A DNA stretch of 64,000 nt from Glutamicibacter mishrai (GTDB lineage: Bacteria > Actinomycetota > Actinomycetes > Actinomycetales > Micrococcaceae): contig NZ_CP032549.1 in NCBI RefSeq assembly GCF_012221945.1, positions 1,054,001-1,118,000 on the forward strand, given 5' to 3'. Under the pieces are notes generated by a model. That model did no database searches. It was given only the letters and a program-made list of their open reading frames with translations, and was not told the origin of the DNA. The translations under genes were made by a program, and so were the position numbers. Below, in pieces: positions 1 to 64,000 of this stretch (position 1 is the first letter of the stretch; each line of letters opens with the position of its first letter).

Positions 1-2
1 AC

Positions 3-281
3 GCTGTCGCTGACTGGCCGTTGCTCAACGCGCTGACTGCGGCAAGTTCGGGTGCTTCATGGGTTTCAATCCACCACGGTGGCGGAGTCGGAATGGGCCG
101 CTCTATCCATGCGGGTCAGGTATCTCTGGCGGACGGCAGCGAGCTGGCCGCGGCCAAGCTTGAAGCCCTGCTGACTAACGATCCCGGCATGGGAGTTATC
201 CGGCACGTAGATGCCGGCTACGAACGCGCTGAGGAAGTCGCCGCGGAGCGATCCGTGCGCATTCCGATGAAAGGCAAGTAG
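3..281 (+). CDS. hutU: urocanate hydratase, C-terminal fragment
   Basis: The gene runs in from the left edge, so only about the last 92 residues are visible. Urocanase converts urocanate to imidazolonepropionate with a tightly bound NAD+, the second step of histidine degradation in the cytoplasm. The fragment has the family's conserved C-terminal HHGGGVGMG segment followed by the SxHAGQV stretch, and ends in a short basic tail. hutH, the preceding step of the pathway, lies about 2.6 kb downstream on the same strand, and hutG is about 26 kb away, so the pathway is not one compact operon here. Identity is firm; the start is outside the window. Confidence 0.93.
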
Positions 282-292
282 CCATCTCTTGT

Positions 293-338
293 GGTTCGCG
301 TGTAATTCCTGTTCAACAGCCGGCAATGCACGCGAGCC
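293..338 (+). terminator. possible hairpin after hutU
   Basis: A 10-bp stem (293-302 with 329-338, one G-T pair) and a 26-nt loop lie just behind the hutU stop. It has no T run, so it is a weak terminator candidate or a processing hairpin. Confidence 0.3.
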
Positions 339-442
339 CCCTTGATTTGATGCACGAACGGGCGAAAATGGTCACTGACTTGGGTGTCGTAAACGCAATC
401 TTAACGTGACATGGCGACTACCTCGGAGCTTATGATTAAGCC

Positions 443-471
443 TTGTAGGTCATTTTCTGCCTGCATAGCGT
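443..471 (+). promoter_or_regulatory. candidate promoter for the low-complexity protein
   Basis: A TTGTAG hexamer (443-448) is separated by 17 bp from TAGCGT (466-471), 38 bp ahead of the start codon at 509. The spacing fits a housekeeping sigma factor, though both hexamers are imperfect. Confidence 0.4.
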
Positions 472-508
472 GGGTCAAGTCAGGAACGACCGACCCACGG
501 AGGACATC

Positions 509-745
509 ATGTCTGAGCAGGATTCAAACGAGCAGTTCGGAAATTTCGAGAACAGCCAGTCGGAAGAAAACAGCGGCTACGGCTCGTCAAATGACCAGCA
601 GAACAATGAAGGCCAGTCTTACGGCGGTGGCAACGAAGAACAGTCGTACGGTGGCGGCAACGAGCAGTCCAGCCAAGACTCCTTCGGCGGCGGCGACAAC
701 GAAGAGCAGGGCTTCGGCGGTCAGGGACAGAGCGAAGGCTTCTAG
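509..745 (+). CDS. acidic Gly/Ser/Gln/Asn-rich low-complexity protein
   Basis: This 78-residue protein has no family I recognise. It is built from only nine residue types: Met, Ser, Glu, Gln, Asp, Asn, Phe, Gly and Tyr. There are 16 acidic and no basic residues, and no Ala, Leu, Ile, Val, Pro, Thr, Cys, Trp, His, Lys or Arg. Eight aromatics recur mostly every 9-14 residues, several inside S-(Y/F)-G-G-G units; one unit is directly repeated at residues 37-41 and 46-50. Such a composition predicts intrinsic disorder. The ATG is chosen because GGAGGA lies 3-8 nt ahead of it. A strong hairpin follows the stop. It is probably monocistronic and convergent with dps. The function is unknown; the clean gene signals argue that it is real. 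Confidence 0.75.
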   Translation: MSEQDSNEQFGNFENSQSEENSGYGSSNDQQNNEGQSYGGGNEEQSYGGGNEQSSQDSFGGGDNEEQGFGGQGQSEGF

Positions 746-827
746 TCTTCAACGCTATGACTGATCAATGCTCGTAGCATCGGTCCAAAATTCAGCAGCT
801 CCATCTGCTGCAGAATGAAGTCCATAC

Positions 828-875
828 AGAGAAATCGCTGTTCCCCTTCTCAGGAAGGGGAACAGCGATTTCTCT
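828..875. terminator. bidirectional intrinsic terminator
   Basis: A perfect 22-bp stem (828-849 with 854-875) with a TCAG loop lies between the convergent low-complexity gene and dps. It should terminate both. Confidence 0.85.
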
Positions 876-919
876 GCTTTCCGAGTTAGTCATGCAGGAT
901 CAGCGCAATCAATGCCCAT

Positions 920-1429
920 TTATGGTCGTCGCGTTTCAGCACTGATGAACCAAGCCTGTTGCTCCAAGTCGGCAATGTACTGGTGCAAGATATCAGCAGT
1001 TGTGGGATCTTCTTCGTCGACAGGATCGTGCACGTCGCGGATAACACCGACAGTGCTCTGAATCGCCTTGACTACCAGGTCAACGGCATCCGTCGTCAAA
1101 ATCTCGGTAGTGACCGGCTGTTCCAGTTTTGTAAACTCGCTGATCGTCGAAGCTAGTCCGTCAGGTGTGGCGTGCAACGCCCGCATGCGCTCGGCAATTT
1201 CATCCGATCCCTTACGAGCAATGCCAACGATTTCGTCCAGGTTCTGATGCAGGTCCCGGAAATTTGGGCCAACAACGTTCCAATGGATCTGTTTGCCGAC
1301 AAGCTGCAGATCCAGCAGCTGGACGAGCACTGATTGCAGAGAGTCCCTAAGAGTCTGCGATGCGATGAACCCGCGCTCTGCATTTTCTTTCGTCGTTTTC
1401 TTCGCGGTGGTCTTTTTGATGTCCGTCAT
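920..1429 (-). CDS. dps: Dps-family ferroxidase / starvation DNA-protection protein
   Basis: A 169-residue member of the Dps/ferritin-like family, which forms dodecamers that oxidise Fe(II) with peroxide and store it, protecting DNA in stress. The inter-subunit ferroxidase residues are present with the spacing of E. coli Dps: His49 in the QIHW motif, His61, Asp65, Asp76 and Glu80. The N-terminus (about residues 5-18) is rich in Lys and Thr and could bind DNA. ATG at 1429 is preceded by AGGGAG; an upstream in-frame ATG at 1528 lacks a ribosome binding site and would add an atypical 33-residue tail. The gene stands alone, with a shared terminator at its 3' end. Confidence 0.92.
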   Translation of the reverse strand: MTDIKKTTAKKTTKENAERGFIASQTLRDSLQSVLVQLLDLQLVGKQIHWNVVGPNFRDLHQNLDEIVGIARKGSDEIAERMRALHATPDGLASTISEFTKLEQPVTTEILTTDAVDLVVKAIQSTVGVIRDVHDPVDEEDPTTADILHQYIADLEQQAWFISAETRRP

Positions 1430-1584
1430 GACATCTCCCTTGCATTGAAGTTGACGTGGCTGGCATCTGTTGATTTCCGATGCCACTTCTACGCACGCTA
1501 CGTCCGTGCTCGTCCCATGGCGAATCAACTTCTTCTACTGGCAGGGAATGTGCAGGCCACGTACATTCGATGCAAAGGTTACGC

Positions 1585-1618
1585 AACGTTGGCGAGTACA
1601 TCTGTACTCGCCAGCGTT
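1585..1618 (-). terminator. intrinsic terminator of the small membrane gene
   Basis: A 16-bp stem (1585-1600 with 1603-1618, one G-T pair) begins two bases after the stop codon at 1620-1622. Adenines on its minus-strand 5' side supply Ts in the other direction, so it may work both ways. Confidence 0.7.
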
Positions 1619-1619
1619 T

Positions 1620-1847
1620 TTATGCACCTGCGTCGGTGCCACCATGTGGGTGGTCCAACGAAGACGGGCCGACTATCAATCTGAATACTCCCCAGCACAT
1701 GGCCAGGCCGCCCCAAATGATACCGAGCCACATTGGAGTCACACCTTGTACATCATTGCCAGGCGTGACAAGAATGAACAGGAGAAACAAGGCGACGATG
1801 AGTCCGCCGCCAACAACGAGACCTAGTCCGAGAGATTTCTTTGGCAT
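1620..1847 (-). CDS. small two-helix membrane protein, unknown function
   Basis: A 75-residue protein with two predicted membrane helices (about residues 7-28 and 38-60), a short basic N-terminus and a polar tail containing His and Asp. The ATG at 1847 has GGAG 6 nt ahead. A hairpin terminator follows the stop directly, which supports a real single-gene transcript. I do not recognise a family. It lies beside dps on the same strand, but nothing shows that they act together. Confidence 0.6.
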   Translation of the reverse strand: MPKKSLGLGLVVGGGLIVALFLLFILVTPGNDVQGVTPMWLGIIWGGLAMCWGVFRLIVGPSSLDHPHGGTDAGA

Positions 1848-2173
1848 CTTTCACTCCAGCGATTCTTCAACCATGAATGAACCGGCAAGACTAGCGAGTC
1901 GCATTTTCGTCTATCGCTTGCTTGCGAGTCCTCTGACGTTTGGGCCCACATTGCCTCCTCAGTGTGCGCGCTGGCGCACGGTATATCCGTTAGCAACAGG
2001 GTAGGCCTGTTTCGGGCGCAACTCCAGAGCAACCTGACTAGACAATATGCGCCTGGAAGCGGCTATCTCGGCCAGTATTTTCAGCCCGCCGTGCATTTGG
2101 CTTCGCTCCGCAGGAGAATGGTAGGTAGGCTCACACGAGCCTGAGGATAATTTGCCGACACGACAGGATGAAC
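1848..2173. other. intergenic region between divergent genes
   Basis: These 326 bp separate the divergent small membrane gene and lipoprotein gene. Only a short 6-bp GC hairpin (1964-1979) was seen; no convincing gene or operator. Confidence 0.5.
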
Positions 2174-2743
2174 ATGTATTCTCGCCTCGCCAAAAGCTGT
2201 GGGCTAGCGCTCTCGACCGGCCTGATGGTCCTCGCTCTTGCAGGGTGTGTGAGCATCGAGTCCTCCAACGATGAGCAGAGCTCTTCTTCCGCGCCTGCCC
2301 AAAGCGCTACCCCTATCGAAGGCACTGTCACCCCTAGCGCCAAGAACCCTGACGGCGAAGCCACCGGTACTGCGACCGTCCCGAAGGAAACCGCCGCAAA
2401 TTCCTACGATCAGACCTTCCGGACCATTGAATCCAAAGCCACTGAGAAAAAGTGCTCCGGCAAAATGACCATCAGCGGCGATGGAGAGATTCTCAAACTC
2501 ATCGGCAATTGCCAGCAGGTGGAGATTGCCGGAACCGGAAACATGATCATCGGCGGGCGCATCAAAGATCTTTCGATCTCCGGTGCCGGGAATATCGTGG
2601 CCGTTAACAACATCGAGAACGTCAGCGTCAGCGGAGTGGGCAACTCAGTGGCTTGGCGCAACGATAACGCCTCGACAGAAGACGCCGGACAGTCGAACCG
2701 CCTCGGTTCCGATGCTTTGGACGGCGTGGAGTTGGGCTACTAA
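2174..2743 (+). CDS. lipoprotein with DUF3060-type repeats
   Basis: A 189-residue exported lipoprotein: a basic N-terminus, a hydrophobic helix and an LAGC lipobox with the acylated Cys near residue 25. A Ser/Thr/Pro-rich linker of about 50 residues follows, then a C-terminal domain of short Gly-Asn-containing turns (GDGE, GTGN, GAGN, GVGN patterns) typical of the DUF3060 family, which probably forms a small beta-helix on the cell surface. The ATG at 2174 has CAGGA 5 nt ahead; an ATG at 2168 would sit too close to that site. The function is unknown. A palindrome follows the stop and could end the transcript or control hutH. Confidence 0.75.
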   Translation: MYSRLAKSCGLALSTGLMVLALAGCVSIESSNDEQSSSSAPAQSATPIEGTVTPSAKNPDGEATGTATVPKETAANSYDQTFRTIESKATEKKCSGKMTISGDGEILKLIGNCQQVEIAGTGNMIIGGRIKDLSISGAGNIVAVNNIENVSVSGVGNSVAWRNDNASTEDAGQSNRLGSDALDGVELGY

Positions 2744-2756
2744 TTATATGATCTGC

Positions 2757-2778
2757 AGTGTCCGGTATTTCGGACACT
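2757..2778 (+). promoter_or_regulatory. 22-bp palindrome upstream of hutH; candidate hut operator
   Basis: Perfect 8-bp arms (2757-2764 and 2771-2778) flank a GTATTT centre, 90 bp before hutH and 13 bp after the lipoprotein stop. The core TGTCCGGTATTTCGGACA differs at two positions from the core at 27114-27131 upstream of hutG. It could instead be the lipoprotein terminator. Confidence 0.5.
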
Positions 2779-2868
2779 ACACTTTGCTATCTGCCGTCAG
2801 ACCATCCCCGCTGCCGAACAATAGAAGTTAGATACTTCTTAGTTCCGTAGTGATTGGATTTGATTGCC

Positions 2869-4410
2869 ATGGCTTCTGCCCCTCAAGTAACCCTCGGCCT
2901 TAGCGGCGCCAGCGCGGACGACGTTATCGCTGTTGCCCGCCATGAAGCCCAGATCAGCATTTCAACGCAAGTACTTGAGGAGCTCGCTTCAGTCCGTGCC
3001 CACATTGACGCCCTGGCCTCGGCGGATACTCCGGTTTATGGAATTTCGACTGGCTTTGGTGCCCTGGCCACCCGCCATATCGCTCCTGAAGACCGCGCCA
3101 AGCTCCAGCGTTCACTCATCCGATCGCACGCTGCCGGAATGGGCGAACCAGTGGAACGAGAAGTCGTTCGCGCACTGATGTTCTTGCGGGCCAAGACCCT
3201 GGCATCAGGCCGCACCGGCGTACGCCCCGTAGTGTTGGAAACCATGGTTGCGCTGTTGAACGCAGGCATCACCCCGGTCGTTCGTGAATACGGGTCGCTG
3301 GGATGTTCCGGTGATCTCGCCCCGCTCTCGCACTGCGCGCTGGTGCTGATGGGCGAAGGCGAAGCCACCGACCGCCGGGGTGTCCAGCGCCCAGTACCCG
3401 AACTTCTCGCAGAAGCCGGCATCACCCCGGTGGAATTGGCGGAAAAGGAAGGACTGGCACTGGTCAACGGCACCGACGGAATGCTCGGGCAGTTGCTGAT
3501 GGCATTGGTCGATCTGGAAGAGCTCGCCGATATTGCTGACGCCACCGCAGCCATGAGCGTCGAAGCCCAGATGGGCACCGCCCAGGTATTCCGGCCAGAA
3601 CTCCACGAGCCTTTGCGCCCACACCCAGGCCAAGGCTGCAGCGCAGCAAATATGTATGCATTCCTGGCTGAATCCCCCATTGTGAATTCCCACCGCGAGG
3701 GTGATGGACGAGTACAGGATGCCTACTCACTGCGCTGCTCGCCACAGGTCACAGGCGCCGTGCGCGACACCATCGCCCACGCTCGCCTGGTCGCTACCCG
3801 CGAGCTGGCCGCGGCCATCGATAATCCTGTCGTTCTGCCCAGTGGCGAAGTCACCTCGAACGGAAACTTCCACGGCGCCCCCGTGGCCTATGTTTTGGAC
3901 TTCTTGGCCATTGCCGTCGCCGATTTGGGCTCCATCGCCGAACGACGCACGGACCGGATGCTTGATCCTGCACGCTCGCGCGACCTTCCGGCTTTCCTCG
4001 CTGATGATCCCGGAGTGGATTCGGGCATGATGATTGCCCAGTACACCCAGGCCGGGCTGGTTGCGGAGAACAAGCGCCTCGCCGTGCCAGCCAGTGTCGA
4101 TTCCATTCCGTCTTCGGCGATGCAGGAAGACCACGTCTCCCTTGGCTGGCACGCGGCACGCAAGTTGCGAACTTCGGTGGCCAACCTGCGCCGCATCCTC
4201 GCGATTGAAATGCTGATCGCCTCTCGCGCGCTTGATCTCCGTGCTCCGCTTCAGCCTGGTGCAGCCACCGGTGCCGTCCTCGGATTGCTGCGCACCAAGG
4301 TGGCAGGTCCTGGCGAAGACCGTTTCTTGTCCGCTGAATTGGAAGCCGCGTACGAATTGCTGGCTAGCGGCCAAGTCCATCGAGTGCTTGAAGAGCACCT
4401 CCCTGCATAG
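2869..4410 (+). CDS. hutH: histidine ammonia-lyase
   Basis: A 513-residue cytoplasmic enzyme that removes ammonia from L-histidine to give urocanate, the entry step of histidine catabolism and the substrate for hutU at the left edge. Length is normal for the family. The N-terminal YGISTGFG segment carries the catalytic Tyr57. The prosthetic MIO group would form from residues 146-148, read here as Cys-Ser-Gly in a GSLGCSGDLAPL context instead of the textbook Ala-Ser-Gly. The C-terminal SSAMQEDHVS segment is also typical. The ATG at 2869 is chosen; a TTG at 2854 would add five residues with no better ribosome binding site. A palindrome at 2757-2778 may control it. Confidence 0.96.
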   Translation: MASAPQVTLGLSGASADDVIAVARHEAQISISTQVLEELASVRAHIDALASADTPVYGISTGFGALATRHIAPEDRAKLQRSLIRSHAAGMGEPVEREVVRALMFLRAKTLASGRTGVRPVVLETMVALLNAGITPVVREYGSLGCSGDLAPLSHCALVLMGEGEATDRRGVQRPVPELLAEAGITPVELAEKEGLALVNGTDGMLGQLLMALVDLEELADIADATAAMSVEAQMGTAQVFRPELHEPLRPHPGQGCSAANMYAFLAESPIVNSHREGDGRVQDAYSLRCSPQVTGAVRDTIAHARLVATRELAAAIDNPVVLPSGEVTSNGNFHGAPVAYVLDFLAIAVADLGSIAERRTDRMLDPARSRDLPAFLADDPGVDSGMMIAQYTQAGLVAENKRLAVPASVDSIPSSAMQEDHVSLGWHAARKLRTSVANLRRILAIEMLIASRALDLRAPLQPGAATGAVLGLLRTKVAGPGEDRFLSAELEAAYELLASGQVHRVLEEHLPA

Positions 4411-4445
4411 CAATGGGCTGCGGTAGTAGTTTCCGTCGAGGAGAA

Positions 4446-4487
4446 GTTTCCCGGATGCAAGGAGCGTAAACTTGTTTACCGGGAAAC
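4446..4487 (+). repeat. overlapping inverted repeats between hutH and panD
   Basis: An outer 9-bp pair (4446-4454 and 4479-4487, GTTTCCCGG and its complement) encloses an inner palindrome GTAAACTTGTTTAC (4466-4479). The two pairings share bases at 4479, so they compete. This could be an operator, an attenuator or the hutH terminator. Confidence 0.5.
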
Positions 4488-4515
4488 TCCCTACCTCTTG
4501 TGAAAGACACTTCTT

Positions 4516-4938
4516 ATGCAACGCACCATGTTCAAGTCCAAGATCCATCGGGCAACCGTTACCCAAGCCGATCTGCACTACGTCGGCTCAGTGACCGTCG
4601 ACTCCGATTTGCTGGCCGCATCGGACATCTTGCCTGGAGAACTGGTGAGCATCGTGGACATCACCAATGGTGCACGTTTGGAGACGTACACCATCGCAGG
4701 CGAGCCTGGCAGCGGTGTCATTGGCATCAACGGCGCAGCAGCACACCTGGTTCATCCTGGCGATCTGGTGATCTTGATCAGCTATGCGCAGATGGAAGAT
4801 GCCGAGGCTCGCAGCTACGTCCCTAGCGTGGTTCATGTGGATGCCGACAACCGCATCATCCACCTCGGAGATGATCCTGCCGAGGCTGTCGCCGCGGATG
4901 TGCAGACTCCCCCGTTCGCACAGCTACGCGGCCACTAA
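4516..4938 (+). CDS. panD: aspartate 1-decarboxylase precursor
   Basis: A 140-residue pyruvoyl-dependent enzyme that decarboxylates L-aspartate to beta-alanine for pantothenate and coenzyme A synthesis. The self-cleavage site Gly24-Ser25 sits in the expected YVGSVTVD context, so processing gives a short beta chain and a longer alpha chain with an N-terminal pyruvoyl group. The substrate-binding Lys9 and His11 of the KSKIHRA segment and the NGAAAHL segment are conserved. No other pantothenate gene is nearby. A strong terminator follows, so transcription ends here; whether it begins at hutH or inside the repeat-containing gap is unclear. Confidence 0.95.
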
Positions 4939-4966
4939 CCAGCAACGCGGAACAGCTTGATCGCTC

Positions 4967-5007
4967 AACGGCTTCATGGCAATGGATTTCATTGCCATGA
5001 AGCCGTT
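4967..5007. terminator. panD terminator
   Basis: An 18-bp stem (4967-4984 with 4990-5007) and a GATTT loop, continuing into a T run on the plus strand. Also likely serves the convergent gene at 5033-5431. Confidence 0.88.
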
Positions 5008-5032
5008 TTGCATCAATGGGAGAGTCGAGATT

Positions 5033-5431
5033 CTATAGCTGGCAGTCCGCTTCGGGGCATCCTTGCCAGGTCTTGGAGAAGTAGCCGACTATCTGCAAGG
5101 TATGCCGAAGCGGGTAGAACTCGTCGATGCCACCGTGTATAGCTTTGGCGGATTCTTCCACCGCCAGTTCGAAGAAGCGGCAGACTTCTGCGTAGTTCCA
5201 AACCGCTGCGGTGAGCTCGATCAGTTCCGGGTGAGTCAGCATGCGAGTAGGCTGCATGCCAATGTCGATCAGAGTATTGAAAACGAAGTCTTCCGTCAGC
5301 TCATGGTCCTCTCCGCAATCGCACCATTTGATGCCTCGGCTGGGCATATCCCAGGCATCCACGGAAGTCTGGGAAGAAATCATCCATTCGGGAAGGCTTC
5401 CCTCGGAACCGGTATCTTGTGCCATCGTCAT
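5033..5431 (-). CDS. hypothetical protein with Cys-rich ends
   Basis: A 132-residue, acidic, soluble protein without a signal peptide or membrane helix. No family is recognised. It has a WCDCGEDH motif near residue 36 and a CPEADC motif near the C-terminus; four Cys plus His could bind a metal, which is speculation. The middle is predicted helical. The ATG at 5431 is preceded by AAAGG. It is convergent with panD across a strong hairpin. Confidence 0.55.
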   Translation of the reverse strand: MTMAQDTGSEGSLPEWMISSQTSVDAWDMPSRGIKWCDCGEDHELTEDFVFNTLIDIGMQPTRMLTHPELIELTAAVWNYAEVCRFFELAVEESAKAIHGGIDEFYPLRHTLQIVGYFSKTWQGCPEADCQL

Positions 5432-5592
5432 GTCCGCCTTTCTCGCCGATCAGATGTCCCCAATGTAGGCTGCGGCTCCGACACTTTGGACGTGCCAACT
5501 CTTTGGTTGTTGCCTGTTGCGCCTAGTGTTGACATAGTTCAAGTGATCAGCAGCAAGCCAATGCCCACCGAGTCCTTTTCAGGAGTTTTCCG

Positions 5593-6072
5593 ATGAATAC
5601 ACGGTCCCACCCGGACTCCAGCGATGGTGCCGCGCACCGTCAGTGGAACGAACTGCTCCAAGAAATGCGCGTCATGCAAACCGGTGTGCAGATCCTCGCA
5701 GCATTCCTGGTAGTGCTCCCTTTCCAAGCCCGATTCAACATGCTGAACCGGCCCGAAGAGATGATCTACATCGTGCTCTTGGTCGCGGCGACGCTCCTGA
5801 TCCTCCTGATGATCACCCCGGTCGCAGTCCACCGATTTTTCTTCGGCCAGCGGCTCAAGGAACAGACCGTCAGCCTGGGGCATGCCGTGCTGAAAATCGT
5901 GGGCATCGGCGTAGGCCTGCTGGTCTCTGGCTGCGTCTGGTTTGTCCTGCAGGTACTATTCGGCTGGCAACTAGGCGCATCCGTTGGCGGCGGGCTAGTC
6001 GTCGTGACCTTGTTCCTGCTGGTGGCACTGCCGCGCATCCTGCGTCCGGAACACGCGAAGGATGCTGACTGA
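5593..6072 (+). CDS. four-helix membrane protein, DUF6328-like
   Basis: A 159-residue integral membrane protein with about four hydrophobic segments (residues 34-52, 59-79, 98-118 and 122-146) after a polar N-terminus. The RMQTGVQILAAFL-type first helix preceded by WNELLQE resembles the uncharacterised DUF6328 family of actinobacteria. The ATG is well placed behind AGGAG. A TTGACA hexamer lies near 5529 without an obvious partner. Its stop is only 6 bp from that of the convergent MpaB-type gene, with no terminator between them, so transcripts may overlap. The function is unknown. Confidence 0.7.
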   Translation: MNTRSHPDSSDGAAHRQWNELLQEMRVMQTGVQILAAFLVVLPFQARFNMLNRPEEMIYIVLLVAATLLILLMITPVAVHRFFFGQRLKEQTVSLGHAVLKIVGIGVGLLVSGCVWFVLQVLFGWQLGASVGGGLVVVTLFLLVALPRILRPEHAKDAD

Positions 6073-6078
6073 CCTGCG

Positions 6079-6891
6079 CTAGCTGTGGTTCATCCGATCC
6101 ACATGCCTGAGCATCAGCTTCATCGGAAGGTGCCTGATCGCTCTGGGCAGCCAGCGGGTGGCGAATCGTGCAACAGCAATTGTCCTGTTGTTGCGCCGGA
6201 GGACCTTCTCGCCCAGTTCAAACCCGAACGCCTCGCGCACCGCTGCCGGCAGCTGGGCAATGGTGACGTCCCGCATCAGCGGCAGGCCGGCTCGAATCCA
6301 CCACGGTGCCTCGGGCGCGGTAAAAAGTTCTTCGGCAAGCTGGCGGGTTTGATCGGTGACTCTCACCTTTGCCAGCGTCTTCTCCAAATAGAGGTCGAAG
6401 TCGTGCAGCGTTGCGGGCCAATAGTCCACCGGCATCTGCAGGGCATCACCCAGCAGCGAATAGTGCTGATATAGCCCTTCATCGAGAGCGAGGTCGTCGC
6501 TCAAGATCTGCTCCGCGATGACACGTGCCGAGTCGAAGAGGGTGGCGGCAACCCAGAGTTGAAGCCGGGGGTCCAGGGCCGAATAGGCCGGAGTCCCAGC
6601 GGTTTCGTTGCGGGTTCCACGAACGTCCTGATGCGCCTTGTTGACGTAATCAATCATCGTGCGCTGCTGTTGGGCAGTGCCGTTGCTCAAGGCGTAGATA
6701 TAGCCGAGCGTATGGATGAGGCGACTGAGCGGGTTGCTGGCGAAGTCGGAGTGCTGGGCGATAGCGGTGCCGATTTGGGGGTGGGCCAGTTGCATCAATA
6801 TCGCTCGTCCGGCCCCGAGCAGCAATCCGGCTTCTGGGGCAACGCGGGAGAAAGTGGTTGTTCCATCAGTTTTTCCTGCGTTCGGGCCCAT
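6079..6891 (-). CDS. oxygenase MpaB family protein (DUF2236)
   Basis: A 270-residue protein of the MpaB/DUF2236 family; characterised relatives include latex-clearing Lcp, and MpaB is a mycophenolic acid pathway oxygenase. The N-terminal half shows the family's APEAGLLLGAGRAILMQLAHPQIG stretch (residues 18-41), followed by an H-SDF segment and a central TLFDSA helix. The C-terminus is basic. No signal peptide is visible, so it is probably cytoplasmic. It stands alone. The substrate is unknown; a haem-dependent oxygenase role is inferred from the family only. Confidence 0.78.
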   Translation of the reverse strand: MGPNAGKTDGTTTFSRVAPEAGLLLGAGRAILMQLAHPQIGTAIAQHSDFASNPLSRLIHTLGYIYALSNGTAQQQRTMIDYVNKAHQDVRGTRNETAGTPAYSALDPRLQLWVAATLFDSARVIAEQILSDDLALDEGLYQHYSLLGDALQMPVDYWPATLHDFDLYLEKTLAKVRVTDQTRQLAEELFTAPEAPWWIRAGLPLMRDVTIAQLPAAVREAFGFELGEKVLRRNNRTIAVARFATRWLPRAIRHLPMKLMLRHVDRMNHS

Positions 6892-6935
6892 GTTCTCGAT
6901 TCTAGATCTTCAGGCTGTGCTGCCGCTTTAAGCAG

Positions 6936-6983
6936 CACGGTGGATGCCGCCACGTCCTTTGCGACGTGAGAGCATCCACCGTG
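6936..6983 (-). terminator. levanase terminator, nested hairpin
   Basis: An outer 12-bp stem (6936-6947 with 6972-6983) contains an inner CACGTC/GACGTG hairpin (6951-6956 with 6963-6968). It begins 18 bp after the levanase stop. Confidence 0.65.
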
Positions 6984-7001
6984 TTTGCTGCAGCTGCTGT
7001 C

Positions 7002-9617
7002 CTACTTCGTTGCCGAGGTGAACATCGACGGCTGCAGCTCGGTCACCTTCAGCGACTTCAGCTTCGCGGTGCCACCGTTGGCGAAGACGCCAAGCTGGTC
7101 GGCCCCCGCATTAGGGAAGACCTGGTCGGTCAGGGTTCGCTGGCCCTTCTGGGCGAAGACTTCCACCGAGGAACGGTCGAGGTAAACCCGCAGGGTCACT
7201 TCCCCGTTGCTGTTCAGCTTGACCGGCATCTCTTCAACCGAGGCAAAGGCAGGATGGAATCCGACATTGCCCGAGTTGCTGCGGTCGACATAGACCTTTT
7301 TGCTGTCCGCGTCGTAGCCGATCACCGTGGAGTTGTTGGCATCGCCATGAACGGTGATGCCCGAGGTCTTGGCGGTGCCGGGATCAAGGACCACGTCGAC
7401 TTGCGCGATGGATCCAGCTGCTTGCTGTGGCAGCGTGCGGGTTCCCTCGGTGATGGTCTTGCTGGTTTCCAGGTACTTCGGCTTGCCGCCGAGCTTGCTG
7501 ACCTGTTTCACTGGCGCCTGGGTCAGGCGGGGACCTTCAGCGGTTTGAGTCAGGCCCACCTTGCGCGGCAGCGTCATGGCGCTGCGCCATGGCGAGGTTG
7601 GAATGTCGTTGGCGTAATCCCAGTTGTTCATCCATCCCAGCATGATGCGCTGGTCCTGCGGCATGTTGCCGAAGGACACGGTCGCATAGTAGTCGCGCCC
7701 GTAGTCCAGCCAGTCGTAGTTTTCCAGGGATGACTTGGCCGCGGTATTGGACTGGGTGAATTCGTCGGCCAGGATGTGGCCCCAGCCTTCCTTGTTGTTA
7801 TCGACAATTTCGATTTGGGCCTGCTTGCCGGCGAATTCCTTCACGTTCCATGAGGCAAAGTCCAGGCTCTCGCTGTCCGTACCCGTGGCCGTACGCACCG
7901 TCTTGTCATCCACCACCAGGTTGACGGTGGTTTCATCGGAGCGCGGAACGACTTCTTCATCGGTTTGCACGAGGTGATCCAGGGTCAGGTGGCCCCAGCC
8001 GCCGGTGGCCTGGTCCACGACCCGGATCTGGGCTTTCTGCCCTGCATAGCTGGCGGTGTCGAAGGACTTCCAGTTCATCGCACCAGCGTTGTCACCGGCC
8101 AGGGACTGGACCACGTCGCCGTTGACCATCAGCTGGACTTCAAGTTTTTGGCTTGGATCGTTGCGCCGGTGTCCGCCGCCGATCAGCATGCCGATCCGCT
8201 GCTTGGTGATGGTGAATTCCGGTGACGTTGCGGTGCCCATCAGGTCATCGCCGCCACCGCCGGCTTCCCAGGTGTTGATGACATGGCTACCGATGGCCAT
8301 GTTGCCGCCGCCGGCGAAGGGCAGGTTCTCTGGAACCAGCGAGCCGGTTCCACTCCAGCCGAATTCTGACAGGTCGGAGCCTTCTGGGACTTCGAATCCG
8401 TCGAAGAGCAAGTCGCCTGCCGGGGCCTTGTTATCCCGCTTGTCGCTGACGCGTGCATGCTTGCCGCCACCGACCAGGAAGTTCAGGTAGTCGTGGTCTA
8501 CGGTGAACGGGTCGGAGAGCATGGTGCCTGTTGGCTGGTCAAAGCCAAGGAAGGAATTCACCAGTCCTGCGCCCTGGTAGCCGGTGACTTCTTGTTGCCC
8601 CGGAACGGTTCCGGCCACTGGCTTGGTTCCGAAGGGCCCTGTCTGGTCGCTGTTCGGATCGTTGGTGACGCTCCAGCCGTCGTAGGTGCCGTCGTTGAAC
8701 CCGGCCAGCAGTTCGCCTTCCGGCATGGTGGGCGCTGGCTTGGTGGTTTCCGAGGTGAAGGTGGTGCCGTCGAAGTCGCCGACGAAGTATTGGCCGGCGG
8801 AACCGCCGGAGACGCCGCCCGGGTTCATGTTGATGACCATGACCCATTTGACGTTGTTCGGGTCGCCATCGACTGCCAGTGGGAACAGATCCGGGCATTC
8901 CCAGACGCCGCCGGTGGCGTTGGCCGGGCCGAATTCGCTGAGCTTGGTCCAGTCCTTGAGGTTCTTGGACTTGTAGAGCACGGCCTTGTGATCGGTGGCT
9001 TCCACCGCCGTCATCACCCAGTAGCCCTGGCCGTCTTTGCCGGTGTACCAGAAGACTTTGGGGTCGCGGAAGTTGGCCGAGTTGCGGTTGAGCACTGGGT
9101 TGTTCTTGTATTTGGTCCAGGTCTGCCCGTCATCCAGGCTGTAGGCCAGGGATTGCGCTTGCAGTCCGGCATGTTCGGATCCTGCCTTGTATGCGCTGGT
9201 GTAGACGGCAATCAGTGGCGGATTCTTGGCGGTGCCAAGCCCTGAGGTGTTATTGGCGTCTACGACAACGCTGCCCGAGAATACGTCTTCTTCTGCATCG
9301 CCCGCAATGGCCAGGGGCTGTTGTTCCCAGTGCACCAGGTCCTTGGAGGTGGCGTGCCCCCAGGACATATTTCCCCAGACATTGCCTTTGGGATTGTGCT
9401 GGAAGTACAGGTGGTAGACGCCCTTGTAATAAACCATGCCGTTGGGGTCGTTCATCCAGTTCTTTTCTGGGCTGAAGTGGATCCCGGGACGGTAGGGTTC
9501 ATCGCCCAGTTCTGCGGCGGCAGCTGGCATAGCGCTGATTAGCCCCGCGCCCAAGCACAGGCTGGCGGCGGTGACAAGCGAGATCGATTGCTTAGTTCGA
9601 GCAGTACATTGAGGCAT
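7002..9617 (-). CDS. secreted GH32 levanase/fructan hydrolase with inserted modules
   Basis: An 871-residue secreted enzyme. A signal peptide ends near Ala35. GH32 hallmarks are clear: NDPNG with nucleophile Asp57, RDP with Asp185, and EC with acid/base Glu240. The beta-propeller is interrupted between about residues 302 and 630 and resumes with the [15 protein letters not shown] and LGWMNNW segments; a C-terminal beta-sandwich follows (about 710-862). The insertion contains two related jelly-roll-like units, one apparently split by the other. It probably hydrolyses levan, inulin or sucrose to fructose; the exact bond preference cannot be read. A LacI-type site lies at its promoter, and a fructose-type transporter and kinase are nearby. 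At about 870 residues it is much longer than a bare GH32 enzyme (about 480-520). Confidence 0.9.
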
Positions 9618-9643
9618 TGCTGGACTCTCTGGTTGAAGGGCGA

Positions 9644-9662
9644 CGTTGTAGACAACGTTGTC
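9644..9662 (-). promoter_or_regulatory. LacI-type operator at the levanase promoter
   Basis: GACAACGTTGTC (9651-9662) is a perfect 12-bp palindrome overlapping a second one, GTTGT-AG-ACAAC (9644-9655). It lies about 10 bp downstream of the -10 hexamer, where a repressor would block initiation. Confidence 0.7.
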
Positions 9663-9672
9663 GACAGCAAGG

Positions 9673-9702
9673 ACTGTAAGCGAAGTCCAGCAGACAATTC
9701 AA
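9673..9702 (-). promoter_or_regulatory. candidate levanase promoter
   Basis: On the minus strand TTGAAT (9697-9702) and TACAGT (9673-9678) are 18 bp apart, directly upstream of the palindromic operator. Confidence 0.5.
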
Positions 9703-9757
9703 GAGTCCCCGAAAAGTATTATTTTACAGGTCAGAGGCTATTTTTGGCATGACAATT

Positions 9758-9785
9758 AGCCCCACCAGCCACCGCTGGCGAGGCT
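9758..9785 (-). terminator. possible terminator after the ABM gene
   Basis: An imperfect hairpin (AGCC at 9758 pairing with GGCT at 9782-9785, inner CCAGC/GCTGG) lies 22 bp past the stop at 9807. The T tract is poor. Confidence 0.4.
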
Positions 9786-9806
9786 ATGTCCTGGCTCTAT
9801 GACCTG

Positions 9807-10103
9807 CTATTCGACCGGGCGCAGCCAGGTCAATTCCGAGGCGTCTCCTTCGATATGCTCGGCGAGTTCGCCATTGAAGACCGCACCGTAGTCGGCCGTA
9901 ATGTGCTCCTGGAATGCCTGCTCGTCGGCGTAGATCTCGAAGACGAAGTATTCGCGTGGCCGTTCTTCGCGTACGTAGGGAAGGAAGAGGATATTCCCTG
10001 GTTCTTCGCGCACCTTCTGCGCAAGTTCATTCATCATTTCTGCCACGCGTGCTTCACTGCCTTCCTTGACAGTGAATTCTGCATAGAGGGTCTTCTGTTC
10101 CAC
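9807..10103 (-). CDS. ABM-domain (quinol monooxygenase-like) protein
   Basis: A 98-residue protein of the antibiotic biosynthesis monooxygenase fold, a small dimeric ferredoxin-like domain that acts on quinols or aromatic substrates without a cofactor in characterised members. Residues 7-30 (FTVKEGSEARVAEMMNELA) and the YFVFEIYADEQAFQEH segment are typical. It starts with GTG at 10103 behind AAGGA. It lies 29 bp downstream of the LacI regulator on the same strand and is probably co-transcribed with it; relatives sit next to sugar-utilisation genes in other bacteria, but the role here is unknown. Confidence 0.75.
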   Translation of the reverse strand: MEQKTLYAEFTVKEGSEARVAEMMNELAQKVREEPGNILFLPYVREERPREYFVFEIYADEQAFQEHITADYGAVFNGELAEHIEGDASELTWLRPVE

Positions 10104-10132
10104 GGATTATCCTTCCATAGCGGGTGAGGTGA

Positions 10133-11176
10133 TTAGCTTGCGGGCCGGATTTCCCCGGAACCGCGAATGATCATGGTGGTTTCAACAATGTAGGTTTTGG
10201 GCGGCTGGATATCGCCTTCAATCCTGGCCATGAGCCGCTCGGCAGCCAGCGCGCCGATCTTTTCCGGGTGCTGGGCGATCACGGTGACCCCCGGGTCCAT
10301 CATGTCCGAGAGCGTGAAGTCATCGAATCCGACCAGTGCCACCGTATGGCTTAACCCCAGTTCGCGCAGGGCCCTCATGCACCCGAAGGTCACAAGGTTC
10401 TGGCTGGAGAACAAAGCCGTGGGCGGGTCGTCGGAGGTGAGGATTTCAATGGCTGCGAGCCGGGCGCTTTCAACATCATGCAGGTTCTCCCTCACGGGAA
10501 TACTGGCTGTCGAAACACCGAGTTCACTTAGTGCATCGATGAATCCCCGGCGACGCTCCCGCGCTGTTTGGATATCCGTGCGGTCACCGAGATAAGCAAT
10601 CTTCCGATGTCCGACGTCGAATAAATGCCGTGCCGCTTTGGCACCACCCACGGCGTTATCCGTAACCACAGCGTCCGCCGTAAGACCTGACGGTTCGCGG
10701 TCAATGAAGACCACCGGCAAGTCCCGGGAGTGCTCCGGAATCACATGGGCCTGATTGCTCGCGATGGGCGTGAGCACCATGCCGTCAACACGGCGCCCGA
10801 GGAACGCGCGGACCATCGCCTCTTCCCGCTCGGGCTCATCGTCCAAGCTGGCAGCGAAGACTGCTACGCCCTTCAGACTCAGTGCATCTTCCATGGCCCG
10901 ATGGATTTCGGCACTGAATGGGTTGGAGACACTGGGAAGCAACAGGCCCACCGTTTGGGTGCGCCTGCTTGAGCGGCGCAGGCTTCCTGCGGTGACATCC
11001 AATTCATAGTTCAGCTGCTTTGAAGCGAGCAGAACCTTCTCTCTGGTGGACTCAGAGACTCCAGGTTCCTCGTTCATGACGCGTGAAACAGTTTTGATGC
11101 CAACGCCGGCCAAAGCTGCCACATGTCGCATAGTTGGGCGGGTTTTACCCCCGCCGCCGACACTGGGTTTTGACAT
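10133..11176 (-). CDS. LacI-family repressor, probably of levan/fructose genes
   Basis: A 347-residue regulator: an N-terminal LacI helix-turn-helix (TMRHVAALAGVGIKTVSRVM, near residues 12-31) with hinge, then a periplasmic-binding-protein-like effector domain containing VVFIDRE, DNAVGG and the RRRGFIDAL segment. The ATG at 11176 is preferred; a TTG at 11185 would add three residues. It is divergent from the fructose-type ABC operon. Similar palindromes lie at its own start (11171-11184), at the transporter promoter (11238-11251) and at the levanase promoter, so it likely represses all three, with a fructose-derived inducer. That regulon is inferred, not shown. Confidence 0.88.
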   Translation of the reverse strand: MSKPSVGGGGKTRPTMRHVAALAGVGIKTVSRVMNEEPGVSESTREKVLLASKQLNYELDVTAGSLRRSSRRTQTVGLLLPSVSNPFSAEIHRAMEDALSLKGVAVFAASLDDEPEREEAMVRAFLGRRVDGMVLTPIASNQAHVIPEHSRDLPVVFIDREPSGLTADAVVTDNAVGGAKAARHLFDVGHRKIAYLGDRTDIQTARERRRGFIDALSELGVSTASIPVRENLHDVESARLAAIEILTSDDPPTALFSSQNLVTFGCMRALRELGLSHTVALVGFDDFTLSDMMDPGVTVIAQHPEKIGALAAERLMARIEGDIQPPKTYIVETTMIIRGSGEIRPAS

Positions 11177-11184
11177 CGTTGTCA
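11171..11184. promoter_or_regulatory. LacI-type operator overlapping the regulator start
   Basis: TGACATCGTTGTCA has 5-bp inverted ends and shares CGTTGTC with the sites at 9651-9662 and 11238-11251. It covers the regulator's start codon, which suggests autoregulation. Confidence 0.5.
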
Positions 11185-11202
11185 AATCTTTTCTTCTTTC
11201 TA

Positions 11203-11232
11203 TTGACTACCGGTTGTGATCCAGCTTACATT
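11203..11232 (+). promoter_or_regulatory. candidate promoter of the fructose-type ABC operon
   Basis: TTGACT (11203-11208) and TACATT (11227-11232) are 18 bp apart, with the operator-like site starting 5 bp further on. Confidence 0.6.
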
Positions 11233-11237
11233 CTACA

Positions 11238-11251
11238 TGATCACGTTGTCA
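11238..11251 (+). promoter_or_regulatory. LacI-type operator at the ABC operon start
   Basis: TGATCACGTTGTCA shares the CGTTGTCA half with the site at 11171-11184 and lies over the predicted transcription start. Confidence 0.55.
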
Positions 11252-11287
11252 GGGCATCAGAGAAGCCCACTCGCAAAGGAGCACCTA

Positions 11288-12394
11288 ATGGCAAGTTTCA
11301 CCACTCGTCGCACCCGCACCACCCGCATGTTGGCAGCAGGAGCAGTCTTGGGGCTCGCCGCCCTGTCGCTGTCCGCCTGCTCGGGTGATTCATCCGCAGA
11401 CGCATCGGGCGACGGCAATGTCGGTGTCTCGCTGATCGTGAAAACCACCACCAACCCATTCTTCGTTTCCATGCAGGACGGCGCCAAGAAGGCAGCTGAA
11501 ACCAGCGGCGTGGATCTGAAACTGGCCGCCGGCAAATCCGATGGCGACGAAGCCACCCAGATCCAGGCCATCGAAAACGCCATCTCCGACGGCGACAAGG
11601 GAATCTTGATCACCCCGAACGGCCCTTCGGTGGTCGACGCGCTGAAGAAGGCCCGCGATGCCGGCCTCTACGTCATCGCACTGGACACCCCGCCAGATCC
11701 TGCCGATGCCGCTGACATCACCTTCGCTACCGACAACTTCGCCGCTGGTGAGCAGATCGGTCAGTGGACCGCCGAGAAGCTGGACGGCAAAAAGGCCGTC
11801 ATCGGCATGGTCGACCTCTTCGATGACAAGCTCGTCTCCGTGGACTACACCCGTGACCAGGGATTCCTCAAGGGCATGGGCATCGACACTGCTGACGAAA
11901 AGGTCAACGGCGACGAAGCCAAGTCCGGCAAGTACACCGGCGGCAAGGGCGGCGATTACGAAATCGCAGGCAACCAGGCATCCCAGGGCGCCGAAGACGG
12001 CGGCCGCACCGCCATGGAAACCCTGTTGGCCGCCAATCCGAATATCAATGTCGTTTACACCATCAACGAACCAGCCGCTGCCGGCGCTTACGAGGCGCTG
12101 AAGTCCGCGGGCAAGGAGAAGGACACCCTCGTGGTCTCCATCGACGGTGGCTGCTCGGGTGTTTCCAACGTCAAGCAGGGCATTATCGATGCCACTGCGC
12201 AGCAGTACCCGGTGAAGATGGCTGAGATGGGTGTCGAAGCGATCACCAAGCTGGCCGAAACCGGCGAGAAGCCAGAGACCTCCGAAGGGCTGGACTTCTT
12301 CAACACCGGCAGCAAGCTCGTGACCGAAGAAAAGGTCAGTGGCGTGGAGAGCATCGACGCAGCCGAAGCTTCAAAGATCTGCTGGGGCAAGTAG
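11288..12394 (+). CDS. frcB: fructose-type ABC transporter, substrate-binding lipoprotein
   Basis: A 368-residue lipoprotein: an Arg-rich N-terminus, a hydrophobic helix and a lipobox ending at Cys31. The mature part is a type I sugar-binding protein; TTTNPFFVSMQDGAKKAAE, the ALDTPPD segment and TINEPAAAGAYEAL are typical of the FrcB/RbsB group, closest by eye to FrcB. It would capture fructose outside the membrane and deliver it to the permease encoded next. The start is set by AAAGGAG 6 nt ahead of the ATG at 11288. It is first in a frcB-frcC-frcA operon behind a LacI-type site. Fructose specificity rests on the neighbouring levanase and fructokinase. Confidence 0.87.
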   Translation: MASFTTRRTRTTRMLAAGAVLGLAALSLSACSGDSSADASGDGNVGVSLIVKTTTNPFFVSMQDGAKKAAETSGVDLKLAAGKSDGDEATQIQAIENAISDGDKGILITPNGPSVVDALKKARDAGLYVIALDTPPDPADAADITFATDNFAAGEQIGQWTAEKLDGKKAVIGMVDLFDDKLVSVDYTRDQGFLKGMGIDTADEKVNGDEAKSGKYTGGKGGDYEIAGNQASQGAEDGGRTAMETLLAANPNINVVYTINEPAAAGAYEALKSAGKEKDTLVVSIDGGCSGVSNVKQGIIDATAQQYPVKMAEMGVEAITKLAETGEKPETSEGLDFFNTGSKLVTEEKVSGVESIDAAEASKICWGK

Positions 12395-12433
12395 CCTCCG
12401 AGGATTGCACCTACCAAAAGATCAGGATTTATC

Positions 12434-13480
12434 GTGACACAGCAAAATACCGTCAGTCCCCCCAAAGCCGGGAAAACTGACCTCGCCGAAGAATTCCTTG
12501 ACCGCCAAACGACGCTGGGCAAGATTCGTCAAACCCTGCACCGCTACCCCGCCTTGAGCCCGGCTCTCGTGCTGATCATCTCGGTGATTGTCTTCGGACT
12601 GCTCAACGAGCGCTTCCTGCGCGTGGAGAACCTGTCGTTGATCACCCAGCAGGTTTCGGTGGTGGGCACCATCGCCATCGCGCAGACCTTGGTCATCCTC
12701 ACCGCCGGCATTGATTTGTCGGTCGGCGCAGGCATGATTTTGGCTTCGATGGTCATGGCTCAGACGGCAGTCAATCAAGGAATTCCAGCGCTTCTTGCTC
12801 TGCTGATCGGTCTGCTGGCTGGTCTTGCGACCGGTGCAATCAACGGCTTCTTGGTGACACGCTTCAAGCTGCCGCCCTTCATCGTCACCCTCGGTACGCT
12901 GAACGTCTATCTGGCTTTGACGCTCCTGTACTCGCACGGTGCCACTGTACGAGGCAGCGATATGCCTGGCCTGCTGACCTGGACCGGAACCACCTTCCCA
13001 ATCGGTTCGGTGCGCATCTCCACCGGCGTGATCGTCATGCTGGCCCTGTACCTGGTGATCGCCTACATCCTGGGCAAGACCGCTTGGGGCCGCCACGTCT
13101 ACGCCGTGGGCGACGACAAGGAAGCAGCCCGCCTGGCAGGCATCCCGGTCAACCGCGTGCTGATGAGCGTGTACCTCGCAGCCGGTTCGGTACTGGCCAT
13201 CTGCGCCTGGCTGCAGATCGGTCGCACCAACTCGGCCAGCCCTAATGCGGGCTTGGATTTGAACCTCGACTCGATCACCGCTGTGGTGATCGGCGGAACC
13301 AGCCTCTTCGGCGGACGCGGTTCGGTCTGGGGCACCCTGCTCGGCGCATTGATTGTCGGCGTGTTCCGCAACGGCCTGTCGCTGGCCGGCCTGGACGTGC
13401 TCTACCAGACCCTGGCGGTAGGCATCTTGATCATCGTCGCTGTGTCGGTTGACCAGTGGATTCGAAAGGCGAAGTCATGA
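12434..13480 (+). CDS. frcC: fructose-type ABC transporter permease
   Basis: A 348-residue inner-membrane permease of the BPD_transp_2 (RbsC/FrcC) family with about ten hydrophobic segments. Typical stretches are ILTAGIDLSVGAGMI (near residues 92-106), the GLLAGLATGAINGFLVTRFKLPPFIVTLGT segment, and GGTSLFGGRGSVWGTLLGALIVGV near the C-terminus. It starts with GTG at 12434 behind AGGA, 39 bp after frcB. Its stop overlaps the ATP-binding gene by 4 bp (ATGA), so translation is likely coupled. Confidence 0.88.
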   Translation: MTQQNTVSPPKAGKTDLAEEFLDRQTTLGKIRQTLHRYPALSPALVLIISVIVFGLLNERFLRVENLSLITQQVSVVGTIAIAQTLVILTAGIDLSVGAGMILASMVMAQTAVNQGIPALLALLIGLLAGLATGAINGFLVTRFKLPPFIVTLGTLNVYLALTLLYSHGATVRGSDMPGLLTWTGTTFPIGSVRISTGVIVMLALYLVIAYILGKTAWGRHVYAVGDDKEAARLAGIPVNRVLMSVYLAAGSVLAICAWLQIGRTNSASPNAGLDLNLDSITAVVIGGTSLFGGRGSVWGTLLGALIVGVFRNGLSLAGLDVLYQTLAVGILIIVAVSVDQWIRKAKS

Positions 13481-14271
13481 CCATGACTGATTCAGTTACC
13501 CCCAAAGCAGAAACCCGCGAACCAATCCTTCGGGCCCGCAACCTGGTCAAGACCTTCGGCCGCGTGGTTGGCTTGGACGGTGTGAGCCTTGATTTGTACC
13601 CCGGCGAGGTGCTGGCGGTCATCGGTGATAACGGTGCCGGCAAGTCCACCTTGATCAAATGCTTGACCGGAGCGGAGGTCCCGGATTCCGGCGAACTCTA
13701 CGTTTCCGGCGAACAGGTCTCCTTCAAGCGTCCGCAGGATGCGCGGGCCCATGGCATTGAAACTGTGTACCAAAACCTGGCGGTTTCCCCCGCCTTGGAC
13801 GTGGCATCCAACCTGTTCCTGGGCCGCGAGATCCGCAAGCCGGGTCTGCTGGGCAGCGTCTTGCGGATGCTCGATAGCAAGGGCATGCGCAAGCAGGCCC
13901 GCGAAGAGCTGACCCGTCTGGGCATCTCCACCCTGCAGGATGTGACCGTTCCAGTGGAAAACCTCTCCGGTGGCCAGCGCCAGGCAGTGGCTGTAGCTCG
14001 TGCCGCTGCCTTCGGCTCCAAGGTCGTGGTCCTCGATGAGCCCACCGCGGCACTGGGCGTGCGCGAATCCAACCAGGTGCTCCAGCTGGTGCGCGACCTG
14101 CGTGAGCGTGGCCTGCCGGTAATCCTGATCAGCCACAACATGCCACATGTTTTTGACGTGGCTGACCGGATCCACATCCAGCGCCTGGGCAAGTGCGCCG
14201 CCACCATCACCCCGCAGTCGCACAGCATGACCGACGCGGTAGCGATCATGACCGGTGCAGCTACTGCCTAA
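13477..14271 (+). CDS. frcA: fructose-type ABC transporter ATPase
   Basis: A 264-residue single-domain ABC ATPase, unlike the duplicated RbsA; a single domain is the FrcA pattern. Walker A GDNGAGKST, signature LSGGQRQ and Walker B VVVLDEPTAAL are intact, and the switch His is in ILISHNMPHV. It energises the FrcC permease, presumably as a homodimer. The start at 13477 overlaps the permease stop; an ATG two codons later is possible. An intrinsic terminator follows at 14297-14343, before the fructokinase gene. Confidence 0.88.
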   Translation: MTMTDSVTPKAETREPILRARNLVKTFGRVVGLDGVSLDLYPGEVLAVIGDNGAGKSTLIKCLTGAEVPDSGELYVSGEQVSFKRPQDARAHGIETVYQNLAVSPALDVASNLFLGREIRKPGLLGSVLRMLDSKGMRKQAREELTRLGISTLQDVTVPVENLSGGQRQAVAVARAAAFGSKVVVLDEPTAALGVRESNQVLQLVRDLRERGLPVILISHNMPHVFDVADRIHIQRLGKCAATITPQSHSMTDAVAIMTGAATA

Positions 14272-14296
14272 GGCCAACTGACGCCCAGCACTATTC

Positions 14297-14343
14297 ATGG
14301 GCACTGGACACGGAAGAACACACCGTGCCCAGTGCCCATTTTT
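14297..14343 (+). terminator. intrinsic terminator between frcA and fructokinase
   Basis: An 11-bp stem (14297-14307 with 14329-14339) with an inner CACGG/CCGTG pairing is followed by five Ts. It may let only part of the transcription reach the kinase. Confidence 0.8.
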
Positions 14344-14375
14344 CCGCCATATTTCGCACAGTAAAGAGATCCCTG

Positions 14376-15314
14376 ATGAATGCCACGAGCCCCAACACTG
14401 ATTCCCACGAGATCCTGGTCATCGGCGAAGCCCTGATCGATATTGTCGCTACCGAACAAGGCACGGTTGCCCATCCGGGCGGCTCCCCAGCCAATGTGGC
14501 CTTTGGGTTGGGACGGCTCGGAGTGGACGCTGGATTGCTCACTGCGCTGGGCGATGACGAGTTCGGCACGATGATCCAGGACCATCTGGGCACCGCCAAC
14601 GTCAAGTTGCTGCCCGGGTGCTTGAACCTGGAACGCACCGCCTCGGCGACCGCGGTGCTGGCTGCCGATGGTTCAGCCCGCTACGAGTTTGACATCAACT
14701 GGGACCTCGCGCCGCACACATTGGATCCCATGCCGAAGATCGTGCATGCCGGCTCCATCGCCACGTTCCTCGAGCCTGGCGCCTCAGCGGTCGTTTCTCT
14801 CCTAGCCCAAGCCAAGGGCCACGCATTGGTGACCTATGATCCGAATATCCGTCCGGCCTTGGTGGGCGAACACGGTCAGGCACTGACGACCTTTGAACGA
14901 ACTGCCGCCTTGTGCGATGTCGTGAAGCTCAGCGATGAAGACACCCAGTGGTTATATCCGCAGCTTGAATTGGAGCAAGTGTCCAAGGAGATTCTGGAGC
15001 TTGGCCCAATCTTGGTTGTTCTCACGCTCGGTGCCGGCGGGGCGCTGCTGGCCACCGGCAGCGACCAGGTGAGGATTACGGCGGTGCGCAGTGAAGTGGC
15101 CGATACCATCGGAGCCGGCGACTCGTTCATGTCATCGCTGCTCTACGGCTTGCTGGCCCACGGGAGCGCCGAACTGTCGACTGCCGAGCTGGAGCATCTG
15201 GGCCGACGGGCGGTGGCCGGTGGGGCGCTGGCGGTCCGCCGTTCTGGTGCAATGCCGCCAACCCTTGAAGAGTTGACGGCATTGTTGGAGGAACAGCGTT
15301 TGGCTGCAAGCTAG
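14376..15314 (+). CDS. PfkB-family fructokinase
   Basis: A 312-residue carbohydrate kinase of the PfkB/ribokinase family, fructokinase type: N-terminal LVIGEALIDIV, the PGGSPANVAFGLGRLG segment for sugar binding, and the C-terminal DTIGAGDSFMSSLL signature with the catalytic Asp. It would phosphorylate imported fructose to fructose 6-phosphate, feeding glycolysis. The ATG at 14376 follows AAGAGA; the stretch upstream is terminator, so a longer start is unlikely. It lies behind the fructose-type ABC operon and is convergent with rbsD, leaving 10 bp between stops. Confidence 0.9.
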   Translation: MNATSPNTDSHEILVIGEALIDIVATEQGTVAHPGGSPANVAFGLGRLGVDAGLLTALGDDEFGTMIQDHLGTANVKLLPGCLNLERTASATAVLAADGSARYEFDINWDLAPHTLDPMPKIVHAGSIATFLEPGASAVVSLLAQAKGHALVTYDPNIRPALVGEHGQALTTFERTAALCDVVKLSDEDTQWLYPQLELEQVSKEILELGPILVVLTLGAGGALLATGSDQVRITAVRSEVADTIGAGDSFMSSLLYGLLAHGSAELSTAELEHLGRRAVAGGALAVRRSGAMPPTLEELTALLEEQRLAAS

Positions 15315-15324
15315 CTCGGCCAGC

Positions 15325-15708
15325 CTAGAAGGCGACTCCGCAGTGCAAGATTACGTTGGCATAGGGGGTCGATTCGCCGGTACGAACGATGATCTTGGCT
15401 GCCGGCAATTCTGCTTTGAGCTCTTCATGGGAGATGAACCCGAGTTCCAACCCCTTGCTCTCGCAAAGTTCCTGGACAGAGCCGCCCTTCGCCTCGGTTG
15501 CCAAGGTGCTGTGTTCGATCACCATGTTGCGGGTCAGTACATCGAGTACCTGCTCGAAGCTGAGCAGCCCCTGAACCAGTGCCAAGTCGAAAACCGCTGG
15601 CCCTTCTGGAATCGGCAGGCCGCAGTCGGCGATGACCACAGTATCCGTGTGGCCACAGGTGGCTAACGCACCTAATAAGGGCGCGTTGAGAATTTCGGAT
15701 TTCAGCAC
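15325..15708 (-). CDS. rbsD: D-ribose pyranase
   Basis: A 127-residue RbsD-family protein that interconverts beta-pyranose and beta-furanose forms of ribose so that ribokinase can use it. The GHTDTVVIADCGLPIP segment holds the catalytic His, and the C-terminal PYANVILHCGVAF is characteristic. GTG at 15708 is chosen because AAGGAA lies 5 nt ahead; a TTG at 15723 has no ribosome binding site and would encode five extra residues across that site. It is last in the rbs operon, 35 bp after rbsK. Confidence 0.92.
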   Translation of the reverse strand: MLKSEILNAPLLGALATCGHTDTVVIADCGLPIPEGPAVFDLALVQGLLSFEQVLDVLTRNMVIEHSTLATEAKGGSVQELCESKGLELGFISHEELKAELPAAKIIVRTGESTPYANVILHCGVAF

Positions 15709-15743
15709 GAAGGCTTCCTTCAAATCTTGCTTAGTGAATTGTC

Positions 15744-16646
15744 TTAGAGGTTCTCAAGCGAACGAGGGTAGGAAGCCTGTGCACCGTGGGCTTGCACGGT
15801 GAGCGCGGCGAACCTGCCGGCGAACACTGCGGCCTCAGCCAGGTCCTCCCCCTGTGCCAGGCGGGCTGCAACGGCACCGGTGAACGCGTCGCCAGCACCG
15901 GTGGTGTCCACGGCTTTGACCTTTACTGCCGGCAGCTGCTGGATCTCCGAGCCCTGCTCGGCGACCAGGCAGCCGTTGGCGCCGAGGGTGATGACCAGGG
16001 AAGCCAGCCCGTGGTCCATCAGCTTTTGGGCGATCACCGGTTCAGCCTCGGTAGAAATGCTCTCGCTGCCATCAAGCTGCGCCAAGATCAGCGCTGCCTC
16101 ATGTTCGTTGACCACTAGCGGGTTGGCCTTGAGCAGGTAGTCGCGCTCCAATTCGATGACCGGCGCCAGATTCAGCACGATGCGATCGGTGGCAGCATCC
16201 ATGGCCGCTTTGATGCCCGAGGCGGGGATTTCGCCCTGCAGCACGAGGATTCCTTCGATGGCACCGGCGGCCTTGACGGCTTCGCCGGTGACCGTTGAGT
16301 TGGCGCCGGACACCACGGCGATGGAGTTCTCCGCGCCGGAATCGACCTGGATGATGGCCACGCCGGTAGGTTCGATGGTGCGAGCCACGCGGTCGAGCTT
16401 CACGCCCTCTTCATCGAGCTGGCCGAGCGCAACCTCGGAATGCGAGTCCTGGCCTACAGCCCCGATGAACTCGGTAGCCGCGCCGGCCAACTGCGCGGCC
16501 AAGGCCTGGTTGGCACCCTTGCCGCCGGGCGAGAGCTGGTAGGAATCTGCCAGCACGGTTTCTCCGGGTCCGGGCAGACGTGCCATCAACGCGGTGATAT
16601 CCACGTTGCTTGAGCCCACGATGGTGACCTGGATGTCCTGCTGCAT
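15744..16646 (-). CDS. rbsK: ribokinase
   Basis: A 300-residue PfkB-family kinase that makes ribose 5-phosphate. The N-terminal GSSNVD-TALMARLPGPGETV and PGGKGANQA segments bind sugar, and DTTGAGDAFTGA near residue 250 carries the catalytic Asp and anion hole. The start follows AAGGA. It lies 75 bp behind rbsB; the gap holds a weak GC hairpin near 16672-16692 that might separate expression levels of rbsACB and rbsKD. Confidence 0.94.
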   Translation of the reverse strand: MQQDIQVTIVGSSNVDITALMARLPGPGETVLADSYQLSPGGKGANQALAAQLAGAATEFIGAVGQDSHSEVALGQLDEEGVKLDRVARTIEPTGVAIIQVDSGAENSIAVVSGANSTVTGEAVKAAGAIEGILVLQGEIPASGIKAAMDAATDRIVLNLAPVIELERDYLLKANPLVVNEHEAALILAQLDGSESISTEAEPVIAQKLMDHGLASLVITLGANGCLVAEQGSEIQQLPAVKVKAVDTTGAGDAFTGAVAARLAQGEDLAEAAVFAGRFAALTVQAHGAQASYPRSLENL

Positions 16647-16721
16647 AGTTAGTCCTTCTAGTTCTCTTCTCCCGGCGGCCAGTGGGTGCCGGTACCTTGA
16701 ATTGATACTGCTAAATGAAGA

Positions 16722-17660
16722 TTACTCGCCTGCGTACTCGGCGACGTTCTTCTCATCCACGGTGTCCACGGCAACCTGCACGTTGGCCTCGACCTCTTCG
16801 CCCTTGATGGACTTGGACAGGATCTGCAGCGACTGCTTGCCCAGTTCAGCTGGGTTCTGCGCGATGGTGGCCACCATGGTGCCGGCCTCCACTGCCTTGA
16901 ATCCGTCATCGGTGCCGTCGAAGCCGACAACCTTGACGTCCTTGCCGGCCTTGTCGCCCAGCGCCTGGATGGCGCCCAAGGCCATCTCGTCGTTCATGGC
17001 CAGTACGCCCACGGCATCCGGGTTGGACTGCATCAGGTTGGTCACGACGTCCAGGGCTTCAGCACGGTCGAAGTTCGCGGTCTGCTTGGAGACCACCTCG
17101 ATGTCCTTGAATTCCTTCAGGCCCTTAGTGAAGCCTTCGCCGCGTTCATTGGTTGCCGAAGCGCCCGGCACGCCTTCGAGCACGATGATCTTGCCCTTGC
17201 CATCGATGGATTCGGCCAGCGCCTTGGCAGCCTGCTCGCCGCCGGCCACGTTATCCGAGGCAACGAAGGAAGCGATCTTGGTATTGCCCACGGCGCGGTC
17301 CACTGCGACGATCGGCAGTTCTGCCTTGACCACTGGGGCCAGGCCGGCTTCCGCGGTTTCGGTGTCGACGGCGTTGATGATCACACCGGCCGATCCGTTG
17401 GTCGCGGCGGTAGCCAGCTGGTTGGCCTGGGTGGCGGAGTCATTCTGCGCGTCAACGACCGACAGGTCGATGCCCTGGGCATCGGCTTCCTTCTGGGCGC
17501 CGTCACGCAGGTCGACGAAGAACGGGTTGTTCAGGGTGGATACGGCTAGGGTCACCGAGGCGCCGTCGGCGGCGTTCTCGCCGCGGTTGCATGCGGCCAG
17601 CGACGCGGCAAGGCCGAGGGACAGGGTGATGGCTGCGGTGGTGCGAATCAGTTTTTTCAT
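16722..17660 (-). CDS. rbsB: ribose ABC transporter, substrate-binding lipoprotein
   Basis: A 312-residue lipoprotein with an LAAC lipobox (Cys24) and a type I sugar-binding domain. STLNNPFFVDLRDGAQ, AVDRAVG, the ASDNVAGGEQAAK stretch and the MNDEMALGAIQAL segment match ribose-binding proteins, and VVGFDGTDDG is a typical hinge region. It would bind D-ribose outside the membrane for RbsC/RbsA. It is preceded by GGAG and follows rbsC by 40 bp. High-level expression is expected of a binding protein but is not evident from the sequence. Confidence 0.94.
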   Translation of the reverse strand: MKKLIRTTAAITLSLGLAASLAACNRGENAADGASVTLAVSTLNNPFFVDLRDGAQKEADAQGIDLSVVDAQNDSATQANQLATAATNGSAGVIINAVDTETAEAGLAPVVKAELPIVAVDRAVGNTKIASFVASDNVAGGEQAAKALAESIDGKGKIIVLEGVPGASATNERGEGFTKGLKEFKDIEVVSKQTANFDRAEALDVVTNLMQSNPDAVGVLAMNDEMALGAIQALGDKAGKDVKVVGFDGTDDGFKAVEAGTMVATIAQNPAELGKQSLQILSKSIKGEEVEANVQVAVDTVDEKNVAEYAGE

Positions 17661-17700
17661 GGGGTGTTCTCCTTTGAACTAGGGTGGTTGGTGGAAGTAT

Positions 17701-18669
17701 CTAGTGCTTGACGTTCTTGCGGCGCAGCACGTCAAAGCCGACGGCGATTGCGATGACTGCGCCGATGACGACCTGCTGCCAGAAGGCGGAGACCGAAAGC
17801 AGGTTCAGGCCGTTGCGGATCACGGCCAGCACGAGCGCGCCGATCAAGGTGCCGGAGATGCGTCCGACACCGCCGGAGAGCGAGGCGCCGCCAATGACGA
17901 CAGCGGCGATGGCATCCAGTTCGTACCCGGAGGCCAGGGTTGGCTGGGCCGAATCCAGGCGGCCGGCCAGGATCATGCCCGAGAGCGCCGCGAAGAGCCC
18001 GGAGATCACGAATACGGTGACCAGCACGCGCTTGACCGGGATGCCGGAGAGGCGTGCGGCTTCGGTGTTGCCACCCACGGCGAAGGCGTTCTTGCCGATC
18101 ACGGTGCGATTGAGCACGAAGGCGGCGAGCAGGCCGGAGACCAGCAGGATGATGATCGGCATCGGGATCGGCCCCAGATCATCGCCCAGCCAGGACACCG
18201 AGGAGCTGGTGGAAATCGGGCGGCCATCGGAGATGACCAGGGTCAGGCCGCGCACCACGGTAAGCATCGCCAGCGAAGCGATGAAGGTCGGCAGCTTGCC
18301 GTAGGCACTCATCGCACCGGTGACCCAGCCCGACAGTGCGCCAATGGCCAGGCCCACCGGAATGGACAGGCCATCGGGCAGCCCGGCGGTGGTAACCGCG
18401 TAGGAGGAACCCATGGCGGAAAGGGCTGCCACCGAACCTACCGAGAGGTCGATGCCGGCGGCCACGATCACGAAGGTCATGCCGAAGGCCATTACCGCGA
18501 TGGTAGAGACCTGGATGCCGATATTCAGCAGGTTCGGCCCGGTCAAAAAGCGCGGCGTGGCGATAAATAGCGCCAAGCAGAGGATGACCAGGCCGACCAG
18601 CGCGCCGTTATTGGCCAGAAATGCCTTGAAGTCGAAGCCCTTCTTCGGGGCAGTAGCTACGCTGCTCAT
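17701..18669 (-). CDS. rbsC: ribose ABC transporter permease
   Basis: A 322-residue membrane protein of the RbsC family with eight to ten hydrophobic helices. VIVAAGIDLSVGSVAALSAM, the GNTEAARLSGIPVKRV loop that contacts the ATPase, and GGASLSGGVGRISGTLIGALVLAVI near the end are classical. Its ATG directly follows the rbsA stop (TAA-ATG, no gap), indicating coupled translation. Confidence 0.94.
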   Translation of the reverse strand: MSSVATAPKKGFDFKAFLANNGALVGLVILCLALFIATPRFLTGPNLLNIGIQVSTIAVMAFGMTFVIVAAGIDLSVGSVAALSAMGSSYAVTTAGLPDGLSIPVGLAIGALSGWVTGAMSAYGKLPTFIASLAMLTVVRGLTLVISDGRPISTSSSVSWLGDDLGPIPMPIIILLVSGLLAAFVLNRTVIGKNAFAVGGNTEAARLSGIPVKRVLVTVFVISGLFAALSGMILAGRLDSAQPTLASGYELDAIAAVVIGGASLSGGVGRISGTLIGALVLAVIRNGLNLLSVSAFWQQVVIGAVIAIAVGFDVLRRKNVKH

Positions 18670-20184
18670 TTACTTGATTCCCATTTCTTCTTCACGATGC
18701 ACATTGCTGATGGCCAGGGCCATGATGGCGTCCTGGGTTGCTTGATTGGTGGCCAGTTCCCCGGCGATGCGTCCCTGGCTCATCACCAGGACGCGGTCGG
18801 ACATGCCCAATACTTCGGGCAGTTCGCTGGAGGCCATCAACACGCAGCCTCCGGAGGCGGTGATCTCGTTGATCAATTCGTAGATTTCGACCTTGGCGCC
18901 GACGTCCACGCCTCTCGTCGGTTCGTCCAGCAGCAGCACCTTGGCTCCTGCGGTGAACCATCGGCCGAACACTGCCTTCTGCTGGTTGCCTCCGGACAGC
19001 GACCGGATCGGCGCGTCGATGCTGCTCATCCGGATCCGCAGGCGTTCTGCGACCTGCTGCGCCCGGGCCTTCTGGCCCTTGCGGTCCACCAGCCCGTTCT
19101 TCGAAGTGGCCACCAAGGTGGCGTAGCCGATGTTCTCGGCCACCGAGGCATCCAGCACCAGGCCCTGGGTCTTGCGGTCTTCGGGCACATGGCCGATGCC
19201 CGCGCGGGTGGCCGCTGCGACGTCGAAGCTGGCCAGCTTCTTGCCAGCGACCTTCACGGTGCCAGAACTGTACTTGTCCGCCCCGGCGATGGCGCGGATC
19301 AGCTCGGTGCGTCCAGCTCCCATGAGCCCGGCCAGCGCGACGACCTCGCCCGGGCGGACCTGAAGGGAAATGTTCTTCAGCCGGTCATCGCTGAGGTTCT
19401 CGACGCTCAGCAACGGCTCGTTGCCCGGTTCGCTGGCCACGCGCGGGAATTGGGCGTCGATGTCGCGGCCCACCATGAGGCGGACCAGCTCGTTTTCATC
19501 GGTGTCAGCCGGGACGGTGGCGATGAATTTTCCATCGCGCAGCACGTTCACGAAGTCGCCGATGGCAGCGATCTCATCGAGGTGGTGGCTGATGAAGACC
19601 ATGCCAACGCCCTGGCTCTTCAGCTGGTTCACCACCTTGAACAGGTGCTCGATCTCGGTGGTGGTCAATGCCGCGGTGGGCTCGTCCAGGATCAGGACGC
19701 GGGCTTCAAGGCTCAAGGCCTTGGCGATCTCCACCAGCTGCTGCTGGGCCAGGCCGAGTTCCCCAACCGGGGTGTTCACGTCGAGATCCAGTTCCAGCTT
19801 GGCCAAGGCTTCGCGGGCGATCTTGCGCATGGCACGGCGGTTGATGACGCCGAATTTGCGTGGCACGCGGCCCAAGGTGATGTTCTCGGCAATGGTCATC
19901 GACGGGACCAGGTTCAATTCCTGGTGGATCGTGGCAATGCCCAGGGCTTCGGAAGTCTTGGTGTCCCGGATCCGCACAGGCTGTCCCTTGAACAGGATCT
20001 GTCCGGCGTCGGGTTCGTGGACACCGGCGATCATCTTGATCAGGGTGGACTTTCCTGCACCGTTTTCGCCGAGCAGCACCGAGACTTTTCCTGCATGCAC
20101 TTCAACGGTGACATTGTCGATGACCTGTACCGGGCCGAAGGACTTGCAGACCTTGTCGAGGACCAGCAGAGCGTCGTTACTCAT
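18670..20184 (-). CDS. rbsA: ribose ABC transporter ATPase, duplicated
   Basis: A 504-residue protein with two fused ABC domains, the normal RbsA form. Domain 1 has Walker A GENGAGKST, a degenerate signature (LAQQQ) and LILDEPTAALT. Domain 2 has the usual altered Walker A GLMGAGRTE, an intact LSGGNQQK signature and LLLDEPTRGVDVGAK. It powers ribose uptake with RbsC and RbsB. The ATG at 20184 has AAGGAA 7 nt ahead; upstream in-frame ATGs would overlap the ribosome binding site. It follows rbsR by 18 bp. Confidence 0.94.
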   Translation of the reverse strand: MSNDALLVLDKVCKSFGPVQVIDNVTVEVHAGKVSVLLGENGAGKSTLIKMIAGVHEPDAGQILFKGQPVRIRDTKTSEALGIATIHQELNLVPSMTIAENITLGRVPRKFGVINRRAMRKIAREALAKLELDLDVNTPVGELGLAQQQLVEIAKALSLEARVLILDEPTAALTTTEIEHLFKVVNQLKSQGVGMVFISHHLDEIAAIGDFVNVLRDGKFIATVPADTDENELVRLMVGRDIDAQFPRVASEPGNEPLLSVENLSDDRLKNISLQVRPGEVVALAGLMGAGRTELIRAIAGADKYSSGTVKVAGKKLASFDVAAATRAGIGHVPEDRKTQGLVLDASVAENIGYATLVATSKNGLVDRKGQKARAQQVAERLRIRMSSIDAPIRSLSGGNQQKAVFGRWFTAGAKVLLLDEPTRGVDVGAKVEIYELINEITASGGCVLMASSELPEVLGMSDRVLVMSQGRIAGELATNQATQDAIMALAISNVHREEEMGIK

Positions 20185-20202
20185 TCTTGTTCCTTCCATC
20201 AC

Positions 20203-21237
20203 CTAGGCGCCGGGGGTTTCCGGGGCTTGGGCAAGGGATGCCCGAGCGGTGAATTGGCTGATGAATTCTTGGGGTTCTGGCTCGTTGCCAGCCATCACTG
20301 ATTGAAGTGCGGTGACCGCAGCGCGGCCCATGGCGCGCAGGTCGTGGCTGATCGTCGCGATCGGCGGGTGATGCATGAGCATCGCATCCACTTCGTCAAA
20401 GGCAATGACCGATAGCTCGGAGCCCACCTTGACTCCCGCCTCTCGCCAGATGGTCAGCGCGCCGATAGCCATTGGCGCGTCGGCGATGATCACCGCGGTG
20501 GGCCGCCGATCATGTTCCAGCAGCCATCGAGCGCCTTGGGCACCGGAGGCGGCTTGGAAGTCGCCGGCAAAGTGCAATTTCTCGTCGGTCTCCAAGCCGT
20601 TGGCCGCCAGTGCCGCGTCGAAGGCGCGGTGGCGTTCGCGCGCGGTCGATGCGTGGGCAGGTCCGCCGAGGAATGCGATGTGCCGGTGGCCCAGCGCCTT
20701 CAGCTGTCCGATGGCCTCATCGAGGGCTTGGGCGCTTGCCGCTGATATGGATGGAATATCCAGCTGGGGCAGAGTGCGGTCCACAAAAACCATGGGGGTT
20801 TTCGAAGAGATGATGCGCTGGAGCATTTCGCTGGGATGGTCAGCGTCCTCGTCCAGTCCTTGGGGGACCACGATGAGGCCATCCACGCGGCGCGAGAGCA
20901 TTGCGGCCAGGAACTGGTCTTGCTGCTGGGTGTCTTCATTGGCGTTGCCGATGAAGGTCATCATCCCGGCTTCATGGGCTTGCTGTTCTACCGAGTGGGC
21001 GAGGTCCGAGAAGTAGGGGTTGCGGACATCGGAAATCAGCAAGGCGATGGTGTCGGTTTTTGTGGAGCGAAGTGAGCGGGCCTGGGCGTTGGGAACAAAG
21101 CCAAGGCTCTTTGCGGCCGCTTCTACTTTTTCGCGGGAATCAGCCGAGGTGGCGGGGTGTCCGGAAAGAACGCGTGAGGCAGTGGCCGAAGATACTCCGG
21201 CGGCCAGTGCCACGTCTTTGATGGTGACGGCATTCAT
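20203..21237 (-). CDS. rbsR: LacI-family ribose operon repressor
   Basis: A 344-residue LacI-family regulator: helix-turn-helix TIKDVALAAGVSSATASRVLSG at residues 5-26, hinge LGFVPNAQARSLRS, and a ribose-binding-protein-like core (LISDVRNPYFSDLA, VFVDRTLP, TARERHRAFDAAL). It is the first gene of the rbs operon, so it controls its own synthesis. The likely operator is the perfect palindrome at 21260-21289, about 22 bp upstream of the start. Ribose would be the inducer. Confidence 0.92.
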   Translation of the reverse strand: MNAVTIKDVALAAGVSSATASRVLSGHPATSADSREKVEAAAKSLGFVPNAQARSLRSTKTDTIALLISDVRNPYFSDLAHSVEQQAHEAGMMTFIGNANEDTQQQDQFLAAMLSRRVDGLIVVPQGLDEDADHPSEMLQRIISSKTPMVFVDRTLPQLDIPSISAASAQALDEAIGQLKALGHRHIAFLGGPAHASTARERHRAFDAALAANGLETDEKLHFAGDFQAASGAQGARWLLEHDRRPTAVIIADAPMAIGALTIWREAGVKVGSELSVIAFDEVDAMLMHHPPIATISHDLRAMGRAAVTALQSVMAGNEPEPQEFISQFTARASLAQAPETPGA

Positions 21238-21259
21238 CCCGATAAGCCCCTTTGCTTAC

Positions 21260-21289
21260 GTGTAATCGATTCCATGGAATCGATTACAC
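21260..21289 (-). promoter_or_regulatory. 30-bp perfect palindrome, rbs operator
   Basis: The palindrome contains two complete AATCGATT cores (21264-21271 and 21278-21285), centres 14 bp apart, so two LacI dimers could bind side by side. A TTGACA hexamer for the minus strand lies at 21313-21318. Confidence 0.85.
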
Positions 21290-21501
21290 AGTTTCCACGA
21301 GTGCGAAAAAATTGTCAACACCGCGAAGCCCCGCACCGTTGCAGAGCACATCAGCGCAAACATCACTCCCTGCTTTGACTTGGATCTTTCTGTGAAACGT
21401 CAGCCAGAACACGAAATAATTCAGATTTAAAGACAGCCCGTTTCCAAGGACTCTTCTGCGGTTTCCGTACCGCTTGGCTTCCGATCGCTAAGATAGAAAA
21501 T

Positions 21502-22179
21502 GTGTCGGTTAATCAGCTCTCAGATAGTGCGCAAAACTATCTCAAGATCATCTATGGACTCAACGAGTGGTCCAGCGAGCCGGTGACCGCCAGCGTCATT
21601 GCAACCAAGGCCGGAATGAAGCTCTCCACCGTTTCCGGTGCACTGAGCAAGCTGCGTCACCAGGGGTTGCTTGATCACGCTCCTTACGGCGCCGTAACCC
21701 TCACGGATCTTGGCCGCGACTACGCGATAACCATGGTCAGGCGCCATCGCCTCATTGAAACCTTTTTGGTGCAGATGCTCGGCTACCGCTGGGACCAGGT
21801 TCACGACGAGGCCGAGAATCTAGAACATGCAGTTTCAGACTTCATGATCCAGCGCATCGACAGCCTCCTCGAACACCCCACACGAGATCCCCACGGCGAC
21901 CCGATTCCAACCGCAGAAGGACGCATCAGTGTTCCCGACGCAATCAATCTGAGCGATGCCGCCGATGGAAGCAACGTTGTCGTTGAGCGCATCGCCGACG
22001 ACGATTCGCAACTACTCCAGTATTTCTCGGACCAAGGCATACATGTTGGCGTTGAGCTCGGCGTGACATCCGCCGAGGATTTTTCCGAGACCATCAACGT
22101 GCGCGTGGCAGGGAAAAAGTCGACCCTTCGCCTTGGCTCGCGGGCGAGCAATGCAGTCTGGGTCTCCCCTAGAGACTGA
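21502..22179 (+). CDS. DtxR/MntR-family metal-dependent repressor
   Basis: A 225-residue regulator with an N-terminal winged helix (NYLKIIYGL, VTASVIATKAGMKLSTVSGALSKLRHQGLL), a dimerisation domain with the RRHRLIETFLVQMLGY and H-EAENLEHAVSD metal-site helices, and a C-terminal SH3-like domain (FSDQGIHVGVELGV). It would sense Fe(II) or Mn(II) and repress metal uptake genes; a Mn/Fe-type ABC transporter lies 1.2 kb downstream. Start is GTG at 21502; TAAGAT ends 7 nt before it and no Shine-Dalgarno is visible, so the mRNA may be leaderless. Which metal it senses cannot be read. Confidence 0.88.
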   Translation: MSVNQLSDSAQNYLKIIYGLNEWSSEPVTASVIATKAGMKLSTVSGALSKLRHQGLLDHAPYGAVTLTDLGRDYAITMVRRHRLIETFLVQMLGYRWDQVHDEAENLEHAVSDFMIQRIDSLLEHPTRDPHGDPIPTAEGRISVPDAINLSDAADGSNVVVERIADDDSQLLQYFSDQGIHVGVELGVTSAEDFSETINVRVAGKKSTLRLGSRASNAVWVSPRD

Positions 22180-22315
22180 CCATTCGCCTGGGCAAGCATC
22201 CTCGTTTCCTGCTGCGCGAGCAGCAAGGGGCAAGGGCAGTAGCACCACCTTTAACGATCCGGGAGCTTATTTGTCGGATTGTGGATTAGAGTGAGTATCA
22301 GCCACACATACTGGA

Positions 22316-23347
22316 ATGTTCAAGTTTCTATATTTGATGCCTCACCAGCGTGTTTTGGCGATCACTCGCATCATCTCCCGCACGAAAGTTCTCATCTTGT
22401 CTAGGAAAATCTTTGCTCTGCTTTGCGCAGCGGTCTTGGTTCTGACCGGTTGCAGCGTCGCACCGGAATCGCCTGCCCCGGCTACGGCAGTTTCAGAATC
22501 AGTCCTGGAGCCATCGCTGACCAGCCCAGATCTGGTCATTGAACTGGCTTCGACCAAATCACGGAAAGTGAACCCGGGACCGAAACTCGATGGCCCCAAG
22601 GCTCTGAGCATGCTCAAATCGCTTCCGGTCAAGGGCAAGGCCCCCGCTACGGGCTACAACCGAAACAAGAAATTCGGCAATGGCTGGAAAGACTTTGATC
22701 GCGACAAGTGCGATGAGCGCCAGGACACCCTGTCCCGAGACATGTCCAAGGTGAGGTTCAAGGATCGCAAGAAGTGCACCGTTGCATCGGGGACCTTGCA
22801 CGACAAGTACACCGGCAAGAAGATCAACTGGAAGGTCAAGTCCGGTAGCGTCGACATCGACCACGTGGTTGCCCTGAAAAACTCCTGGATCTCCGGCGCT
22901 CAGAAGCTCTCGTCGTCACAGCGCCAAGCGCTGGCCAATGATCCGCTGAATCTGATCGCTGCTGATGCGTCTGCCAACCGCAAAAAGGGTGACAAGAATG
23001 CTGCCGAGTGGCTGCCCAAGAACAAGGGCTTCCGTTGCCAGTACGTCGCCACCCAAATCAGCGTCAAGAAGAAGTATGCGCTTTCTGTCACCAAGGCTGA
23101 AAAGAACGCGATGACCAAGGTCCTGAACACCTGCCGCAATCAGAAGGGCGCGAAAGTTACTGCGATCAAGCCCGCAGGCAACCAGAAGAAGGCCGCATCG
23201 AAGAAGTCGCCGTCGACCGTCAAGGGCACCGTGCACCCCGGCTCTTACTGCAAGAAGGCTGATAAGGGAAAGCATGGCAAAGCCAAGTCCGGCAAGGTTT
23301 ACACTTGCAAATACGATGCCAACGGCAAGCTTCGCTGGCGCGCATAA
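22316..23347 (+). CDS. exported lipoprotein nuclease, HNH/DUF1524 type
   Basis: A 343-residue protein with an LTGC lipobox near residue 46. The start is uncertain: ATG at 22316 gives a long N-terminus, and a TTG near residue 29 would give a standard signal peptide. The central domain (about residues 100-235) is a DUF1524-type HNH nuclease: DIDHVVALKNSW supplies the Asp-His pair, and DPLNLIAADASANRKKGDKNAAEWLP the remaining conserved Asn and Lys residues. A Lys-rich linker leads to a C-terminal GSYC-to-YTC-to-RWR motif seen on other secreted actinobacterial nucleases. It probably degrades extracellular DNA. It is strongly basic after residue 80. A terminator follows. Confidence 0.82.
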   Translation: MFKFLYLMPHQRVLAITRIISRTKVLILSRKIFALLCAAVLVLTGCSVAPESPAPATAVSESVLEPSLTSPDLVIELASTKSRKVNPGPKLDGPKALSMLKSLPVKGKAPATGYNRNKKFGNGWKDFDRDKCDERQDTLSRDMSKVRFKDRKKCTVASGTLHDKYTGKKINWKVKSGSVDIDHVVALKNSWISGAQKLSSSQRQALANDPLNLIAADASANRKKGDKNAAEWLPKNKGFRCQYVATQISVKKKYALSVTKAEKNAMTKVLNTCRNQKGAKVTAIKPAGNQKKAASKKSPSTVKGTVHPGSYCKKADKGKHGKAKSGKVYTCKYDANGKLRWRA

Positions 23348-23359
23348 AGCCGCGGATCT

Positions 23360-23394
23360 AATGGGTGGAAGTCTTCGACTTCCACCCATTTTGT
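23360..23394. terminator. terminator between nuclease and metal transporter
   Basis: A 14-bp stem (23360-23373 with 23377-23390) and a 3-nt loop, followed by a short T stretch, between convergent genes. Confidence 0.82.
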
Positions 23395-23402
23395 CTCTGG
23401 TC

Positions 23403-24278
23403 CTACCGGACGCCCGCCAATGATTTGCGCCTCTCGCTAGCTGCGATCCGCGTCGCCACCAGCCCTTGACGAGGGCTGAAGAGGTAGACCAGCGTGAAGA
23501 TCAGACCTTGCGCGAGCACGACCATGCCGCCCGTGGACGTATCGAGGAAATAGCTGGTGTACACCCCGAGAATGCCGGCGCCGGCAGCGAGCGCCGGGGC
23601 GATGACAAGCATTTTCGTGAACTTGTCGGTCAGCAAGAAGGCTGTGGCCCCGGGGATGATCAGCATCGCGACCACTAGAATCACGCCCACGGCCTGCAGC
23701 GCCACCACGGAGGTCATGGCGAGCAGCCCCAGAAGCAACGCACCGATGATTCGCGGGTTCATGCCCAAGGCATGGGCATGAGTCTGGTCAAAGGCGTAGA
23801 GGGTGAAATCCTTGCGCTTGAGAATCAGAATTGCAAAGGTCACTGCGCCGAGAATCAACACCTGCCACAAGTCGGCCGAAGAAACCCCAAGCAGATTGCC
23901 GAAGATGATGTGGTTCAAATCGATGTGGCTGGGCGTCACCGAGATGAGCACCAAGCCGAAGGAGAACAGCGTGGTGAAGACAATGCCGATGGCGGCGTCT
24001 TCCTTCAGCTTGGTGGTGTCCCGAACTCCCCCGATCAACGCCACCGCCAGGAACCCGAAAATGAGAGCACCCAAGGCAAAGGGCGCTCCGACAATATAGG
24101 CCAGGACCACGCCGGGCAGCACCGCATGGGAGACGGCATCGCCCATAAGCGACCAGCCGATCAGCACAAGCCAGCAAGAGAGCAATGCACACAGCACCGA
24201 AGCGATGATCGTGACTGACAGGGCGCGGATCATGAAGGTGTAGCTCAGCGGTTCGGCGAGCAATTCAATCACGTTCAT
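23403..24278 (-). CDS. Mn/Fe/Zn ABC transporter permease
   Basis: A 291-residue membrane protein of the ABC-3 (MntB/SitC/ZnuB) family with eight or nine helices. LIGWSLMGDAVSHAVLPGVVLAYIVG and the later LKEDAAIGIVFTTLFSFGLVL and GVILVVAMLIIPGATAFLL stretches are diagnostic. It forms the channel for a divalent metal. It is last in a binding protein-ATPase-permease operon, overlapping the ATPase gene by 4 bp. The YAFDQTHAHALGMNP segment resembles Mn/Fe members more than ZnuB, a judgement by eye. Confidence 0.88.
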   Translation of the reverse strand: MNVIELLAEPLSYTFMIRALSVTIIASVLCALLSCWLVLIGWSLMGDAVSHAVLPGVVLAYIVGAPFALGALIFGFLAVALIGGVRDTTKLKEDAAIGIVFTTLFSFGLVLISVTPSHIDLNHIIFGNLLGVSSADLWQVLILGAVTFAILILKRKDFTLYAFDQTHAHALGMNPRIIGALLLGLLAMTSVVALQAVGVILVVAMLIIPGATAFLLTDKFTKMLVIAPALAAGAGILGVYTSYFLDTSTGGMVVLAQGLIFTLVYLFSPRQGLVATRIAASERRKSLAGVR

Positions 24279-25030
24279 GATGCTTCTCGTTTCATCGGGT
24301 CCAGCCCGAAGGCCAGCGCTAGGTTTTCTGCTCGCAGCACGAGTTCTGGCGGGCCATGCATCAGCACCTTGCGCATCAGCAGTACCGCTTCGTCGGCCAA
24401 GTCCGGCAGGGCCTGCAGGTCATGCGTGGAAATCAGCACGCTGCCACCGGCATCGGCGATCTCGCGCAGAAGCTTGGTAATGGTCGCTTCGCTGCGCTTG
24501 TCCACGCCGGCGAAGGGTTCATCGAGCAGCATGATGCTGGCTCCCTGGGCGATGCAGCGAGCTACAAAAGCGCGCTTCTTCTGTCCCCCGGAGAGCTGCC
24601 CGATTTGCCGATCGGCGAAGTCGGTGAGCTCGACGCGCTCCAAGGCTTCGTTCACGGCTTCGTGGTCGATTTTCCTGGCTCGCCGGGTCCATCCCATCTG
24701 CCCATAGCGGCCGGTCATCACGACGTCTCGGACCGAGATGGGGAAATTCCAATCCACGGCTTCGCTTTGCGGAACATACGCAAGCTTGCCGCTTTTGCGC
24801 GCCTGCAACGGATCGGTGCCACTGATCTTGACCCGTCCTGTGTCGGGTTTGATTTGTCCCATGATGGTTTTGAATAGAGTCGATTTCCCTGAGCCGTTCA
24901 TGCCCACCAACCCGCACACAGTGCCCTGCGCCAATTGCAGGGAAGCGTGGTCGAGGGCTAGCACCTGTCCGTAATGCACGGTGGCGCCGGTGACGTCGAT
25001 GGCCAGGTCGAGGTTCTGCTTCACGTTCAT
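24275..25030 (-). CDS. Mn/Fe/Zn ABC transporter ATPase
   Basis: A 251-residue ABC ATPase: Walker A GMNGSGKST (about residues 42-50), signature LSGGQKKRAFVARCIAQ, Walker B IMLLDEPFAGVD and switch His in ISTHDL. YVPQSEAVDWNFPISVRDVV is the usual MntB/SitB Q-loop region. It drives metal import with the permease downstream; it overlaps both neighbours by 4 bp, so the three genes are tightly coupled. Confidence 0.9.
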   Translation of the reverse strand: MNVKQNLDLAIDVTGATVHYGQVLALDHASLQLAQGTVCGLVGMNGSGKSTLFKTIMGQIKPDTGRVKISGTDPLQARKSGKLAYVPQSEAVDWNFPISVRDVVMTGRYGQMGWTRRARKIDHEAVNEALERVELTDFADRQIGQLSGGQKKRAFVARCIAQGASIMLLDEPFAGVDKRSEATITKLLREIADAGGSVLISTHDLQALPDLADEAVLLMRKVLMHGPPELVLRAENLALAFGLDPMKREAS

Positions 25031-25980
25031 GATGCTTGTCCTTTCAACGCCCGGGCAATTTGTTCCGTGTCGTGCGTGATGAGTTCCAAATAGCTGGGCA
25101 CCGGGCCATCTGCTTCTGAAAGGGAGTCCACATACAGCGTTCCGCCGAAGCTCGCATCGGTCGATTCGACGACTCGTTGCATGGCAGCGTCCGAGACGGT
25201 CGACTCGCAGAAGACTGCCGGCACGTCATGATCGCGGACATAATCGATAGCCGAAGCCACCTTGCGCGGGGTGGCTTGTGACTCCGCGTTCACTGCCCAA
25301 AGGTATTTCTCTTTCAAGCCAGCGTCTCTGGCAAGGTAGCTGAACGCTCCTTCGCAAGTCACCAGCACGCGTTGTTGCTGCGGGATATCTTCGAGTGCCG
25401 AGTCCAGGTCGTCTTGCACTTTTTGAAGTTTGCCTTGGTATTCCTTGGCGTTGCGCCGGTAGTCAGCTGCGTGTTCTGGGTCCAGGTCAGCGAAGGCCTG
25501 GGCAATGGTGTCGACGTAGCGCTGCACATTCAGCGGGCTCATCCAGGCGTGCGGATTGGGCTTTCCTGCGCCTTCGTCCTGCACGATTCCGATGGGTTCG
25601 ACATCTTCGCTGACCGTGATGTGCGGTGCGGAATTCTCTTGGACGAACTGCGCGAACCACGCTTCGAGGTTCAGTCCGTTATCCAGGATGAGATCCGCAT
25701 GAGAGGCTCGGCGCAGATCATCCGGAGTCGGTTCATAGCCATGGATCTCAGCGCCGCGCCGGGTGATGGATTCCACCCGAAGATGTTCGCCAGCGACGTT
25801 TTGCGCGATGTCCTGCAGTACCGTGAACGTCGTGAGCACCACCGGGCGAGGGTCATTCGACTGGGCATCTGCTGGCCTTGAATTATTGACTGGCGTGCAT
25901 GCTGTGACAAGCAGGAGCCACGGCACAACGAGTAATGCCAGCCAGGCGGCTGGCTTGCGTCGACCAGTCGTCGTTTTCAC
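25027..25980 (-). CDS. metal-binding lipoprotein of a Mn/Fe/Zn ABC transporter
   Basis: A 317-residue cluster A-I binding lipoprotein with lipobox ending at Cys28. The metal ligands expected for the Mn/Fe subgroup are in place: His80 (EIHGYEP), His144 (NPHAWMSP), Glu210 (TCEGAF) and Asp285 (YVDSLS). No His-rich loop of the kind common in Zn binders is present, which favours Mn or Fe. It starts with GTG at 25980 behind GAGG. The DtxR-family gene at 21502 is a plausible regulator, but no clear DtxR box was found in the 120-bp upstream gap. Confidence 0.88.
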   Translation of the reverse strand: MKTTTGRRKPAAWLALLVVPWLLLVTACTPVNNSRPADAQSNDPRPVVLTTFTVLQDIAQNVAGEHLRVESITRRGAEIHGYEPTPDDLRRASHADLILDNGLNLEAWFAQFVQENSAPHITVSEDVEPIGIVQDEGAGKPNPHAWMSPLNVQRYVDTIAQAFADLDPEHAADYRRNAKEYQGKLQKVQDDLDSALEDIPQQQRVLVTCEGAFSYLARDAGLKEKYLWAVNAESQATPRKVASAIDYVRDHDVPAVFCESTVSDAAMQRVVESTDASFGGTLYVDSLSEADGPVPSYLELITHDTEQIARALKGQAS

Positions 25981-26103
25981 TCATGCCTCGAATCCTGAAC
26001 TGCGCGTCACTGCCTCTACCTCATTGCAGGACAGCGGGAGCGATGATCTTCGCTCTCTCATAGGATAATGTTCGAGGGGTCAAACAATCAATCTTCGTTG
26101 CGT

Positions 26104-27060
26104 CTATCCCACGGAAATTTCATAAATCAGGCGGGCAGCGCTGCGCGCCGTACGGGAGTCGATATCAAAGCGCGGATTCAGCTCGACGACGTCAGCAACA
26201 ACGAGTTTCCCGCTGGCCACCACCTGCCGGCACACCGCGAGAATCCGTTCGAAGGGGACGCCGTAGCCCGCCGGGGCGCTCACTCCAGGCGCTACGCTCG
26301 CGGGCAATACATCCAGGTCGATAGTCAGATACAGAACGTCAATGCGCTCAAGGAACGCATGGACAAACTGCCAGATCATCTCGGGCTGGCAGTCCTCGTC
26401 AAGCAGGTAGGGCACGCCAAGTTCTTCAGCTTTCTCAAACAGCACGGCGGTATTGCCGGGGCGCGATATCCCCAGCACCGCGTAGTGGAATTCTCGATCG
26501 TGCCTCTGCATTTCTTGGTACAGGTCGAGAAATGGGGTGCCGCTGGTCCGCCGACTTTCATCACGCAGATCAAAGTGCGCATCCAAATTGAGGATTCCAA
26601 GCCTCGTGGCCCGATCATCGGCCAAATGCCGGATCAACCCCAGGCCGGTTCCATAGGCAGTCTCATGCCCGCCGCCGAGAATAACGGGAAGGGCGCCGGA
26701 GGACAGCGCTTGCACCACGGCACCAGCCAGTCGTTCCTGGCCGGGTTCCAACTGGTCACCGCCGACAACAATGTCCCCGAGATCCACCAGTGTTCGATGC
26801 TTATGGATGGCCATGGGGCTCAGCGCGGAACGCAATGCTGCCGGCCCCTCGGAAGCACCAATGCGCCCTTGATTGCGCAGCACCCCGGCATCAGAACGGA
26901 ATCCGATCAGCGCCACCGCGTCGCTCAGATTTTCAGATTCCTGCTCTGCGATCAGCTGATGCCACCGCAAATGCTGTGCGCCTGAGCCATCCACCCGGCC
27001 TGACCATTGCTGCGCATTCTGATCGGTCGGAACCTTTGCCGCTTTTCCTTCGTCACCCAT
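26104..27060 (-). CDS. hutG: formimidoylglutamase
   Basis: A 318-residue member of the arginase/ureohydrolase family. Two-manganese site residues are all visible: His132 (GGGHE), Asp160, His162 and Asp164 (NLDAHFD), and Asp248 and Asp250 (TIDLD). It hydrolyses N-formimidoyl-L-glutamate to glutamate and formamide, the last step of the hut pathway; agmatinase is the main alternative. The hut assignment rests on family resemblance and on hutU/hutH in the same window. The ATG at 27060 starts it; a longer in-frame reading upstream would run through a hairpin. An 18-bp core resembling the one before hutH lies 54 bp upstream. Confidence 0.85.
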   Translation of the reverse strand: MGDEGKAAKVPTDQNAQQWSGRVDGSGAQHLRWHQLIAEQESENLSDAVALIGFRSDAGVLRNQGRIGASEGPAALRSALSPMAIHKHRTLVDLGDIVVGGDQLEPGQERLAGAVVQALSSGALPVILGGGHETAYGTGLGLIRHLADDRATRLGILNLDAHFDLRDESRRTSGTPFLDLYQEMQRHDREFHYAVLGISRPGNTAVLFEKAEELGVPYLLDEDCQPEMIWQFVHAFLERIDVLYLTIDLDVLPASVAPGVSAPAGYGVPFERILAVCRQVVASGKLVVADVVELNPRFDIDSRTARSAARLIYEISVG

Positions 27061-27104
27061 GAGTCCAGCACAGCAGATCCGGCCTGCCCGGTCTACAAGA
27101 GAAG

Positions 27105-27140
27105 AGCAGGTGCTGTCCGGCATTCCGGACAGCACCTGCT
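27105..27140 (-). terminator. 16-bp stem hairpin; terminator and/or hut operator
   Basis: A perfect 16-bp stem (27105-27120 with 27125-27140) with a CATT loop starts 8 bp after the PTH2-type gene and lies 45 bp before hutG. Its core TGTCCGGCATTCCGGACA (27114-27131) matches the hutH-upstream core at 16 of 18 positions. Confidence 0.7.
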
Positions 27141-27147
27141 TGACTGG

Positions 27148-27801
27148 CTAGTTTTGCTGAATGAAGACAAACGCCGTGGTTGATCCCGGTTCGATTTCCG
27201 TACGCCCAGCATCCTGGATGACCGGGCCGCTCGCTCGTTGCGAGAGGGCGTCAAAGTCCTTGCGGGATAAGTGACGAATGCCCACTGGCGCATGGACTTT
27301 CAACCACGCTTCAATGCCTTCGCCATCGGATTCCGTCAGCCAAGCAAAGAGCGCATGGGCACACTGCGCAGCGGCCTTGCCCGTGGACATCTTCAGTGAA
27401 TCATTCACTGCGATATTCACCGTCGCATTCAATACTTCGTCGCTCTTCGGAAGTTCTGTTCCAGAGACTTGCAGCTTGGCAATGAGTTTTGGGAGATTCG
27501 CCGCGGGAAGCGGTGGCAGGCCAACTGCCTGGGCTTTGCCCACCTCGCTGACCATCTGGTCCGGGAACATCTCCAGGACCTTGGCAAACATCTTGGGGTT
27601 GGCTCGACGCACGGATTTGGCGAAGGCTTGAGAGGCCCACTGCTGCCAGTCCGGGTTATGTGGATCTTGCAGGTAGGCGATGACCGTGGCGCGCGAGACT
27701 GCCGACAGCCCCTCATCTTCGGTCGAGGGGTCTTCCTTATCGATGCGCAGAATAATGGGCTGGACTAGTTCTTCGGGATCGCGTTCGCGCAGTTCATCCA
27801 T
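27148..27801 (-). CDS. PTH2-family peptidyl-tRNA hydrolase-like protein
   Basis: A 217-residue protein. Residues about 125-160 (NIAVNDSLKMSTGKAAAQCAHALFAW) match the PTH2 fold, in which Lys and Asp residues release peptides or amino acids from tRNA. An N-terminal part of about 120 residues has helices not present in archaeal/eukaryotic PTH2, which is about 120 residues in total. Bacteria normally use the unrelated Pth1, so the physiological job here is uncertain. It is a single gene ended by a strong hairpin. Confidence 0.72.
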   Translation of the reverse strand: MDELRERDPEELVQPIILRIDKEDPSTEDEGLSAVSRATVIAYLQDPHNPDWQQWASQAFAKSVRRANPKMFAKVLEMFPDQMVSEVGKAQAVGLPPLPAANLPKLIAKLQVSGTELPKSDEVLNATVNIAVNDSLKMSTGKAAAQCAHALFAWLTESDGEGIEAWLKVHAPVGIRHLSRKDFDALSQRASGPVIQDAGRTEIEPGSTTAFVFIQQN

Positions 27802-27870
27802 GAGTTCATTCTAGCTGTGGCATGCCCGCGGGTTCACCACAAGAGTGGGCCTGCGCTTCACCGTTCCGAA

Positions 27871-28689
27871 TCAGCGTCGACGCACCTTGCGCACGATCAC
27901 GATGATGACGCTGGTCAGCATCGCGGTTGCCAGGCTGACAAGCAGTGGCGTCTGCCAAGCGACTTCCGCGATCGCGGTGCCGAATCCGTTCCCGAAGGCC
28001 CTGAGTCCCTGGGCAAATCCGACATTCGACTGGATCACTCGCGCAGCGCTTTCGACCACCGCTGGCATGACCCATTGAATCGCCAATGCGAGGACCCAGA
28101 AGATCAGATTCGAAGCCCGCAGGAATCCGACGAATCCAAGAATCAGGCCCAAGACCAAGGGGCCCGCGTACCAGAGGTAGATGTAGTAGGACTGCGCACC
28201 GGCAACCAGCGATGCGATGATCTGCAACCAATAGCTGACGCTGACGGTCATCGTTGCATAAAAAAGCGTTGCTACAGGCAGACGCAATTTCGCACTGAGA
28301 AAATACCAAGCTTGGCTCAGCACCAATAAGGCGCCAAAGACCCACAGCTGAGTGACCGATGCCTGCGTGAGTTTCCCGCTGAAGGCCGCCGGATTGGTGG
28401 CATAAATGCCCTGGGCCCCCAGACCGAGCATGCCAAGAAACAAACCCACTGCACTCACGACAGTAAAACCAGCTCTGCCTCGTCCAACGCGGCGAACAAA
28501 CCAGCTGCCCAGCAGCGAGGTCAGGGTGAAAACAATGATCAAGCCGAGGGCATCATTGCTGGCTAATGGCAGGATAGAACGGTCTTCTTCTCCGATCCAG
28601 AGCCAGGGCAGCACCGCGATAATCGCGATCAGTATGCCGCCAGCAATTTGCATCCACCAGTTTTGCCAGACGCGCCTCATTGAACCCAC
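27871..28689 (-). CDS. integral membrane protein of unknown function
   Basis: A 272-residue protein with about seven hydrophobic helices (near residues 15-31, 46-62, 77-95, 112-130, 138-160, 170-192 and 240-262) and a basic C-terminus (RKVRRR). I do not recognise a family. GTG at 28689 is preferred because AAGGAG lies 4 nt ahead; an ATG at 28680 would be 13 nt from it. It is not in an obvious operon. The C-terminal half ends 70 bp from the PTH2-type start. Confidence 0.6.
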   Translation of the reverse strand: MGSMRRVWQNWWMQIAGGILIAIIAVLPWLWIGEEDRSILPLASNDALGLIIVFTLTSLLGSWFVRRVGRGRAGFTVVSAVGLFLGMLGLGAQGIYATNPAAFSGKLTQASVTQLWVFGALLVLSQAWYFLSAKLRLPVATLFYATMTVSVSYWLQIIASLVAGAQSYYIYLWYAGPLVLGLILGFVGFLRASNLIFWVLALAIQWVMPAVVESAARVIQSNVGFAQGLRAFGNGFGTAIAEVAWQTPLLVSLATAMLTSVIIVIVRKVRRR

Positions 28690-29223
28690 TTTGCTCCTTC
28701 TTCTGCCTACGCGCTCATTGTTCCAGAGTCGGCCCGAGGCTGCCCGAAGGGCACGAGGTATGTCTGTGAAATTGGATCCAGAATGCGCTGCGAACCGAAG
28801 GCTAAGTGCCCAGATGTGTGTACGAATCGACCCTAAATCAGCATTCCACTAGCAGAAACGTCTTCGGCACATGCATTGCGGCAAAGGCTGGGCCAAGAGC
28901 AATGGCTCGTGAGCACTCCGCCGGGGACCTGCTCACGAGCCATCAAGATTTGCGCTTTCACCATGGCTTGGCGTGGGTGGCCAAAGCTTGTCCAGCGATA
29001 CAGGTTCGGGTGGCCTGCATACGCTCTAGGTCGTAGCTGGTCCGGCGGTAGCCATTCCAACGTCGTCTGAATTCATTGAACAACACATGATTCATCCTGC
29101 GCAACAGGTGTTGCATTCACTAGTCAGTATGATCAACTCGCTGAAAAACAATCTCTGAATATTCGACATTTTGCCATGGGACCTGAATCACATATCTGGC
29201 CTCGGATTGAAAATTTTAACTTA
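28690..29223. other. long intergenic region with one inverted repeat
   Basis: About 530 bp between divergent genes. A perfect 14-bp inverted repeat (28904-28917 with 28932-28945, 14-nt loop) is the only clear structure; it might terminate or process an unannotated short RNA. Short readings across it lack ribosome binding sites or homology I can see. The last 100 bp are AT-rich. Confidence 0.5.
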
Positions 29224-29254
29224 TTGACATTGACGTTGCGTCAACCTGTAGCTT
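29224..29254 (+). promoter_or_regulatory. MerR-type promoter/operator
   Basis: TTGACA (29224-29229) and TAGCTT (29249-29254) are 19 bp apart, the overlong spacer used by MerR activators. Inside it is TTGACG-TTG-CGTCAA (29230-29244), a clean palindrome. Confidence 0.85.
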
Positions 29255-29261
29255 GAGAGTC

Positions 29262-30050
29262 ATGAACAACTCAACACAGGATCCGGGGATAGCGGAATAC
29301 TCGATTTCCTACGTATCAAGGGTGGCCGGGGTCAGCAGCCGCACCTTGCGCCACTACGACCACATCGGGCTATTAACCCCGGGGCACGTTGCCCAAAACG
29401 GTTATCGCTTCTACACCCAAGATCAGCTGGTGCGGTTGCAACGAATCCTGTTGTTCCGGGATATGGGTCTGAAGCTGGAGAGCATCGCCGAAATTCTCGA
29501 AGAACAACGCGACGAGCGCCAAGCCCTGACCGAGCATATCCAGCAACTGCAAACACAGCGCAAGACGATCGATCGACAGATCGCCGCGCTCGAACGCACC
29601 ATTTCGGCCATAGAGAACGGAGAAAGAATGAAACCCGAAACAAGCTTTGACGGCTTCAACGAACAATACAAGGAAGAAGTCACGGAACGATGGGGTGCCA
29701 AGGCCTACCAGACCTCGAACAAGTGGTGGCGCAACAAGAGCCCCGAAGAACAAGCCGGCTTCTTCCAGCAGGTCCGCGAATTGAACGAAGCCTGGATCAG
29801 CGCCGGCAAAGCGAAAGCTCAACCTGAGAGCGAGGTTGCCCAATCGCTAGCCGCCCGGCATGTGCAGTGGCTGCGATCCATTCCCGGGACCCCGCTAGAG
29901 TCCGGTATTCCGGAACAGGGCAGCGCCTATGTCATGTCCCTGGCTGACATGTATGTCGCGGATGAACGATTCGCCAAGAACTACGGTGGCCACGCGCAGT
30001 TCGTCAGCGATTCGCTCAAGGTCTATGTGCAGAAGGGAATGGACCTTTAG
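29262..30050 (+). CDS. TipA-like MerR-family regulator with TipAS domain
   Basis: A 262-residue protein: MerR winged helix (ISYVSRVAGVSSRTLRHYDHIGLLTPG, residues 15-41), a dimerisation coiled coil (about 75-118), then a TipAS-type antibiotic-binding domain from about residue 123 (FDGFNEQYKEEVTERWG). In Streptomyces lividans TipA, this domain traps thiopeptides and switches on its own promoter. The start is ATG at 29262, only 7 nt after the -10, without a Shine-Dalgarno, so the mRNA is probably leaderless. At residue 123 an internal ATG (29628) has GGAG 5 nt ahead and could yield the binding domain alone. The effector is unknown. Confidence 0.88.
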   Translation: MNNSTQDPGIAEYSISYVSRVAGVSSRTLRHYDHIGLLTPGHVAQNGYRFYTQDQLVRLQRILLFRDMGLKLESIAEILEEQRDERQALTEHIQQLQTQRKTIDRQIAALERTISAIENGERMKPETSFDGFNEQYKEEVTERWGAKAYQTSNKWWRNKSPEEQAGFFQQVRELNEAWISAGKAKAQPESEVAQSLAARHVQWLRSIPGTPLESGIPEQGSAYVMSLADMYVADERFAKNYGGHAQFVSDSLKVYVQKGMDL

Positions 30051-30253
30051 GATTGCGAGTCGTTAGCGATCTCTTCACGTGCTTGGGCGTAGCGCTGCTG
30101 GATGTAGTTTTCCAGTTCCACTCGCTCCACACGCCACATGCCCCGCCCTCCAATTTGGATGGCCGGCAGCTCCCCGCTTTTGACCAGAGCGCGAACTTGA
30201 GGAAGCTTCACGTTCAGCTCCTCAGCCACATCTTCCAACCGCAAAAACCTCAT
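30047..30253 (-). CDS. small excisionase-type helix-turn-helix protein
   Basis: A 68-residue protein with a MerR-like/excisionase helix-turn-helix: FLRLEDVAEELNVKLPQVRALVKSGELPAIQIGGRGMWR, followed by a VELENYIQ helix. Such proteins bind DNA as small architectural or developmental regulators (BldC is one example). The ATG at 30253 is chosen since it begins the fold; TACCCT ends 6 nt before it, so it may be leaderless. Longer readings upstream show no domain. Its stop overlaps the end of the TipA-like gene by 4 bp, tail to tail. Confidence 0.72.
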   Translation of the reverse strand: MRFLRLEDVAEELNVKLPQVRALVKSGELPAIQIGGRGMWRVERVELENYIQQRYAQAREEIANDSQS

Positions 30254-30480
30254 AGGAACAGGGTACTGTGATTGGCTCTCGAATGATTGCCAGAGCACGG
30301 TTTTGTGGATAAGAGGCGAAGAATCGCGTACTGACAGGCGGCGGAGCTGCCGTTTCCGGCTTGTTTGCAACAATATCGGTCAGTCCGCGCAACACATTTG
30401 GGCTCAACTGGTCATATTGACTAAAATCTGTAGAAGGTACTTACGCACGCGCACCACAACCTGTCACAGGAGACCAGCAC

Positions 30481-30969
30481 ATGAATTCGGATACGTATCA
30501 GCTCGATGAAACCGACCGACGTATCCTCTTGGCCCTGGATGCTGATCCGCGCGTGCCGATCATGATGCTCGCGCAGCAGCTGGGCTTGGCCCGCGGCACC
30601 GTGCAAACCCGATTGGAGCGCTTGGCGCATTCGGGTGCGCTACGCCCGAACACTGCCCGCATCCTGCCTTCATCCATGGGCCGCGGCGTCAGCGCGTTCG
30701 TGAGTGCAGAGCTCAACCAGGCAGCCTTGAACGATGCCATTGCCGCCTTGCGCCAGATTCCCGAGGTGCTCGAATGCGTGGCTCCAGCTGGCGACACCGA
30801 CCTATTGATCCGCGTCTCGGCCACCGATCCGGATGATCTCTACCGCGTCAGTGAAGAGATCCGCCTCTGCCCGGGCATCACGAGGACCTCCACGTCAATG
30901 ATCTTGCGTGACGTGATTCCATACCGCACGACCGAACTGCTCAAGAAATTGAGCAAGGACAAGCACTAG
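30481..30969 (+). CDS. Lrp/AsnC-family transcriptional regulator
   Basis: A 162-residue regulator: an AsnC-type helix-turn-helix (LDETDRRILLALDADPRVPIMMLAQQLGLARGTVQTRL, residues 8-45) and a RAM ligand-binding domain (VLECVAPAGDTDLLIRVSATDPDDLY). Such proteins form octamers and respond to amino acids. The ATG is preceded by CAGGAG. It is convergent with the MFS gene (14 bp apart). Its target is not evident. Confidence 0.88.
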   Translation: MNSDTYQLDETDRRILLALDADPRVPIMMLAQQLGLARGTVQTRLERLAHSGALRPNTARILPSSMGRGVSAFVSAELNQAALNDAIAALRQIPEVLECVAPAGDTDLLIRVSATDPDDLYRVSEEIRLCPGITRTSTSMILRDVIPYRTTELLKKLSKDKH

Positions 30970-30983
30970 CTTCAGCTCTTGGC

Positions 30984-32123
30984 TCAGCCGTTGACCGCTT
31001 CGAGCCCGGTACCGCCCAGCTCCGTCCGGCCACGGTAAACCAGCACCATCGATCCCAGGCACAAGAGCGCCAGGATGCCGATGAATAGCACTGGGTGCGC
31101 AATCAAACGCCACAAGGCGAAGAGCGTCGGGAACGTGAACCCGATGAAACACACCATGTAAAAACGTCCGGTCAGTTTGCCGACATCCGCTGAGCCGGCC
31201 AGATCCAGCACCTGGCTCAACCCCGCCACCAGCAAAATGCCGTTGGCGGCGCCCGAAAGAATAAAGGCAAAAACTCCCACCAGCTCGGAACCGGTCAAGG
31301 AGACAGCCATCATCAACAGCAAGGCCGCCAGCGCTGTCGCCAATCCCGCCATCAGCAACGAGATCTTTCGAACGTTGTTAAACCTCCGGACAAACGGCTG
31401 GATGATAGTTCCCATGCCCATGGTTACCGCCACGGCAACGGTGGAGTAGAGCAGATTGGATCCTCCGGCGCCGTCGCTCAGCGCGGGAACCACTGCAAAT
31501 CCGGTAGCCGCCATGCCAAAGACCCACGGCGCTGACGGCAGGACAATTCGAATGAAGCGCCGTCGATTCTCGGGCGTCGTCTGGCTGCCAATCCCGGCAG
31601 GACCGGCAAATGGAACTCGCGGTTCCCCGGTGGCCACAGCAATCAAGACCAGCCAGGCAATGGTGGCCAAAGCATGTGCCGCGTAGGCGATTTCTGGATG
31701 CGCGCTGGCACCGACGATGGCCCCGGAAATAATTGGCCCGACCGCGAACCCCAACGATGTGCATAAGGCCGCCCGCGTCGCGCCCGCGGCGCCGGGGCTC
31801 AGCAGTTTCACCCAGCTGGTGATAGCCACCATCGCCAGGCCCATTCCAAACCCGGTGAAGACACGGCCTGCATAAAGTCCGGCAACGTTCAGCGCCCCGG
31901 CAGCCATGACCAGTGATCCAAGGATGGAACTGGCCAGGGCGATCAAGGAGAAGGGCTTGCGACCGAAGCGGTCGGCCAAAGGTCCGCCGAAGGCCAGCGC
32001 CGGGATCATCCCCACCAAGTAGCTGCCCATGACCAGCATGGCTTCGAATTCGCTCAGGTCGCGGAACTGCTGATACCAGTTGATCAGGGACACGTATTGG
32101 TTAGCGCACCAGCCGGTGAGCAC
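30984..32123 (-). CDS. MFS transporter
   Basis: A membrane transporter of the major facilitator superfamily with about 11-12 helices; GGPLADRFGRKP (near residues 45-57) is the loop 2-3 signature. From GTG at 32123 it has 379 residues, but that start cuts into the first helix. In-frame coding potential continues upstream to an ATT at 32183 that sits 4 nt after the arsC-like stop with GGAG 8 nt ahead; using it would give 399 residues and a complete first helix. It probably follows the arsC-like gene in one transcript. The substrate is unknown; a drug- or metabolite-exporter role is a guess. Confidence 0.8.
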   Translation of the reverse strand: MLTGWCANQYVSLINWYQQFRDLSEFEAMLVMGSYLVGMIPALAFGGPLADRFGRKPFSLIALASSILGSLVMAAGALNVAGLYAGRVFTGFGMGLAMVAITSWVKLLSPGAAGATRAALCTSLGFAVGPIISGAIVGASAHPEIAYAAHALATIAWLVLIAVATGEPRVPFAGPAGIGSQTTPENRRRFIRIVLPSAPWVFGMAATGFAVVPALSDGAGGSNLLYSTVAVAVTMGMGTIIQPFVRRFNNVRKISLLMAGLATALAALLLMMAVSLTGSELVGVFAFILSGAANGILLVAGLSQVLDLAGSADVGKLTGRFYMVCFIGFTFPTLFALWRLIAHPVLFIGILALLCLGSMVLVYRGRTELGGTGLEAVNG

Positions 32124-32185
32124 CAGGCAGATGCCCGGCAGCCACCACGGTGTGGCGCCGGTGGACAGGTGTCGTCGTGAAATGG

Positions 32186-32590
32186 CTACTGCTCCAACTC
32201 GTGGAAAAGCCCACGCACTTTCTCGGCGATCTCATCCCTGATGATATTCATGCGTTCGGCACCGGTGATGCCGTCTTCGCTTGGTTCGTAGGTGACCCAG
32301 CGTTCGACGTTGACCGACGGGTCAAGCTGCGGATGGGCATCGGTCCCGAGGATGATGACCCGGTCGACTTCTTCGACGACCTTCGGATCGATGCCTTTGG
32401 GCGTCCCGCCAGACATATCCGCCCCGGTCTGCGCCAGCGAGGCCACCGATTCCTGGTTGATCCCCGTGCCCGGATTGGTCCCCGCAGAGTAGCTGGTGAT
32501 CTTTCCGCCAGAAATGTAGTCCATCAATGCGGCAGCCATCTGCGATTTGCCGGCATTGCGAGAGCAAATGAAAAGTACCGAGTTAGCCAT
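32186..32590 (-). CDS. arsC: low-molecular-weight phosphatase / arsenate reductase family
   Basis: A 134-residue LMW-PTP-fold protein. The active-site loop starts at Cys9 in FICSRNAGKSQMAAALM; Lys15 stands where classical phosphatases and thioredoxin-linked ArsC have Arg. SYSAGTNPG and a later DRVIILGTDAHP segment are typical of the arsenate reductase branch. Actinobacterial relatives use mycothiol and mycoredoxin; that this one does so is inference. No arsR or arsenite pump is adjacent, although the MFS gene behind it could be an exporter. Confidence 0.75.
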   Translation of the reverse strand: MANSVLFICSRNAGKSQMAAALMDYISGGKITSYSAGTNPGTGINQESVASLAQTGADMSGGTPKGIDPKVVEEVDRVIILGTDAHPQLDPSVNVERWVTYEPSEDGITGAERMNIIRDEIAEKVRGLFHELEQ

Positions 32591-32599
32591 GAACCTATT

Positions 32600-32630
32600 G
32601 AACCACCCGTGATGGGCTCACGGGTGGTTC
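32600..32630 (-). terminator. terminator after the APC permease
   Basis: A 13-bp perfect stem (32600-32612 with 32618-32630) and a TGGGC loop, 24 bp behind the permease stop. Confidence 0.7.
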
Positions 32631-32653
32631 ACGACTGGGGAATCATCGCTTGA

Positions 32654-34177
32654 TTACTTCAGCACCTTATAGGTCTTGATGGTTTCCCCCCTGAAGAAGG
32701 CAGGCTGGGTGATGCGCATGTAGATCATCACCACGACACCGAGCAAGAGCACACCGACGCCCAGGATGAAGACCATGCCCACTCCCCCGATATTCGATCC
32801 TGATCCGTAGTCGGGATTCATGGATTCAATAGCGGTAGCGAAGAACATCACCAGCAGCACCACACCGCCGATCAGCGGGGCCAAGAACTTGAAAATGATG
32901 TTCCGCGCGCTGGAGAACAGCTCGCCGCGGAAATACCACACGCAGGCCAAGGCGGTCAGACCGTAGTAGAAGCAGATCATCAGGCCCAGCGCGGTAATGG
33001 TGTCCCACAGGGCATTTTCCGAAACCAGCCGGGTAACGACGTAGAAGGCTGCGGCGGCTGCGGCTGCGGCGAAGGTCGACACCGAAGGCGACATGAAGCG
33101 CGGCGAGATCTTCGAGAAGCTCTGCGGCAGCGCCTTGTAGTAGCCCATCGCCAGCAGGGTTCGCGCCGGCGAGACCATGGTGGACTGCAAGGATGCGGCC
33201 GAGGAAGAGAGGATGGCCAGCGACATCAACAGCGCCAAGGGACCCATGACTGGTCCGGAGAGCACCGCGAAGATCGATTCCTGGTTCTCCGGGTTGCCTG
33301 CGCCCAGACCGGTGGTCCCGACGCCAGCCCAGTAGAGCACGCCCAGGGAGACGGCCACATACAGGGCCATGATCAGCAGCACCGTCCAGGTCGCGCCCCG
33401 GCCCGGCACCTTCTTCGGGTCGGTGGTTTCCTCGTTCATGGTCAGGGTGACATCCCAGCCCCAGAACACGAAGATCGACAGGGAAATGCCGGCGGCAAAG
33501 GCCGAGAAGCTCTCCACTCCGGCAGGATTGAACATCTCCAAGGTGATGGGAGTCTGGTCAAAAGGCTTGTTCGAGGTGAAGGCCATGATGGCGAACAGCA
33601 GCAGCACGCCGACCTGGAATCCGACCAAACCGTACTGGAACGCCTTGGTGGCATTCAGCCCGCGGTAGGAAATGTAGGAGGCGGCGGCGATGAAGATCAG
33701 CGTGGTGGGAATGTTGATCCACAGGTTGGTGGTCAGATCCGCGATTTCCGGGTGGCCGGTGATCTGTGCCAGCAGGATGTAGAAGAAGTCCACTGCGACC
33801 GCGGCCAGGTTGGAGAGCACGATCACCGTTGCGGCAACCAGCCCCCAGCCGCCCATCCAGCCGATCATCGGGCCGAAGGCGCGGGTGGCCCAGGTAAAGG
33901 AGGTGCCCGAGTCGGGCATCGCATTGTTCAGCTCGCGGTAGCCCAGGGCCACCAGGAGCATGGGCAGGAATCCGGCCAGCAGGATGGCCGGCAGGCTGGT
34001 GCCTACCTCGGCCACGGTGGCCCCGAGCCCTGCGGTGAGGGTGTAGGCCGGGGCAATGCTGGAAATTCCGATGACCACCAGGCCAAGAACACCGACGGTG
34101 CCCTTGGAGAGGCCTTTATCGTGCAACCCGCTCTCGGCGGCTGCAGGATGGGTATCCTGCCTCAGGTCTTGCGACAT
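32654..34177 (-). CDS. APC-family amino acid/polyamine permease
   Basis: A 507-residue membrane protein of the amino acid-polyamine-organocation superfamily, about 12-14 helices. The first helix GVLGLVVIGISSIAPAYTLTAG, the YRELNNAMPDSGTSFTWATRAFG loop and the WGWDVTLTMNEETTDPKKVPGRG segment are standard. It lies downstream of the amine oxidase and universal stress protein on the same strand, so putrescine is the likely substrate, though this is inferred from neighbours. A terminator follows. Confidence 0.88.
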   Translation of the reverse strand: MSQDLRQDTHPAAAESGLHDKGLSKGTVGVLGLVVIGISSIAPAYTLTAGLGATVAEVGTSLPAILLAGFLPMLLVALGYRELNNAMPDSGTSFTWATRAFGPMIGWMGGWGLVAATVIVLSNLAAVAVDFFYILLAQITGHPEIADLTTNLWINIPTTLIFIAAASYISYRGLNATKAFQYGLVGFQVGVLLLFAIMAFTSNKPFDQTPITLEMFNPAGVESFSAFAAGISLSIFVFWGWDVTLTMNEETTDPKKVPGRGATWTVLLIMALYVAVSLGVLYWAGVGTTGLGAGNPENQESIFAVLSGPVMGPLALLMSLAILSSSAASLQSTMVSPARTLLAMGYYKALPQSFSKISPRFMSPSVSTFAAAAAAAAFYVVTRLVSENALWDTITALGLMICFYYGLTALACVWYFRGELFSSARNIIFKFLAPLIGGVVLLVMFFATAIESMNPDYGSGSNIGGVGMVFILGVGVLLLGVVVMIYMRITQPAFFRGETIKTYKVLK

Positions 34178-34295
34178 GTTGGTTTACCTTTAGCTTTAGT
34201 GAGGCGATAGTGCGTCGGCCAGAAGTACCGAGCCACCTTTCATCAGTGCGTCTGATAAGTGAAGGGTGCTGCCGGCGGAAAGGCGCCGGGGACCG

Positions 34296-35168
34296 TTAGC
34301 TGTGCGAGCCCGGATTAGGGATGACCCCCATGGGGACGAACAGCTTGCCGAGGATGCGTTGTGCTTTGGGCCCGATGAACAGCCTGCGGGCCGCCGCCAG
34401 ACGGGCCGATCCGAGCAGGGCCAGGTCCCCGCCCTGCCAGGAAAGCTGCCCGACCGCTTCATCCAGGTTGCGCCCCACCACGACTTCGATGCGCGCGTCG
34501 AGCTGCAGGGATTCGGTCAGTTCGGCCAGGTAGGCGCGGGTGCTTTCCACATGGGATTCCAGGTCCCGTTCCGGGTCCTGGACATCGAAAGGCAAGACCA
34601 GGGTCACCACGCGCAGTGGCACGGAACTGGCCGCCGCCAGCCGGGCCGATTGCTCGATGACGTCCTTGGCCCCTGGCCGGTCCCCTACGAAAGCGGTGAG
34701 CCGGGTCAGCTTGCCGTCCGCTGACCTCAGGGTCTCCAACGCTGCGGGCGAGGACATGTAAACCGAGACCGGCGAGGAGTGCAGCAGTGCGTTGGCGATC
34801 GCGCCGGGCAGGAAGAATCCGGCACGGTGGCGCTTGCGTCCACCGAGCACGATGCCATCAGCCGCGTAGTCCTGGGCCAGCGTGATCAGCCCCTCGGCTA
34901 CGGATGCGACCGATTGGGCCACCACGCTGGCGTTGATCCCTTCGGGCACCAGCTCCAGGGCCTGTTCGGCCCACTGGTCCACCTGGGCGGAGAGGATGCT
35001 GGAGTATCCGTGGTCCCCGCCCGGGTAGACCGCGTTGAACGGTGCGGCGGCCGGCAGCACGATGGCGATCTGCAAGGATGCCTCGGGGGTGCCGGCCACC
35101 AGTGCGCTGGCCAGTTCGATGGCTTCGGCTCCGCGTTCATCCGCGGTGTAGCCTACGAGCAATTTCAT
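34296..35168 (-). CDS. tandem universal stress protein
   Basis: A 290-residue protein of two UspA domains (about residues 1-143 and 150-285). Both end in the nucleotide-binding loop region: IVLGGRKRH-AGFFLPGAIANALL in the first and LLGSARLAAARRLFIGPKAQRIL in the second, with the glycine motif less regular than in canonical ATP binders. It lies 3 bp after the amine oxidase stop and ahead of the APC permease. A role in tuning the transporter is inferred only from this arrangement and the similar pair at 58245-60169. Confidence 0.87.
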   Translation of the reverse strand: MKLLVGYTADERGAEAIELASALVAGTPEASLQIAIVLPAAAPFNAVYPGGDHGYSSILSAQVDQWAEQALELVPEGINASVVAQSVASVAEGLITLAQDYAADGIVLGGRKRHRAGFFLPGAIANALLHSSPVSVYMSSPAALETLRSADGKLTRLTAFVGDRPGAKDVIEQSARLAAASSVPLRVVTLVLPFDVQDPERDLESHVESTRAYLAELTESLQLDARIEVVVGRNLDEAVGQLSWQGGDLALLGSARLAAARRLFIGPKAQRILGKLFVPMGVIPNPGSHS

Positions 35169-35171
35169 GAT

Positions 35172-36599
35172 CTAGGCGCTGACCTTGTCATCGATAGCGG
35201 TCAGGGTCTGCACGCCGTCGTAGCTTTCGTCGTAGCTGGTGCCATCGAGCTCTGCGATGATGCGCGCCGCGGAGCGGCGGCCCATGCGCACTGCGCCATC
35301 CACGTGCTGGAAGCCTTCGCCGGCCAGGTCTGAGGAGGAGAAGTAGATCGGGCCAATGTTCTCGTTCTGGGCTGGGCCGAAGCGGTAGAGGCCGCCCAGG
35401 TCGTAGCTGGTGGCGTAGGCTCCGCGTGTCCATTCTTCGGCTGCGAAGTCCGAGAGGTAGAAGACCTTCGGGTCCAATGCCTTCTCGCCGAGGTAGGCGG
35501 CGATGCCCTTGAGGATGGCGGCCCGGCGGGCTTCCTCGTCCAGCTCCCACATGGCGTCGGCCTTCAGGTCCGAGATGAAGCCGACCAGGGTTCCGGTGCT
35601 TTCACCGGTGTAGGTGTTGTCGTACAGCTCCTGGACCAGCGCGTTGGGTCCGAAGCAGGTTCCCGAGAGTCCCTCTTCACGCCAGAAGGGGGTCTCGTAG
35701 ACTGCATGCACCTTGATGACCAGGCCCATGGACTGGTGCTGGTGTGTGACATGCTGCTTGCGCGGCAATGCGGGAACGTAGCTGATCCGGGAGTACAGGT
35801 TTGGCGGGATGGCCACGATGACCTTCTTGGCGGAAACGGTGACCGACTGGCCGTGGGCCACCACGCCGCCGTCGAACCATTCCAGCTTGAGCACGGGGTT
35901 GTTCAGGAAGACGATCTCATCGCCCAATCGCTCGGCGACGGCCTTGGAGACTCCCTGCATGGTGCCGACGATGCGGCGGTCGAGGATGAAGTCTTCATCA
36001 ACGAGGTTATCGAAGGATCCTGCCGAGGAGGCCATGAGCACGGCCTGCAGTGCCGAGAAGGTGTGCGCTGGCTTGGTCAGCATGCCGCCGGCGATGAACA
36101 GCCCCACGTTGTTGCAGGCCAGTTCGTCGTCGGAGTGCTGGCGCAGGAAGTGGTGGAAGGAGATCTGGTCCAGCTCTTCTGCCTGCGGGTGTTCCCAGGG
36201 GGTGTCCGGATTCATCTGGGCAGCCAATTCGTTCATGAGGCTGATCAGCTTGTTCATTTCGGCCACGGTGCTTTCGGCAACGGGGAAGTCGTCGCCGTCG
36301 TAGGCGATGGCTTCGCCTTGCTCGTTGAGATAGACGCTCTTGCCGGCCTTGTAGCGTTCGAAGGTTTCGATGCCCAGCTCGTTGATCAGCGAGTAGAGTC
36401 CGGTCTGGTCCGGGCTGATCCACTGGCCACCGATTTCGATGGTGGCTCCGTCCATGACATCGGTCCAGGTGCGTCCGCCAACGCGGTCGCGGGCTTCGAG
36501 CACGGCTACGGACTTGCCTGCTTTGTTCAGTTCGTAGGCCGCGGTCAGACCCGATGGGCCGGCACCGATGACTACTACGTCGCGTTCCAGATGTTCCAT
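35172..36599 (-). CDS. puo: flavin amine oxidase, probable putrescine oxidase
   Basis: A 475-residue FAD enzyme: dinucleotide fold VVVIGAGPSGLTAAYEL near the N-terminus, then EARDRVGGRTWTD, GGQWISPDQTGLY and the C-terminal GPIYFSSSDLAGEGFQHVDGAVRMGRRSA that closes on FAD. By eye it is close to the putrescine oxidases of Kocuria and Rhodococcus, which oxidise putrescine to 4-aminobutanal with O2, yielding H2O2 and ammonia. The start at 36599 has GAGGAG 6 nt ahead. It leads the oxidase-stress protein-permease operon, behind a TetR-type palindrome. Confidence 0.87.
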   Translation of the reverse strand: MEHLERDVVVIGAGPSGLTAAYELNKAGKSVAVLEARDRVGGRTWTDVMDGATIEIGGQWISPDQTGLYSLINELGIETFERYKAGKSVYLNEQGEAIAYDGDDFPVAESTVAEMNKLISLMNELAAQMNPDTPWEHPQAEELDQISFHHFLRQHSDDELACNNVGLFIAGGMLTKPAHTFSALQAVLMASSAGSFDNLVDEDFILDRRIVGTMQGVSKAVAERLGDEIVFLNNPVLKLEWFDGGVVAHGQSVTVSAKKVIVAIPPNLYSRISYVPALPRKQHVTHQHQSMGLVIKVHAVYETPFWREEGLSGTCFGPNALVQELYDNTYTGESTGTLVGFISDLKADAMWELDEEARRAAILKGIAAYLGEKALDPKVFYLSDFAAEEWTRGAYATSYDLGGLYRFGPAQNENIGPIYFSSSDLAGEGFQHVDGAVRMGRRSAARIIAELDGTSYDESYDGVQTLTAIDDKVSA

Positions 36600-36619
36600 G
36601 AACAGCTCCTCAAACAATA

Positions 36620-36638
36620 AAATGAATTCGGTTCATTT
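36620..36638. promoter_or_regulatory. TetR-type operator between puo and tetR
   Basis: AAATGAA-TTCGG-TTCATTT, 7-bp arms, sits 21 bp upstream of puo and 67 bp before the divergent TetR gene. It is the natural candidate operator for that regulator. Confidence 0.65.
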
Positions 36639-36704
36639 ACTTGTCATATAGCATAGGGGAAGAACATCGACTTGTGAAGCAACCCACGTCAGGAAGTGAA
36701 ACGC

Positions 36705-37358
36705 ATGACCGAATCGGGCACCAGGCGCGCTGGCAGGCCACGCAAAGCGGTACTCACTCGCGAACGCATCACCGCGAACGCGCTGGAGCTGGTTTCCGAC
36801 GGCGGGTACGAATCGTTGACCATGCAACGTCTGGCCAAGTCACTTGGTGTTTCCCCGTCGGCTTTGTATAACCACGTGGATTCGAAACATGACTTGATGC
36901 AGTGGATTCAAGAATTGGTCATGACCGACATCGACACCACGATTTTCGACACCGAGCCACTGACGGAAGCCCTGATGCAGTGGGCGACAAGCTACCGTAA
37001 TGTTTTTGCTCGCCATATCCCATTGATCCCGATTATTGCCGTCCTCCCGGTCTCGGATTCTCCACGGACCTTGAGCATGTATGAGCGGGTCGCCGAAGCC
37101 TTGAAGGATTACGGGCTAGCTGAAAACGAGATCATCCCGACCATTGTCGCGTTGGAATCATTCATCTTCGGTTCGGCGATGGACACCGCGGCGCCACACG
37201 ATATTTTTGATACGACCAACCACCAGGATCTGACGCCGCACTTCACCCAGGCGGTGGCAGCGCAGCGCAAAACCCAGTTGAACACCAGCGACGATTCCTT
37301 CCAACGCGGACTCTCGGCAATGATCACCGGGCTGCTGGCAAAAGGGAACGCCTCATGA
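36705..37358 (+). CDS. TetR-family regulator of the putrescine operon
   Basis: A 217-residue TetR-family repressor: Arg-rich N-terminus (RRAGRPRKA), helix-turn-helix ITANALELVSDGGYESLTMQRLAKSLGVSPSALYNHVDSKHDLMQWI and a TetR_C-type ligand domain. Divergent from puo. ATG at 36705 has AGGA 10 nt ahead; a GTG at 36696 would overlap that site. Its stop overlaps the start of the LapA-type gene (ATGA). Confidence 0.88.
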   Translation: MTESGTRRAGRPRKAVLTRERITANALELVSDGGYESLTMQRLAKSLGVSPSALYNHVDSKHDLMQWIQELVMTDIDTTIFDTEPLTEALMQWATSYRNVFARHIPLIPIIAVLPVSDSPRTLSMYERVAEALKDYGLAENEIIPTIVALESFIFGSAMDTAAPHDIFDTTNHQDLTPHFTQAVAAQRKTQLNTSDDSFQRGLSAMITGLLAKGNAS

Positions 37359-37576
37359 ATGAAGACGAGCAAAAGCCACGACGCTTTGCTTTGAACTCGA
37401 AGCAATGGGCGGCCATCGCACTGGTGATCGTGGCGCTGGTTTTCATCCTGCAAAACCTCACCTACGTGCGCGTGGAGTTCTTCCTCATCCATACCGCAGC
37501 GCCACTCTGGCTGGTTCTGCTGGTGACGCTGGCTGCAGGCTACGCTATTGGATGGTTCTCGAAACGGCGAGACTAG
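37355..37576 (+). CDS. LapA-domain small membrane protein
   Basis: A 73-residue protein with two hydrophobic helices (about residues 17-34 and 48-67) separated by QNLTYVRVEFFLIHTAAP, the pattern of the LapA/DUF1049 family. In E. coli the LapA-LapB pair influences lipopolysaccharide synthesis; in this Gram-positive lineage the function is unknown. It is translationally coupled to the TetR gene. Confidence 0.75.
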   Translation: MNEDEQKPRRFALNSKQWAAIALVIVALVFILQNLTYVRVEFFLIHTAAPLWLVLLVTLAAGYAIGWFSKRRD

Positions 37577-37761
37577 TCTTCCAAGATGGCCCACTCGCCG
37601 ACTTCTTCGTTCTGCGAGTCGTAAACGTCTTCTTGGGAACCGGGTTCCAAGGGGTACATGGCTACGCGCTGGGACCAGTCACCGAGGATTCTTTGCAGCT
37701 CCTCCATTGGCTTGAGCTGCATGTTCTCGGTATCAAAATTGACTTCCAAAACAAAACGCAT
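37573..37761 (-). CDS. small hypothetical protein
   Basis: A 62-residue acidic soluble protein (MRFVLEVNFD start, C-terminal NEEVGEWAILED). The gene looks real: AAGGAG lies 6 nt ahead of the ATG at 37761, and the beta-strand/helix pattern is regular. Its stop overlaps the LapA-type stop by 4 bp at CTAG, tail to tail. No family or function is recognised. Confidence 0.62.
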   Translation of the reverse strand: MRFVLEVNFDTENMQLKPMEELQRILGDWSQRVAMYPLEPGSQEDVYDSQNEEVGEWAILED

Positions 37762-37925
37762 GATCTGCTCCTTGCTCTTCCGGTTGCCGCCATCCTATGC
37801 CCGGGACCGGAGAAAAACGAGAGCTCTTCATGGCGTGCCGTGACGAAAGTTTCTGGCTGCGCACAGAAAAATAGCGGGCACCCGAGGTATCCCGGATTCC
37901 CGCAATTGGAAAGAGCAGCTGAAAG

Positions 37926-38297
37926 CTACTGGACGCCGCCCATGTATGCCAGCGACTGGATGGCTTCGTTGCCGCCGACCTTGTACAACGCCAAGACGAG
38001 GCCGCCGAAAACAATGCCCATGGCTGCGCTGAAGCCAAGTGAGATCTTGACCAGCGAACGTACTTCACCGCGGCTGACTTCAGCTTCATCGTTGAGGTAC
38101 TTGGCTGCGCCCTGGCTGATGCTGGCAGCTGGGGTCAAGGCGCGAGCGGGAAGGGTCATCAGATTTGATGCGGCGTCGGTCTGGCCGTCGCGGAGGATGG
38201 CAATGGTGGCTCGGTTCTTGCGATCTTGGCGAAGCTTCACGATGTTGGCACCGTGGCGTGCCAAGAGAATATCTTCACCGAGTGGGATCGTTGCCAT
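37926..38297 (-). CDS. hypothetical protein with one C-terminal membrane helix
   Basis: A 123-residue protein: an N-terminal soluble part with several basic residues (HGANIVKLRQDRKNRATI) and a membrane helix at about residues 85-106 ending in a short Gly-rich tail. GGAG lies 8 nt ahead of the ATG. The N-terminal segment resembles small actinobacterial regulators only loosely, so no assignment is made. Confidence 0.58.
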   Translation of the reverse strand: MATIPLGEDILLARHGANIVKLRQDRKNRATIAILRDGQTDAASNLMTLPARALTPAASISQGAAKYLNDEAEVSRGEVRSLVKISLGFSAAMGIVFGGLVLALYKVGGNEAIQSLAYMGGVQ

Positions 38298-38511
38298 TGC
38301 TTTTGCTCCTAGTTAATTTCCATCACGTCTTTCCAGTACTATCAATCATTTCTGAAACGTTTTATTCCCGTAACCCTTTTGTCGAGAACCACACATGCTC
38401 TTGTGATGCAATCCGCATGATTCTGGGGCAAAATCGGCTTTTCAGGTGACCGGGGACATAGCCAAAAGCAAATTTCCCATGCTGACCGACGACCGTTTTC
38501 GGCAAGAAAAA

Positions 38512-38537
38512 ACCCGAGGGAATCAGTTCCCTCGGGT
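38512..38537 (-). terminator. intrinsic terminator of the small membrane gene
   Basis: A perfect 11-bp stem (38512-38522 with 38527-38537), TCAG/CTGA loop, followed on the minus strand by six Ts; 24 bp after the stop at 38562. Confidence 0.88.
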
Positions 38538-38561
38538 AGTTTTCAGCGGTCTTGAAATCAC

Positions 38562-38801
38562 TTATGCGGTCTTCAAGTCGTTGTTCTTCTGCTGTCGCTT
38601 TGCCTCGCGGATCTGGATGCCCAGATCATGGTTCGACAGGTCTTCAGGTGAAGCCACGCCATACCGGTAGGCCTTGGCTACCAGGGCTTGGCGAATTTCT
38701 GCTTGGTGGTCCTTCTTGTAACGGATCACCATGAAGACGCTCACGATTGCCAAGACAATCAGAGTCACCACTGCAGTCAGAATCGTAGTTTCCAGAGTCA
38801 T
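38562..38801 (-). CDS. small single-helix membrane protein
   Basis: A 79-residue protein: N-terminal membrane helix (about residues 8-27) followed by a highly charged cytoplasmic tail (RYKKDHQAEIRQALVAKAYRYG). A strong terminator directly behind it supports a real gene. GGGAGG lies 11 nt ahead of the ATG. No family is recognised. Confidence 0.6.
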   Translation of the reverse strand: MTLETTILTAVVTLIVLAIVSVFMVIRYKKDHQAEIRQALVAKAYRYGVASPEDLSNHDLGIQIREAKRQQKNNDLKTA

Positions 38802-39000
38802 AATCTTCTCGACCTCCCCATTTTTCAGTCACTGCTGCATTTGGCCCGCTCGTTTGGTCGAAGAACTTCGTCCGACGGCCGAGGGACCGCAGTATTGCTA
38901 AGAGAAGAACAACAAGTTTAGCATATTTCTTCGAAGAGCGCCCGCAGGTATCGCTGACTCCTACGACAAAAGGGTCGCCGTGGCGAAGCAACGGGTGAAG

Positions 39001-39489
39001 CTAGAACTCTCCGTGGCCCTGCCCATGTTCGAAGACCAGCGACGTTTGTGTTGTTGCGACGGCCGGGTTCGCCGAGAGGTTGTCCAGGACGAATTGGCGG
39101 ACGTCGGCCGAGTTGCGCACGGCCACGTGCAGGACAAAGTCGTCGGCTCCGCCGAGGAAAAACAGCTGTCGGACTCCGGGTTTGGTTTTCATCTCGCTGG
39201 CAAAATTGGCCATGAGGTGGCGGGCTCCGGGGCGGATCTTCACGAAGATCAACGCTTCGAGCTCGCGGCCGAGAACCTGCGGGTCCACCTCGATGGTGAA
39301 CCGGGAGATCACCCCGGAATCGCGCAGGGCGTTCAAGCGCGCCAGGCACGTAGAGGCAGCGATCCCCAGCTCTTCGGCCAGCGAATTGTTGGTCCGCCGG
39401 GAGTTCTTGCTGAGCAATGCCAAGAGCCTGCGATCAATCTCATCGAGTTGCACGGTGCGGTTCTCGCGCTTCGATAGATTCAACGACAT
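39001..39489 (-). CDS. Lrp/AsnC-family transcriptional regulator
   Basis: A 162-residue regulator with the AsnC helix-turn-helix (LDEIDRRLLALLSKNSRRTNNSLAEELGIAASTCLARLNAL, residues 15-55) and a RAM domain with VRQLFFLGGADDFVLHVAVRN. It lies 55 bp behind the DedA-type gene on the same strand. It might control the transporter/Rieske genes upstream, but no binding site was identified. Confidence 0.87.
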   Translation of the reverse strand: MSLNLSKRENRTVQLDEIDRRLLALLSKNSRRTNNSLAEELGIAASTCLARLNALRDSGVISRFTIEVDPQVLGRELEALIFVKIRPGARHLMANFASEMKTKPGVRQLFFLGGADDFVLHVAVRNSADVRQFVLDNLSANPAVATTQTSLVFEHGQGHGEF

Positions 39490-39544
39490 GGCGCCGCACC
39501 TGCTCTCTGTGTTCCGTGGATCGCTGAAATCATCATACGACCGT

Positions 39545-40057
39545 CTAGCAATTGATTTGGGATGATTCCGGGGCAGTTGTTTCTTGGGCAGGCCGCTTGC
39601 GGGCCCGCCGCCGCAAGACGATGAACACGACCACGCCGATCAACGCCAGGGCGCCTGCAATCCATGGCCAGTCCAAAGCCAGCCAGGCATAAAATACCGC
39701 TAGGCCCACCGTGGTGTAAATAGCGGACCATAGCAGCGCGCCCACGGCCACGGCCGGGAGGTACCGGCGCAACGGCATGCGGCTGATCCCTGCCGAAGCG
39801 TTGACCGCACTCTGGATTCCCAACGTGAGGAAGCTCAGCGGGATGGCGAAGATGCCCCAGCGTTCGATGAATTTCTGCGCCCTGCGGTACACCGGTCCGT
39901 GCAGGTGCTTGTGGAAGCGGGTGCGCTCCACGCCTTTGGCGATTCCCCGGCCCACCCAATAGGTGGCATTTCCCCTGGCGAAGGCCCCGAGGAAGAAGAA
40001 AATGAACGTCACGCCGAAGGGCGCGTCGTTGATCAGCCAGGAAATCGTCTCAGCCAT
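39545..40057 (-). CDS. DedA-family membrane protein
   Basis: A 170-residue DedA-type protein, slightly shorter than usual. The FFFLGAFARGNATYWVGRGIAKG start, an amphipathic HKHLHGPVYRRAQKFIERWG stretch, and SAVNASAGISRMPLRRYLPAVAVGALLWSAIY are family features; four or five helices are visible. Some DedA proteins flip undecaprenyl phosphate or other lipids; the role here is unknown. The ATG at 40057 lies just after the MFS stop, and a longer reading would overlap that gene. Confidence 0.8.
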   Translation of the reverse strand: MAETISWLINDAPFGVTFIFFFLGAFARGNATYWVGRGIAKGVERTRFHKHLHGPVYRRAQKFIERWGIFAIPLSFLTLGIQSAVNASAGISRMPLRRYLPAVAVGALLWSAIYTTVGLAVFYAWLALDWPWIAGALALIGVVVFIVLRRRARKRPAQETTAPESSQINC

Positions 40058-40059
40058 GG

Positions 40060-41316
40060 TTACGGAACGCTCTTGATCTTGCGCACCAGCACTGCGCCGA
40101 GCAAGCTGACAACCACCGAGCAGAGGAACAGCGTCGGGTAGCCGCCCAGCCACGTCACGGCCAGCCACGCGACCAGCGGCGCGACGACCTGCGGCAGCGA
40201 ATTGGCGATGTTGATCATGCCCAGATCCTTGCCTCGCGAATCAGCGGTCGGAAGCACCTGGGTCAGCAGCGCGAAGTCCACCGCAAGGTATGCGCCAAAC
40301 CCGATGCCCAAGAGCACCGCGGCGATAATGGCCATCGCGAAGGTCGAGGACACGGCCATGACTCCGGCTGCCGCGGCGACGATCACCGAGGAAATGATGA
40401 CGTATTTCTTGCGCTGGCCATCGCGGTCGGAGAGCTTTCCGGAGATCACCGAAGAGAAGATCACGCAGAAGGCATAGATGGCTGTCAGCACCAGCACGCC
40501 CTGTGCCGGATTCGGATGGCCAATGGCGTCCTGCAGGAAGTACAACAGATACACCAGGCACAGCTGGCTGCCCAGGTACAGCAGGAATCGGGTCAGCCAA
40601 GCCCACCCGAAGTCCTTGTGCTTGACCGGGTTGATCCAGAAGCTCTGCGCGAATTGCAGTGCGCTCAGTGGCTCCAAGGTCCCTTTGGGCAGCGGCGTAT
40701 CCTGGCGCATCAGCACAAAAGGCACCGCGCAAATGGCCACAGCCAAGGCAACCAGCGCGTAGCCGAAGACGAGGTTGCCGGCGGCCACCATGCCGATGAC
40801 CGCGCCGATCAACGAGCCACAGGTCTGGCCCAAGGCGACCAGCCCGCCAACCACGCCACGCTGTTCCACGGGCACCCGGTCCGGGATGGCGGCGAAGATG
40901 GCAGCTACCGCTGCATTTCCGGCGGCCTGCATCAGCGCCCAGCCGAGGACCAACAGCCCCACGGTATGAGCGGTGGACATCAGCAACAGCGCGAGCGCGC
41001 CGCAAATGGTTCCGCAGAACACCCAGGGGATGCGGCGCCCGAACCTTGAGGTGCTCCGGTCGCTCAACGCGCCAAAGAGCGGGTTGGCGATCAGCGATAC
41101 CGCCGCGCCGACACCGGTCACCAGGGAAAGGATGGCACCCTTCTGGCTGGCATCAAGCTGCTCGGCGTGCAGCCCCAGGAGCACCTGGATGGGCGCAAAA
41201 AATCCGACATTGATGCCAATGTGAACGGTGACAACCGCGGCAATCCAGCCTCGACTGACTCGTCTGGTCGGAACCTGCAAAGCCAGTGGAATCTTCGCTG
41301 GTTCAGCTGTGCTCAT
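40060..41316 (-). CDS. MFS transporter
   Basis: A 418-residue transporter with about 12 helices. NPLFGALSDRSTSRFGRRIPWVF (near residues 78-100) is a loop signature close to the glycoside-pentoside-hexuronide branch. The start overlaps the reductase stop by 4 bp, so it is produced together with the Rieske/reductase pair. The substrate may be whatever compound that pair acts on. Confidence 0.85.
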   Translation of the reverse strand: MSTAEPAKIPLALQVPTRRVSRGWIAAVVTVHIGINVGFFAPIQVLLGLHAEQLDASQKGAILSLVTGVGAAVSLIANPLFGALSDRSTSRFGRRIPWVFCGTICGALALLLMSTAHTVGLLVLGWALMQAAGNAAVAAIFAAIPDRVPVEQRGVVGGLVALGQTCGSLIGAVIGMVAAGNLVFGYALVALAVAICAVPFVLMRQDTPLPKGTLEPLSALQFAQSFWINPVKHKDFGWAWLTRFLLYLGSQLCLVYLLYFLQDAIGHPNPAQGVLVLTAIYAFCVIFSSVISGKLSDRDGQRKKYVIISSVIVAAAAGVMAVSSTFAMAIIAAVLLGIGFGAYLAVDFALLTQVLPTADSRGKDLGMINIANSLPQVVAPLVAWLAVTWLGGYPTLFLCSVVVSLLGAVLVRKIKSVP

Positions 41317-42455
41317 TGCTCGTTCCGCCCTAAGTCGCGGGGACCCACACCCGGGTCTTCCAGTTGTTCAATGCTTGGCGTGATGCCTCGCGCGATCAGG
41401 CGCTTGACCGCCTTGGCCATCAACCCGCCGTCGACCATGCTGGCGGCAACCAGTGTGCCCGTCGCATCGAGGCCGAACACGGTTTGGATCTTGCCCCGTC
41501 GATTGCGGCGGATGACCGTGCTGGCGGACTTGCTGAAGTCTCCGACGGTTTCCACGTGCATTTCGTGGCGGTCAGTCCAGAACCATGGCACCGAGCGCTG
41601 CACCGGGGCGGCATTGACAATCGTGGCCGCTGCTTGGGCGGCATCTTCCATGGCCGCTTCCCAGTGCACGGCACGACGAGCGCCCTGCACCCGAGCAGCA
41701 TCGCCGATGGCGAGCACCTGGGGATGGCTGATCGAGCGTTGCTCTTCATCCACCACGATGCCGTCTTCTACGCTCAGTCCCATGGCCGAGGCCAAGGAGG
41801 TTTCCGGTTGTACGCCAATGGCGCTGACAATCAGTGCCGCTTCAACTCGTTCGCCATCAACCACCACGTGATCGGCTTCGAAGCTGGACACCGTTCCGGT
41901 GATGGTGCGGATGCCGCGTTGCGCGTGATCCGCATGCAATTGTTCGGCGAGCTCTTGGCCGAGCACCGCAGCCAGCGGCGATTCAGTGTTGGAGATCAGT
42001 GTGACCTGCGCGCCGAGCATGCTGGCGGTGGAGGCGAATTCCGCGCCGATCAGTCCAGCGCCAACCACCGCCACCTGCAGTCCGAACATCGATGCGTCCA
42101 GCACTTGAGCCAAGGCGGTGGCGTCGGCGGCGGTGTGCAGGGTGCGCGCGTGTTCGGCTCCGGGAACCTGCAAGAGATTTGGCGTAGTGCCGGTGGCCAG
42201 GACGACCCAGTCATCGGCCTCATCTGGCACTGCGAGGTCCTCGATCTCTTCCTGGATGAGGTTGATGCCGTGCTCGGCATACCATGCGACCGGGGCGAAG
42301 GGCTCGACCTGCAGGGATTTGCTCAGTGGCGGCCGGTCATAGGGCAGGCCTTGGGGGTCGCTGATGGTGATGGTTCCGGTGTAGTTCTGCCGCACCAGCT
42401 CCCTGGCGAGCGTGTAGCCCGCTACCCCGCCGCCGATGATATGTACGGATGGCAT
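41313..42455 (-). CDS. FAD/NAD(P)-dependent ferredoxin reductase
   Basis: A 380-residue pyridine nucleotide-disulphide oxidoreductase fold without the redox disulphide: FAD site IIGGGVAGYTLARELV at the N-terminus, PLSKSLQ after the first strand pair, and a second nucleotide site VAVVGAGLIGAEFAS near residues 128-142. VLAIGDAARV binds the flavin near residue 250. It follows the Rieske ferredoxin with no gap and is the reductase type used with aromatic-ring or P450 oxygenases. No oxygenase is in the neighbourhood. Confidence 0.88.
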   Translation of the reverse strand: MPSVHIIGGGVAGYTLARELVRQNYTGTITISDPQGLPYDRPPLSKSLQVEPFAPVAWYAEHGINLIQEEIEDLAVPDEADDWVVLATGTTPNLLQVPGAEHARTLHTAADATALAQVLDASMFGLQVAVVGAGLIGAEFASTASMLGAQVTLISNTESPLAAVLGQELAEQLHADHAQRGIRTITGTVSSFEADHVVVDGERVEAALIVSAIGVQPETSLASAMGLSVEDGIVVDEEQRSISHPQVLAIGDAARVQGARRAVHWEAAMEDAAQAAATIVNAAPVQRSVPWFWTDRHEMHVETVGDFSKSASTVIRRNRRGKIQTVFGLDATGTLVAASMVDGGLMAKAVKRLIARGITPSIEQLEDPGVGPRDLGRNEQ

Positions 42456-42773
42456 TTAGATGTCGAGTTCCAGGAAGCCGTCCACAACGTTCACGATGTA
42501 GGTGCGGGCATCCACGGTGGCTGGCATGCACTGGACGCGGCCGGTCTTCAAATCGAAGGTCGAGGAGTGGATAGGGCATTCGACCGAGCAGTCTTCAATC
42601 CAGCCGTCGGAGAGCGAGGCGACTTCATGGGTGCATTCATCCTGCAAGGCGTAGAAGTTGCCGTCTTCGGCGTGGAAGATCGCAATGTCTTCGGTAGCTC
42701 CGCTGTCCTTGGAATCGACTAGGAGCGATTCGCCTTCAGGGACTAGATCTACGGGACCGACACGATAGCTCAC
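42456..42773 (-). CDS. Rieske-type ferredoxin
   Basis: A 105-residue protein with one Rieske [2Fe-2S] domain: Cys47 and His49 in CTH and Cys66 and His69 in CPIH, all present. It would pass electrons from the FAD reductase encoded next to an unidentified oxidase or oxygenase. GTG at 42773 is chosen because AAAGGAG lies 5 nt ahead; an ATG at 42794 would read through that site and lacks its own. Confidence 0.9.
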   Translation of the reverse strand: MSYRVGPVDLVPEGESLLVDSKDSGATEDIAIFHAEDGNFYALQDECTHEVASLSDGWIEDCSVECPIHSSTFDLKTGRVQCMPATVDARTYIVNVVDGFLELDI

Positions 42774-42843
42774 GATGACTCCTTTGGTGCTCATTACTTA
42801 TGAACCTATCTTGTCACCTATTTATCTTCAGCACCTAGCTGGC

Positions 42844-42876
42844 GAACCGCCTCGTGACGCTTTTCGCGTCGGGTTC
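42844..42876 (-). terminator. possible terminator of the sugar kinase gene
   Basis: A two-part stem (GAACC 42844-42848 with GGTTC 42872-42876; GACGC 42856-42860 with GCGTC 42866-42870) begins at the kinase stop codon. Confidence 0.5.
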
Positions 42877-43795
42877 ACCGCCTGCAGCGGGAGATCAGTT
42901 CTTGAAGGGCATGGCCGGCGGGAAGCTGCGCCAAGAGCTGCACGCCATCAAGGCCGTTGCCGGTGACGGCTTGGACCTGCGCCCCGGAGTGCCGGGTGTG
43001 AAGTTCTTGGGTGAAGGACTCGCGGACATGCTGGCCTTCGAAGACACCACCGATCGCGGCGACCGGAACCGAGCCGCTGCTCTCCAGCCCCACCCGGCGC
43101 AGTGCCGTTGCGGCCGAGTCGGCTAGTTCCTTGCCTGCTCGTGCGCAGATTCTGGCGGCAATCTGGTCCGAATCTGCCAGCTCAGCGACACTGGCGGCGA
43201 AGGACGCCACCGTGGAAATGCGGTCCGGCAGCGCCTGGAGGTCGATATACGCTTCTGATAGATCGGGCCATCGTTCTTTGACCACGGCAGTGAGTGCGGT
43301 GTGCTCCCCGCGTCCGTCGTAGTCGCGCATGACGGCCATCAGGGCTTGCTGGCCAATCCAGTATCCACTGCCCGCATCTCCCATGATGTGCCCCCAGCCA
43401 TCGATTCTGGCTACCCGATTGGGCCCTACGCCGAGGGTGACCACTCCGGTTCCGGCCGCGACGACGGTTCCATGCTCATTGCCCAGCGCGCCGAGATAGC
43501 TGGTCACCGAGTCATGGGCCAGGGCCAGGTGGCGGAGGTCTGCTGAATCAATGAGCTCTGCGAGCCGGCCGGCATCGTGTTCTTCTTTGACAAGCCCGGT
43601 CGTTCCGACGGCGACAGTGTCGATCCGCGCAGGCGTCTCGGAGATGATCCGCTTGATCACGCGTGCCAGCTGCGGAAGGACGGCTTCGTCGGTTTGCACG
43701 CCCGGGAATTTCAGTTCCGTGCGCTCCCCGCCGCTTTCCAGGCGGACTTTGATGCCGCTCTGTCCACCGTCAACGGCCAATACTCCAACTGTCAT
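42875..43795 (-). CDS. BadF/BadG-type sugar kinase, N-acetylglucosamine kinase-like
   Basis: A 306-residue ASKHA-fold kinase. LAVDGGQSGIKVRLE at the N-terminus, AVGTTGLVKEE, AAGTGVVTLGVG and the GWGHIMGDAGSGYWIGQQAL motif (near residues 133-152) are typical of the BadF/NagK group that phosphorylates amino sugars such as GlcNAc. Nothing in the neighbourhood confirms the substrate. It is separated from the Rieske operon by a hairpin and so may be transcribed alone. Confidence 0.82.
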   Translation of the reverse strand: MTVGVLAVDGGQSGIKVRLESGGERTELKFPGVQTDEAVLPQLARVIKRIISETPARIDTVAVGTTGLVKEEHDAGRLAELIDSADLRHLALAHDSVTSYLGALGNEHGTVVAAGTGVVTLGVGPNRVARIDGWGHIMGDAGSGYWIGQQALMAVMRDYDGRGEHTALTAVVKERWPDLSEAYIDLQALPDRISTVASFAASVAELADSDQIAARICARAGKELADSAATALRRVGLESSGSVPVAAIGGVFEGQHVRESFTQELHTRHSGAQVQAVTGNGLDGVQLLAQLPAGHALQELISRCRR

Positions 43796-44374
43796 CTGCG
43801 TGCTCCTGTTTGTGCTTGGTTTTCAGATTACTGTGTGCCGGGTTCTTCGGGACCGCAATGCCCGTTAGACCTTGGAAATTGCTCTCAGAGCGGCCGGAGC
43901 AACTACGTGTTCGGTGAGTTCATCGAAGTTGTTCGCGCTAACAACTTCATCAGCCTGATAAAACCCTACAGTCATTATTCAAGGAATTAGGCAATGTCAT
44001 TATCGGTAGATCTAACACCACTCCCCTAGATCCCTTTTCAAATCTCCACCCTCATCAACCCTCGGCTTCCGGATGGATAACATCCATGGTTTCGGATAAT
44101 AAGTTACGCGTTTACAGTGGTCAGGATGAATCTGAAAATTTTTTCCACCACAAACACCTGGATAACCGGCATTCATTTCGCAAACCCGCAAAAGCTCTGG
44201 GGTTCTGCCGAGCGAAGATATGAAACAACTTTTTAGTACATGGATGAATATAAAAGATTTATTTGATAACTACTTCCGCTCGGCATAGTTGTACCGCTAC
44301 GCTCCATATCGGCACACCCCATTTCGCTTGATCACCGAATTTTGTGCGCCCAAAACCCAACAAGGAGAACTTCA
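43796..44374. other. AT-rich intergenic region upstream of the subtilase
   Basis: About 580 bp between the divergent kinase and protease genes, much richer in A and T than its surroundings. It contains ATGGAT-AAC-ATCCAT (near 44092) and the inverted repeat at 44206-44285. No coding sequence with a ribosome binding site was seen. Confidence 0.55.
44206..44285. repeat. inverted repeat bounding an AT-rich 62-bp core
   Basis: TGCCGAGCG (44206-44214) and its exact complement CGCTCGGCA (44277-44285) flank a core that is mostly A and T. The right arm ends 89 bp before the subtilase start. Confidence 0.55.
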
Positions 44375-46318
44375 ATGGCACGTTTTTCTACCCCGCTCTC
44401 TCGATCGATAGCCGCCTCAGCCGCGGTCATGATCGGACTAGCCGGACTCGGCACCGGCGCATTGCCCGCTTCGGCGGCGCCGGTGACAGTTCCGGCCGAA
44501 AAAACCACCCCTGCCCCGGCCAATGAGACCAGCGTCAAGATTGGTTCCGTGGAATCCGGCGAGTCCTACGACCAATTCATCGTCACCTACAAGGCGTCTA
44601 CCCAAAGCGCCGACAAATCAGGCCGCGCGAAAGCTTGGGGCAAGGCTGCCAAGGATGCCGGAGTCTCGGTCAAGGAGCTGAGGGCTATGGCCACCGGCGG
44701 CTACGTGGTCAAGGCAGACAAGAAACTCAAGGATGCAGGCGCACAGGAGTTCATGGCGGACATCGCCAAATCCGGACTCGTTGAAGCGGTAGAGCCTGAT
44801 GCCATCATGAAAATCTCCATGTCCCCCAACGACACCCGCTATGGCGAGCAGTGGGATTTCCACGGCACCAACGGCATGCGCCTTCCTTCGGCCTGGGACG
44901 TCGCGACCGGGTCCGGAAGCATCGTTGCCGTCTTGGACACCGGCATCACCTCGCATACGGATCTGAACTCAAACGTCATCTCCGGATATGACTTCGTCTC
45001 CAGCTCAACTTCTGCCCGTGACGGCAATGGCCGTGACGCCAACCCGCAGGACGAGGGCGACTGGTACGCCGCAGGTGAATGCGGAGACAGCTACTCGGGC
45101 AATTCGTCCTGGCACGGCACCCACGTAGCCGGCACCGTCGCTGCGGTCACCGGCAATTCCAGTGGCGTCGCCGGCGTGGCTCCCAACGCAAAGATCCAGC
45201 CGGTACGCGTCCTGGCCAAGTGCGGCGGCAGCCTCTCCGACATCGCCGACGCGATCGTCTGGGCCTCGGGTGGCAGCGTTCCGAACATCCCCGCCAACGC
45301 CACTCCAGCGGACACCATCAACATGTCGCTCGGTGGCGGCGGAGCCTGCGGCACCACCTACCAGGCAGCCATTGATGCGGCCGTTTCCCGCGGAACTTCG
45401 GTCGTCGTGGCAGCAGGCAACGAAAGCCAGAACGCCTCGAATTCGCGTCCTGCCAACTGCAACAACGTGATCACCGTGGCGGCCAGCAACCCATCCGGTG
45501 CGCCGTCGTACTACACCAACTACGGTTCAGCCATTGATGTCACTGCCCCTGGCGGAGATACCCGCTACGCAGGCCAGGGCATCCTCTCCACGATCAACAC
45601 CGGCACCACCACCCCATCCAGCCAGGGATACACCTTCTACCAGGGCACCTCGATGGCCACCCCGCACGTTGCAGGCATGGTCGCACTTATGAAATCAGTG
45701 AGCCCATCGATGACCCCGGCACAGGTCGAATCGGCACTGAAGAACGGCACCCGCCCAATGCCTGGCGGTTGCAGCATCGGCTGTGGCGCCGGTTTGGTTG
45801 ACGCCACCAAGATCATGACCGCTTTGGGCGGAACCACCCCGGAGCCGACTCCTGAGCCAAGCGGCAATCTGCTGAAGAACCCGGGCTTTGAAAACGGCGC
45901 CGAGTCATGGACCGCTAATCGTGCCGACACCTTCGAGACCGGCAGCGCAGCCCGCTCGGGCAACGGGCTGGCCGGGCTGAATGGCTGGGGCTACTCCAGC
46001 ACCTACACCCTGGATCAGAAGGTCACCATTCCTTCGAATGCCACTGCTGCACAGCTGAAGTTCTACCTTCGGGTGCTCACCAACGAGACTACTTCCTCGA
46101 CCCAGTACGACAAGCTGACCGTGCAGGTGCTTGATGGCTATGGCACCTACAACGTCGGTTCATGGTCCAACCTGGATGCGAATTCCTCGTATGAACAGCA
46201 GAGCATCGATCTGAACAACTACCGCGGCAAGACCGTGACCCTGCGTTTCAAGGGCGTAGAGGATAGCTCGCAGGCAACCACCTTCCGCATCGACGATACT
46301 TCGGTATCAACCAGCTGA
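44375..46318 (+). CDS. secreted subtilisin-like serine protease (S8)
   Basis: A 647-residue exported protease: signal peptide ending near residue 35 (LPASAAP), an inhibitor I9-type propeptide (about 60-145), and an S8 catalytic domain with Asp188 (VLDTGI), His247 (WHGTHVAG), oxyanion Asn349 (AAGNES) and Ser426 (GTSMATPHVAG). A TPEPTPEPS linker near 490 leads to a C-terminal beta-rich domain (NPGFENG start) that may bind substrate or cell wall. It probably digests extracellular protein. The ATG has AAGGAG 6 nt ahead. A dipeptide ABC operon lies 1 kb downstream on the other strand. Confidence 0.94.
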   Translation: MARFSTPLSRSIAASAAVMIGLAGLGTGALPASAAPVTVPAEKTTPAPANETSVKIGSVESGESYDQFIVTYKASTQSADKSGRAKAWGKAAKDAGVSVKELRAMATGGYVVKADKKLKDAGAQEFMADIAKSGLVEAVEPDAIMKISMSPNDTRYGEQWDFHGTNGMRLPSAWDVATGSGSIVAVLDTGITSHTDLNSNVISGYDFVSSSTSARDGNGRDANPQDEGDWYAAGECGDSYSGNSSWHGTHVAGTVAAVTGNSSGVAGVAPNAKIQPVRVLAKCGGSLSDIADAIVWASGGSVPNIPANATPADTINMSLGGGGACGTTYQAAIDAAVSRGTSVVVAAGNESQNASNSRPANCNNVITVAASNPSGAPSYYTNYGSAIDVTAPGGDTRYAGQGILSTINTGTTTPSSQGYTFYQGTSMATPHVAGMVALMKSVSPSMTPAQVESALKNGTRPMPGGCSIGCGAGLVDATKIMTALGGTTPEPTPEPSGNLLKNPGFENGAESWTANRADTFETGSAARSGNGLAGLNGWGYSSTYTLDQKVTIPSNATAAQLKFYLRVLTNETTSSTQYDKLTVQVLDGYGTYNVGSWSNLDANSSYEQQSIDLNNYRGKTVTLRFKGVEDSSQATTFRIDDTSVSTS

Positions 46319-46346
46319 TCTGTCCAGCAGACAGCCAAGCGCAAAA

Positions 46347-46378
46347 AAGGTGAAGCCGGCATTTGCCGGCTTCACCTT
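46347..46378. terminator. bidirectional terminator after the subtilase
   Basis: A 14-bp stem (46347-46360 with 46365-46378), ATTT loop and an A6 tract on the left that gives Ts to the minus strand. It serves both convergent genes. Confidence 0.85.
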
Positions 46379-46403
46379 CTTGAGTCAAGACTTCACTCCT
46401 TGG

Positions 46404-47201
46404 TTAGCCCAGGGTCCACGAACGCTTCGAGAGCCCGAACCAGAAACCATCAATGGCTGTTTTAGCTTCGATTCCGCCCGATGCGTAGGCCGCGCCGAGG
46501 GCTACGTACAGCGGTGCCCAATGCTCGGAACGCGGATGCGCTTCACGAGCGGCCGGAGCCTTGTGCAGGAAATCGAGGATGGAATCCACATCGCCGCGGG
46601 CCATGGCTTCCTCAGCCCAGTGGTCGAATTCGCTCGACGCTGTTGGCGGTGAAGCGTCGGCGCCGGCAGCGGGGTTGAACCAACGCAGGTTATGCGTGGT
46701 GAATCCCGAACCGACAATCAGCGTCCCGCGGTCGCGCAGCGATGCCAGGCTCTTGCCCAGTTCGAACAGGCCAGTGGGATCCAAGGTGGGCATGGACATC
46801 TGCACCACCGGGACATCGGCCTCCGGGAACATTTCCTTCAGCGGGACGTAGGCCCCGTGGTCCAGCCCGCGCGATTCGTCGCGTGCGACGTGGTGGCCGT
46901 GGGCTGCGGTCAGCCGCTCGACTTCATTGGCCAGTTCCGGTGCCAGCGGCGCGTCGTAGCGAACGTCGTAGTATTTCTGGTCGAATCCCCAGAAGTCATA
47001 AACCAGTTCGTTCTTCTCTTGCGTTGCGCTCAGCGTCACCGGAGCGTTTTCCCAGTGGGCCGAGATCATCAGGATGTCTTTGGGCTTCTCGAAAGAATCC
47101 GACCAACTAGCCAGCTCCCGGGTCCAGCGCTGATCGTCGGCCAGCGGCGGAGCGCCGTGGCTGAGGAAGAGGACCGGTGGTGCGCCTGTCTGCTGTGTCA
47201 T
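46404..47201 (-). CDS. class III extradiol dioxygenase, DODA type
   Basis: A 265-residue enzyme of the LigB/DODA fold. Metal and catalytic His residues are visible: His15 (SHGAPP), His49 (SAHWEN), His115 (LDHGAYVPL) and His227 (EHWAPL). Characterised relatives (E. coli YgiD) cleave the ring of DOPA, and others open catecholic substrates. The substrate here is unknown. It is a single gene convergent with the subtilase. Confidence 0.85.
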   Translation of the reverse strand: MTQQTGAPPVLFLSHGAPPLADDQRWTRELASWSDSFEKPKDILMISAHWENAPVTLSATQEKNELVYDFWGFDQKYYDVRYDAPLAPELANEVERLTAAHGHHVARDESRGLDHGAYVPLKEMFPEADVPVVQMSMPTLDPTGLFELGKSLASLRDRGTLIVGSGFTTHNLRWFNPAAGADASPPTASSEFDHWAEEAMARGDVDSILDFLHKAPAAREAHPRSEHWAPLYVALGAAYASGGIEAKTAIDGFWFGLSKRSWTLG

Positions 47202-47276
47202 GATTCCAAAGTAACAACAATTACTTGAAGCGTCAATGAAATTAGACGAGACGCACTCCGGCCCCCTGCTCCAGCC

Positions 47277-48356
47277 CTAGGCGCTCACCGCCAACCCGGC
47301 CTCGGCCGCCGATTGAACCGGGAAATGGCACTCGGCGATCTGCTGCTCTTCGCTCCGTGAAACTGACGGCATGCCCAGCGAGATCGTTCCATCAGCAGCA
47401 CGCACACGGCTATCGGGCCGCTCAACTGAACAAATCGGTTGCGCTTTCCAGCACCTGGTACGGAACCGGCAGCCCGAGGGCGGATCGAGCGGGGATGGTA
47501 GTTCACCTTGCAGGACAATGCGATTCTTCGGCCTCAAAGCAGGATCCAGCTTGGGCGAGGCCGACATCAACGACGCCGTGTACGGATGCAACGGCGATTC
47601 GAATACCTGCTCGGTGGAACCCGTTTCGATAATGCGCCCCAAATACATCACCGCAACGCGGTCGGTGACATGGCGAACGACCGAAAGATCATGGGAGATG
47701 AAAATATAGCTGACTCCCAGCTGCTGCTGGAGATCATTGAGCAGGTTCAGCACCTGCGCCTGCACCGACAGGTCCAAGGCAGATACCGGTTCATCCAAGA
47801 TGATCAGATCCGGCCCCAGGGACAGAGCCCGGGCAATGCCGATACGCTGGCGCTGCCCACCGGAAAATTCCTGTGGCGACTTATCCGCATCGGTAGCACG
47901 CAGCCCGACCAGCTCAAGCAGCTCCTTCAACCGCTGCTTCCGGGCGGCGGCCGTAGGGTACAGGTCCTTATGGGTCGCGAAGGGCTCGGTGATGATTTGC
48001 CCCGCGGTCATCCGCGCATTAAGCGAGGCGAACGGGTCTTGGAAGACCATCTGCACCCGGCGGCGCCAGGCGCGCAAGGACTTGCCCCGCAGCGCGAATG
48101 GATCTTGCCCGTCAAAGCGAACCGTTCCGCCATCGGGTTGTTCCAGCATCATCAGCGTCCGAGCCAAGGTGGACTTTCCGCAACCGGACTCCCCCACCAG
48201 CCCCAGGGTTTCGCCGCGCTTGACGCTCAGGTTGATCCCATCCAGGGCCTTCAGTTCGCGGGTCCCGGAGCTGCCCGAGGCCACGTGGAAGGTCTTGGCC
48301 AGATCCTGGACTTCGAGAACGGTGCGTTCAGGTTCGGTCTGTGTCTCGATACTCAT
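47277..48356 (-). CDS. dppF: dipeptide/oligopeptide ABC transporter ATPase
   Basis: A 359-residue ABC ATPase of the DppF/OppF type: Walker [10 protein letters not shown], signature FSGGQRQRIGIARAL, Walker B LIILDEPVSALD, switch His in FISHDLSV, and the C-terminal oligopeptide-transport motif with CRFRTRC-to-CH cysteines that in some homologues hold an iron-sulphur cluster. It is last of five transport genes, overlapping its neighbour by 1 bp (TGATG). Confidence 0.9.
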   Translation of the reverse strand: MSIETQTEPERTVLEVQDLAKTFHVASGSSGTRELKALDGINLSVKRGETLGLVGESGCGKSTLARTLMMLEQPDGGTVRFDGQDPFALRGKSLRAWRRRVQMVFQDPFASLNARMTAGQIITEPFATHKDLYPTAAARKQRLKELLELVGLRATDADKSPQEFSGGQRQRIGIARALSLGPDLIILDEPVSALDLSVQAQVLNLLNDLQQQLGVSYIFISHDLSVVRHVTDRVAVMYLGRIIETGSTEQVFESPLHPYTASLMSASPKLDPALRPKNRIVLQGELPSPLDPPSGCRFRTRCWKAQPICSVERPDSRVRAADGTISLGMPSVSRSEEQQIAECHFPVQSAAEAGLAVSA

Positions 48357-49417
48357 CAGTGCGCATCCTGTCCGTTAGCTGCTTCATCGTTGGACTGCAT
48401 CGTTGATACCTGCTCGGCGAAGTGGCAGGCGGAGCGCTGCCCGGGGCCGGTTTCACGCAATGCCGGGCGCTGTTCGCGGCAGATCGCCGAAGCCAGCGGG
48501 CAACGGTCCTGGTAGACGCACCCGGCAGGGATCTTGCTCAGCTCCGGCGGGCTGCCCGGAATAGAGGACAGCCCCTCGCCGCGTTGCGCATCGGCAGGCA
48601 CCGAGGACAAAAGCCCTTTGGTATACGGGTGCGTTGGCTGCGTGAACACCGTGTCAACGCTGCCCTGTTCCACCACGTTGCCGGCATACATCACGCACAC
48701 GTCGTCGGCTTCTTCGGCGACCACCGCCAAGTCGTGGGTAATGAGCACCACCGCCATCTGCTCCTCGCTGCGCAGGTTGCGCAGCAGCTGCATGATCTGG
48801 GCCTGCACCGTCACGTCGAGTGCCGTCGTGGGTTCATCGGCAATCAGCAATTTGGGGCTCAGCGCAACTGCCATCGCGATCAGGATGCGCTGGCGCATGC
48901 CGCCGGAGAATTGATGCGGGTAGGAGTTCACGCGGGTTTCCGGCTCCGGGATGCCCACGCGGCGCATCAGCTCGATGGCCTCGGACTTGGCCTGCTTCTT
49001 GCTCGCACCGCGATGGATCCTGAAGGCTTCGCCAAGCTGGGTGCCAATGGTGTACACCGGGTTCAAGGCCGCCAACGCATCCTGGAAAACAATGCCTAAG
49101 CCCTCGCCGGCCACCGCGCGACGCTGCTTGCCGTTCATGGAGAACAAGTCCCGCGAATCCAGGTAGGCCTTGCCGCCAGCAACGGAAGCCACCGGATCGA
49201 GGAGCCCGGCAATGGCCTTGGCCGTCATGGATTTCCCGCAACCGGATTCACCCAGCAAGGCCAGGGTCTTGCCACGGCGAGCGCTGAACCCGACGTTGCT
49301 GACCACGCGCACGGTCCCCTTCGGTGTGCGGATATCTACATCCAAGCCTTGGACCTGCAGCACCGCTTCATCCTGCGGCTGCTTGTTGGACACTGGTTCT
49401 AGCATTTCGGTCATCAT
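48356..49417 (-). CDS. dppD: dipeptide/oligopeptide ABC transporter ATPase
   Basis: A 353-residue partner ATPase: Walker [10 protein letters not shown] (the usual Thr is Met here), signature [19 protein letters not shown], Walker [13 protein letters not shown] and ITHDLAVV. The C-terminus carries CVYQDRC and further Cys residues as in DppD. It forms a heterodimer with DppF. It overlaps both neighbours by 1 bp. Confidence 0.9.
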
Positions 49418-50409
49418 CAGTCATTGCCTTTCTTGGCCTGCATTTTGGCCGCCTGGCGGGTGGCTTTCTCAAAGGCCTTGGTGCTCTTGCGATCCAGTTC
49501 CAGCCGCCAGCGCTGGGCAGGGTCGGTGGCGATGCGCATCCAGGCGGCCAGCACATTGGCAGCCACCGCGGTCAGCACGATGGCAAGGCCCGGAAGGATG
49601 GACAGCCACCATGCGGTCTGCAGGTATTGGCGTCCCTGCGCCACCATCAGGCCCCAGGAAACATCCGGCGGCTGGATGCCGATACCGAGGAAGGACAGCG
49701 AGGATTCGGCGAGCATGACAAAGCAGAATTCCAGCGTGGCCAGGGTCAGCAGGGTTGGCGTGACCACCGGGATCACGTGGCGCAGGATGATCGCGTTGGG
49801 CTTGGTGCCGAAGGTGCGTGCGGCATCGACAAAGGTGCGCGACTGCAGTTCTGCGGATTCAGCCCTGGCGGTACGCAGGTAGATGGGGATGCGGGTAATC
49901 GCCAGGATCAGCACGATATTCGCGGCCGAAGGGCTGAAGACGAAGAGCACCACCACTGCCAGAAGCAGCGACGGGAAGGACATGATGATGTCGGCGATGC
50001 GCATCGATACCGCTTCGCGCCGGCCCCGGTGGTATCCGGCCCAGACGCCCCACAGCGAGCCGACGATCAAAGCCACCAGCACCGCAGGCACAGCAACCAA
50101 GAGGGTGGTCTGGGTGGCGACCACCATGCGGGCGAGCATCGAGCGTCCGAGTGAATCGGAGCCCAGGATGTACAGCCAGCCATTGGCTGGATCGAAGGGC
50201 GCCTTGTTCATGAACATCAGATTTTGCGCTGTCGCGCGCTCGCCCATCACCGCCGGACCGAAGATCGCGGTCAGTACCACCAGCACCAGGAAGACAGCGG
50301 CCACGGTGGCGAAGCGGTCACGCAGCAACATCGTGAACATCGAGACCCGGCCGTCTTTGCCTTTTGCGGCTTTGGCCGCTGACGCGGCCTGTTCAAGTGA
50401 TGCCATCAC
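49417..50409 (-). CDS. dppC: dipeptide/oligopeptide ABC transporter permease
   Basis: A 330-residue permease with the DppC arrangement: first helix near residue 32, then a periplasmic loop and LGSDSLGRSMLARMVVATQTTLL, and the EAA-type loop ESAELQSRTFVDAARTFGTKPNAIILRHVIP that contacts the ATPases. The C-terminus is long and basic (KSTKAFEKATRQAAKMQAKK). Overlaps dppB by 1 bp. Confidence 0.9.
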   Translation of the reverse strand: MMASLEQAASAAKAAKGKDGRVSMFTMLLRDRFATVAAVFLVLVVLTAIFGPAVMGERATAQNLMFMNKAPFDPANGWLYILGSDSLGRSMLARMVVATQTTLLVAVPAVLVALIVGSLWGVWAGYHRGRREAVSMRIADIIMSFPSLLLAVVVLFVFSPSAANIVLILAITRIPIYLRTARAESAELQSRTFVDAARTFGTKPNAIILRHVIPVVTPTLLTLATLEFCFVMLAESSLSFLGIGIQPPDVSWGLMVAQGRQYLQTAWWLSILPGLAIVLTAVAANVLAAWMRIATDPAQRWRLELDRKSTKAFEKATRQAAKMQAKKGND

Positions 50410-51443
50410 TAGTTCCCCCTTGTGCTATCGGCGGCCATGGAGGCGGCTGCCAGCTGTGGCGTGTGCTGCTCGGATCCCTGGGTAGGGCCTTGGGCGGCAC
50501 GGGCCTTGCGGCGCTTGCGCGCTCCGGCGCTGGGCCGCACACGCGGATCGAGCAATGCATAGCCCAGGTCGATCAGGATATTCAGGATGAAGATCGCCAC
50601 CGCGGTGAGCAGCACGCAGGCCTGGAGCACCGCGAAATCCCGCTGCAGGATCGAATCGATCATCAGCTTGCCAATGCCTGGCCAGCCGAAGATCGTCTCC
50701 ACCACCACGGCGCCGTTGACCAGTCCGACGGTCAGGTCGCCGGCAACGGTCAGCCCTGGAGCTGCGGCATTGCGCAGCGCGTGCTTCCCGATGACCCGGT
50801 ATTCGGTGGCGCCCTTGGATCGGGCCAGCTTGATGTAGGGTTCGGACAGGGCCGAGACCATGGCTCCGCGGATGACCTGCACCAGGGTGCCGAAGGGCCG
50901 CATCACCAGGGTGGCGACCGGCAGGAACCAGGCCGCCGCGCCGGCAACGCCGGAGGTCGGGACCCAGCCCAGGGTGATCGCGAAGACCCAGATGCCCACG
51001 ATGGCCAGCCAGAAATCCGGGATGGAGGCGGCGGTCATGGACAGGAAGGAGCTGCAGCGATCCAGGATCCCATTGGGCTTCATGGCGGCGGCCGAACCGA
51101 CCACGATTGCCAGCAGGATGGCGATGGCCATCGTGGTGCCGGCCAGTTGCAAGGTGGCTGGGAAGGCCCGCAAGGCCATCTCGGCGGCATCCTGGCCGGT
51201 GCGCATGGAGGTTCCGAAATCCAGCCGGAAGATCCCGCCGAAGTATTGGGCCATCTGCACGAGGAGCGGCTGGTCCAGCCCGTTGCGAGCCGCGAATTCC
51301 TCGCGCATCGTTTCGGTGGCGTTCAGCGGCAGGTAGAGCGCCGCCGGATTGCCGGTCATTCGCGCCAGCGCGAAGACGCCGATGATGACCACGACCAAGG
51401 GCAGCGCCGAGGCGATAATCCTTTTACGCAAATAGGTAAGCAT
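50409..51443 (-). CDS. dppB: dipeptide/oligopeptide ABC transporter permease
   Basis: A 344-residue permease with six helices and the DppB-specific N-terminus (MLTYLRKRIIASALPLVVVIIGVFAL). The loop EPYIKLARSKGATEYRVIGKHALRNAA contacts the ATPases. A basic C-terminal tail of about 35 residues is longer than usual. It follows the binding-protein gene by 26 bp. Confidence 0.9.
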   Translation of the reverse strand: MLTYLRKRIIASALPLVVVIIGVFALARMTGNPAALYLPLNATETMREEFAARNGLDQPLLVQMAQYFGGIFRLDFGTSMRTGQDAAEMALRAFPATLQLAGTTMAIAILLAIVVGSAAAMKPNGILDRCSSFLSMTAASIPDFWLAIVGIWVFAITLGWVPTSGVAGAAAWFLPVATLVMRPFGTLVQVIRGAMVSALSEPYIKLARSKGATEYRVIGKHALRNAAAPGLTVAGDLTVGLVNGAVVVETIFGWPGIGKLMIDSILQRDFAVLQACVLLTAVAIFILNILIDLGYALLDPRVRPSAGARKRRKARAAQGPTQGSEQHTPQLAAASMAADSTRGN

Positions 51444-51469
51444 GATGCTGTGCTTTCAGTTGCCGTTGG

Positions 51470-53044
51470 TTACTTGGCCGCGGTGACTTCAGCCAGGCGC
51501 AGCTCATCGCCGCTGGACGAGTTCGGCTCGTAGGCCACCGACTGGGAAATGCCGAGCATGCCGGTCTGGTGGGCGATATGCGCGAACTGGACGACTTCGT
51601 CATTCTGGTATTTGAAGACCTTTTCGAATGCCGCCTGGCGGTCATCGCCGGTCGCGGCATCCGCCTGGGCGATCAGCTTGTCCAGCTCCGGGGTGCCGAA
51701 GGCGGACTGGGCGCCCTTGGTGGTCATGTACTGGTCCACGGTGAAGGCCGCGTCACCGGCCTGGTTGCCGTGCTGGGTCATCAGCATGATGGCCCCGTCT
51801 TCCTTGGTCGGGAACGGACGGACCTGGTAGGTCAGGTGCTGGCTGGTTTCGAGCATCTTCAGGTTCACGGTCAGCCCGGCCTGGGTCAGCTGTTCCTGGA
51901 TGACCTGGGCCAGTTCCTGGATCTTCGGGAACTGCGCGGTGCGCACCACGAGGTTGATCGGTGCCGAGACATCGGTCCCGGCGGCCTTGGCCTCCGCGAC
52001 GAGGTCCTTGGCCTTCTGCGCGTTGTACTCCCACACCGGAAGATCCTCGCTATGTCCTACGACGCCTGAGGGCACCAGCTGGGCGGCGGCCTTGTCGCGT
52101 CCTCCGTAGAGGGAGGCGACGATGGATTCCTTGTCGATGGCGTAGTTCACCGCGCGGCGGATGCGGATGTCGTCGAAGGGCGCCTTATCGGCGTGCATGC
52201 GCAGGGCGACGGTTTCGTTATTCGGGTAGGAGACCCCCAGATCCCCGATGTTGTCTTCAGGGCTCAGGCCCGTGGCGATGTCGGCCTCGCCCGAGGTGAT
52301 CATGGCTGCGCGCACGCTGCCTTCGGACCGCCATTGGTAGTTGGCCTTCTGGAATTCAGGTGCTTCGCCCCAGTAGTCCGTGTAGGCGCTGGCGTTGATG
52401 CTCTGTCCGGCCTGCCAGTCATCCAGCTTGTAGGGACCAGTGCCAATTGGCTCGCGCACCTTTTCGGTGGCCGAGGTTTCCTCTGGCACGACTTCCAGGA
52501 AGGACAGGCGCAGCGGAAGGATCGGATCCTTCTTCGCAGCGGTGACTTCAACCGTGTAGTCATCCACTTCCTTGAGCTTCAAGTCGTCATCGCCGAAGAC
52601 GTAGCCTTCAACGTTGCAGCCGAGCTTGGAGTTGACCGCGCGGTCGATGGTGGCCACGGCATCGGCCGCAGTGAACTCGGAACCGTCGTGGAATTTGACG
52701 CCTTCGCGGAGCTTCAGGGTCCAGGTCTTGTCGTCCTTGCTGGACCACTCGGTCGCAAGTTTCGGTTCCAGCTCGCCACTGGTGGGGTTTCTTTCGATCA
52801 GCGGCTCGGTGATGGTGGAACGGATGACCACCCCGGTGCTGGTCAGGTTGGATTCGCAGGCCTCAAGGGTCGGTGGCTCCTGTTGGAGCACGACGCGCAA
52901 GGTGTCGCTGGGAGCTGAGGATCCGCCGGAGGCTGCCTCTTCCGAGTTGGCGACGGAGCAGCCTGACAGCGCGGTGGTGCCCAGCAGGGCGGAGGCTGCA
53001 AGGGCTAATGGGATGCGGCGGGAGCGAGCGATTCGGTTATGCAT
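51470..53044 (-). CDS. dppA: ABC transporter peptide-binding lipoprotein (SBP family 5)
   Basis: A 524-residue lipoprotein with an LSGC lipobox (Cys28). The family 5 signature is seen in LKLREGVKFHDGSEFTAADAVATIDRA, and the C-terminal lobe is complete (about residues 290-510). It would bind dipeptides or similar substrates; nickel or other ligands are possible in this family. ATG at 53044 has AAGGA 6 nt ahead. It is the first gene of the dppA-B-C-D-F operon, probably strongly expressed. Confidence 0.88.
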   Translation of the reverse strand: MHNRIARSRRIPLALAASALLGTTALSGCSVANSEEAASGGSSAPSDTLRVVLQQEPPTLEACESNLTSTGVVIRSTITEPLIERNPTSGELEPKLATEWSSKDDKTWTLKLREGVKFHDGSEFTAADAVATIDRAVNSKLGCNVEGYVFGDDDLKLKEVDDYTVEVTAAKKDPILPLRLSFLEVVPEETSATEKVREPIGTGPYKLDDWQAGQSINASAYTDYWGEAPEFQKANYQWRSEGSVRAAMITSGEADIATGLSPEDNIGDLGVSYPNNETVALRMHADKAPFDDIRIRRAVNYAIDKESIVASLYGGRDKAAAQLVPSGVVGHSEDLPVWEYNAQKAKDLVAEAKAAGTDVSAPINLVVRTAQFPKIQELAQVIQEQLTQAGLTVNLKMLETSQHLTYQVRPFPTKEDGAIMLMTQHGNQAGDAAFTVDQYMTTKGAQSAFGTPELDKLIAQADAATGDDRQAAFEKVFKYQNDEVVQFAHIAHQTGMLGISQSVAYEPNSSSGDELRLAEVTAAK

Positions 53045-53281
53045 TGTGGTTCCTTCGCGACGGTGCGATGTGCAAGGTGGATCAAGCGGGAAATCCGCAG
53101 AAGTTCGTATCCACAGCCTTGACCGCGCGCCGGGCCGGGTCAAGGTTTTATTGGCCGGTTGCAACCGCCACTAGTGACCGACATGAAGGTACCGGACGGT
53201 AGGTGGAATGTGACTTGCGCTACATTCCGGGAGCAACGGGGCATCCATACCTCAAGGGCATGGATTCATCTAATTTGCGTG

Positions 53282-53312
53282 TTGGACGTGAATTGATCGC
53301 GCTCCCTACGAT
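53282..53312 (+). promoter_or_regulatory. candidate leaderless promoter
   Basis: TTGGAC (53282-53287) and TACGAT (53307-53312), 19 bp apart; the ATG of the dehydrogenase begins 6 nt after the -10. Confidence 0.5.
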
Positions 53313-53318
53313 GCAGTT

Positions 53319-54311
53319 ATGCCCACTCAAACCAGCGCCGCAGCGCAAGAACAGAGCACCCCGATCACCGGAGAGCAGATCCTCCGCGTTGGCCCGGTCA
53401 ACCCAACCGTGGCCGAGAGCCTGAAGGAAGAATTCGCGACCCTCGTACTGCCCGATTCAAGCGCTGAACGCGCGGCGTTGCTGGCCTCGCACGGCGAGCA
53501 GATCCGGGTTGCAGTGTGCTCCGGCCGCTTTGGCGTCGACAGTGAGCTGATGGCACAGCTGCCAAATCTGGAAGCCATCATCAACTTCGGCGTTGGCTAT
53601 GACGCGACCGATACCCAGCAGGCCGCTGAACGAGGGATCGCCATTAGCAATACCCCTGATGTGCTCAACGACTGCGTGGCCGATACTGCGCTGGGGCTCT
53701 ACCTTTCCACCCTGCGCTCCTTGGGCGCGGCGGAGCGGTTTGTGCGCGACGGTTCGTGGGCTTCCGGCCAGAATTTCCCGTTGGCCACGCGCGCCAGCGG
53801 CAAGAAGGTCGGGATCCTCGGCCTGGGGCGCATCGGACAGGCGATCGCCACCCGGCTGGAAGCTTTTGGGTGCGAAATCCACTATCACAACCGCAATCAG
53901 AAGCCAGAAGTGAGCTACCAATACCACTCGTCGGCCGCGCAGCTGGCAGCGGAGACCGAGGTGCTCATCGTGGCAGCTGCCGGCGGCCCGCAGTCGGCCA
54001 AACTGGTCAACCGGGAAGTCCTTTCGGCGGTGGGTCCGCAGGGATTCATCATCAACATCGCCCGCGGCACGGTCATTGACGAACAGGCACTGGTCCAGGC
54101 GCTGCTCTCCGGCGAGATCGCAGGAGCCGGATTGGATGTCTTCGAAAACGAGCCGAATGCCCCTTCCGAACTATTGGAACTGGATAACGTCGTACTCCTG
54201 CCCCACCTGGGCAGCGGCACGCGGGAAACGCGCGCAGATATGGCGTCGCTGACTCTGGAGAATCTTCGGGCTTATTTGACCGAGCGAAAGCTGATCACGC
54301 CTATTTCCTAG
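53319..54311 (+). CDS. D-isomer-specific 2-hydroxyacid dehydrogenase
   Basis: A 330-residue NAD(P)-dependent enzyme with a classical Rossmann motif GLGRIG (168-173) and catalytic Arg249 (IARG), Glu278 (FENEP) and His296 (LPHLGSG). Relatives reduce glyoxylate or hydroxypyruvate, or oxidise D-2-hydroxyacids. It stands just ahead of the aldarate dehydratase and might handle a product of that pathway, but it has its own promoter and terminator. No Shine-Dalgarno precedes the ATG, so the mRNA is probably leaderless. Confidence 0.88.
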   Translation: MPTQTSAAAQEQSTPITGEQILRVGPVNPTVAESLKEEFATLVLPDSSAERAALLASHGEQIRVAVCSGRFGVDSELMAQLPNLEAIINFGVGYDATDTQQAAERGIAISNTPDVLNDCVADTALGLYLSTLRSLGAAERFVRDGSWASGQNFPLATRASGKKVGILGLGRIGQAIATRLEAFGCEIHYHNRNQKPEVSYQYHSSAAQLAAETEVLIVAAAGGPQSAKLVNREVLSAVGPQGFIINIARGTVIDEQALVQALLSGEIAGAGLDVFENEPNAPSELLELDNVVLLPHLGSGTRETRADMASLTLENLRAYLTERKLITPIS

Positions 54312-54334
54312 CCTTCTACCGCTTTGGCACCCAC

Positions 54335-54369
54335 GCCCCGCTGATCCGGATTACCCAGATCAGCGGGGC
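54335..54369 (+). terminator. terminator of the dehydrogenase gene
   Basis: A 12-bp stem (54335-54346 with 54358-54369) and an 11-nt loop, followed by ATTATTT. Confidence 0.8.
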
Positions 54370-54424
54370 ATTATTTGCGCAGCGAGAGGGCATGGAAGGA
54401 TCTCTGCTTTTCTATCAGGAAATC

Positions 54425-54460
54425 ACTTGTTAGATAAGTTGATAACTTGTACGATAAGTT
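54425..54460 (+). promoter_or_regulatory. tandem operators for the FadR-type regulator
   Basis: Two copies of ACTTGTNNGATAAGTT (54425-54440 and 54445-54460) lie exactly 20 bp apart, each roughly palindromic, 40-75 bp ahead of the dehydratase start. The spacing puts both on one face of the helix. Confidence 0.75.
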
Positions 54461-54499
54461 CAGAAGCTCAAACACCCCACTCCCAGGAGCATGTTTTCC

Positions 54500-55633
54500 A
54501 TGACCTACACTCCAGACGCCATCCGCCACGTCAAGCTCTCCACCGCTCGACTGCCGCTGGCCACTCCCATCTCCGACGCCAAGGTATTCACCGGCCGCCA
54601 AAAGCCAATGACCGAGGTCGTCTTCCTCTTCGCGGAAATCACCACGGAACAGGGTTTTGAAGGCATGGGGTTCTCCTACTCCAAGCGAGCAGGCGGGCCA
54701 GCACAGTACGCGCACGCCAAGGAAGTCGCAGAGACGATGATCGGCGAGGACCCCAACGACATCGCCAAGCTGTATACCAAGCTCTTGTGGGCGGGCGCCT
54801 CCGTGGGCCGCTCAGGCGTGGCAACCCAGGCACTGGCCGCCCTGGACATCGCGCTCTACGACCTGAAGTCCAAGCGAGCAGGCCTGCCACTGGCCAAGTT
54901 CCTGGGTTCGCACCGCGACTCGGTGCGCACCTACAACACCTCCGGCGGCTTCCTCAACGCCTCCATCGAAGAGGTCAAGGAACGCGCCAGCCAGTCCATC
55001 GAAGAAGGAATCGGCGGCATCAAAATCAAGGTCGGCCTGCCGGACTCGGCAGAAGATCTTCGCCGCGTCGCCGCCGTCCGGGAACACATCGGCAACGACG
55101 TACCGCTGATGGTGGACGCCAACCAGCAGTGGGATCGCGCCACTGCCCTGCGAATGGGCCGCAAGCTGGAGCAGTTCGACCTGGTCTGGATCGAAGAGCC
55201 GCTGGATGCCTATGACGCCGAGGGCCACGCGGCACTCGCCGCAGCCTTGGATACCCCTATCGCCACCGGTGAAATGCTCGCTTCCGTTGCCGAGCATGAG
55301 CGGTTGATTGCCGCTCGCGCCTGCGACATCATCCAGCCCGATGCACCACGCGTTGGCGGCATCACCCAGTTCCTGCGTCTGGCCACTTTGGCGGATCAGG
55401 CTGGCTTGGATCTGGCGCCGCACTTCGCCATGGAAATCCACCTGCACCTGGCGGCGACCTACCCACGCGAGCCATGGGTGGAGCACTTCGACTGGCTGGA
55501 TCCGCTATTCAACGAACGCCTTGAAACCAAGGACGGCCGTATGATCGTGCCAGACCGTCCGGGTCTGGGCTTCACCTTCAGCGACCAGGCTCGCGCTTGG
55601 ACCACCGACACCGTGGAATTCGGCCGACCATAA
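54500..55633 (+). CDS. enolase-superfamily sugar acid dehydratase, talarate/galactarate type
   Basis: A 377-residue mandelate racemase-group enzyme. Catalytic Lys175 and Lys177 (KIK), metal ligands Asp206 (VDAN), Glu232 (EEP) and Glu258 (GE), and His308 (APHFAMEIH) are all in place. This is the pattern of L-talarate/galactarate dehydratase, which yields 5-keto-4-deoxyglucarate, the substrate of KdgD encoded at 62998. ATG at 54500 is preferred, 10 nt after AGGAG; an ATG at 54491 would be 1 nt from it. Tandem operators precede it and the FadR-type regulator gene follows. Confidence 0.87.
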   Translation: MTYTPDAIRHVKLSTARLPLATPISDAKVFTGRQKPMTEVVFLFAEITTEQGFEGMGFSYSKRAGGPAQYAHAKEVAETMIGEDPNDIAKLYTKLLWAGASVGRSGVATQALAALDIALYDLKSKRAGLPLAKFLGSHRDSVRTYNTSGGFLNASIEEVKERASQSIEEGIGGIKIKVGLPDSAEDLRRVAAVREHIGNDVPLMVDANQQWDRATALRMGRKLEQFDLVWIEEPLDAYDAEGHAALAAALDTPIATGEMLASVAEHERLIAARACDIIQPDAPRVGGITQFLRLATLADQAGLDLAPHFAMEIHLHLAATYPREPWVEHFDWLDPLFNERLETKDGRMIVPDRPGLGFTFSDQARAWTTDTVEFGRP

Positions 55634-55647
55634 CCAGCTAGTGAACC

Positions 55648-55682
55648 AGTGCCGGTGCCCGCTTCAGGCGGTCACCGGCACT
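55648..55682 (+). terminator. hairpin after the dehydratase
   Basis: A 10-bp stem (55648-55657 with 55673-55682) with an inner CCGC/GCGG pairing, 15 bp after the stop. It lacks a good T tract and may only reduce read-through. Confidence 0.5.
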
Positions 55683-55703
55683 TATGCTTTAAGGATGCAG
55701 AGC

Positions 55704-56390
55704 ATGAAACCCAATTTAGCTTCTTCGCTGGTTGACCACCTGCGTGAACGTATCAGTTCCGGAGATATTGCGGCGGGCGAAAAATTGCCGAGCGAGAATA
55801 CCTTGATCGCTTCGCACGGGGTCTCGCGCACCGTAGTCCGAGAGGCCATCACCCGGCTGCAGACCGAGGGATTGATCTACACCCGCCGCGGTGCCGGCAG
55901 CTTTGCGCTGACCCCTCCCCCGGAATCTTCCCCGGAATCCCAGACGTTGATTCCCCGCACCTTGGCTGAGCGCCGCCAGCTGATCGAATACCGACTGGGA
56001 TTTGAGACGGAAGCAGCAGCCGGCGCCGCCTTGATGGCTTCCGAAGAGGACCTTTCAGCCATGGATGCAGCTCTGCAAGGTTTCGAGGCTTCGCTGGGCA
56101 ACGCTTCGGTAAGCATGAACTGCGACTTCCAGTTCCATTTGGCTGTGGCTCGCGCCACCGGAAATCCGTACTTCAGCCAGGCGGTCCAAAGCTTCGGCCC
56201 CGCAATGATTGCCATGCCGCGCCGGCGCTTGGATTCCTCGGACTCCTTGCCTTCTGGCAGGCTGGATTCGGTCGCCGCGGAGCATCGGACGATCCATCAG
56301 GCGATTGCAGCGGGCAATCCTCAGCTGGCGTCCGCCGCGATGAGAATCCATCTATCCAATTCCATGGCCCGTTTGCAGGCCGAGGCGTAG
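55704..56390 (+). CDS. GntR-family regulator, FadR (FCD) subgroup
   Basis: A 228-residue regulator: winged helix LVDHLRERISSGDIAAGEKLPSENTLIASHGVSRTVVREAITRLQTEGLIYTRRGAG (residues 8-65) and an FCD ligand-binding domain with EYRLGFETEAA, a central FHLAVARATGNPYF (metal/ligand His) and EHRTIHQAI. It probably represses the dehydratase by binding the tandem sites at 54425-54460 and is released by a sugar diacid. ATG at 55704 has AAGG 9 nt ahead; an ATG at 55695, 6 nt after TATGCT, would be a leaderless alternative. Confidence 0.85.
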   Translation: MKPNLASSLVDHLRERISSGDIAAGEKLPSENTLIASHGVSRTVVREAITRLQTEGLIYTRRGAGSFALTPPPESSPESQTLIPRTLAERRQLIEYRLGFETEAAAGAALMASEEDLSAMDAALQGFEASLGNASVSMNCDFQFHLAVARATGNPYFSQAVQSFGPAMIAMPRRRLDSSDSLPSGRLDSVAAEHRTIHQAIAAGNPQLASAAMRIHLSNSMARLQAEA

Positions 56391-56400
56391 GACGCCAGCG

Positions 56401-56450
56401 AATAGCAGTGTGCCCCGAAAGGGTTTCTCCGTTCGGGACACACTGCTATT
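56401..56450. terminator. bidirectional terminator between gntR and gntP
   Basis: A long stem (56401-56419 with 56432-56450, one mismatch) between convergent genes. Confidence 0.8.
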
Positions 56451-56457
56451 TGGCAGG

Positions 56458-57816
56458 TTAGCCAACGAGCTGGCTGAGCAATAGGACTCCCAGCAGCCCC
56501 AGGATCGCCAGGGTGGTGGTGTAGGTAGTGCGCACCGCGAGCGCCTGCCCGACATTGAGGTTGAAGTACTCCTTGAACATCCAGAAGCCGGGATCGTTCA
56601 CATGGCTGAAGGCGATGGAACCGCAGGCTGTGGCCAGGACCATCAATTCCGGCGATGCTCCGGTGGCTGCGACCAATGGCGCCGCGATGCCCGCCGCGGT
56701 CGAGACCGCGACCGTAGCCGACCCCAGGGCGATGCGCAGGATCACGGCGATGAGCCAGGCCAGGATCAATGGGCTGAGGTTCCAGCCCGAGGTGGTCTCC
56801 GCGATGTAATCGGCGATTCCAGCCGAGACCAGTACCTCTTTGAACGCGCCACCAGCGCCGATGACCAAGAGGATCATCGCCATGGCGCGGGCTGACTCGC
56901 TCATGGATTTCGCGACCTGGTTCATGGAACGATTGCTCATCGGCCCGAAAGCGATGATGGCAACGATCAAGGCAATGAGCAAGGCTATTTCAGCCGAGCC
57001 CAGCAGCTTCAAGACGTTGTCCACGGGTTCGCTCAGCTGCAGCGACATCCGTGCCACCTCGGAGCCGGCAATCAGCACGATCGGCAGCAGCGCGACGATG
57101 AAGGACATCGCCGTGGATGGCAGCTCTTCATCCTTGAATTCCTTCTCAGCCAACAGGCCTGCAGGCATCTGGGGATTCATCTTCCGCACGAAGGGCAAGC
57201 GTGGCCAGGTCATCGCGATGGCAACACCCACCGGAATGGCGATCAGCAGCCCATAGGCCAGCGTGAGACCGACCGAAGCGTTGTACAGGCCTGCCACGGC
57301 CGTCGGGCCAGGGTGTGGCGGGAGGAACGAGTGCATGGTGGACAGCGAGATCGACATTGGCAGGCCAACCCACAATAGATTCACCTTCGTGGCGCGCACC
57401 AGGGTGAAGGCCACGGGAACCAAAATGACGAATGCCACCTCGTAGAACATCGTGACACCAATGAGCATGGCCGAAATAACCATGGCCCACTGCACGCCGC
57501 GCTCTCCGAAGACCGCAAGGATCTTTTTCGCGATGCGCTGGGCAGCGCCGGCATCGCCCATGACGCGACCGATCATCGCGCCCAAGCCGATCACGATGGC
57601 GGTTCCGCCCAGTTGCCCACCCAGGCCCTCGGCAATGATTTCCGGGATGTCCGCGACTCCCGCCGGTTGCCCATCGAAGGTGAGCGAATCGGTCGCCACG
57701 GCCCAGAAGGCAACGAGGGTGGCGACAAGAATTAGGGAGATAAAGCCGTTGAGCTTGAACTTCATCATGAGAATCAGCAGCACAACAACAGCCAGCGCGA
57801 CGATGAGCAATGGCAT
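56458..57816 (-). CDS. GntP-family organic acid:H+ symporter
   Basis: A 452-residue permease with 12-14 helices of the gluconate permease (GntP) family; MHSFLPPHPGPTAVAGLYNA (near residues 160-180) and GGAFKEVLVSAGIADYI are diagnostic, as is SHVNDPGFWMFKEYFNL near the end. It may import gluconate, galactarate or glycerate. The ATG at 57816 follows GGAGT; the reading upstream is not conserved. A CRP-like site lies 289 bp upstream. Confidence 0.88.
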   Translation of the reverse strand: MPLLIVALAVVVLLILMMKFKLNGFISLILVATLVAFWAVATDSLTFDGQPAGVADIPEIIAEGLGGQLGGTAIVIGLGAMIGRVMGDAGAAQRIAKKILAVFGERGVQWAMVISAMLIGVTMFYEVAFVILVPVAFTLVRATKVNLLWVGLPMSISLSTMHSFLPPHPGPTAVAGLYNASVGLTLAYGLLIAIPVGVAIAMTWPRLPFVRKMNPQMPAGLLAEKEFKDEELPSTAMSFIVALLPIVLIAGSEVARMSLQLSEPVDNVLKLLGSAEIALLIALIVAIIAFGPMSNRSMNQVAKSMSESARAMAMILLVIGAGGAFKEVLVSAGIADYIAETTSGWNLSPLILAWLIAVILRIALGSATVAVSTAAGIAAPLVAATGASPELMVLATACGSIAFSHVNDPGFWMFKEYFNLNVGQALAVRTTYTTTLAILGLLGVLLLSQLVG

Positions 57817-58170
57817 AGGTGACTCCAATCTGATGGACTGTGGGAAGAAAAGATGCGGGACACTGAATGGGATGCGAAGGCAATTCGGAAAAGTGAACTG
57901 GCGCATAGCTCTTTGTGCCAGCAATCACGTTAGTGAGTTCAATTCAGCCCGTCCAAGACTCGAACCGCATTCATTGATACCCAGCTGGCATCAGTCCCCC
58001 ACTTCGACACCCTCAAACAGCCCGGCATCCCCGAAAATTCGCCATTCACGCCCGATCACGTTCAGTCTCCATGGAGATTAAATCGAGTCCGCGAGCCAGA
58101 TTCTTGTGATCAGCATCACTGTTTGACAAGCTGTTTTTCGTCCGTATCAATCGTGGTTTTGACATGGAAA
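57817..58170. other. intergenic region upstream of gntP
   Basis: About 350 bp with no convincing gene. TGTGA-TCAGCA-TCACT (58105-58120) resembles a CRP/GlxR cAMP-receptor site; no other signal was resolved. Confidence 0.45.
58105..58120. promoter_or_regulatory. CRP/GlxR-like site
   Basis: TGTGA-N6-TCACT matches the cAMP-receptor consensus TGTGA-N6-TCACA at all but the last base. The distance from gntP is larger than usual for activation. Confidence 0.4.
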
Positions 58171-58215
58171 AGCAGGCCATGCCCCGCTCCTAAAAGGAGC
58201 GGAACATGGCCTGCT
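58171..58215 (-). terminator. terminator of the tct/stress-protein operon
   Basis: An 11-bp plus 7-bp stem with a 2x2 mismatch (58171-58190 with 58196-58215), followed on the minus strand by TTTTCC; 29 bp after the stop at 58245. Confidence 0.82.
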
Positions 58216-58244
58216 AGCGGTGTCTACGAGCGGCTGAGCTGCCC

Positions 58245-58637
58245 TTAGGAAGCCTTGACCGCCAGTACCGGATGTTCTGCCTGCAGCAGGATCCGCTGGG
58301 CCTGCGAGCCCATGATGAACTTGCCTACCTGGGAACGCTGGCGCAGGCCGATGACAATCAGCGAAACCTGGTGCTTGTCGGCCAAGCCGAGGAACTCCTC
58401 GGTGAGGTCGTCTCGATAGGTTGATTCAATGACCTGGGCTTGGACCCCTGCTTTGAGCGAAGCATCCAGCACCCGTGCCAGGTCTTCTTCTGAGGCCGTG
58501 TTCTTGTCCACCAATGATCCCTCGCGGGAGGAGTTGACGATGAGCAGTGTCTCATCGCGCAGCTTCGCTTCCTTGATCGCTGCAGCGACTGCGGCTTCGC
58601 CAACACTAGAAGGAACGTATCCGACGATTATGCTCAT
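58245..58637 (-). CDS. universal stress protein, single domain
   Basis: A 130-residue UspA-type protein. The C-terminal IVIGLRQRSQVGKFIMGSQAQRILLQAEHPVLAVK has the nucleotide-loop outline, with Gln where the second Gly of the G-2X-G-9X-GS motif normally stands. It overlaps the tctA stop by 4 bp and is last in the tctC-B-A-usp operon. A link with control of the transporter is inferred from position only. Confidence 0.87.
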   Translation of the reverse strand: MSIIVGYVPSSVGEAAVAAAIKEAKLRDETLLIVNSSREGSLVDKNTASEEDLARVLDASLKAGVQAQVIESTYRDDLTEEFLGLADKHQVSLIVIGLRQRSQVGKFIMGSQAQRILLQAEHPVLAVKAS

Positions 58638-60169
58638 GCGTTTTCCTTTACCTTGTTTTCGGCAACCGTGGCTGCCAGCGAAGAGTTCTTCCGCTTGTCA
58701 ATGGCGCTCTTGATGATTGGCCACACGGCGACAACAACGAAAAGAACCAGCAGGGTGGCCGAGATCGGCCGGGTGAAGAATCCTGTCGGATCGCCTTCAA
58801 GAACCAGCAGCGAACGACGCAGGTTGGATTCAAGCAAGCTGCCCAAGACAAAGGCCAGAACCAGTGGACCTGGTTCGAACCCGAACTTTTTCATCAGGTA
58901 ACCGATAGCTCCAAAGAGCACCACGAGCAGCACATCGAACATCGAGTTGCGGATGGTGTAGGCACCGAGCATCGTGATGAGCGCGGTAATCGGCGCCAGG
59001 ATCGCCGCACGCACACGCAGAATCCTCACGAAGACGCCGATCAGCGGAATGGACATGATCAGCAGGAGGATATTGCCGATGTACATCGAGTTCACCACGC
59101 CCCAGAACAGCTGCGGATCATTGCTGATCAGCTGTGGACCTGGCGTAATGCCCTGAATCAGCAGGGCACCGAAGATGATGGCCATGGTGGCGTTGGCGGG
59201 AATACCCAGGGTGAGCAGCGGGATGAACGAGCTGGTGGCAGCAGCGTTGTTGGCAGACTCCGGGCCGGCCACACCTTCGATGGCGCCCTTGCCGAACCGC
59301 GAAGGATCCTTGGCGGTCTTCTTCTCCATGGCATAGGAAGCCAGCGAGGCAATGGTCGCGCCGCCACCGGGAAGAATGCCCAGGAAGAATCCGAGCACGG
59401 ACCCGCGGCCAATCGCACCGGACGCTTCTTTGATGTCCTTGCGCTTGGGCCAGACATTGGACACCTTCACCGGCGCATTGGCCGCGCGATGGCGTTCCTC
59501 GAGGTTGTAGAGGATCTCGCCGACGCCGAACAGGCCCATGGCGATCGGCACGAAGTCGATCCCATCAGCCAGCGACAGGTTGCCGAAGGTGAAGCGCTCA
59601 GCGCCGGTAAAGCCGTCGCGGCCAATCGTCGCCAGGAACAATCCGACGGCTGCTGCGATGATGGCCTTGATCTTGGTGCCGCCCGAGATGGTCGCGACCA
59701 GCAGGATGCCCAGCATTGCCAAGGCCGTGTATTCCGGCGGGCCGAAGTCCAGCGCGAAGCTGGCCACCAGCGGAGCCAGGAAGGTCAACCCGATGATCGA
59801 GATGGTGGCGCCGAAGAAGGAACCGATGGCGGCAATGCCCAAAGCGGCGCCCGCCCTGCCCTGCTTGGCCATCACGTATCCGTCGAAAACGGTGACCACG
59901 GAGCTTGCCTCGCCGGGCAGCCGCAGCAGTACCGAAGTGATGGTTCCGCCGTATTGCGCGCCGTAGAAAATGCCGGCCAGCATGATGATGGCGGTGACTG
60001 GTTCCACGCCATAGGTCATCGGCAGCAAGATGGCGATGGTTGCCGCTGGCCCCAGGCCGGGCAGCACGCCGATGAGCATGCCGACCACGACGCCCAGCAG
60101 GCAGTACAGAAGGTTTGTAGGATCCAGGACGACGTTGAAGCCGTCGAGGACCGGTCCGAAGAATTCCAT
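58634..60169 (-). CDS. tctA: tripartite tricarboxylate transporter large membrane subunit
   Basis: A 511-residue TctA-family protein with about 11-12 helices. [42 protein letters not shown] (near residues 38-79) and [16 protein letters not shown] are diagnostic. It is the channel of a secondary, binding-protein-dependent transporter for carboxylates. The substrate is likely a sugar diacid, given the dehydratase and KdgD nearby; citrate is possible. It follows tctB by 21 bp. Confidence 0.92.
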
Positions 60170-60190
60170 GCGAATAAGCCTTTACGTGCT

Positions 60191-60772
60191 TTAGAAAAGT
60201 CGAGGGATCGTGGTGCCCAAGGCTGCGATGAAAATTGCGTAGAAGGCGAGAACGATCAAGATCGAATAGATCGTGGCCGACCTCCAGCGCTCACCGCCCA
60301 GCCAGCGCATCCACACGAAGCACAGCAGTAGCGATGGGATTTCGAAGCCGATGACCGGCATGAGGACCACCATCAGGATCAGCGTGCCGAACCCGATCGC
60401 GGCGTACCAGCTCAGGGCACTGAACTTCTCCCCGTCCTTGCCGCCGCGGCGGCCGACAATCACCTGCGCGATGGCCATCACGGAAGCAATGAGCGAAATA
60501 ATAAAAGGCCACATGCCCGCGGCCGGCTCGGATGGAGTCCCCAATCCGAGCCCGGCCGAGAGCACCATGCCGGCGATGCCCGAGCCCAGGACCACCAAGG
60601 AGGAGAGCAGATTGGCAATCGGGCCAGCGGGTTCCGCGGCCTCGGCTTCCCACTGCGCGGCCAGCTCTTCAGGGGTTAGCGCTTCTTCAATGTCAGGCGC
60701 CTGCGCCACCTGGGTTTCCTCAACGCTGGCTTCAGCAGCATGCCGCGCGCGTTTCTCGTCCATAAGTTTCAT
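60191..60772 (-). CDS. tctB: tripartite tricarboxylate transporter small membrane subunit
   Basis: A 193-residue TctB-family protein with four helices after an Ala/Glu-rich polar N-terminus of about 50 residues that is longer than in typical TctB. GTPSEPAAGMWPFIISLIASV (near 88-108) is conserved. It follows tctC by 42 bp. Confidence 0.85.
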   Translation of the reverse strand: MKLMDEKRARHAAEASVEETQVAQAPDIEEALTPEELAAQWEAEAAEPAGPIANLLSSLVVLGSGIAGMVLSAGLGLGTPSEPAAGMWPFIISLIASVMAIAQVIVGRRGGKDGEKFSALSWYAAIGFGTLILMVVLMPVIGFEIPSLLLCFVWMRWLGGERWRSATIYSILIVLAFYAIFIAALGTTIPRLF

Positions 60773-60814
60773 CCTGGGATTCTCGCTTTCGCGTCTCGAT
60801 GCGGGCTCGGTTGG

Positions 60815-61816
60815 CTACTTGCCAGCGAGCGAGATCCCGTGCTCGTCGGTGAGTTCCTTGTAGGTCGAAGCCAGTTCCTTCCATTCGGAAACCACTTCTT
60901 CGCCGCTGATCTCGTGAGGAGTCAGCATGTTCTTTTCGTTGAACGACTTGTAGCTGTCGGCTGCGGTGGCGTCCTTGATCGATGCCACCAGCTTCTCCTT
61001 GGCCTCGTCGCTCAGGCCCTTGGGGGCGGCGATGGCGCGGTACTGGGAGACTGGAACTTCGTAGCCGGCTTCGATGGCAGTAGGCACATCAGGGAGGAAC
61101 TCGTTGCGCTCCTTGGAGAAGACGACAATCGGGGTCACCTTGCCGGCGTCGATCTGCGGCTTTGCTTCGCCCAACTGGATGGTGGACACCTGGACCTGGT
61201 CCCCCATGACCGCGGTCAGTGCCGGTGAGCCGGAATCGAAGGGAACCGTGGTTCCGTCAATGTCAGCCTGAGCCATCAGAAGTTCCTGGGCCAGCTGCGA
61301 ACCGGTCCCCACGCCGGTAGTGCCGAAAGACAGCTTCTTCTTGCTCTTCTTGATGTCGTCAATGCTCTTAACACCTGAGGCGGTGCTGGCAACCATGACG
61401 TAGTCATCCTGGGACAGCCCCATGAGCACATCCAGGTCATCGAGCGAGACGGTCTCGTCTTCAGAAACAGCCAGCGGCGTAATGGTGATCAGCGATGCGT
61501 TCAGCAGAACCAGGTTCTGGCCGTCCGGTTCCATGGCAGCGACTTCCTTGGTGGCCAACGCCCCATTGGCACCAGCCTTGTTTACCACTGGCATGGAAAC
61601 GCCAAGAGAATCTGCCATGCCTTCAGCGGCAGCTCGGGCAATCAGATCCGTTGATCCGCCTGGGGCCTGGCCCACGGTCATGGTCACCGGACCGGAAGGG
61701 AAGCTGCTGGATTCCTTGCTTCCTGCTCCAACGTTTCCACCGCAAGCGGTCAATGCCAGGACGGCACCAGTGGCGGTCAGCGCGAGCATCGTGCGACGAG
61801 TCATACGGTTTTTCAT
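60815..61816 (-). CDS. tctC: tripartite tricarboxylate transporter binding lipoprotein
   Basis: A 333-residue lipoprotein with an LTAC lipobox near residue 25 and the TctC/Bug fold: PSGPVTMTVGQAPGGSTDLIARAAAEGM and PVVNKAGANGALATKEVA bind the carboxylate. ATG at 61816 has AGGAG 6 nt ahead. It is the first gene of the operon, divergent from the LysR gene with a 20-bp palindrome between. Confidence 0.88.
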   Translation of the reverse strand: MKNRMTRRTMLALTATGAVLALTACGGNVGAGSKESSSFPSGPVTMTVGQAPGGSTDLIARAAAEGMADSLGVSMPVVNKAGANGALATKEVAAMEPDGQNLVLLNASLITITPLAVSEDETVSLDDLDVLMGLSQDDYVMVASTASGVKSIDDIKKSKKKLSFGTTGVGTGSQLAQELLMAQADIDGTTVPFDSGSPALTAVMGDQVQVSTIQLGEAKPQIDAGKVTPIVVFSKERNEFLPDVPTAIEAGYEVPVSQYRAIAAPKGLSDEAKEKLVASIKDATAADSYKSFNEKNMLTPHEISGEEVVSEWKELASTYKELTDEHGISLAGK

Positions 61817-61855
61817 GATGTTCTCCTGCGTCTTCGAGTGTATGTGACCCGGATC

Positions 61856-61875
61856 CTTACCTTGCGTGAGGTAAG
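61856..61875. promoter_or_regulatory. palindrome between tctC and lysR
   Basis: CTTACCT-TGCGTG-AGGTAAG, 7-bp perfect arms, 40 bp before tctC and 91 bp before lysR. It is a candidate LysR site for the divergent pair. Confidence 0.6.
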
Positions 61876-61966
61876 TCACCTTGCTGGTCCCGGATATAGC
61901 CTAGAAACTAGAAGTGATGCATGTCCAAGGCTGAATGTGCATGGAGTGATTCCCGGAAGGTATTGA

Positions 61967-62866
61967 ATGTTTACTCTGGATCAGGCCCGAAGCTTTGTTG
62001 CGGTGGCAGAAGAATTGCATTTCGGTCGCGCGGCCGAACGGCTGAACATGACGCAGCCGCCGTTGAGCCGGCAAATCCAGAAGCTTGAGCGCACGGTGGG
62101 CGTCGAATTATTGGAACGTGATAACCGCCGCGTCTCGCTTACCGCAGCAGGCCAGGCATTCTTGCAAGATGCCCGGCGCCTGGTCATTGCCGCCGAACGC
62201 GCTCCGGATAATGCGCGACGGATCGCCGCCGGACAGCTGGGAGAACTGCGCATCGGGTTCACCGCCGCTTCCGGCTTCAGCCTGCTGGGCCCGTTGCTAG
62301 GAGAGATCTCGGCCCAGATGCCGCAGGTTCATGTGGAACTCGCCGAAATGGTGACCAGTGAACAAGTCGATGCGCTGCTCGATGGCGACCTGGATTTGGG
62401 GCTGGCCCGCCCGCCGTTTGATGAATCGCTCTTCGAATCGGCGTTGCTGTTTTCCGAGGGCCTTGTGGCAGCAGTTCCGGCCAACCATCCACTGGCCCAG
62501 TCCAAGCACGAAATCACTTTTGAGGACTTGCGCGATGAACCGCTGATCATGCATTCCCCGACAAAAGCACGCTACTTTTATGATCTCGTGGTGCGCTTGA
62601 TCGATGTCGAGCACAAGAACGTGCGCCATACCGTGAGCCAGATCCTGACTATGATCGCTCTGGTGTCAGCCGGGCGAGGCATTGCTTTTGTTCCGGAGAG
62701 CGCCAAGCTCCTTGGCGTTCCCGGCGTGAGCTACCTTCGCCTGCCTGAGGTCCGCGAAGATCCTGTGCAGCTGCATGCGATCTGGAGCCGGACGTCCAAA
62801 AACCCTGCGCTGGAACGCCTGGTCAATATCGTCAGAGGCAGTCTTCACGGCAATGATGCCGACTAG
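61967..62866 (+). CDS. LysR-family transcriptional regulator
   Basis: A 299-residue LysR-type regulator: helix-turn-helix LDQARSFVAVAEELHFGRAAERLNMTQPPLSRQIQKLE (residues 4-41) and a type 2 periplasmic-binding effector domain (about 95-295). Divergent from tctCBA and upstream of kdgD, it likely activates one or both with an aldarate or related co-inducer. The ATG has GGAAGG 6 nt ahead. Confidence 0.88.
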   Translation: MFTLDQARSFVAVAEELHFGRAAERLNMTQPPLSRQIQKLERTVGVELLERDNRRVSLTAAGQAFLQDARRLVIAAERAPDNARRIAAGQLGELRIGFTAASGFSLLGPLLGEISAQMPQVHVELAEMVTSEQVDALLDGDLDLGLARPPFDESLFESALLFSEGLVAAVPANHPLAQSKHEITFEDLRDEPLIMHSPTKARYFYDLVVRLIDVEHKNVRHTVSQILTMIALVSAGRGIAFVPESAKLLGVPGVSYLRLPEVREDPVQLHAIWSRTSKNPALERLVNIVRGSLHGNDAD

Positions 62867-62920
62867 GTATCAAACAATACAAATATGGGCTTGGACAGGC
62901 ATCATCGGGTGTTCCTACGC

Positions 62921-62946
62921 TGAGAGTAATAGCTGATCAACTCTCA
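62921..62946 (+). repeat. inverted repeat between lysR and kdgD
   Basis: TGAGAGT (62921-62927) and ACTCTCA (62940-62946) flank 12 bp; CTTCTTTT follows. It could be the lysR terminator or an operator for kdgD, which starts 51 bp on. Confidence 0.45.
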
Positions 62947-62997
62947 CTTCTTTTCCGCGGTCTCCAGACGCGGGATACGAAACAAAGGACACCTTTC

Positions 62998-63936
62998 ATG
63001 GCCCAGTACACCCCTGCCGAACTTGCCAATAAGCTCAAGGACGGACTGCTCTCGTTCCCAGTCACCGCTTTCGACGCCAACCTCGAAATCGATGAGGCCG
63101 CCTACCGCAAGCACCTGGCATGGCAGTCGAGCTTCGATGTCGCGGGACTGTTTGCCGCCGGCGGCACCGGAGAAGGCTTCACCCTTACCCCGCAGGAAGC
63201 GTCCAAGGTTGTGCGCATGGCCGTTGAGGAAGCAGGCTCCAGCGTTCCAGTGCTGGCGTCGGCCGGCGGCTCCACCAAGCAGGCCATCCAGAACGCCCAA
63301 GATGCTGAGGCTGCAGGCGCCGAAGGACTCTTGCTGTTGCCTCCATACCTGACCGAATGCGATCAGGAAGGCCTGTACCAGCACGTCTCGGCCATCTGCT
63401 CTTCGACCAAGACCGGCGTCATCGTCTACAACCGCGCCAACGCCGTCTACTCTGCAGACACCGTGGCACGACTGGCTGACAACCACGAAAACTTCATCGG
63501 CTTCAAGGACGCGCTGGGCGACATCGAGCAGATCACCAAGGTCTACGCCAAGAACGGCGACCGCCTGTTCTACCTCGGCGGCCTGCCCACCGCAGAGACC
63601 TTCGCTTTGCCGCTGCTGCAGCTGGGCATGAGCACCTACTCCTCTGCCATGTACAACTTCGTCCCAGAATTCGCTCTGGACTTCTACAAGGATGTTCGTG
63701 CCCAGGACCGCGTGGCCATCAACGAGAAGCTGAACCGCTTCGTCTTGCCTTACCTGGAAATCCGCGACCGCGTGAAGGGCTACGGCGTATCCATCGTCAA
63801 GGGCGGATTGAAGGCCATCGGCCGTGACGCCGGATCGGTGCGCCCACCGCTGCAGGATCTGACCGAGGCAGACCTCGCGGATCTCTCGGCACTGATCCAG
63901 AAGGCAGGCATCGTTCCTGCTGGCGCCACACTCTAG
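62998..63936 (+). CDS. kdgD: 5-dehydro-4-deoxyglucarate dehydratase
   Basis: A 312-residue class I aldolase-fold enzyme (DapA/KdgD group) that converts 5-keto-4-deoxyglucarate to 2,5-dioxopentanoate with loss of water and CO2. The Schiff-base Lys170 lies in NFIGFKDALGDIE, the partner Tyr144 in VIVYNRANAVY, and GGTGEG (55-60) is the substrate loop. The ATG follows AAAGGA. It is the step after the galactarate/talarate dehydratase at 54500, linking the ends of this 10-kb block; the next gene begins 38 bp downstream. Confidence 0.93.
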   Translation: MAQYTPAELANKLKDGLLSFPVTAFDANLEIDEAAYRKHLAWQSSFDVAGLFAAGGTGEGFTLTPQEASKVVRMAVEEAGSSVPVLASAGGSTKQAIQNAQDAEAAGAEGLLLLPPYLTECDQEGLYQHVSAICSSTKTGVIVYNRANAVYSADTVARLADNHENFIGFKDALGDIEQITKVYAKNGDRLFYLGGLPTAETFALPLLQLGMSTYSSAMYNFVPEFALDFYKDVRAQDRVAINEKLNRFVLPYLEIRDRVKGYGVSIVKGGLKAIGRDAGSVRPPLQDLTEADLADLSALIQKAGIVPAGATL

Positions 63937-63973
63937 AACTGAACGGGCAAATTTTCGAATCGCAAGGAGCACC

Positions 63974-64000
63974 ATGACTACCAACACCGAGCAACTTACC
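63974..64000 (+). CDS. start of the next gene, truncated by the window
   Basis: Only the first nine codons are visible, beginning MTTNTEQLT, with AAGGAG 5 nt ahead of the ATG. By context it may encode 2,5-dioxovalerate (ketoglutarate semialdehyde) dehydrogenase, the enzyme after KdgD, but the sequence here is too short to show this. Confidence 0.6.

Follow-up and report, generated by a model that had tools for sequence, protein, structure and literature searches.

The 64,000-nucleotide stretch of Glutamicibacter mishrai DNA analysed here (the window) contains an open reading frame of such narrow composition (Table 1) that the question arose of whether it is a gene at all and, if so, what kind of protein it encodes. 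Translation and composition agreed with the initial annotation of this ORF. The 78-residue protein is built from 9 residue types, with 16 acidic and no basic residues, no Ala, Ile, Leu or Val, and 8 aromatic residues at positions 10, 13, 24, 38, 47, 59, 69 and 78, that is, with gaps of 3, 11, 14, 9, 12, 10 and 9 residues. The six frames of the 64 kb hold 35,652 stop-free segments of 78 residues; 5 of these had at most 11 residue types and neither Lys nor Arg, and all 5 overlap ORF 509-745. An aliphatic stretch suiting a signal peptide or membrane anchor was absent from the 78-residue protein, and a search of its own genome gave no paralogue at E-values up to 10 (3 candidates scored). Open frames were not used as evidence for a gene. 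Of the 12 homologues, 10 have no stop in the +1 frame and 8 have none in one antisense frame, but a stop in the +1 frame needs a codon with T in the middle that ends in A or G, and therefore openness of the +1 frame is a by-product of the composition.

Table 1 Features of the acidic gene and its surroundings, in positions of the window
Feature	Position	Strand	Basis and remarks
Promoter-like hexamers TTGTAG / TAGCGT, spacing 17	443..471	+	Seen by eye; TAGC shared by all 12 upstream regions
Leader element including the ribosome binding site	479..504	+	26 bases; before this gene in 11 of 18 genomes
Acidic disordered protein gene	509..745	+	78 residues, stop codon included; translation, homologues, selection on the frame
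Conserved N-terminal motif, residues 1-13	509..547	+	Invariant residues (8 rows), low pN
Variable repeat tract with evenly spaced Tyr/Phe	548..700	+	Whole-codon length changes, spacing; right border approximate
C-terminal stretch, acidic-Gly/Glu-Phe end in most copies	701..742	+	Alignments; absent in the G002 branch and G010
23-bp stem-loop, terminator-like without U tract	827..876		Fold; between the convergent acidic gene and dps
Dps/ferritin-like neighbour with lysine-rich N-terminus	920..1429	-	Pfam Ferritin; best NCBIfam match Dps
75-residue ORF	1620-1847	-	No Pfam or NCBIfam match

A search with the single sequence found the gene in 8 of the 18 Glutamicibacter genomes, its own and a remnant in G015 included; an eight-sequence profile found it in 11 of 18, and the copy in G010 was added by reading the gene context. 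Altogether, the gene or a remnant is present in 13 of the 18 genomes, intact and with an ATG in 9 (G000, which is the window genome, G001, G002, G004, G006, G011, G013, G014 and G016) and damaged in 4. The copy in G007 has an internal TAG and that in G015 has lost its 5' half by deletion. G012 has ATA (L057:6118-6120, minus strand) and G010 has ACG (L066:8154-8156, minus strand) at the start position, the rest of the ORF being open in both; standing behind an intact GGAGGA, these codons mean either that the start was lost recently or that an unusual start codon is used. In G003, G005, G008, G009 and G017 no copy was found by the profile, by the leader pattern described below or by composition around dps. 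The initial annotation had suggested a search for homologues in Micrococcaceae, and homologues do exist, but they were found in Glutamicibacter only and not in the wider family. The profile gave no convincing relative in the 277 genomes which, with the 18 of Glutamicibacter, make up the Micrococcaceae set of 295; the two weak matches in other genera (E-values of 0.016 and 0.042) lie in open frames of 802 and 441 residues and were taken as compositional. In a sample of 297 genomes of the order a match was seen in one, the window's own genome. Scanning species genomes for the pattern [AS]N[EK]QFGN[FS] yielded 63 stretches, of which 5 were confirmed as relatives, all assigned to Glutamicibacter by their names or because they are identical to genomes of that genus. 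Three protein-database searches, which may miss distant relatives, listed at least 1, at least 20 and 19 matches, and the organism-named ones among the matches listed (6 of 20 and 5 of 19) were all from Glutamicibacter. One listed protein of G. arilaitensis (P0019, 29 contigs) follows the G001 protein to residue 51 and continues with unrelated residues, as it might if the repeat tract had undergone a change out of frame. Comparison with curated families gave no match in Pfam, none in NCBIfam (three members) and none among PDB sequences at E-values up to 10. The protein is a new family, and a search of the literature on Glutamicibacter, bacterial low-complexity proteins and Dps found no paper on it among the titles and opening parts of abstracts.

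The alignments of these copies carry the evidence for the reading frame. M1, S2, E3, Q4, N7, Q9, F10, G11, N12 and F13 are invariant in all 8 rows of alignment A1, with S replacing F at residue 13 in some database proteins. Codons 2-13, which read roughly MSEQDANEQFGNF, are held at the protein level: pN did not exceed 0.13 in any of the 66 pairs and pS reached at least 0.5 in 35 of them, counts that are small with about 6 synonymous sites per pair, and in the close pairs G000-G013 and G013-G014 pN exceeded pS. For the rest of the gene, dN/dS amounted to 0.13-0.16 between the window copy and G006, G013 and G014, to 0.34 in the gap-free pair G002-G012 and to 0.24-0.60 in seven other pairs, and was undefined for G004-G016 with zero synonymous changes; values across the repeats are biased downwards because the alignment was guided by the protein. 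In nucleotide alignments of ten pairs, gaps were all multiples of three in 7 and absent in 2, G011-G016 with gaps of 2 and 28 being the exception. Differences at the first, second and third codon position numbered 219, 205 and 324 over ten overlapping pairs, a modest excess at the third position that was not seen for G000-G001 (32, 31 and 29). These findings show that the reading frame is under selection, and from the comparison of sequences we conclude that ORF 509-745 is a real protein-coding gene. Lack of homologues and lack of selection on the frame had been named at the outset as results that would speak against it; neither was observed.

The damaged copies bear on how important the gene is. 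In a dps tree of 17 genomes, weakly supported and without G003, G007 groups with G004 and G016, whose copies are intact, and G015 is sister to the window genome; therefore, these two losses, at least, look separate. Since damage has occurred in separate lineages the gene is dispensable, and damage in several genomes means that any benefit is conditional. It also argues against an important role in stress, such as the stress or desiccation factor first envisaged. A more radical reading, which we consider unlikely, is that of a once useful orphan that has little function today and is being lost by drift in most lineages. The TAG in G007, the 5' deletion in G015, the ATA and ACG codons of G012 and G010, the 5 genomes of 18 without a copy and the midway departure of P0019 from the family sequence would all be expected from such drift; codon-level conservation between the intact copies and retention of the leader would not, and the gap-free pair G002-G012 shows selection despite the ATA start in G012.

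The signals around the gene were inspected next to the coding sequence. The ribosome binding site that had been noted, GGAGGA at 499-504, is indeed there, four bases ahead of the ATG. The proposed promoter held up in part: two hexamers can be read by eye and the TAGC of the -10 hexamer occurs unchanged in all 12 upstream regions aligned, but none was returned by a scan with the sigma-70 consensus. The pattern of the leader element had a single match in each of 11 genomes out of 18, each time at the acidic gene, and none in the control; as it was derived from these same sequences, what is informative is that it matched nowhere else. G001 and G010 are missed by the pattern owing to small indels, which shift the frame upstream of the ATG, and the element is therefore kept as DNA or RNA and not as protein. 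In G002 and G012, where the acidic gene sits at a second locus, the leader has moved with it. A function as regulon site was considered and rejected, since a related pattern, allowing up to 3 mismatches, occurred 39 times in the genome and its reversed control 125 times; with one mismatch, it matched in the genome only at the acidic gene. Rejected, too, was a leader hairpin (GUGGGUC/GACCCAC), which folds in the window (z -2.5) and beats slid versions; over the 12 upstream regions 0 of 5 measures exceeded the shuffles, 107 to 362 of 500 shuffles reaching the observed values. Downstream, the terminator stem described initially as 22 bp is present as a perfect 23-bp stem (-44.6 kcal/mol, z -10.2), but it has no U tract and was not listed by a terminator scan, whose one terminator-like site lies elsewhere on the minus strand. 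In relatives, long stems of other sequence seem, by eye, to follow the acidic gene.

Among the homologues the whole protein ranges from 76 to 157 residues and its middle grows and shrinks in whole codons, with a tendency to retain the first 12 or so residues and the regular placing of aromatics. In 10 of 10 homologues tested the aromatics after residue 13 were more evenly placed than in shuffled sequences (20,000 shuffles; a fraction of 0.0091 down to 0 equalled or surpassed the observed evenness), although these tests are not independent, the sequences being related and the repeats inheriting their spacing; G002 and G012, a branch which lost most aromatics and kept 4 and 3, were dropped from the 12 sequences as having too few. 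Even spacing persists where the repeat units differ (G010, G011 and G014), and no other finding favours a sticker-and-spacer reading as strongly. On a charge-hydropathy plot, all 12 sequences lie on the disordered side of the dividing line, and AlphaFold2, run on the 12 aligned sequences, gave a mean pLDDT of 54.8, a pTM of 0.13 and no secondary structure, with the highest pLDDT (63) in the first ten residues. The chain is thus predicted by two methods to be disordered, in support of the first reading. Net charge amounts to about -0.2 per residue (-0.15 to -0.26 over 12 sequences), with 0 to 7 basic residues per chain; the charged fraction, nearly all negative, is 0.21 in the window protein (0.19-0.31 over 12) and Gln plus Asn make up 28% (17-30% over 12). 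The product, known so far only from Glutamicibacter, is a small and strongly acidic protein, predicted to be disordered.

These properties bear on the first reading of the protein as a prion-like, condensing domain. With prion-like domains of the FUS/hnRNPA1 type it shares Gly/Ser/Gln/Asn spacers and evenly placed Tyr and Phe; unlike them it is strongly negative, has no cations in the window copy, is short, lacks a folded or RNA-binding domain and belongs to an orphan family of bacteria. Of two hallmarks of prion-like domains, evenly spaced aromatics were thus found in all sequences tested, 2 of the 12 having been dropped, but few charged residues were not. Contacts between Tyr and Phe residues could let the chain condense on its own, for instance when its negative charge is screened in a crowded, dry or salty cell. 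In the parts covered of PMC10491635, prion-like domains are described with Gly as a condensation-favouring spacer and with uniform stickers, which matches the protein, and the same source and the parts covered of PMC11820118 state that a higher net charge weakens their condensates. With its net charge and few basic residues, a chain as short as 78 residues with 8 aromatics, only 4 and 3 of them left in G002 and G012, and a spacing statistic shared through descent, such condensation is rather improbable. The even aromatics of the first reading stood, and self-condensation was weakened: by analogy it is possible but would be disfavoured by charge.

Two other known systems were compared. Original criteria for hydrophilins, in the parts covered of PMC4190154, are Gly above 6%, GRAVY below -1 and a mean hydrophilicity above 1; the hydrophilin pool given there spans hydrophilicity values from -0.3 to 1, with up to 16.8% Gly, and therefore the mean-hydrophilicity criterion itself is unsettled. 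Like hydrophilins and LEA-like stress proteins, the acidic protein is small and predicted to be disordered, with 23.1% Gly (8.5-23.1% over 12) and a GRAVY of -1.78 (-1.49 to -1.81 over 12), below the limit of -1. Unlike them, it matches no sequence family and its mean hydrophilicity, from Hopp-Woods values, is 0.46 (0.36-0.73 over 12) and thus below 1. With two of three original numerical criteria on the hydrophilin side and the third not, it was not filed as a hydrophilin. The C-terminal tail of bacterial SSB is likewise a Gly/Gln-rich chain with an acidic end and, as in most copies of our protein, a final Phe, and a free mimic of this tail was considered. SSB of this genome ends with GADEPPF and most copies of the protein with EGF or EEF, but the Pro-Phe tip is lacking, the final Phe is missing in some copies (the G002 branch mostly ends with DS and G010 with GN), and neither a Pfam match to the OB-fold domain of SSB nor an AlphaFold2-predicted fold was found in the acidic protein; we regard such mimicry as very improbable.

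The gene had also been linked to its neighbour dps. The protein encoded at 920..1429 matched Pfam Ferritin at 68.5 bits over cut-off, and its best NCBIfam match, Dps, was below the cut-off of that model. In 11 of the 13 genomes that have the gene or what remains of it, dps lies within 1.5 kb and always in the hutU-hutH interval. Gene and dps converge in G000, G006, G013, G014 and G015 and diverge in G001, G004, G007, G011 and G016; in G010 they are 1.4 kb apart with a 75-residue ORF between them. In G002 and G012 the gene is found outside the hut interval, about 22 and 205 kb from dps, at sites similar to each other, near acyltransferase-SGNH and DUF3618 genes in G002 and near GGDEF and BrkB genes in G012. 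The hut interval (window 3-4410) is a spot of turnover: dps is found on either side of the acidic gene depending on the species, and the presence of dps, the 75-residue ORF and a DUF3060 protein between hutU and hutH varies. The protein could be a polyanionic modulator that competes with DNA for the lysine-rich tail of Dps, a doubtful proposal that draws on the proximity in 11 of 13 genomes, on the start of this genome's Dps (MTDIKKTTAKKTTKENAERG) and on the 16 acidic and 0 basic residues of the window protein. However, all 11 close pairs share one hutU-hutH interval and the other two are far apart, dps is present in 18 of 18 Glutamicibacter genomes, and Dps with a basic N-terminus is seen both in genomes that carry the gene and in genomes that do not. 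Broken in 2 of 13 genomes, the association suggests a common locus more than a partnership, and the proposed link to dps was weakened. The word Dps is absent from the parts covered of the G. arilaitensis Re117 genome paper (PMC2991359). The neighbours also bear on a precursor of a ribosomally made, modified peptide, with a leader followed by repeated core units. A conserved N-terminus followed by variable repeats would suit such a precursor, but among 14 flanking proteins (5 of them without a family) no peptide-modifying enzyme was found, the families being urocanase, ferritin-like Dps and DUF3060 in the window and acyltransferase-SGNH, DUF3618, SRP54 GTPase, GGDEF and BrkB around the G002 and G012 copies; this, too, is most unlikely.

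In sum, the simplest account, which we favour tentatively, would be a soluble, acidic disordered protein, restricted to one genus and tuned by its repeats, with a partner-docking N-terminal motif and a polyanionic, weakly sticky tail. The N-terminal residues would act as a short linear motif for binding the partner; the acidic Gly/Ser/Gln/Asn tract, with its Tyr and Phe residues, would form a hydrated tail that may shield or tether the docked partner. The protein would then be a conditional helper that probably forms no droplets by itself. Selection, predicted disorder, a leader element found only at the acidic gene and the lack of an anchor stretch support this docking model; damage in 4 of 13 copies and the 5 of 18 genomes without a copy count against it. 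A possible but less probable reading is a free-standing bacterial sticker-and-spacer protein whose client is addressed by the N-terminal motif, with repeats that tune valence between species and selection that keeps the aromatics even and the chain nearly free of basic residues. To our knowledge, bacterial low-complexity proteins that stand alone, with no folded domain, have seldom been described. If the reading holds true, Glutamicibacter would offer a natural series of lengths (76 to 157 residues) carrying 8 to 15 aromatics, completed by an aromatic-poor branch and by natural knockouts in sister species, and thus a ready set to test the effect of aromatic number and spacing inside a bacterial cell.
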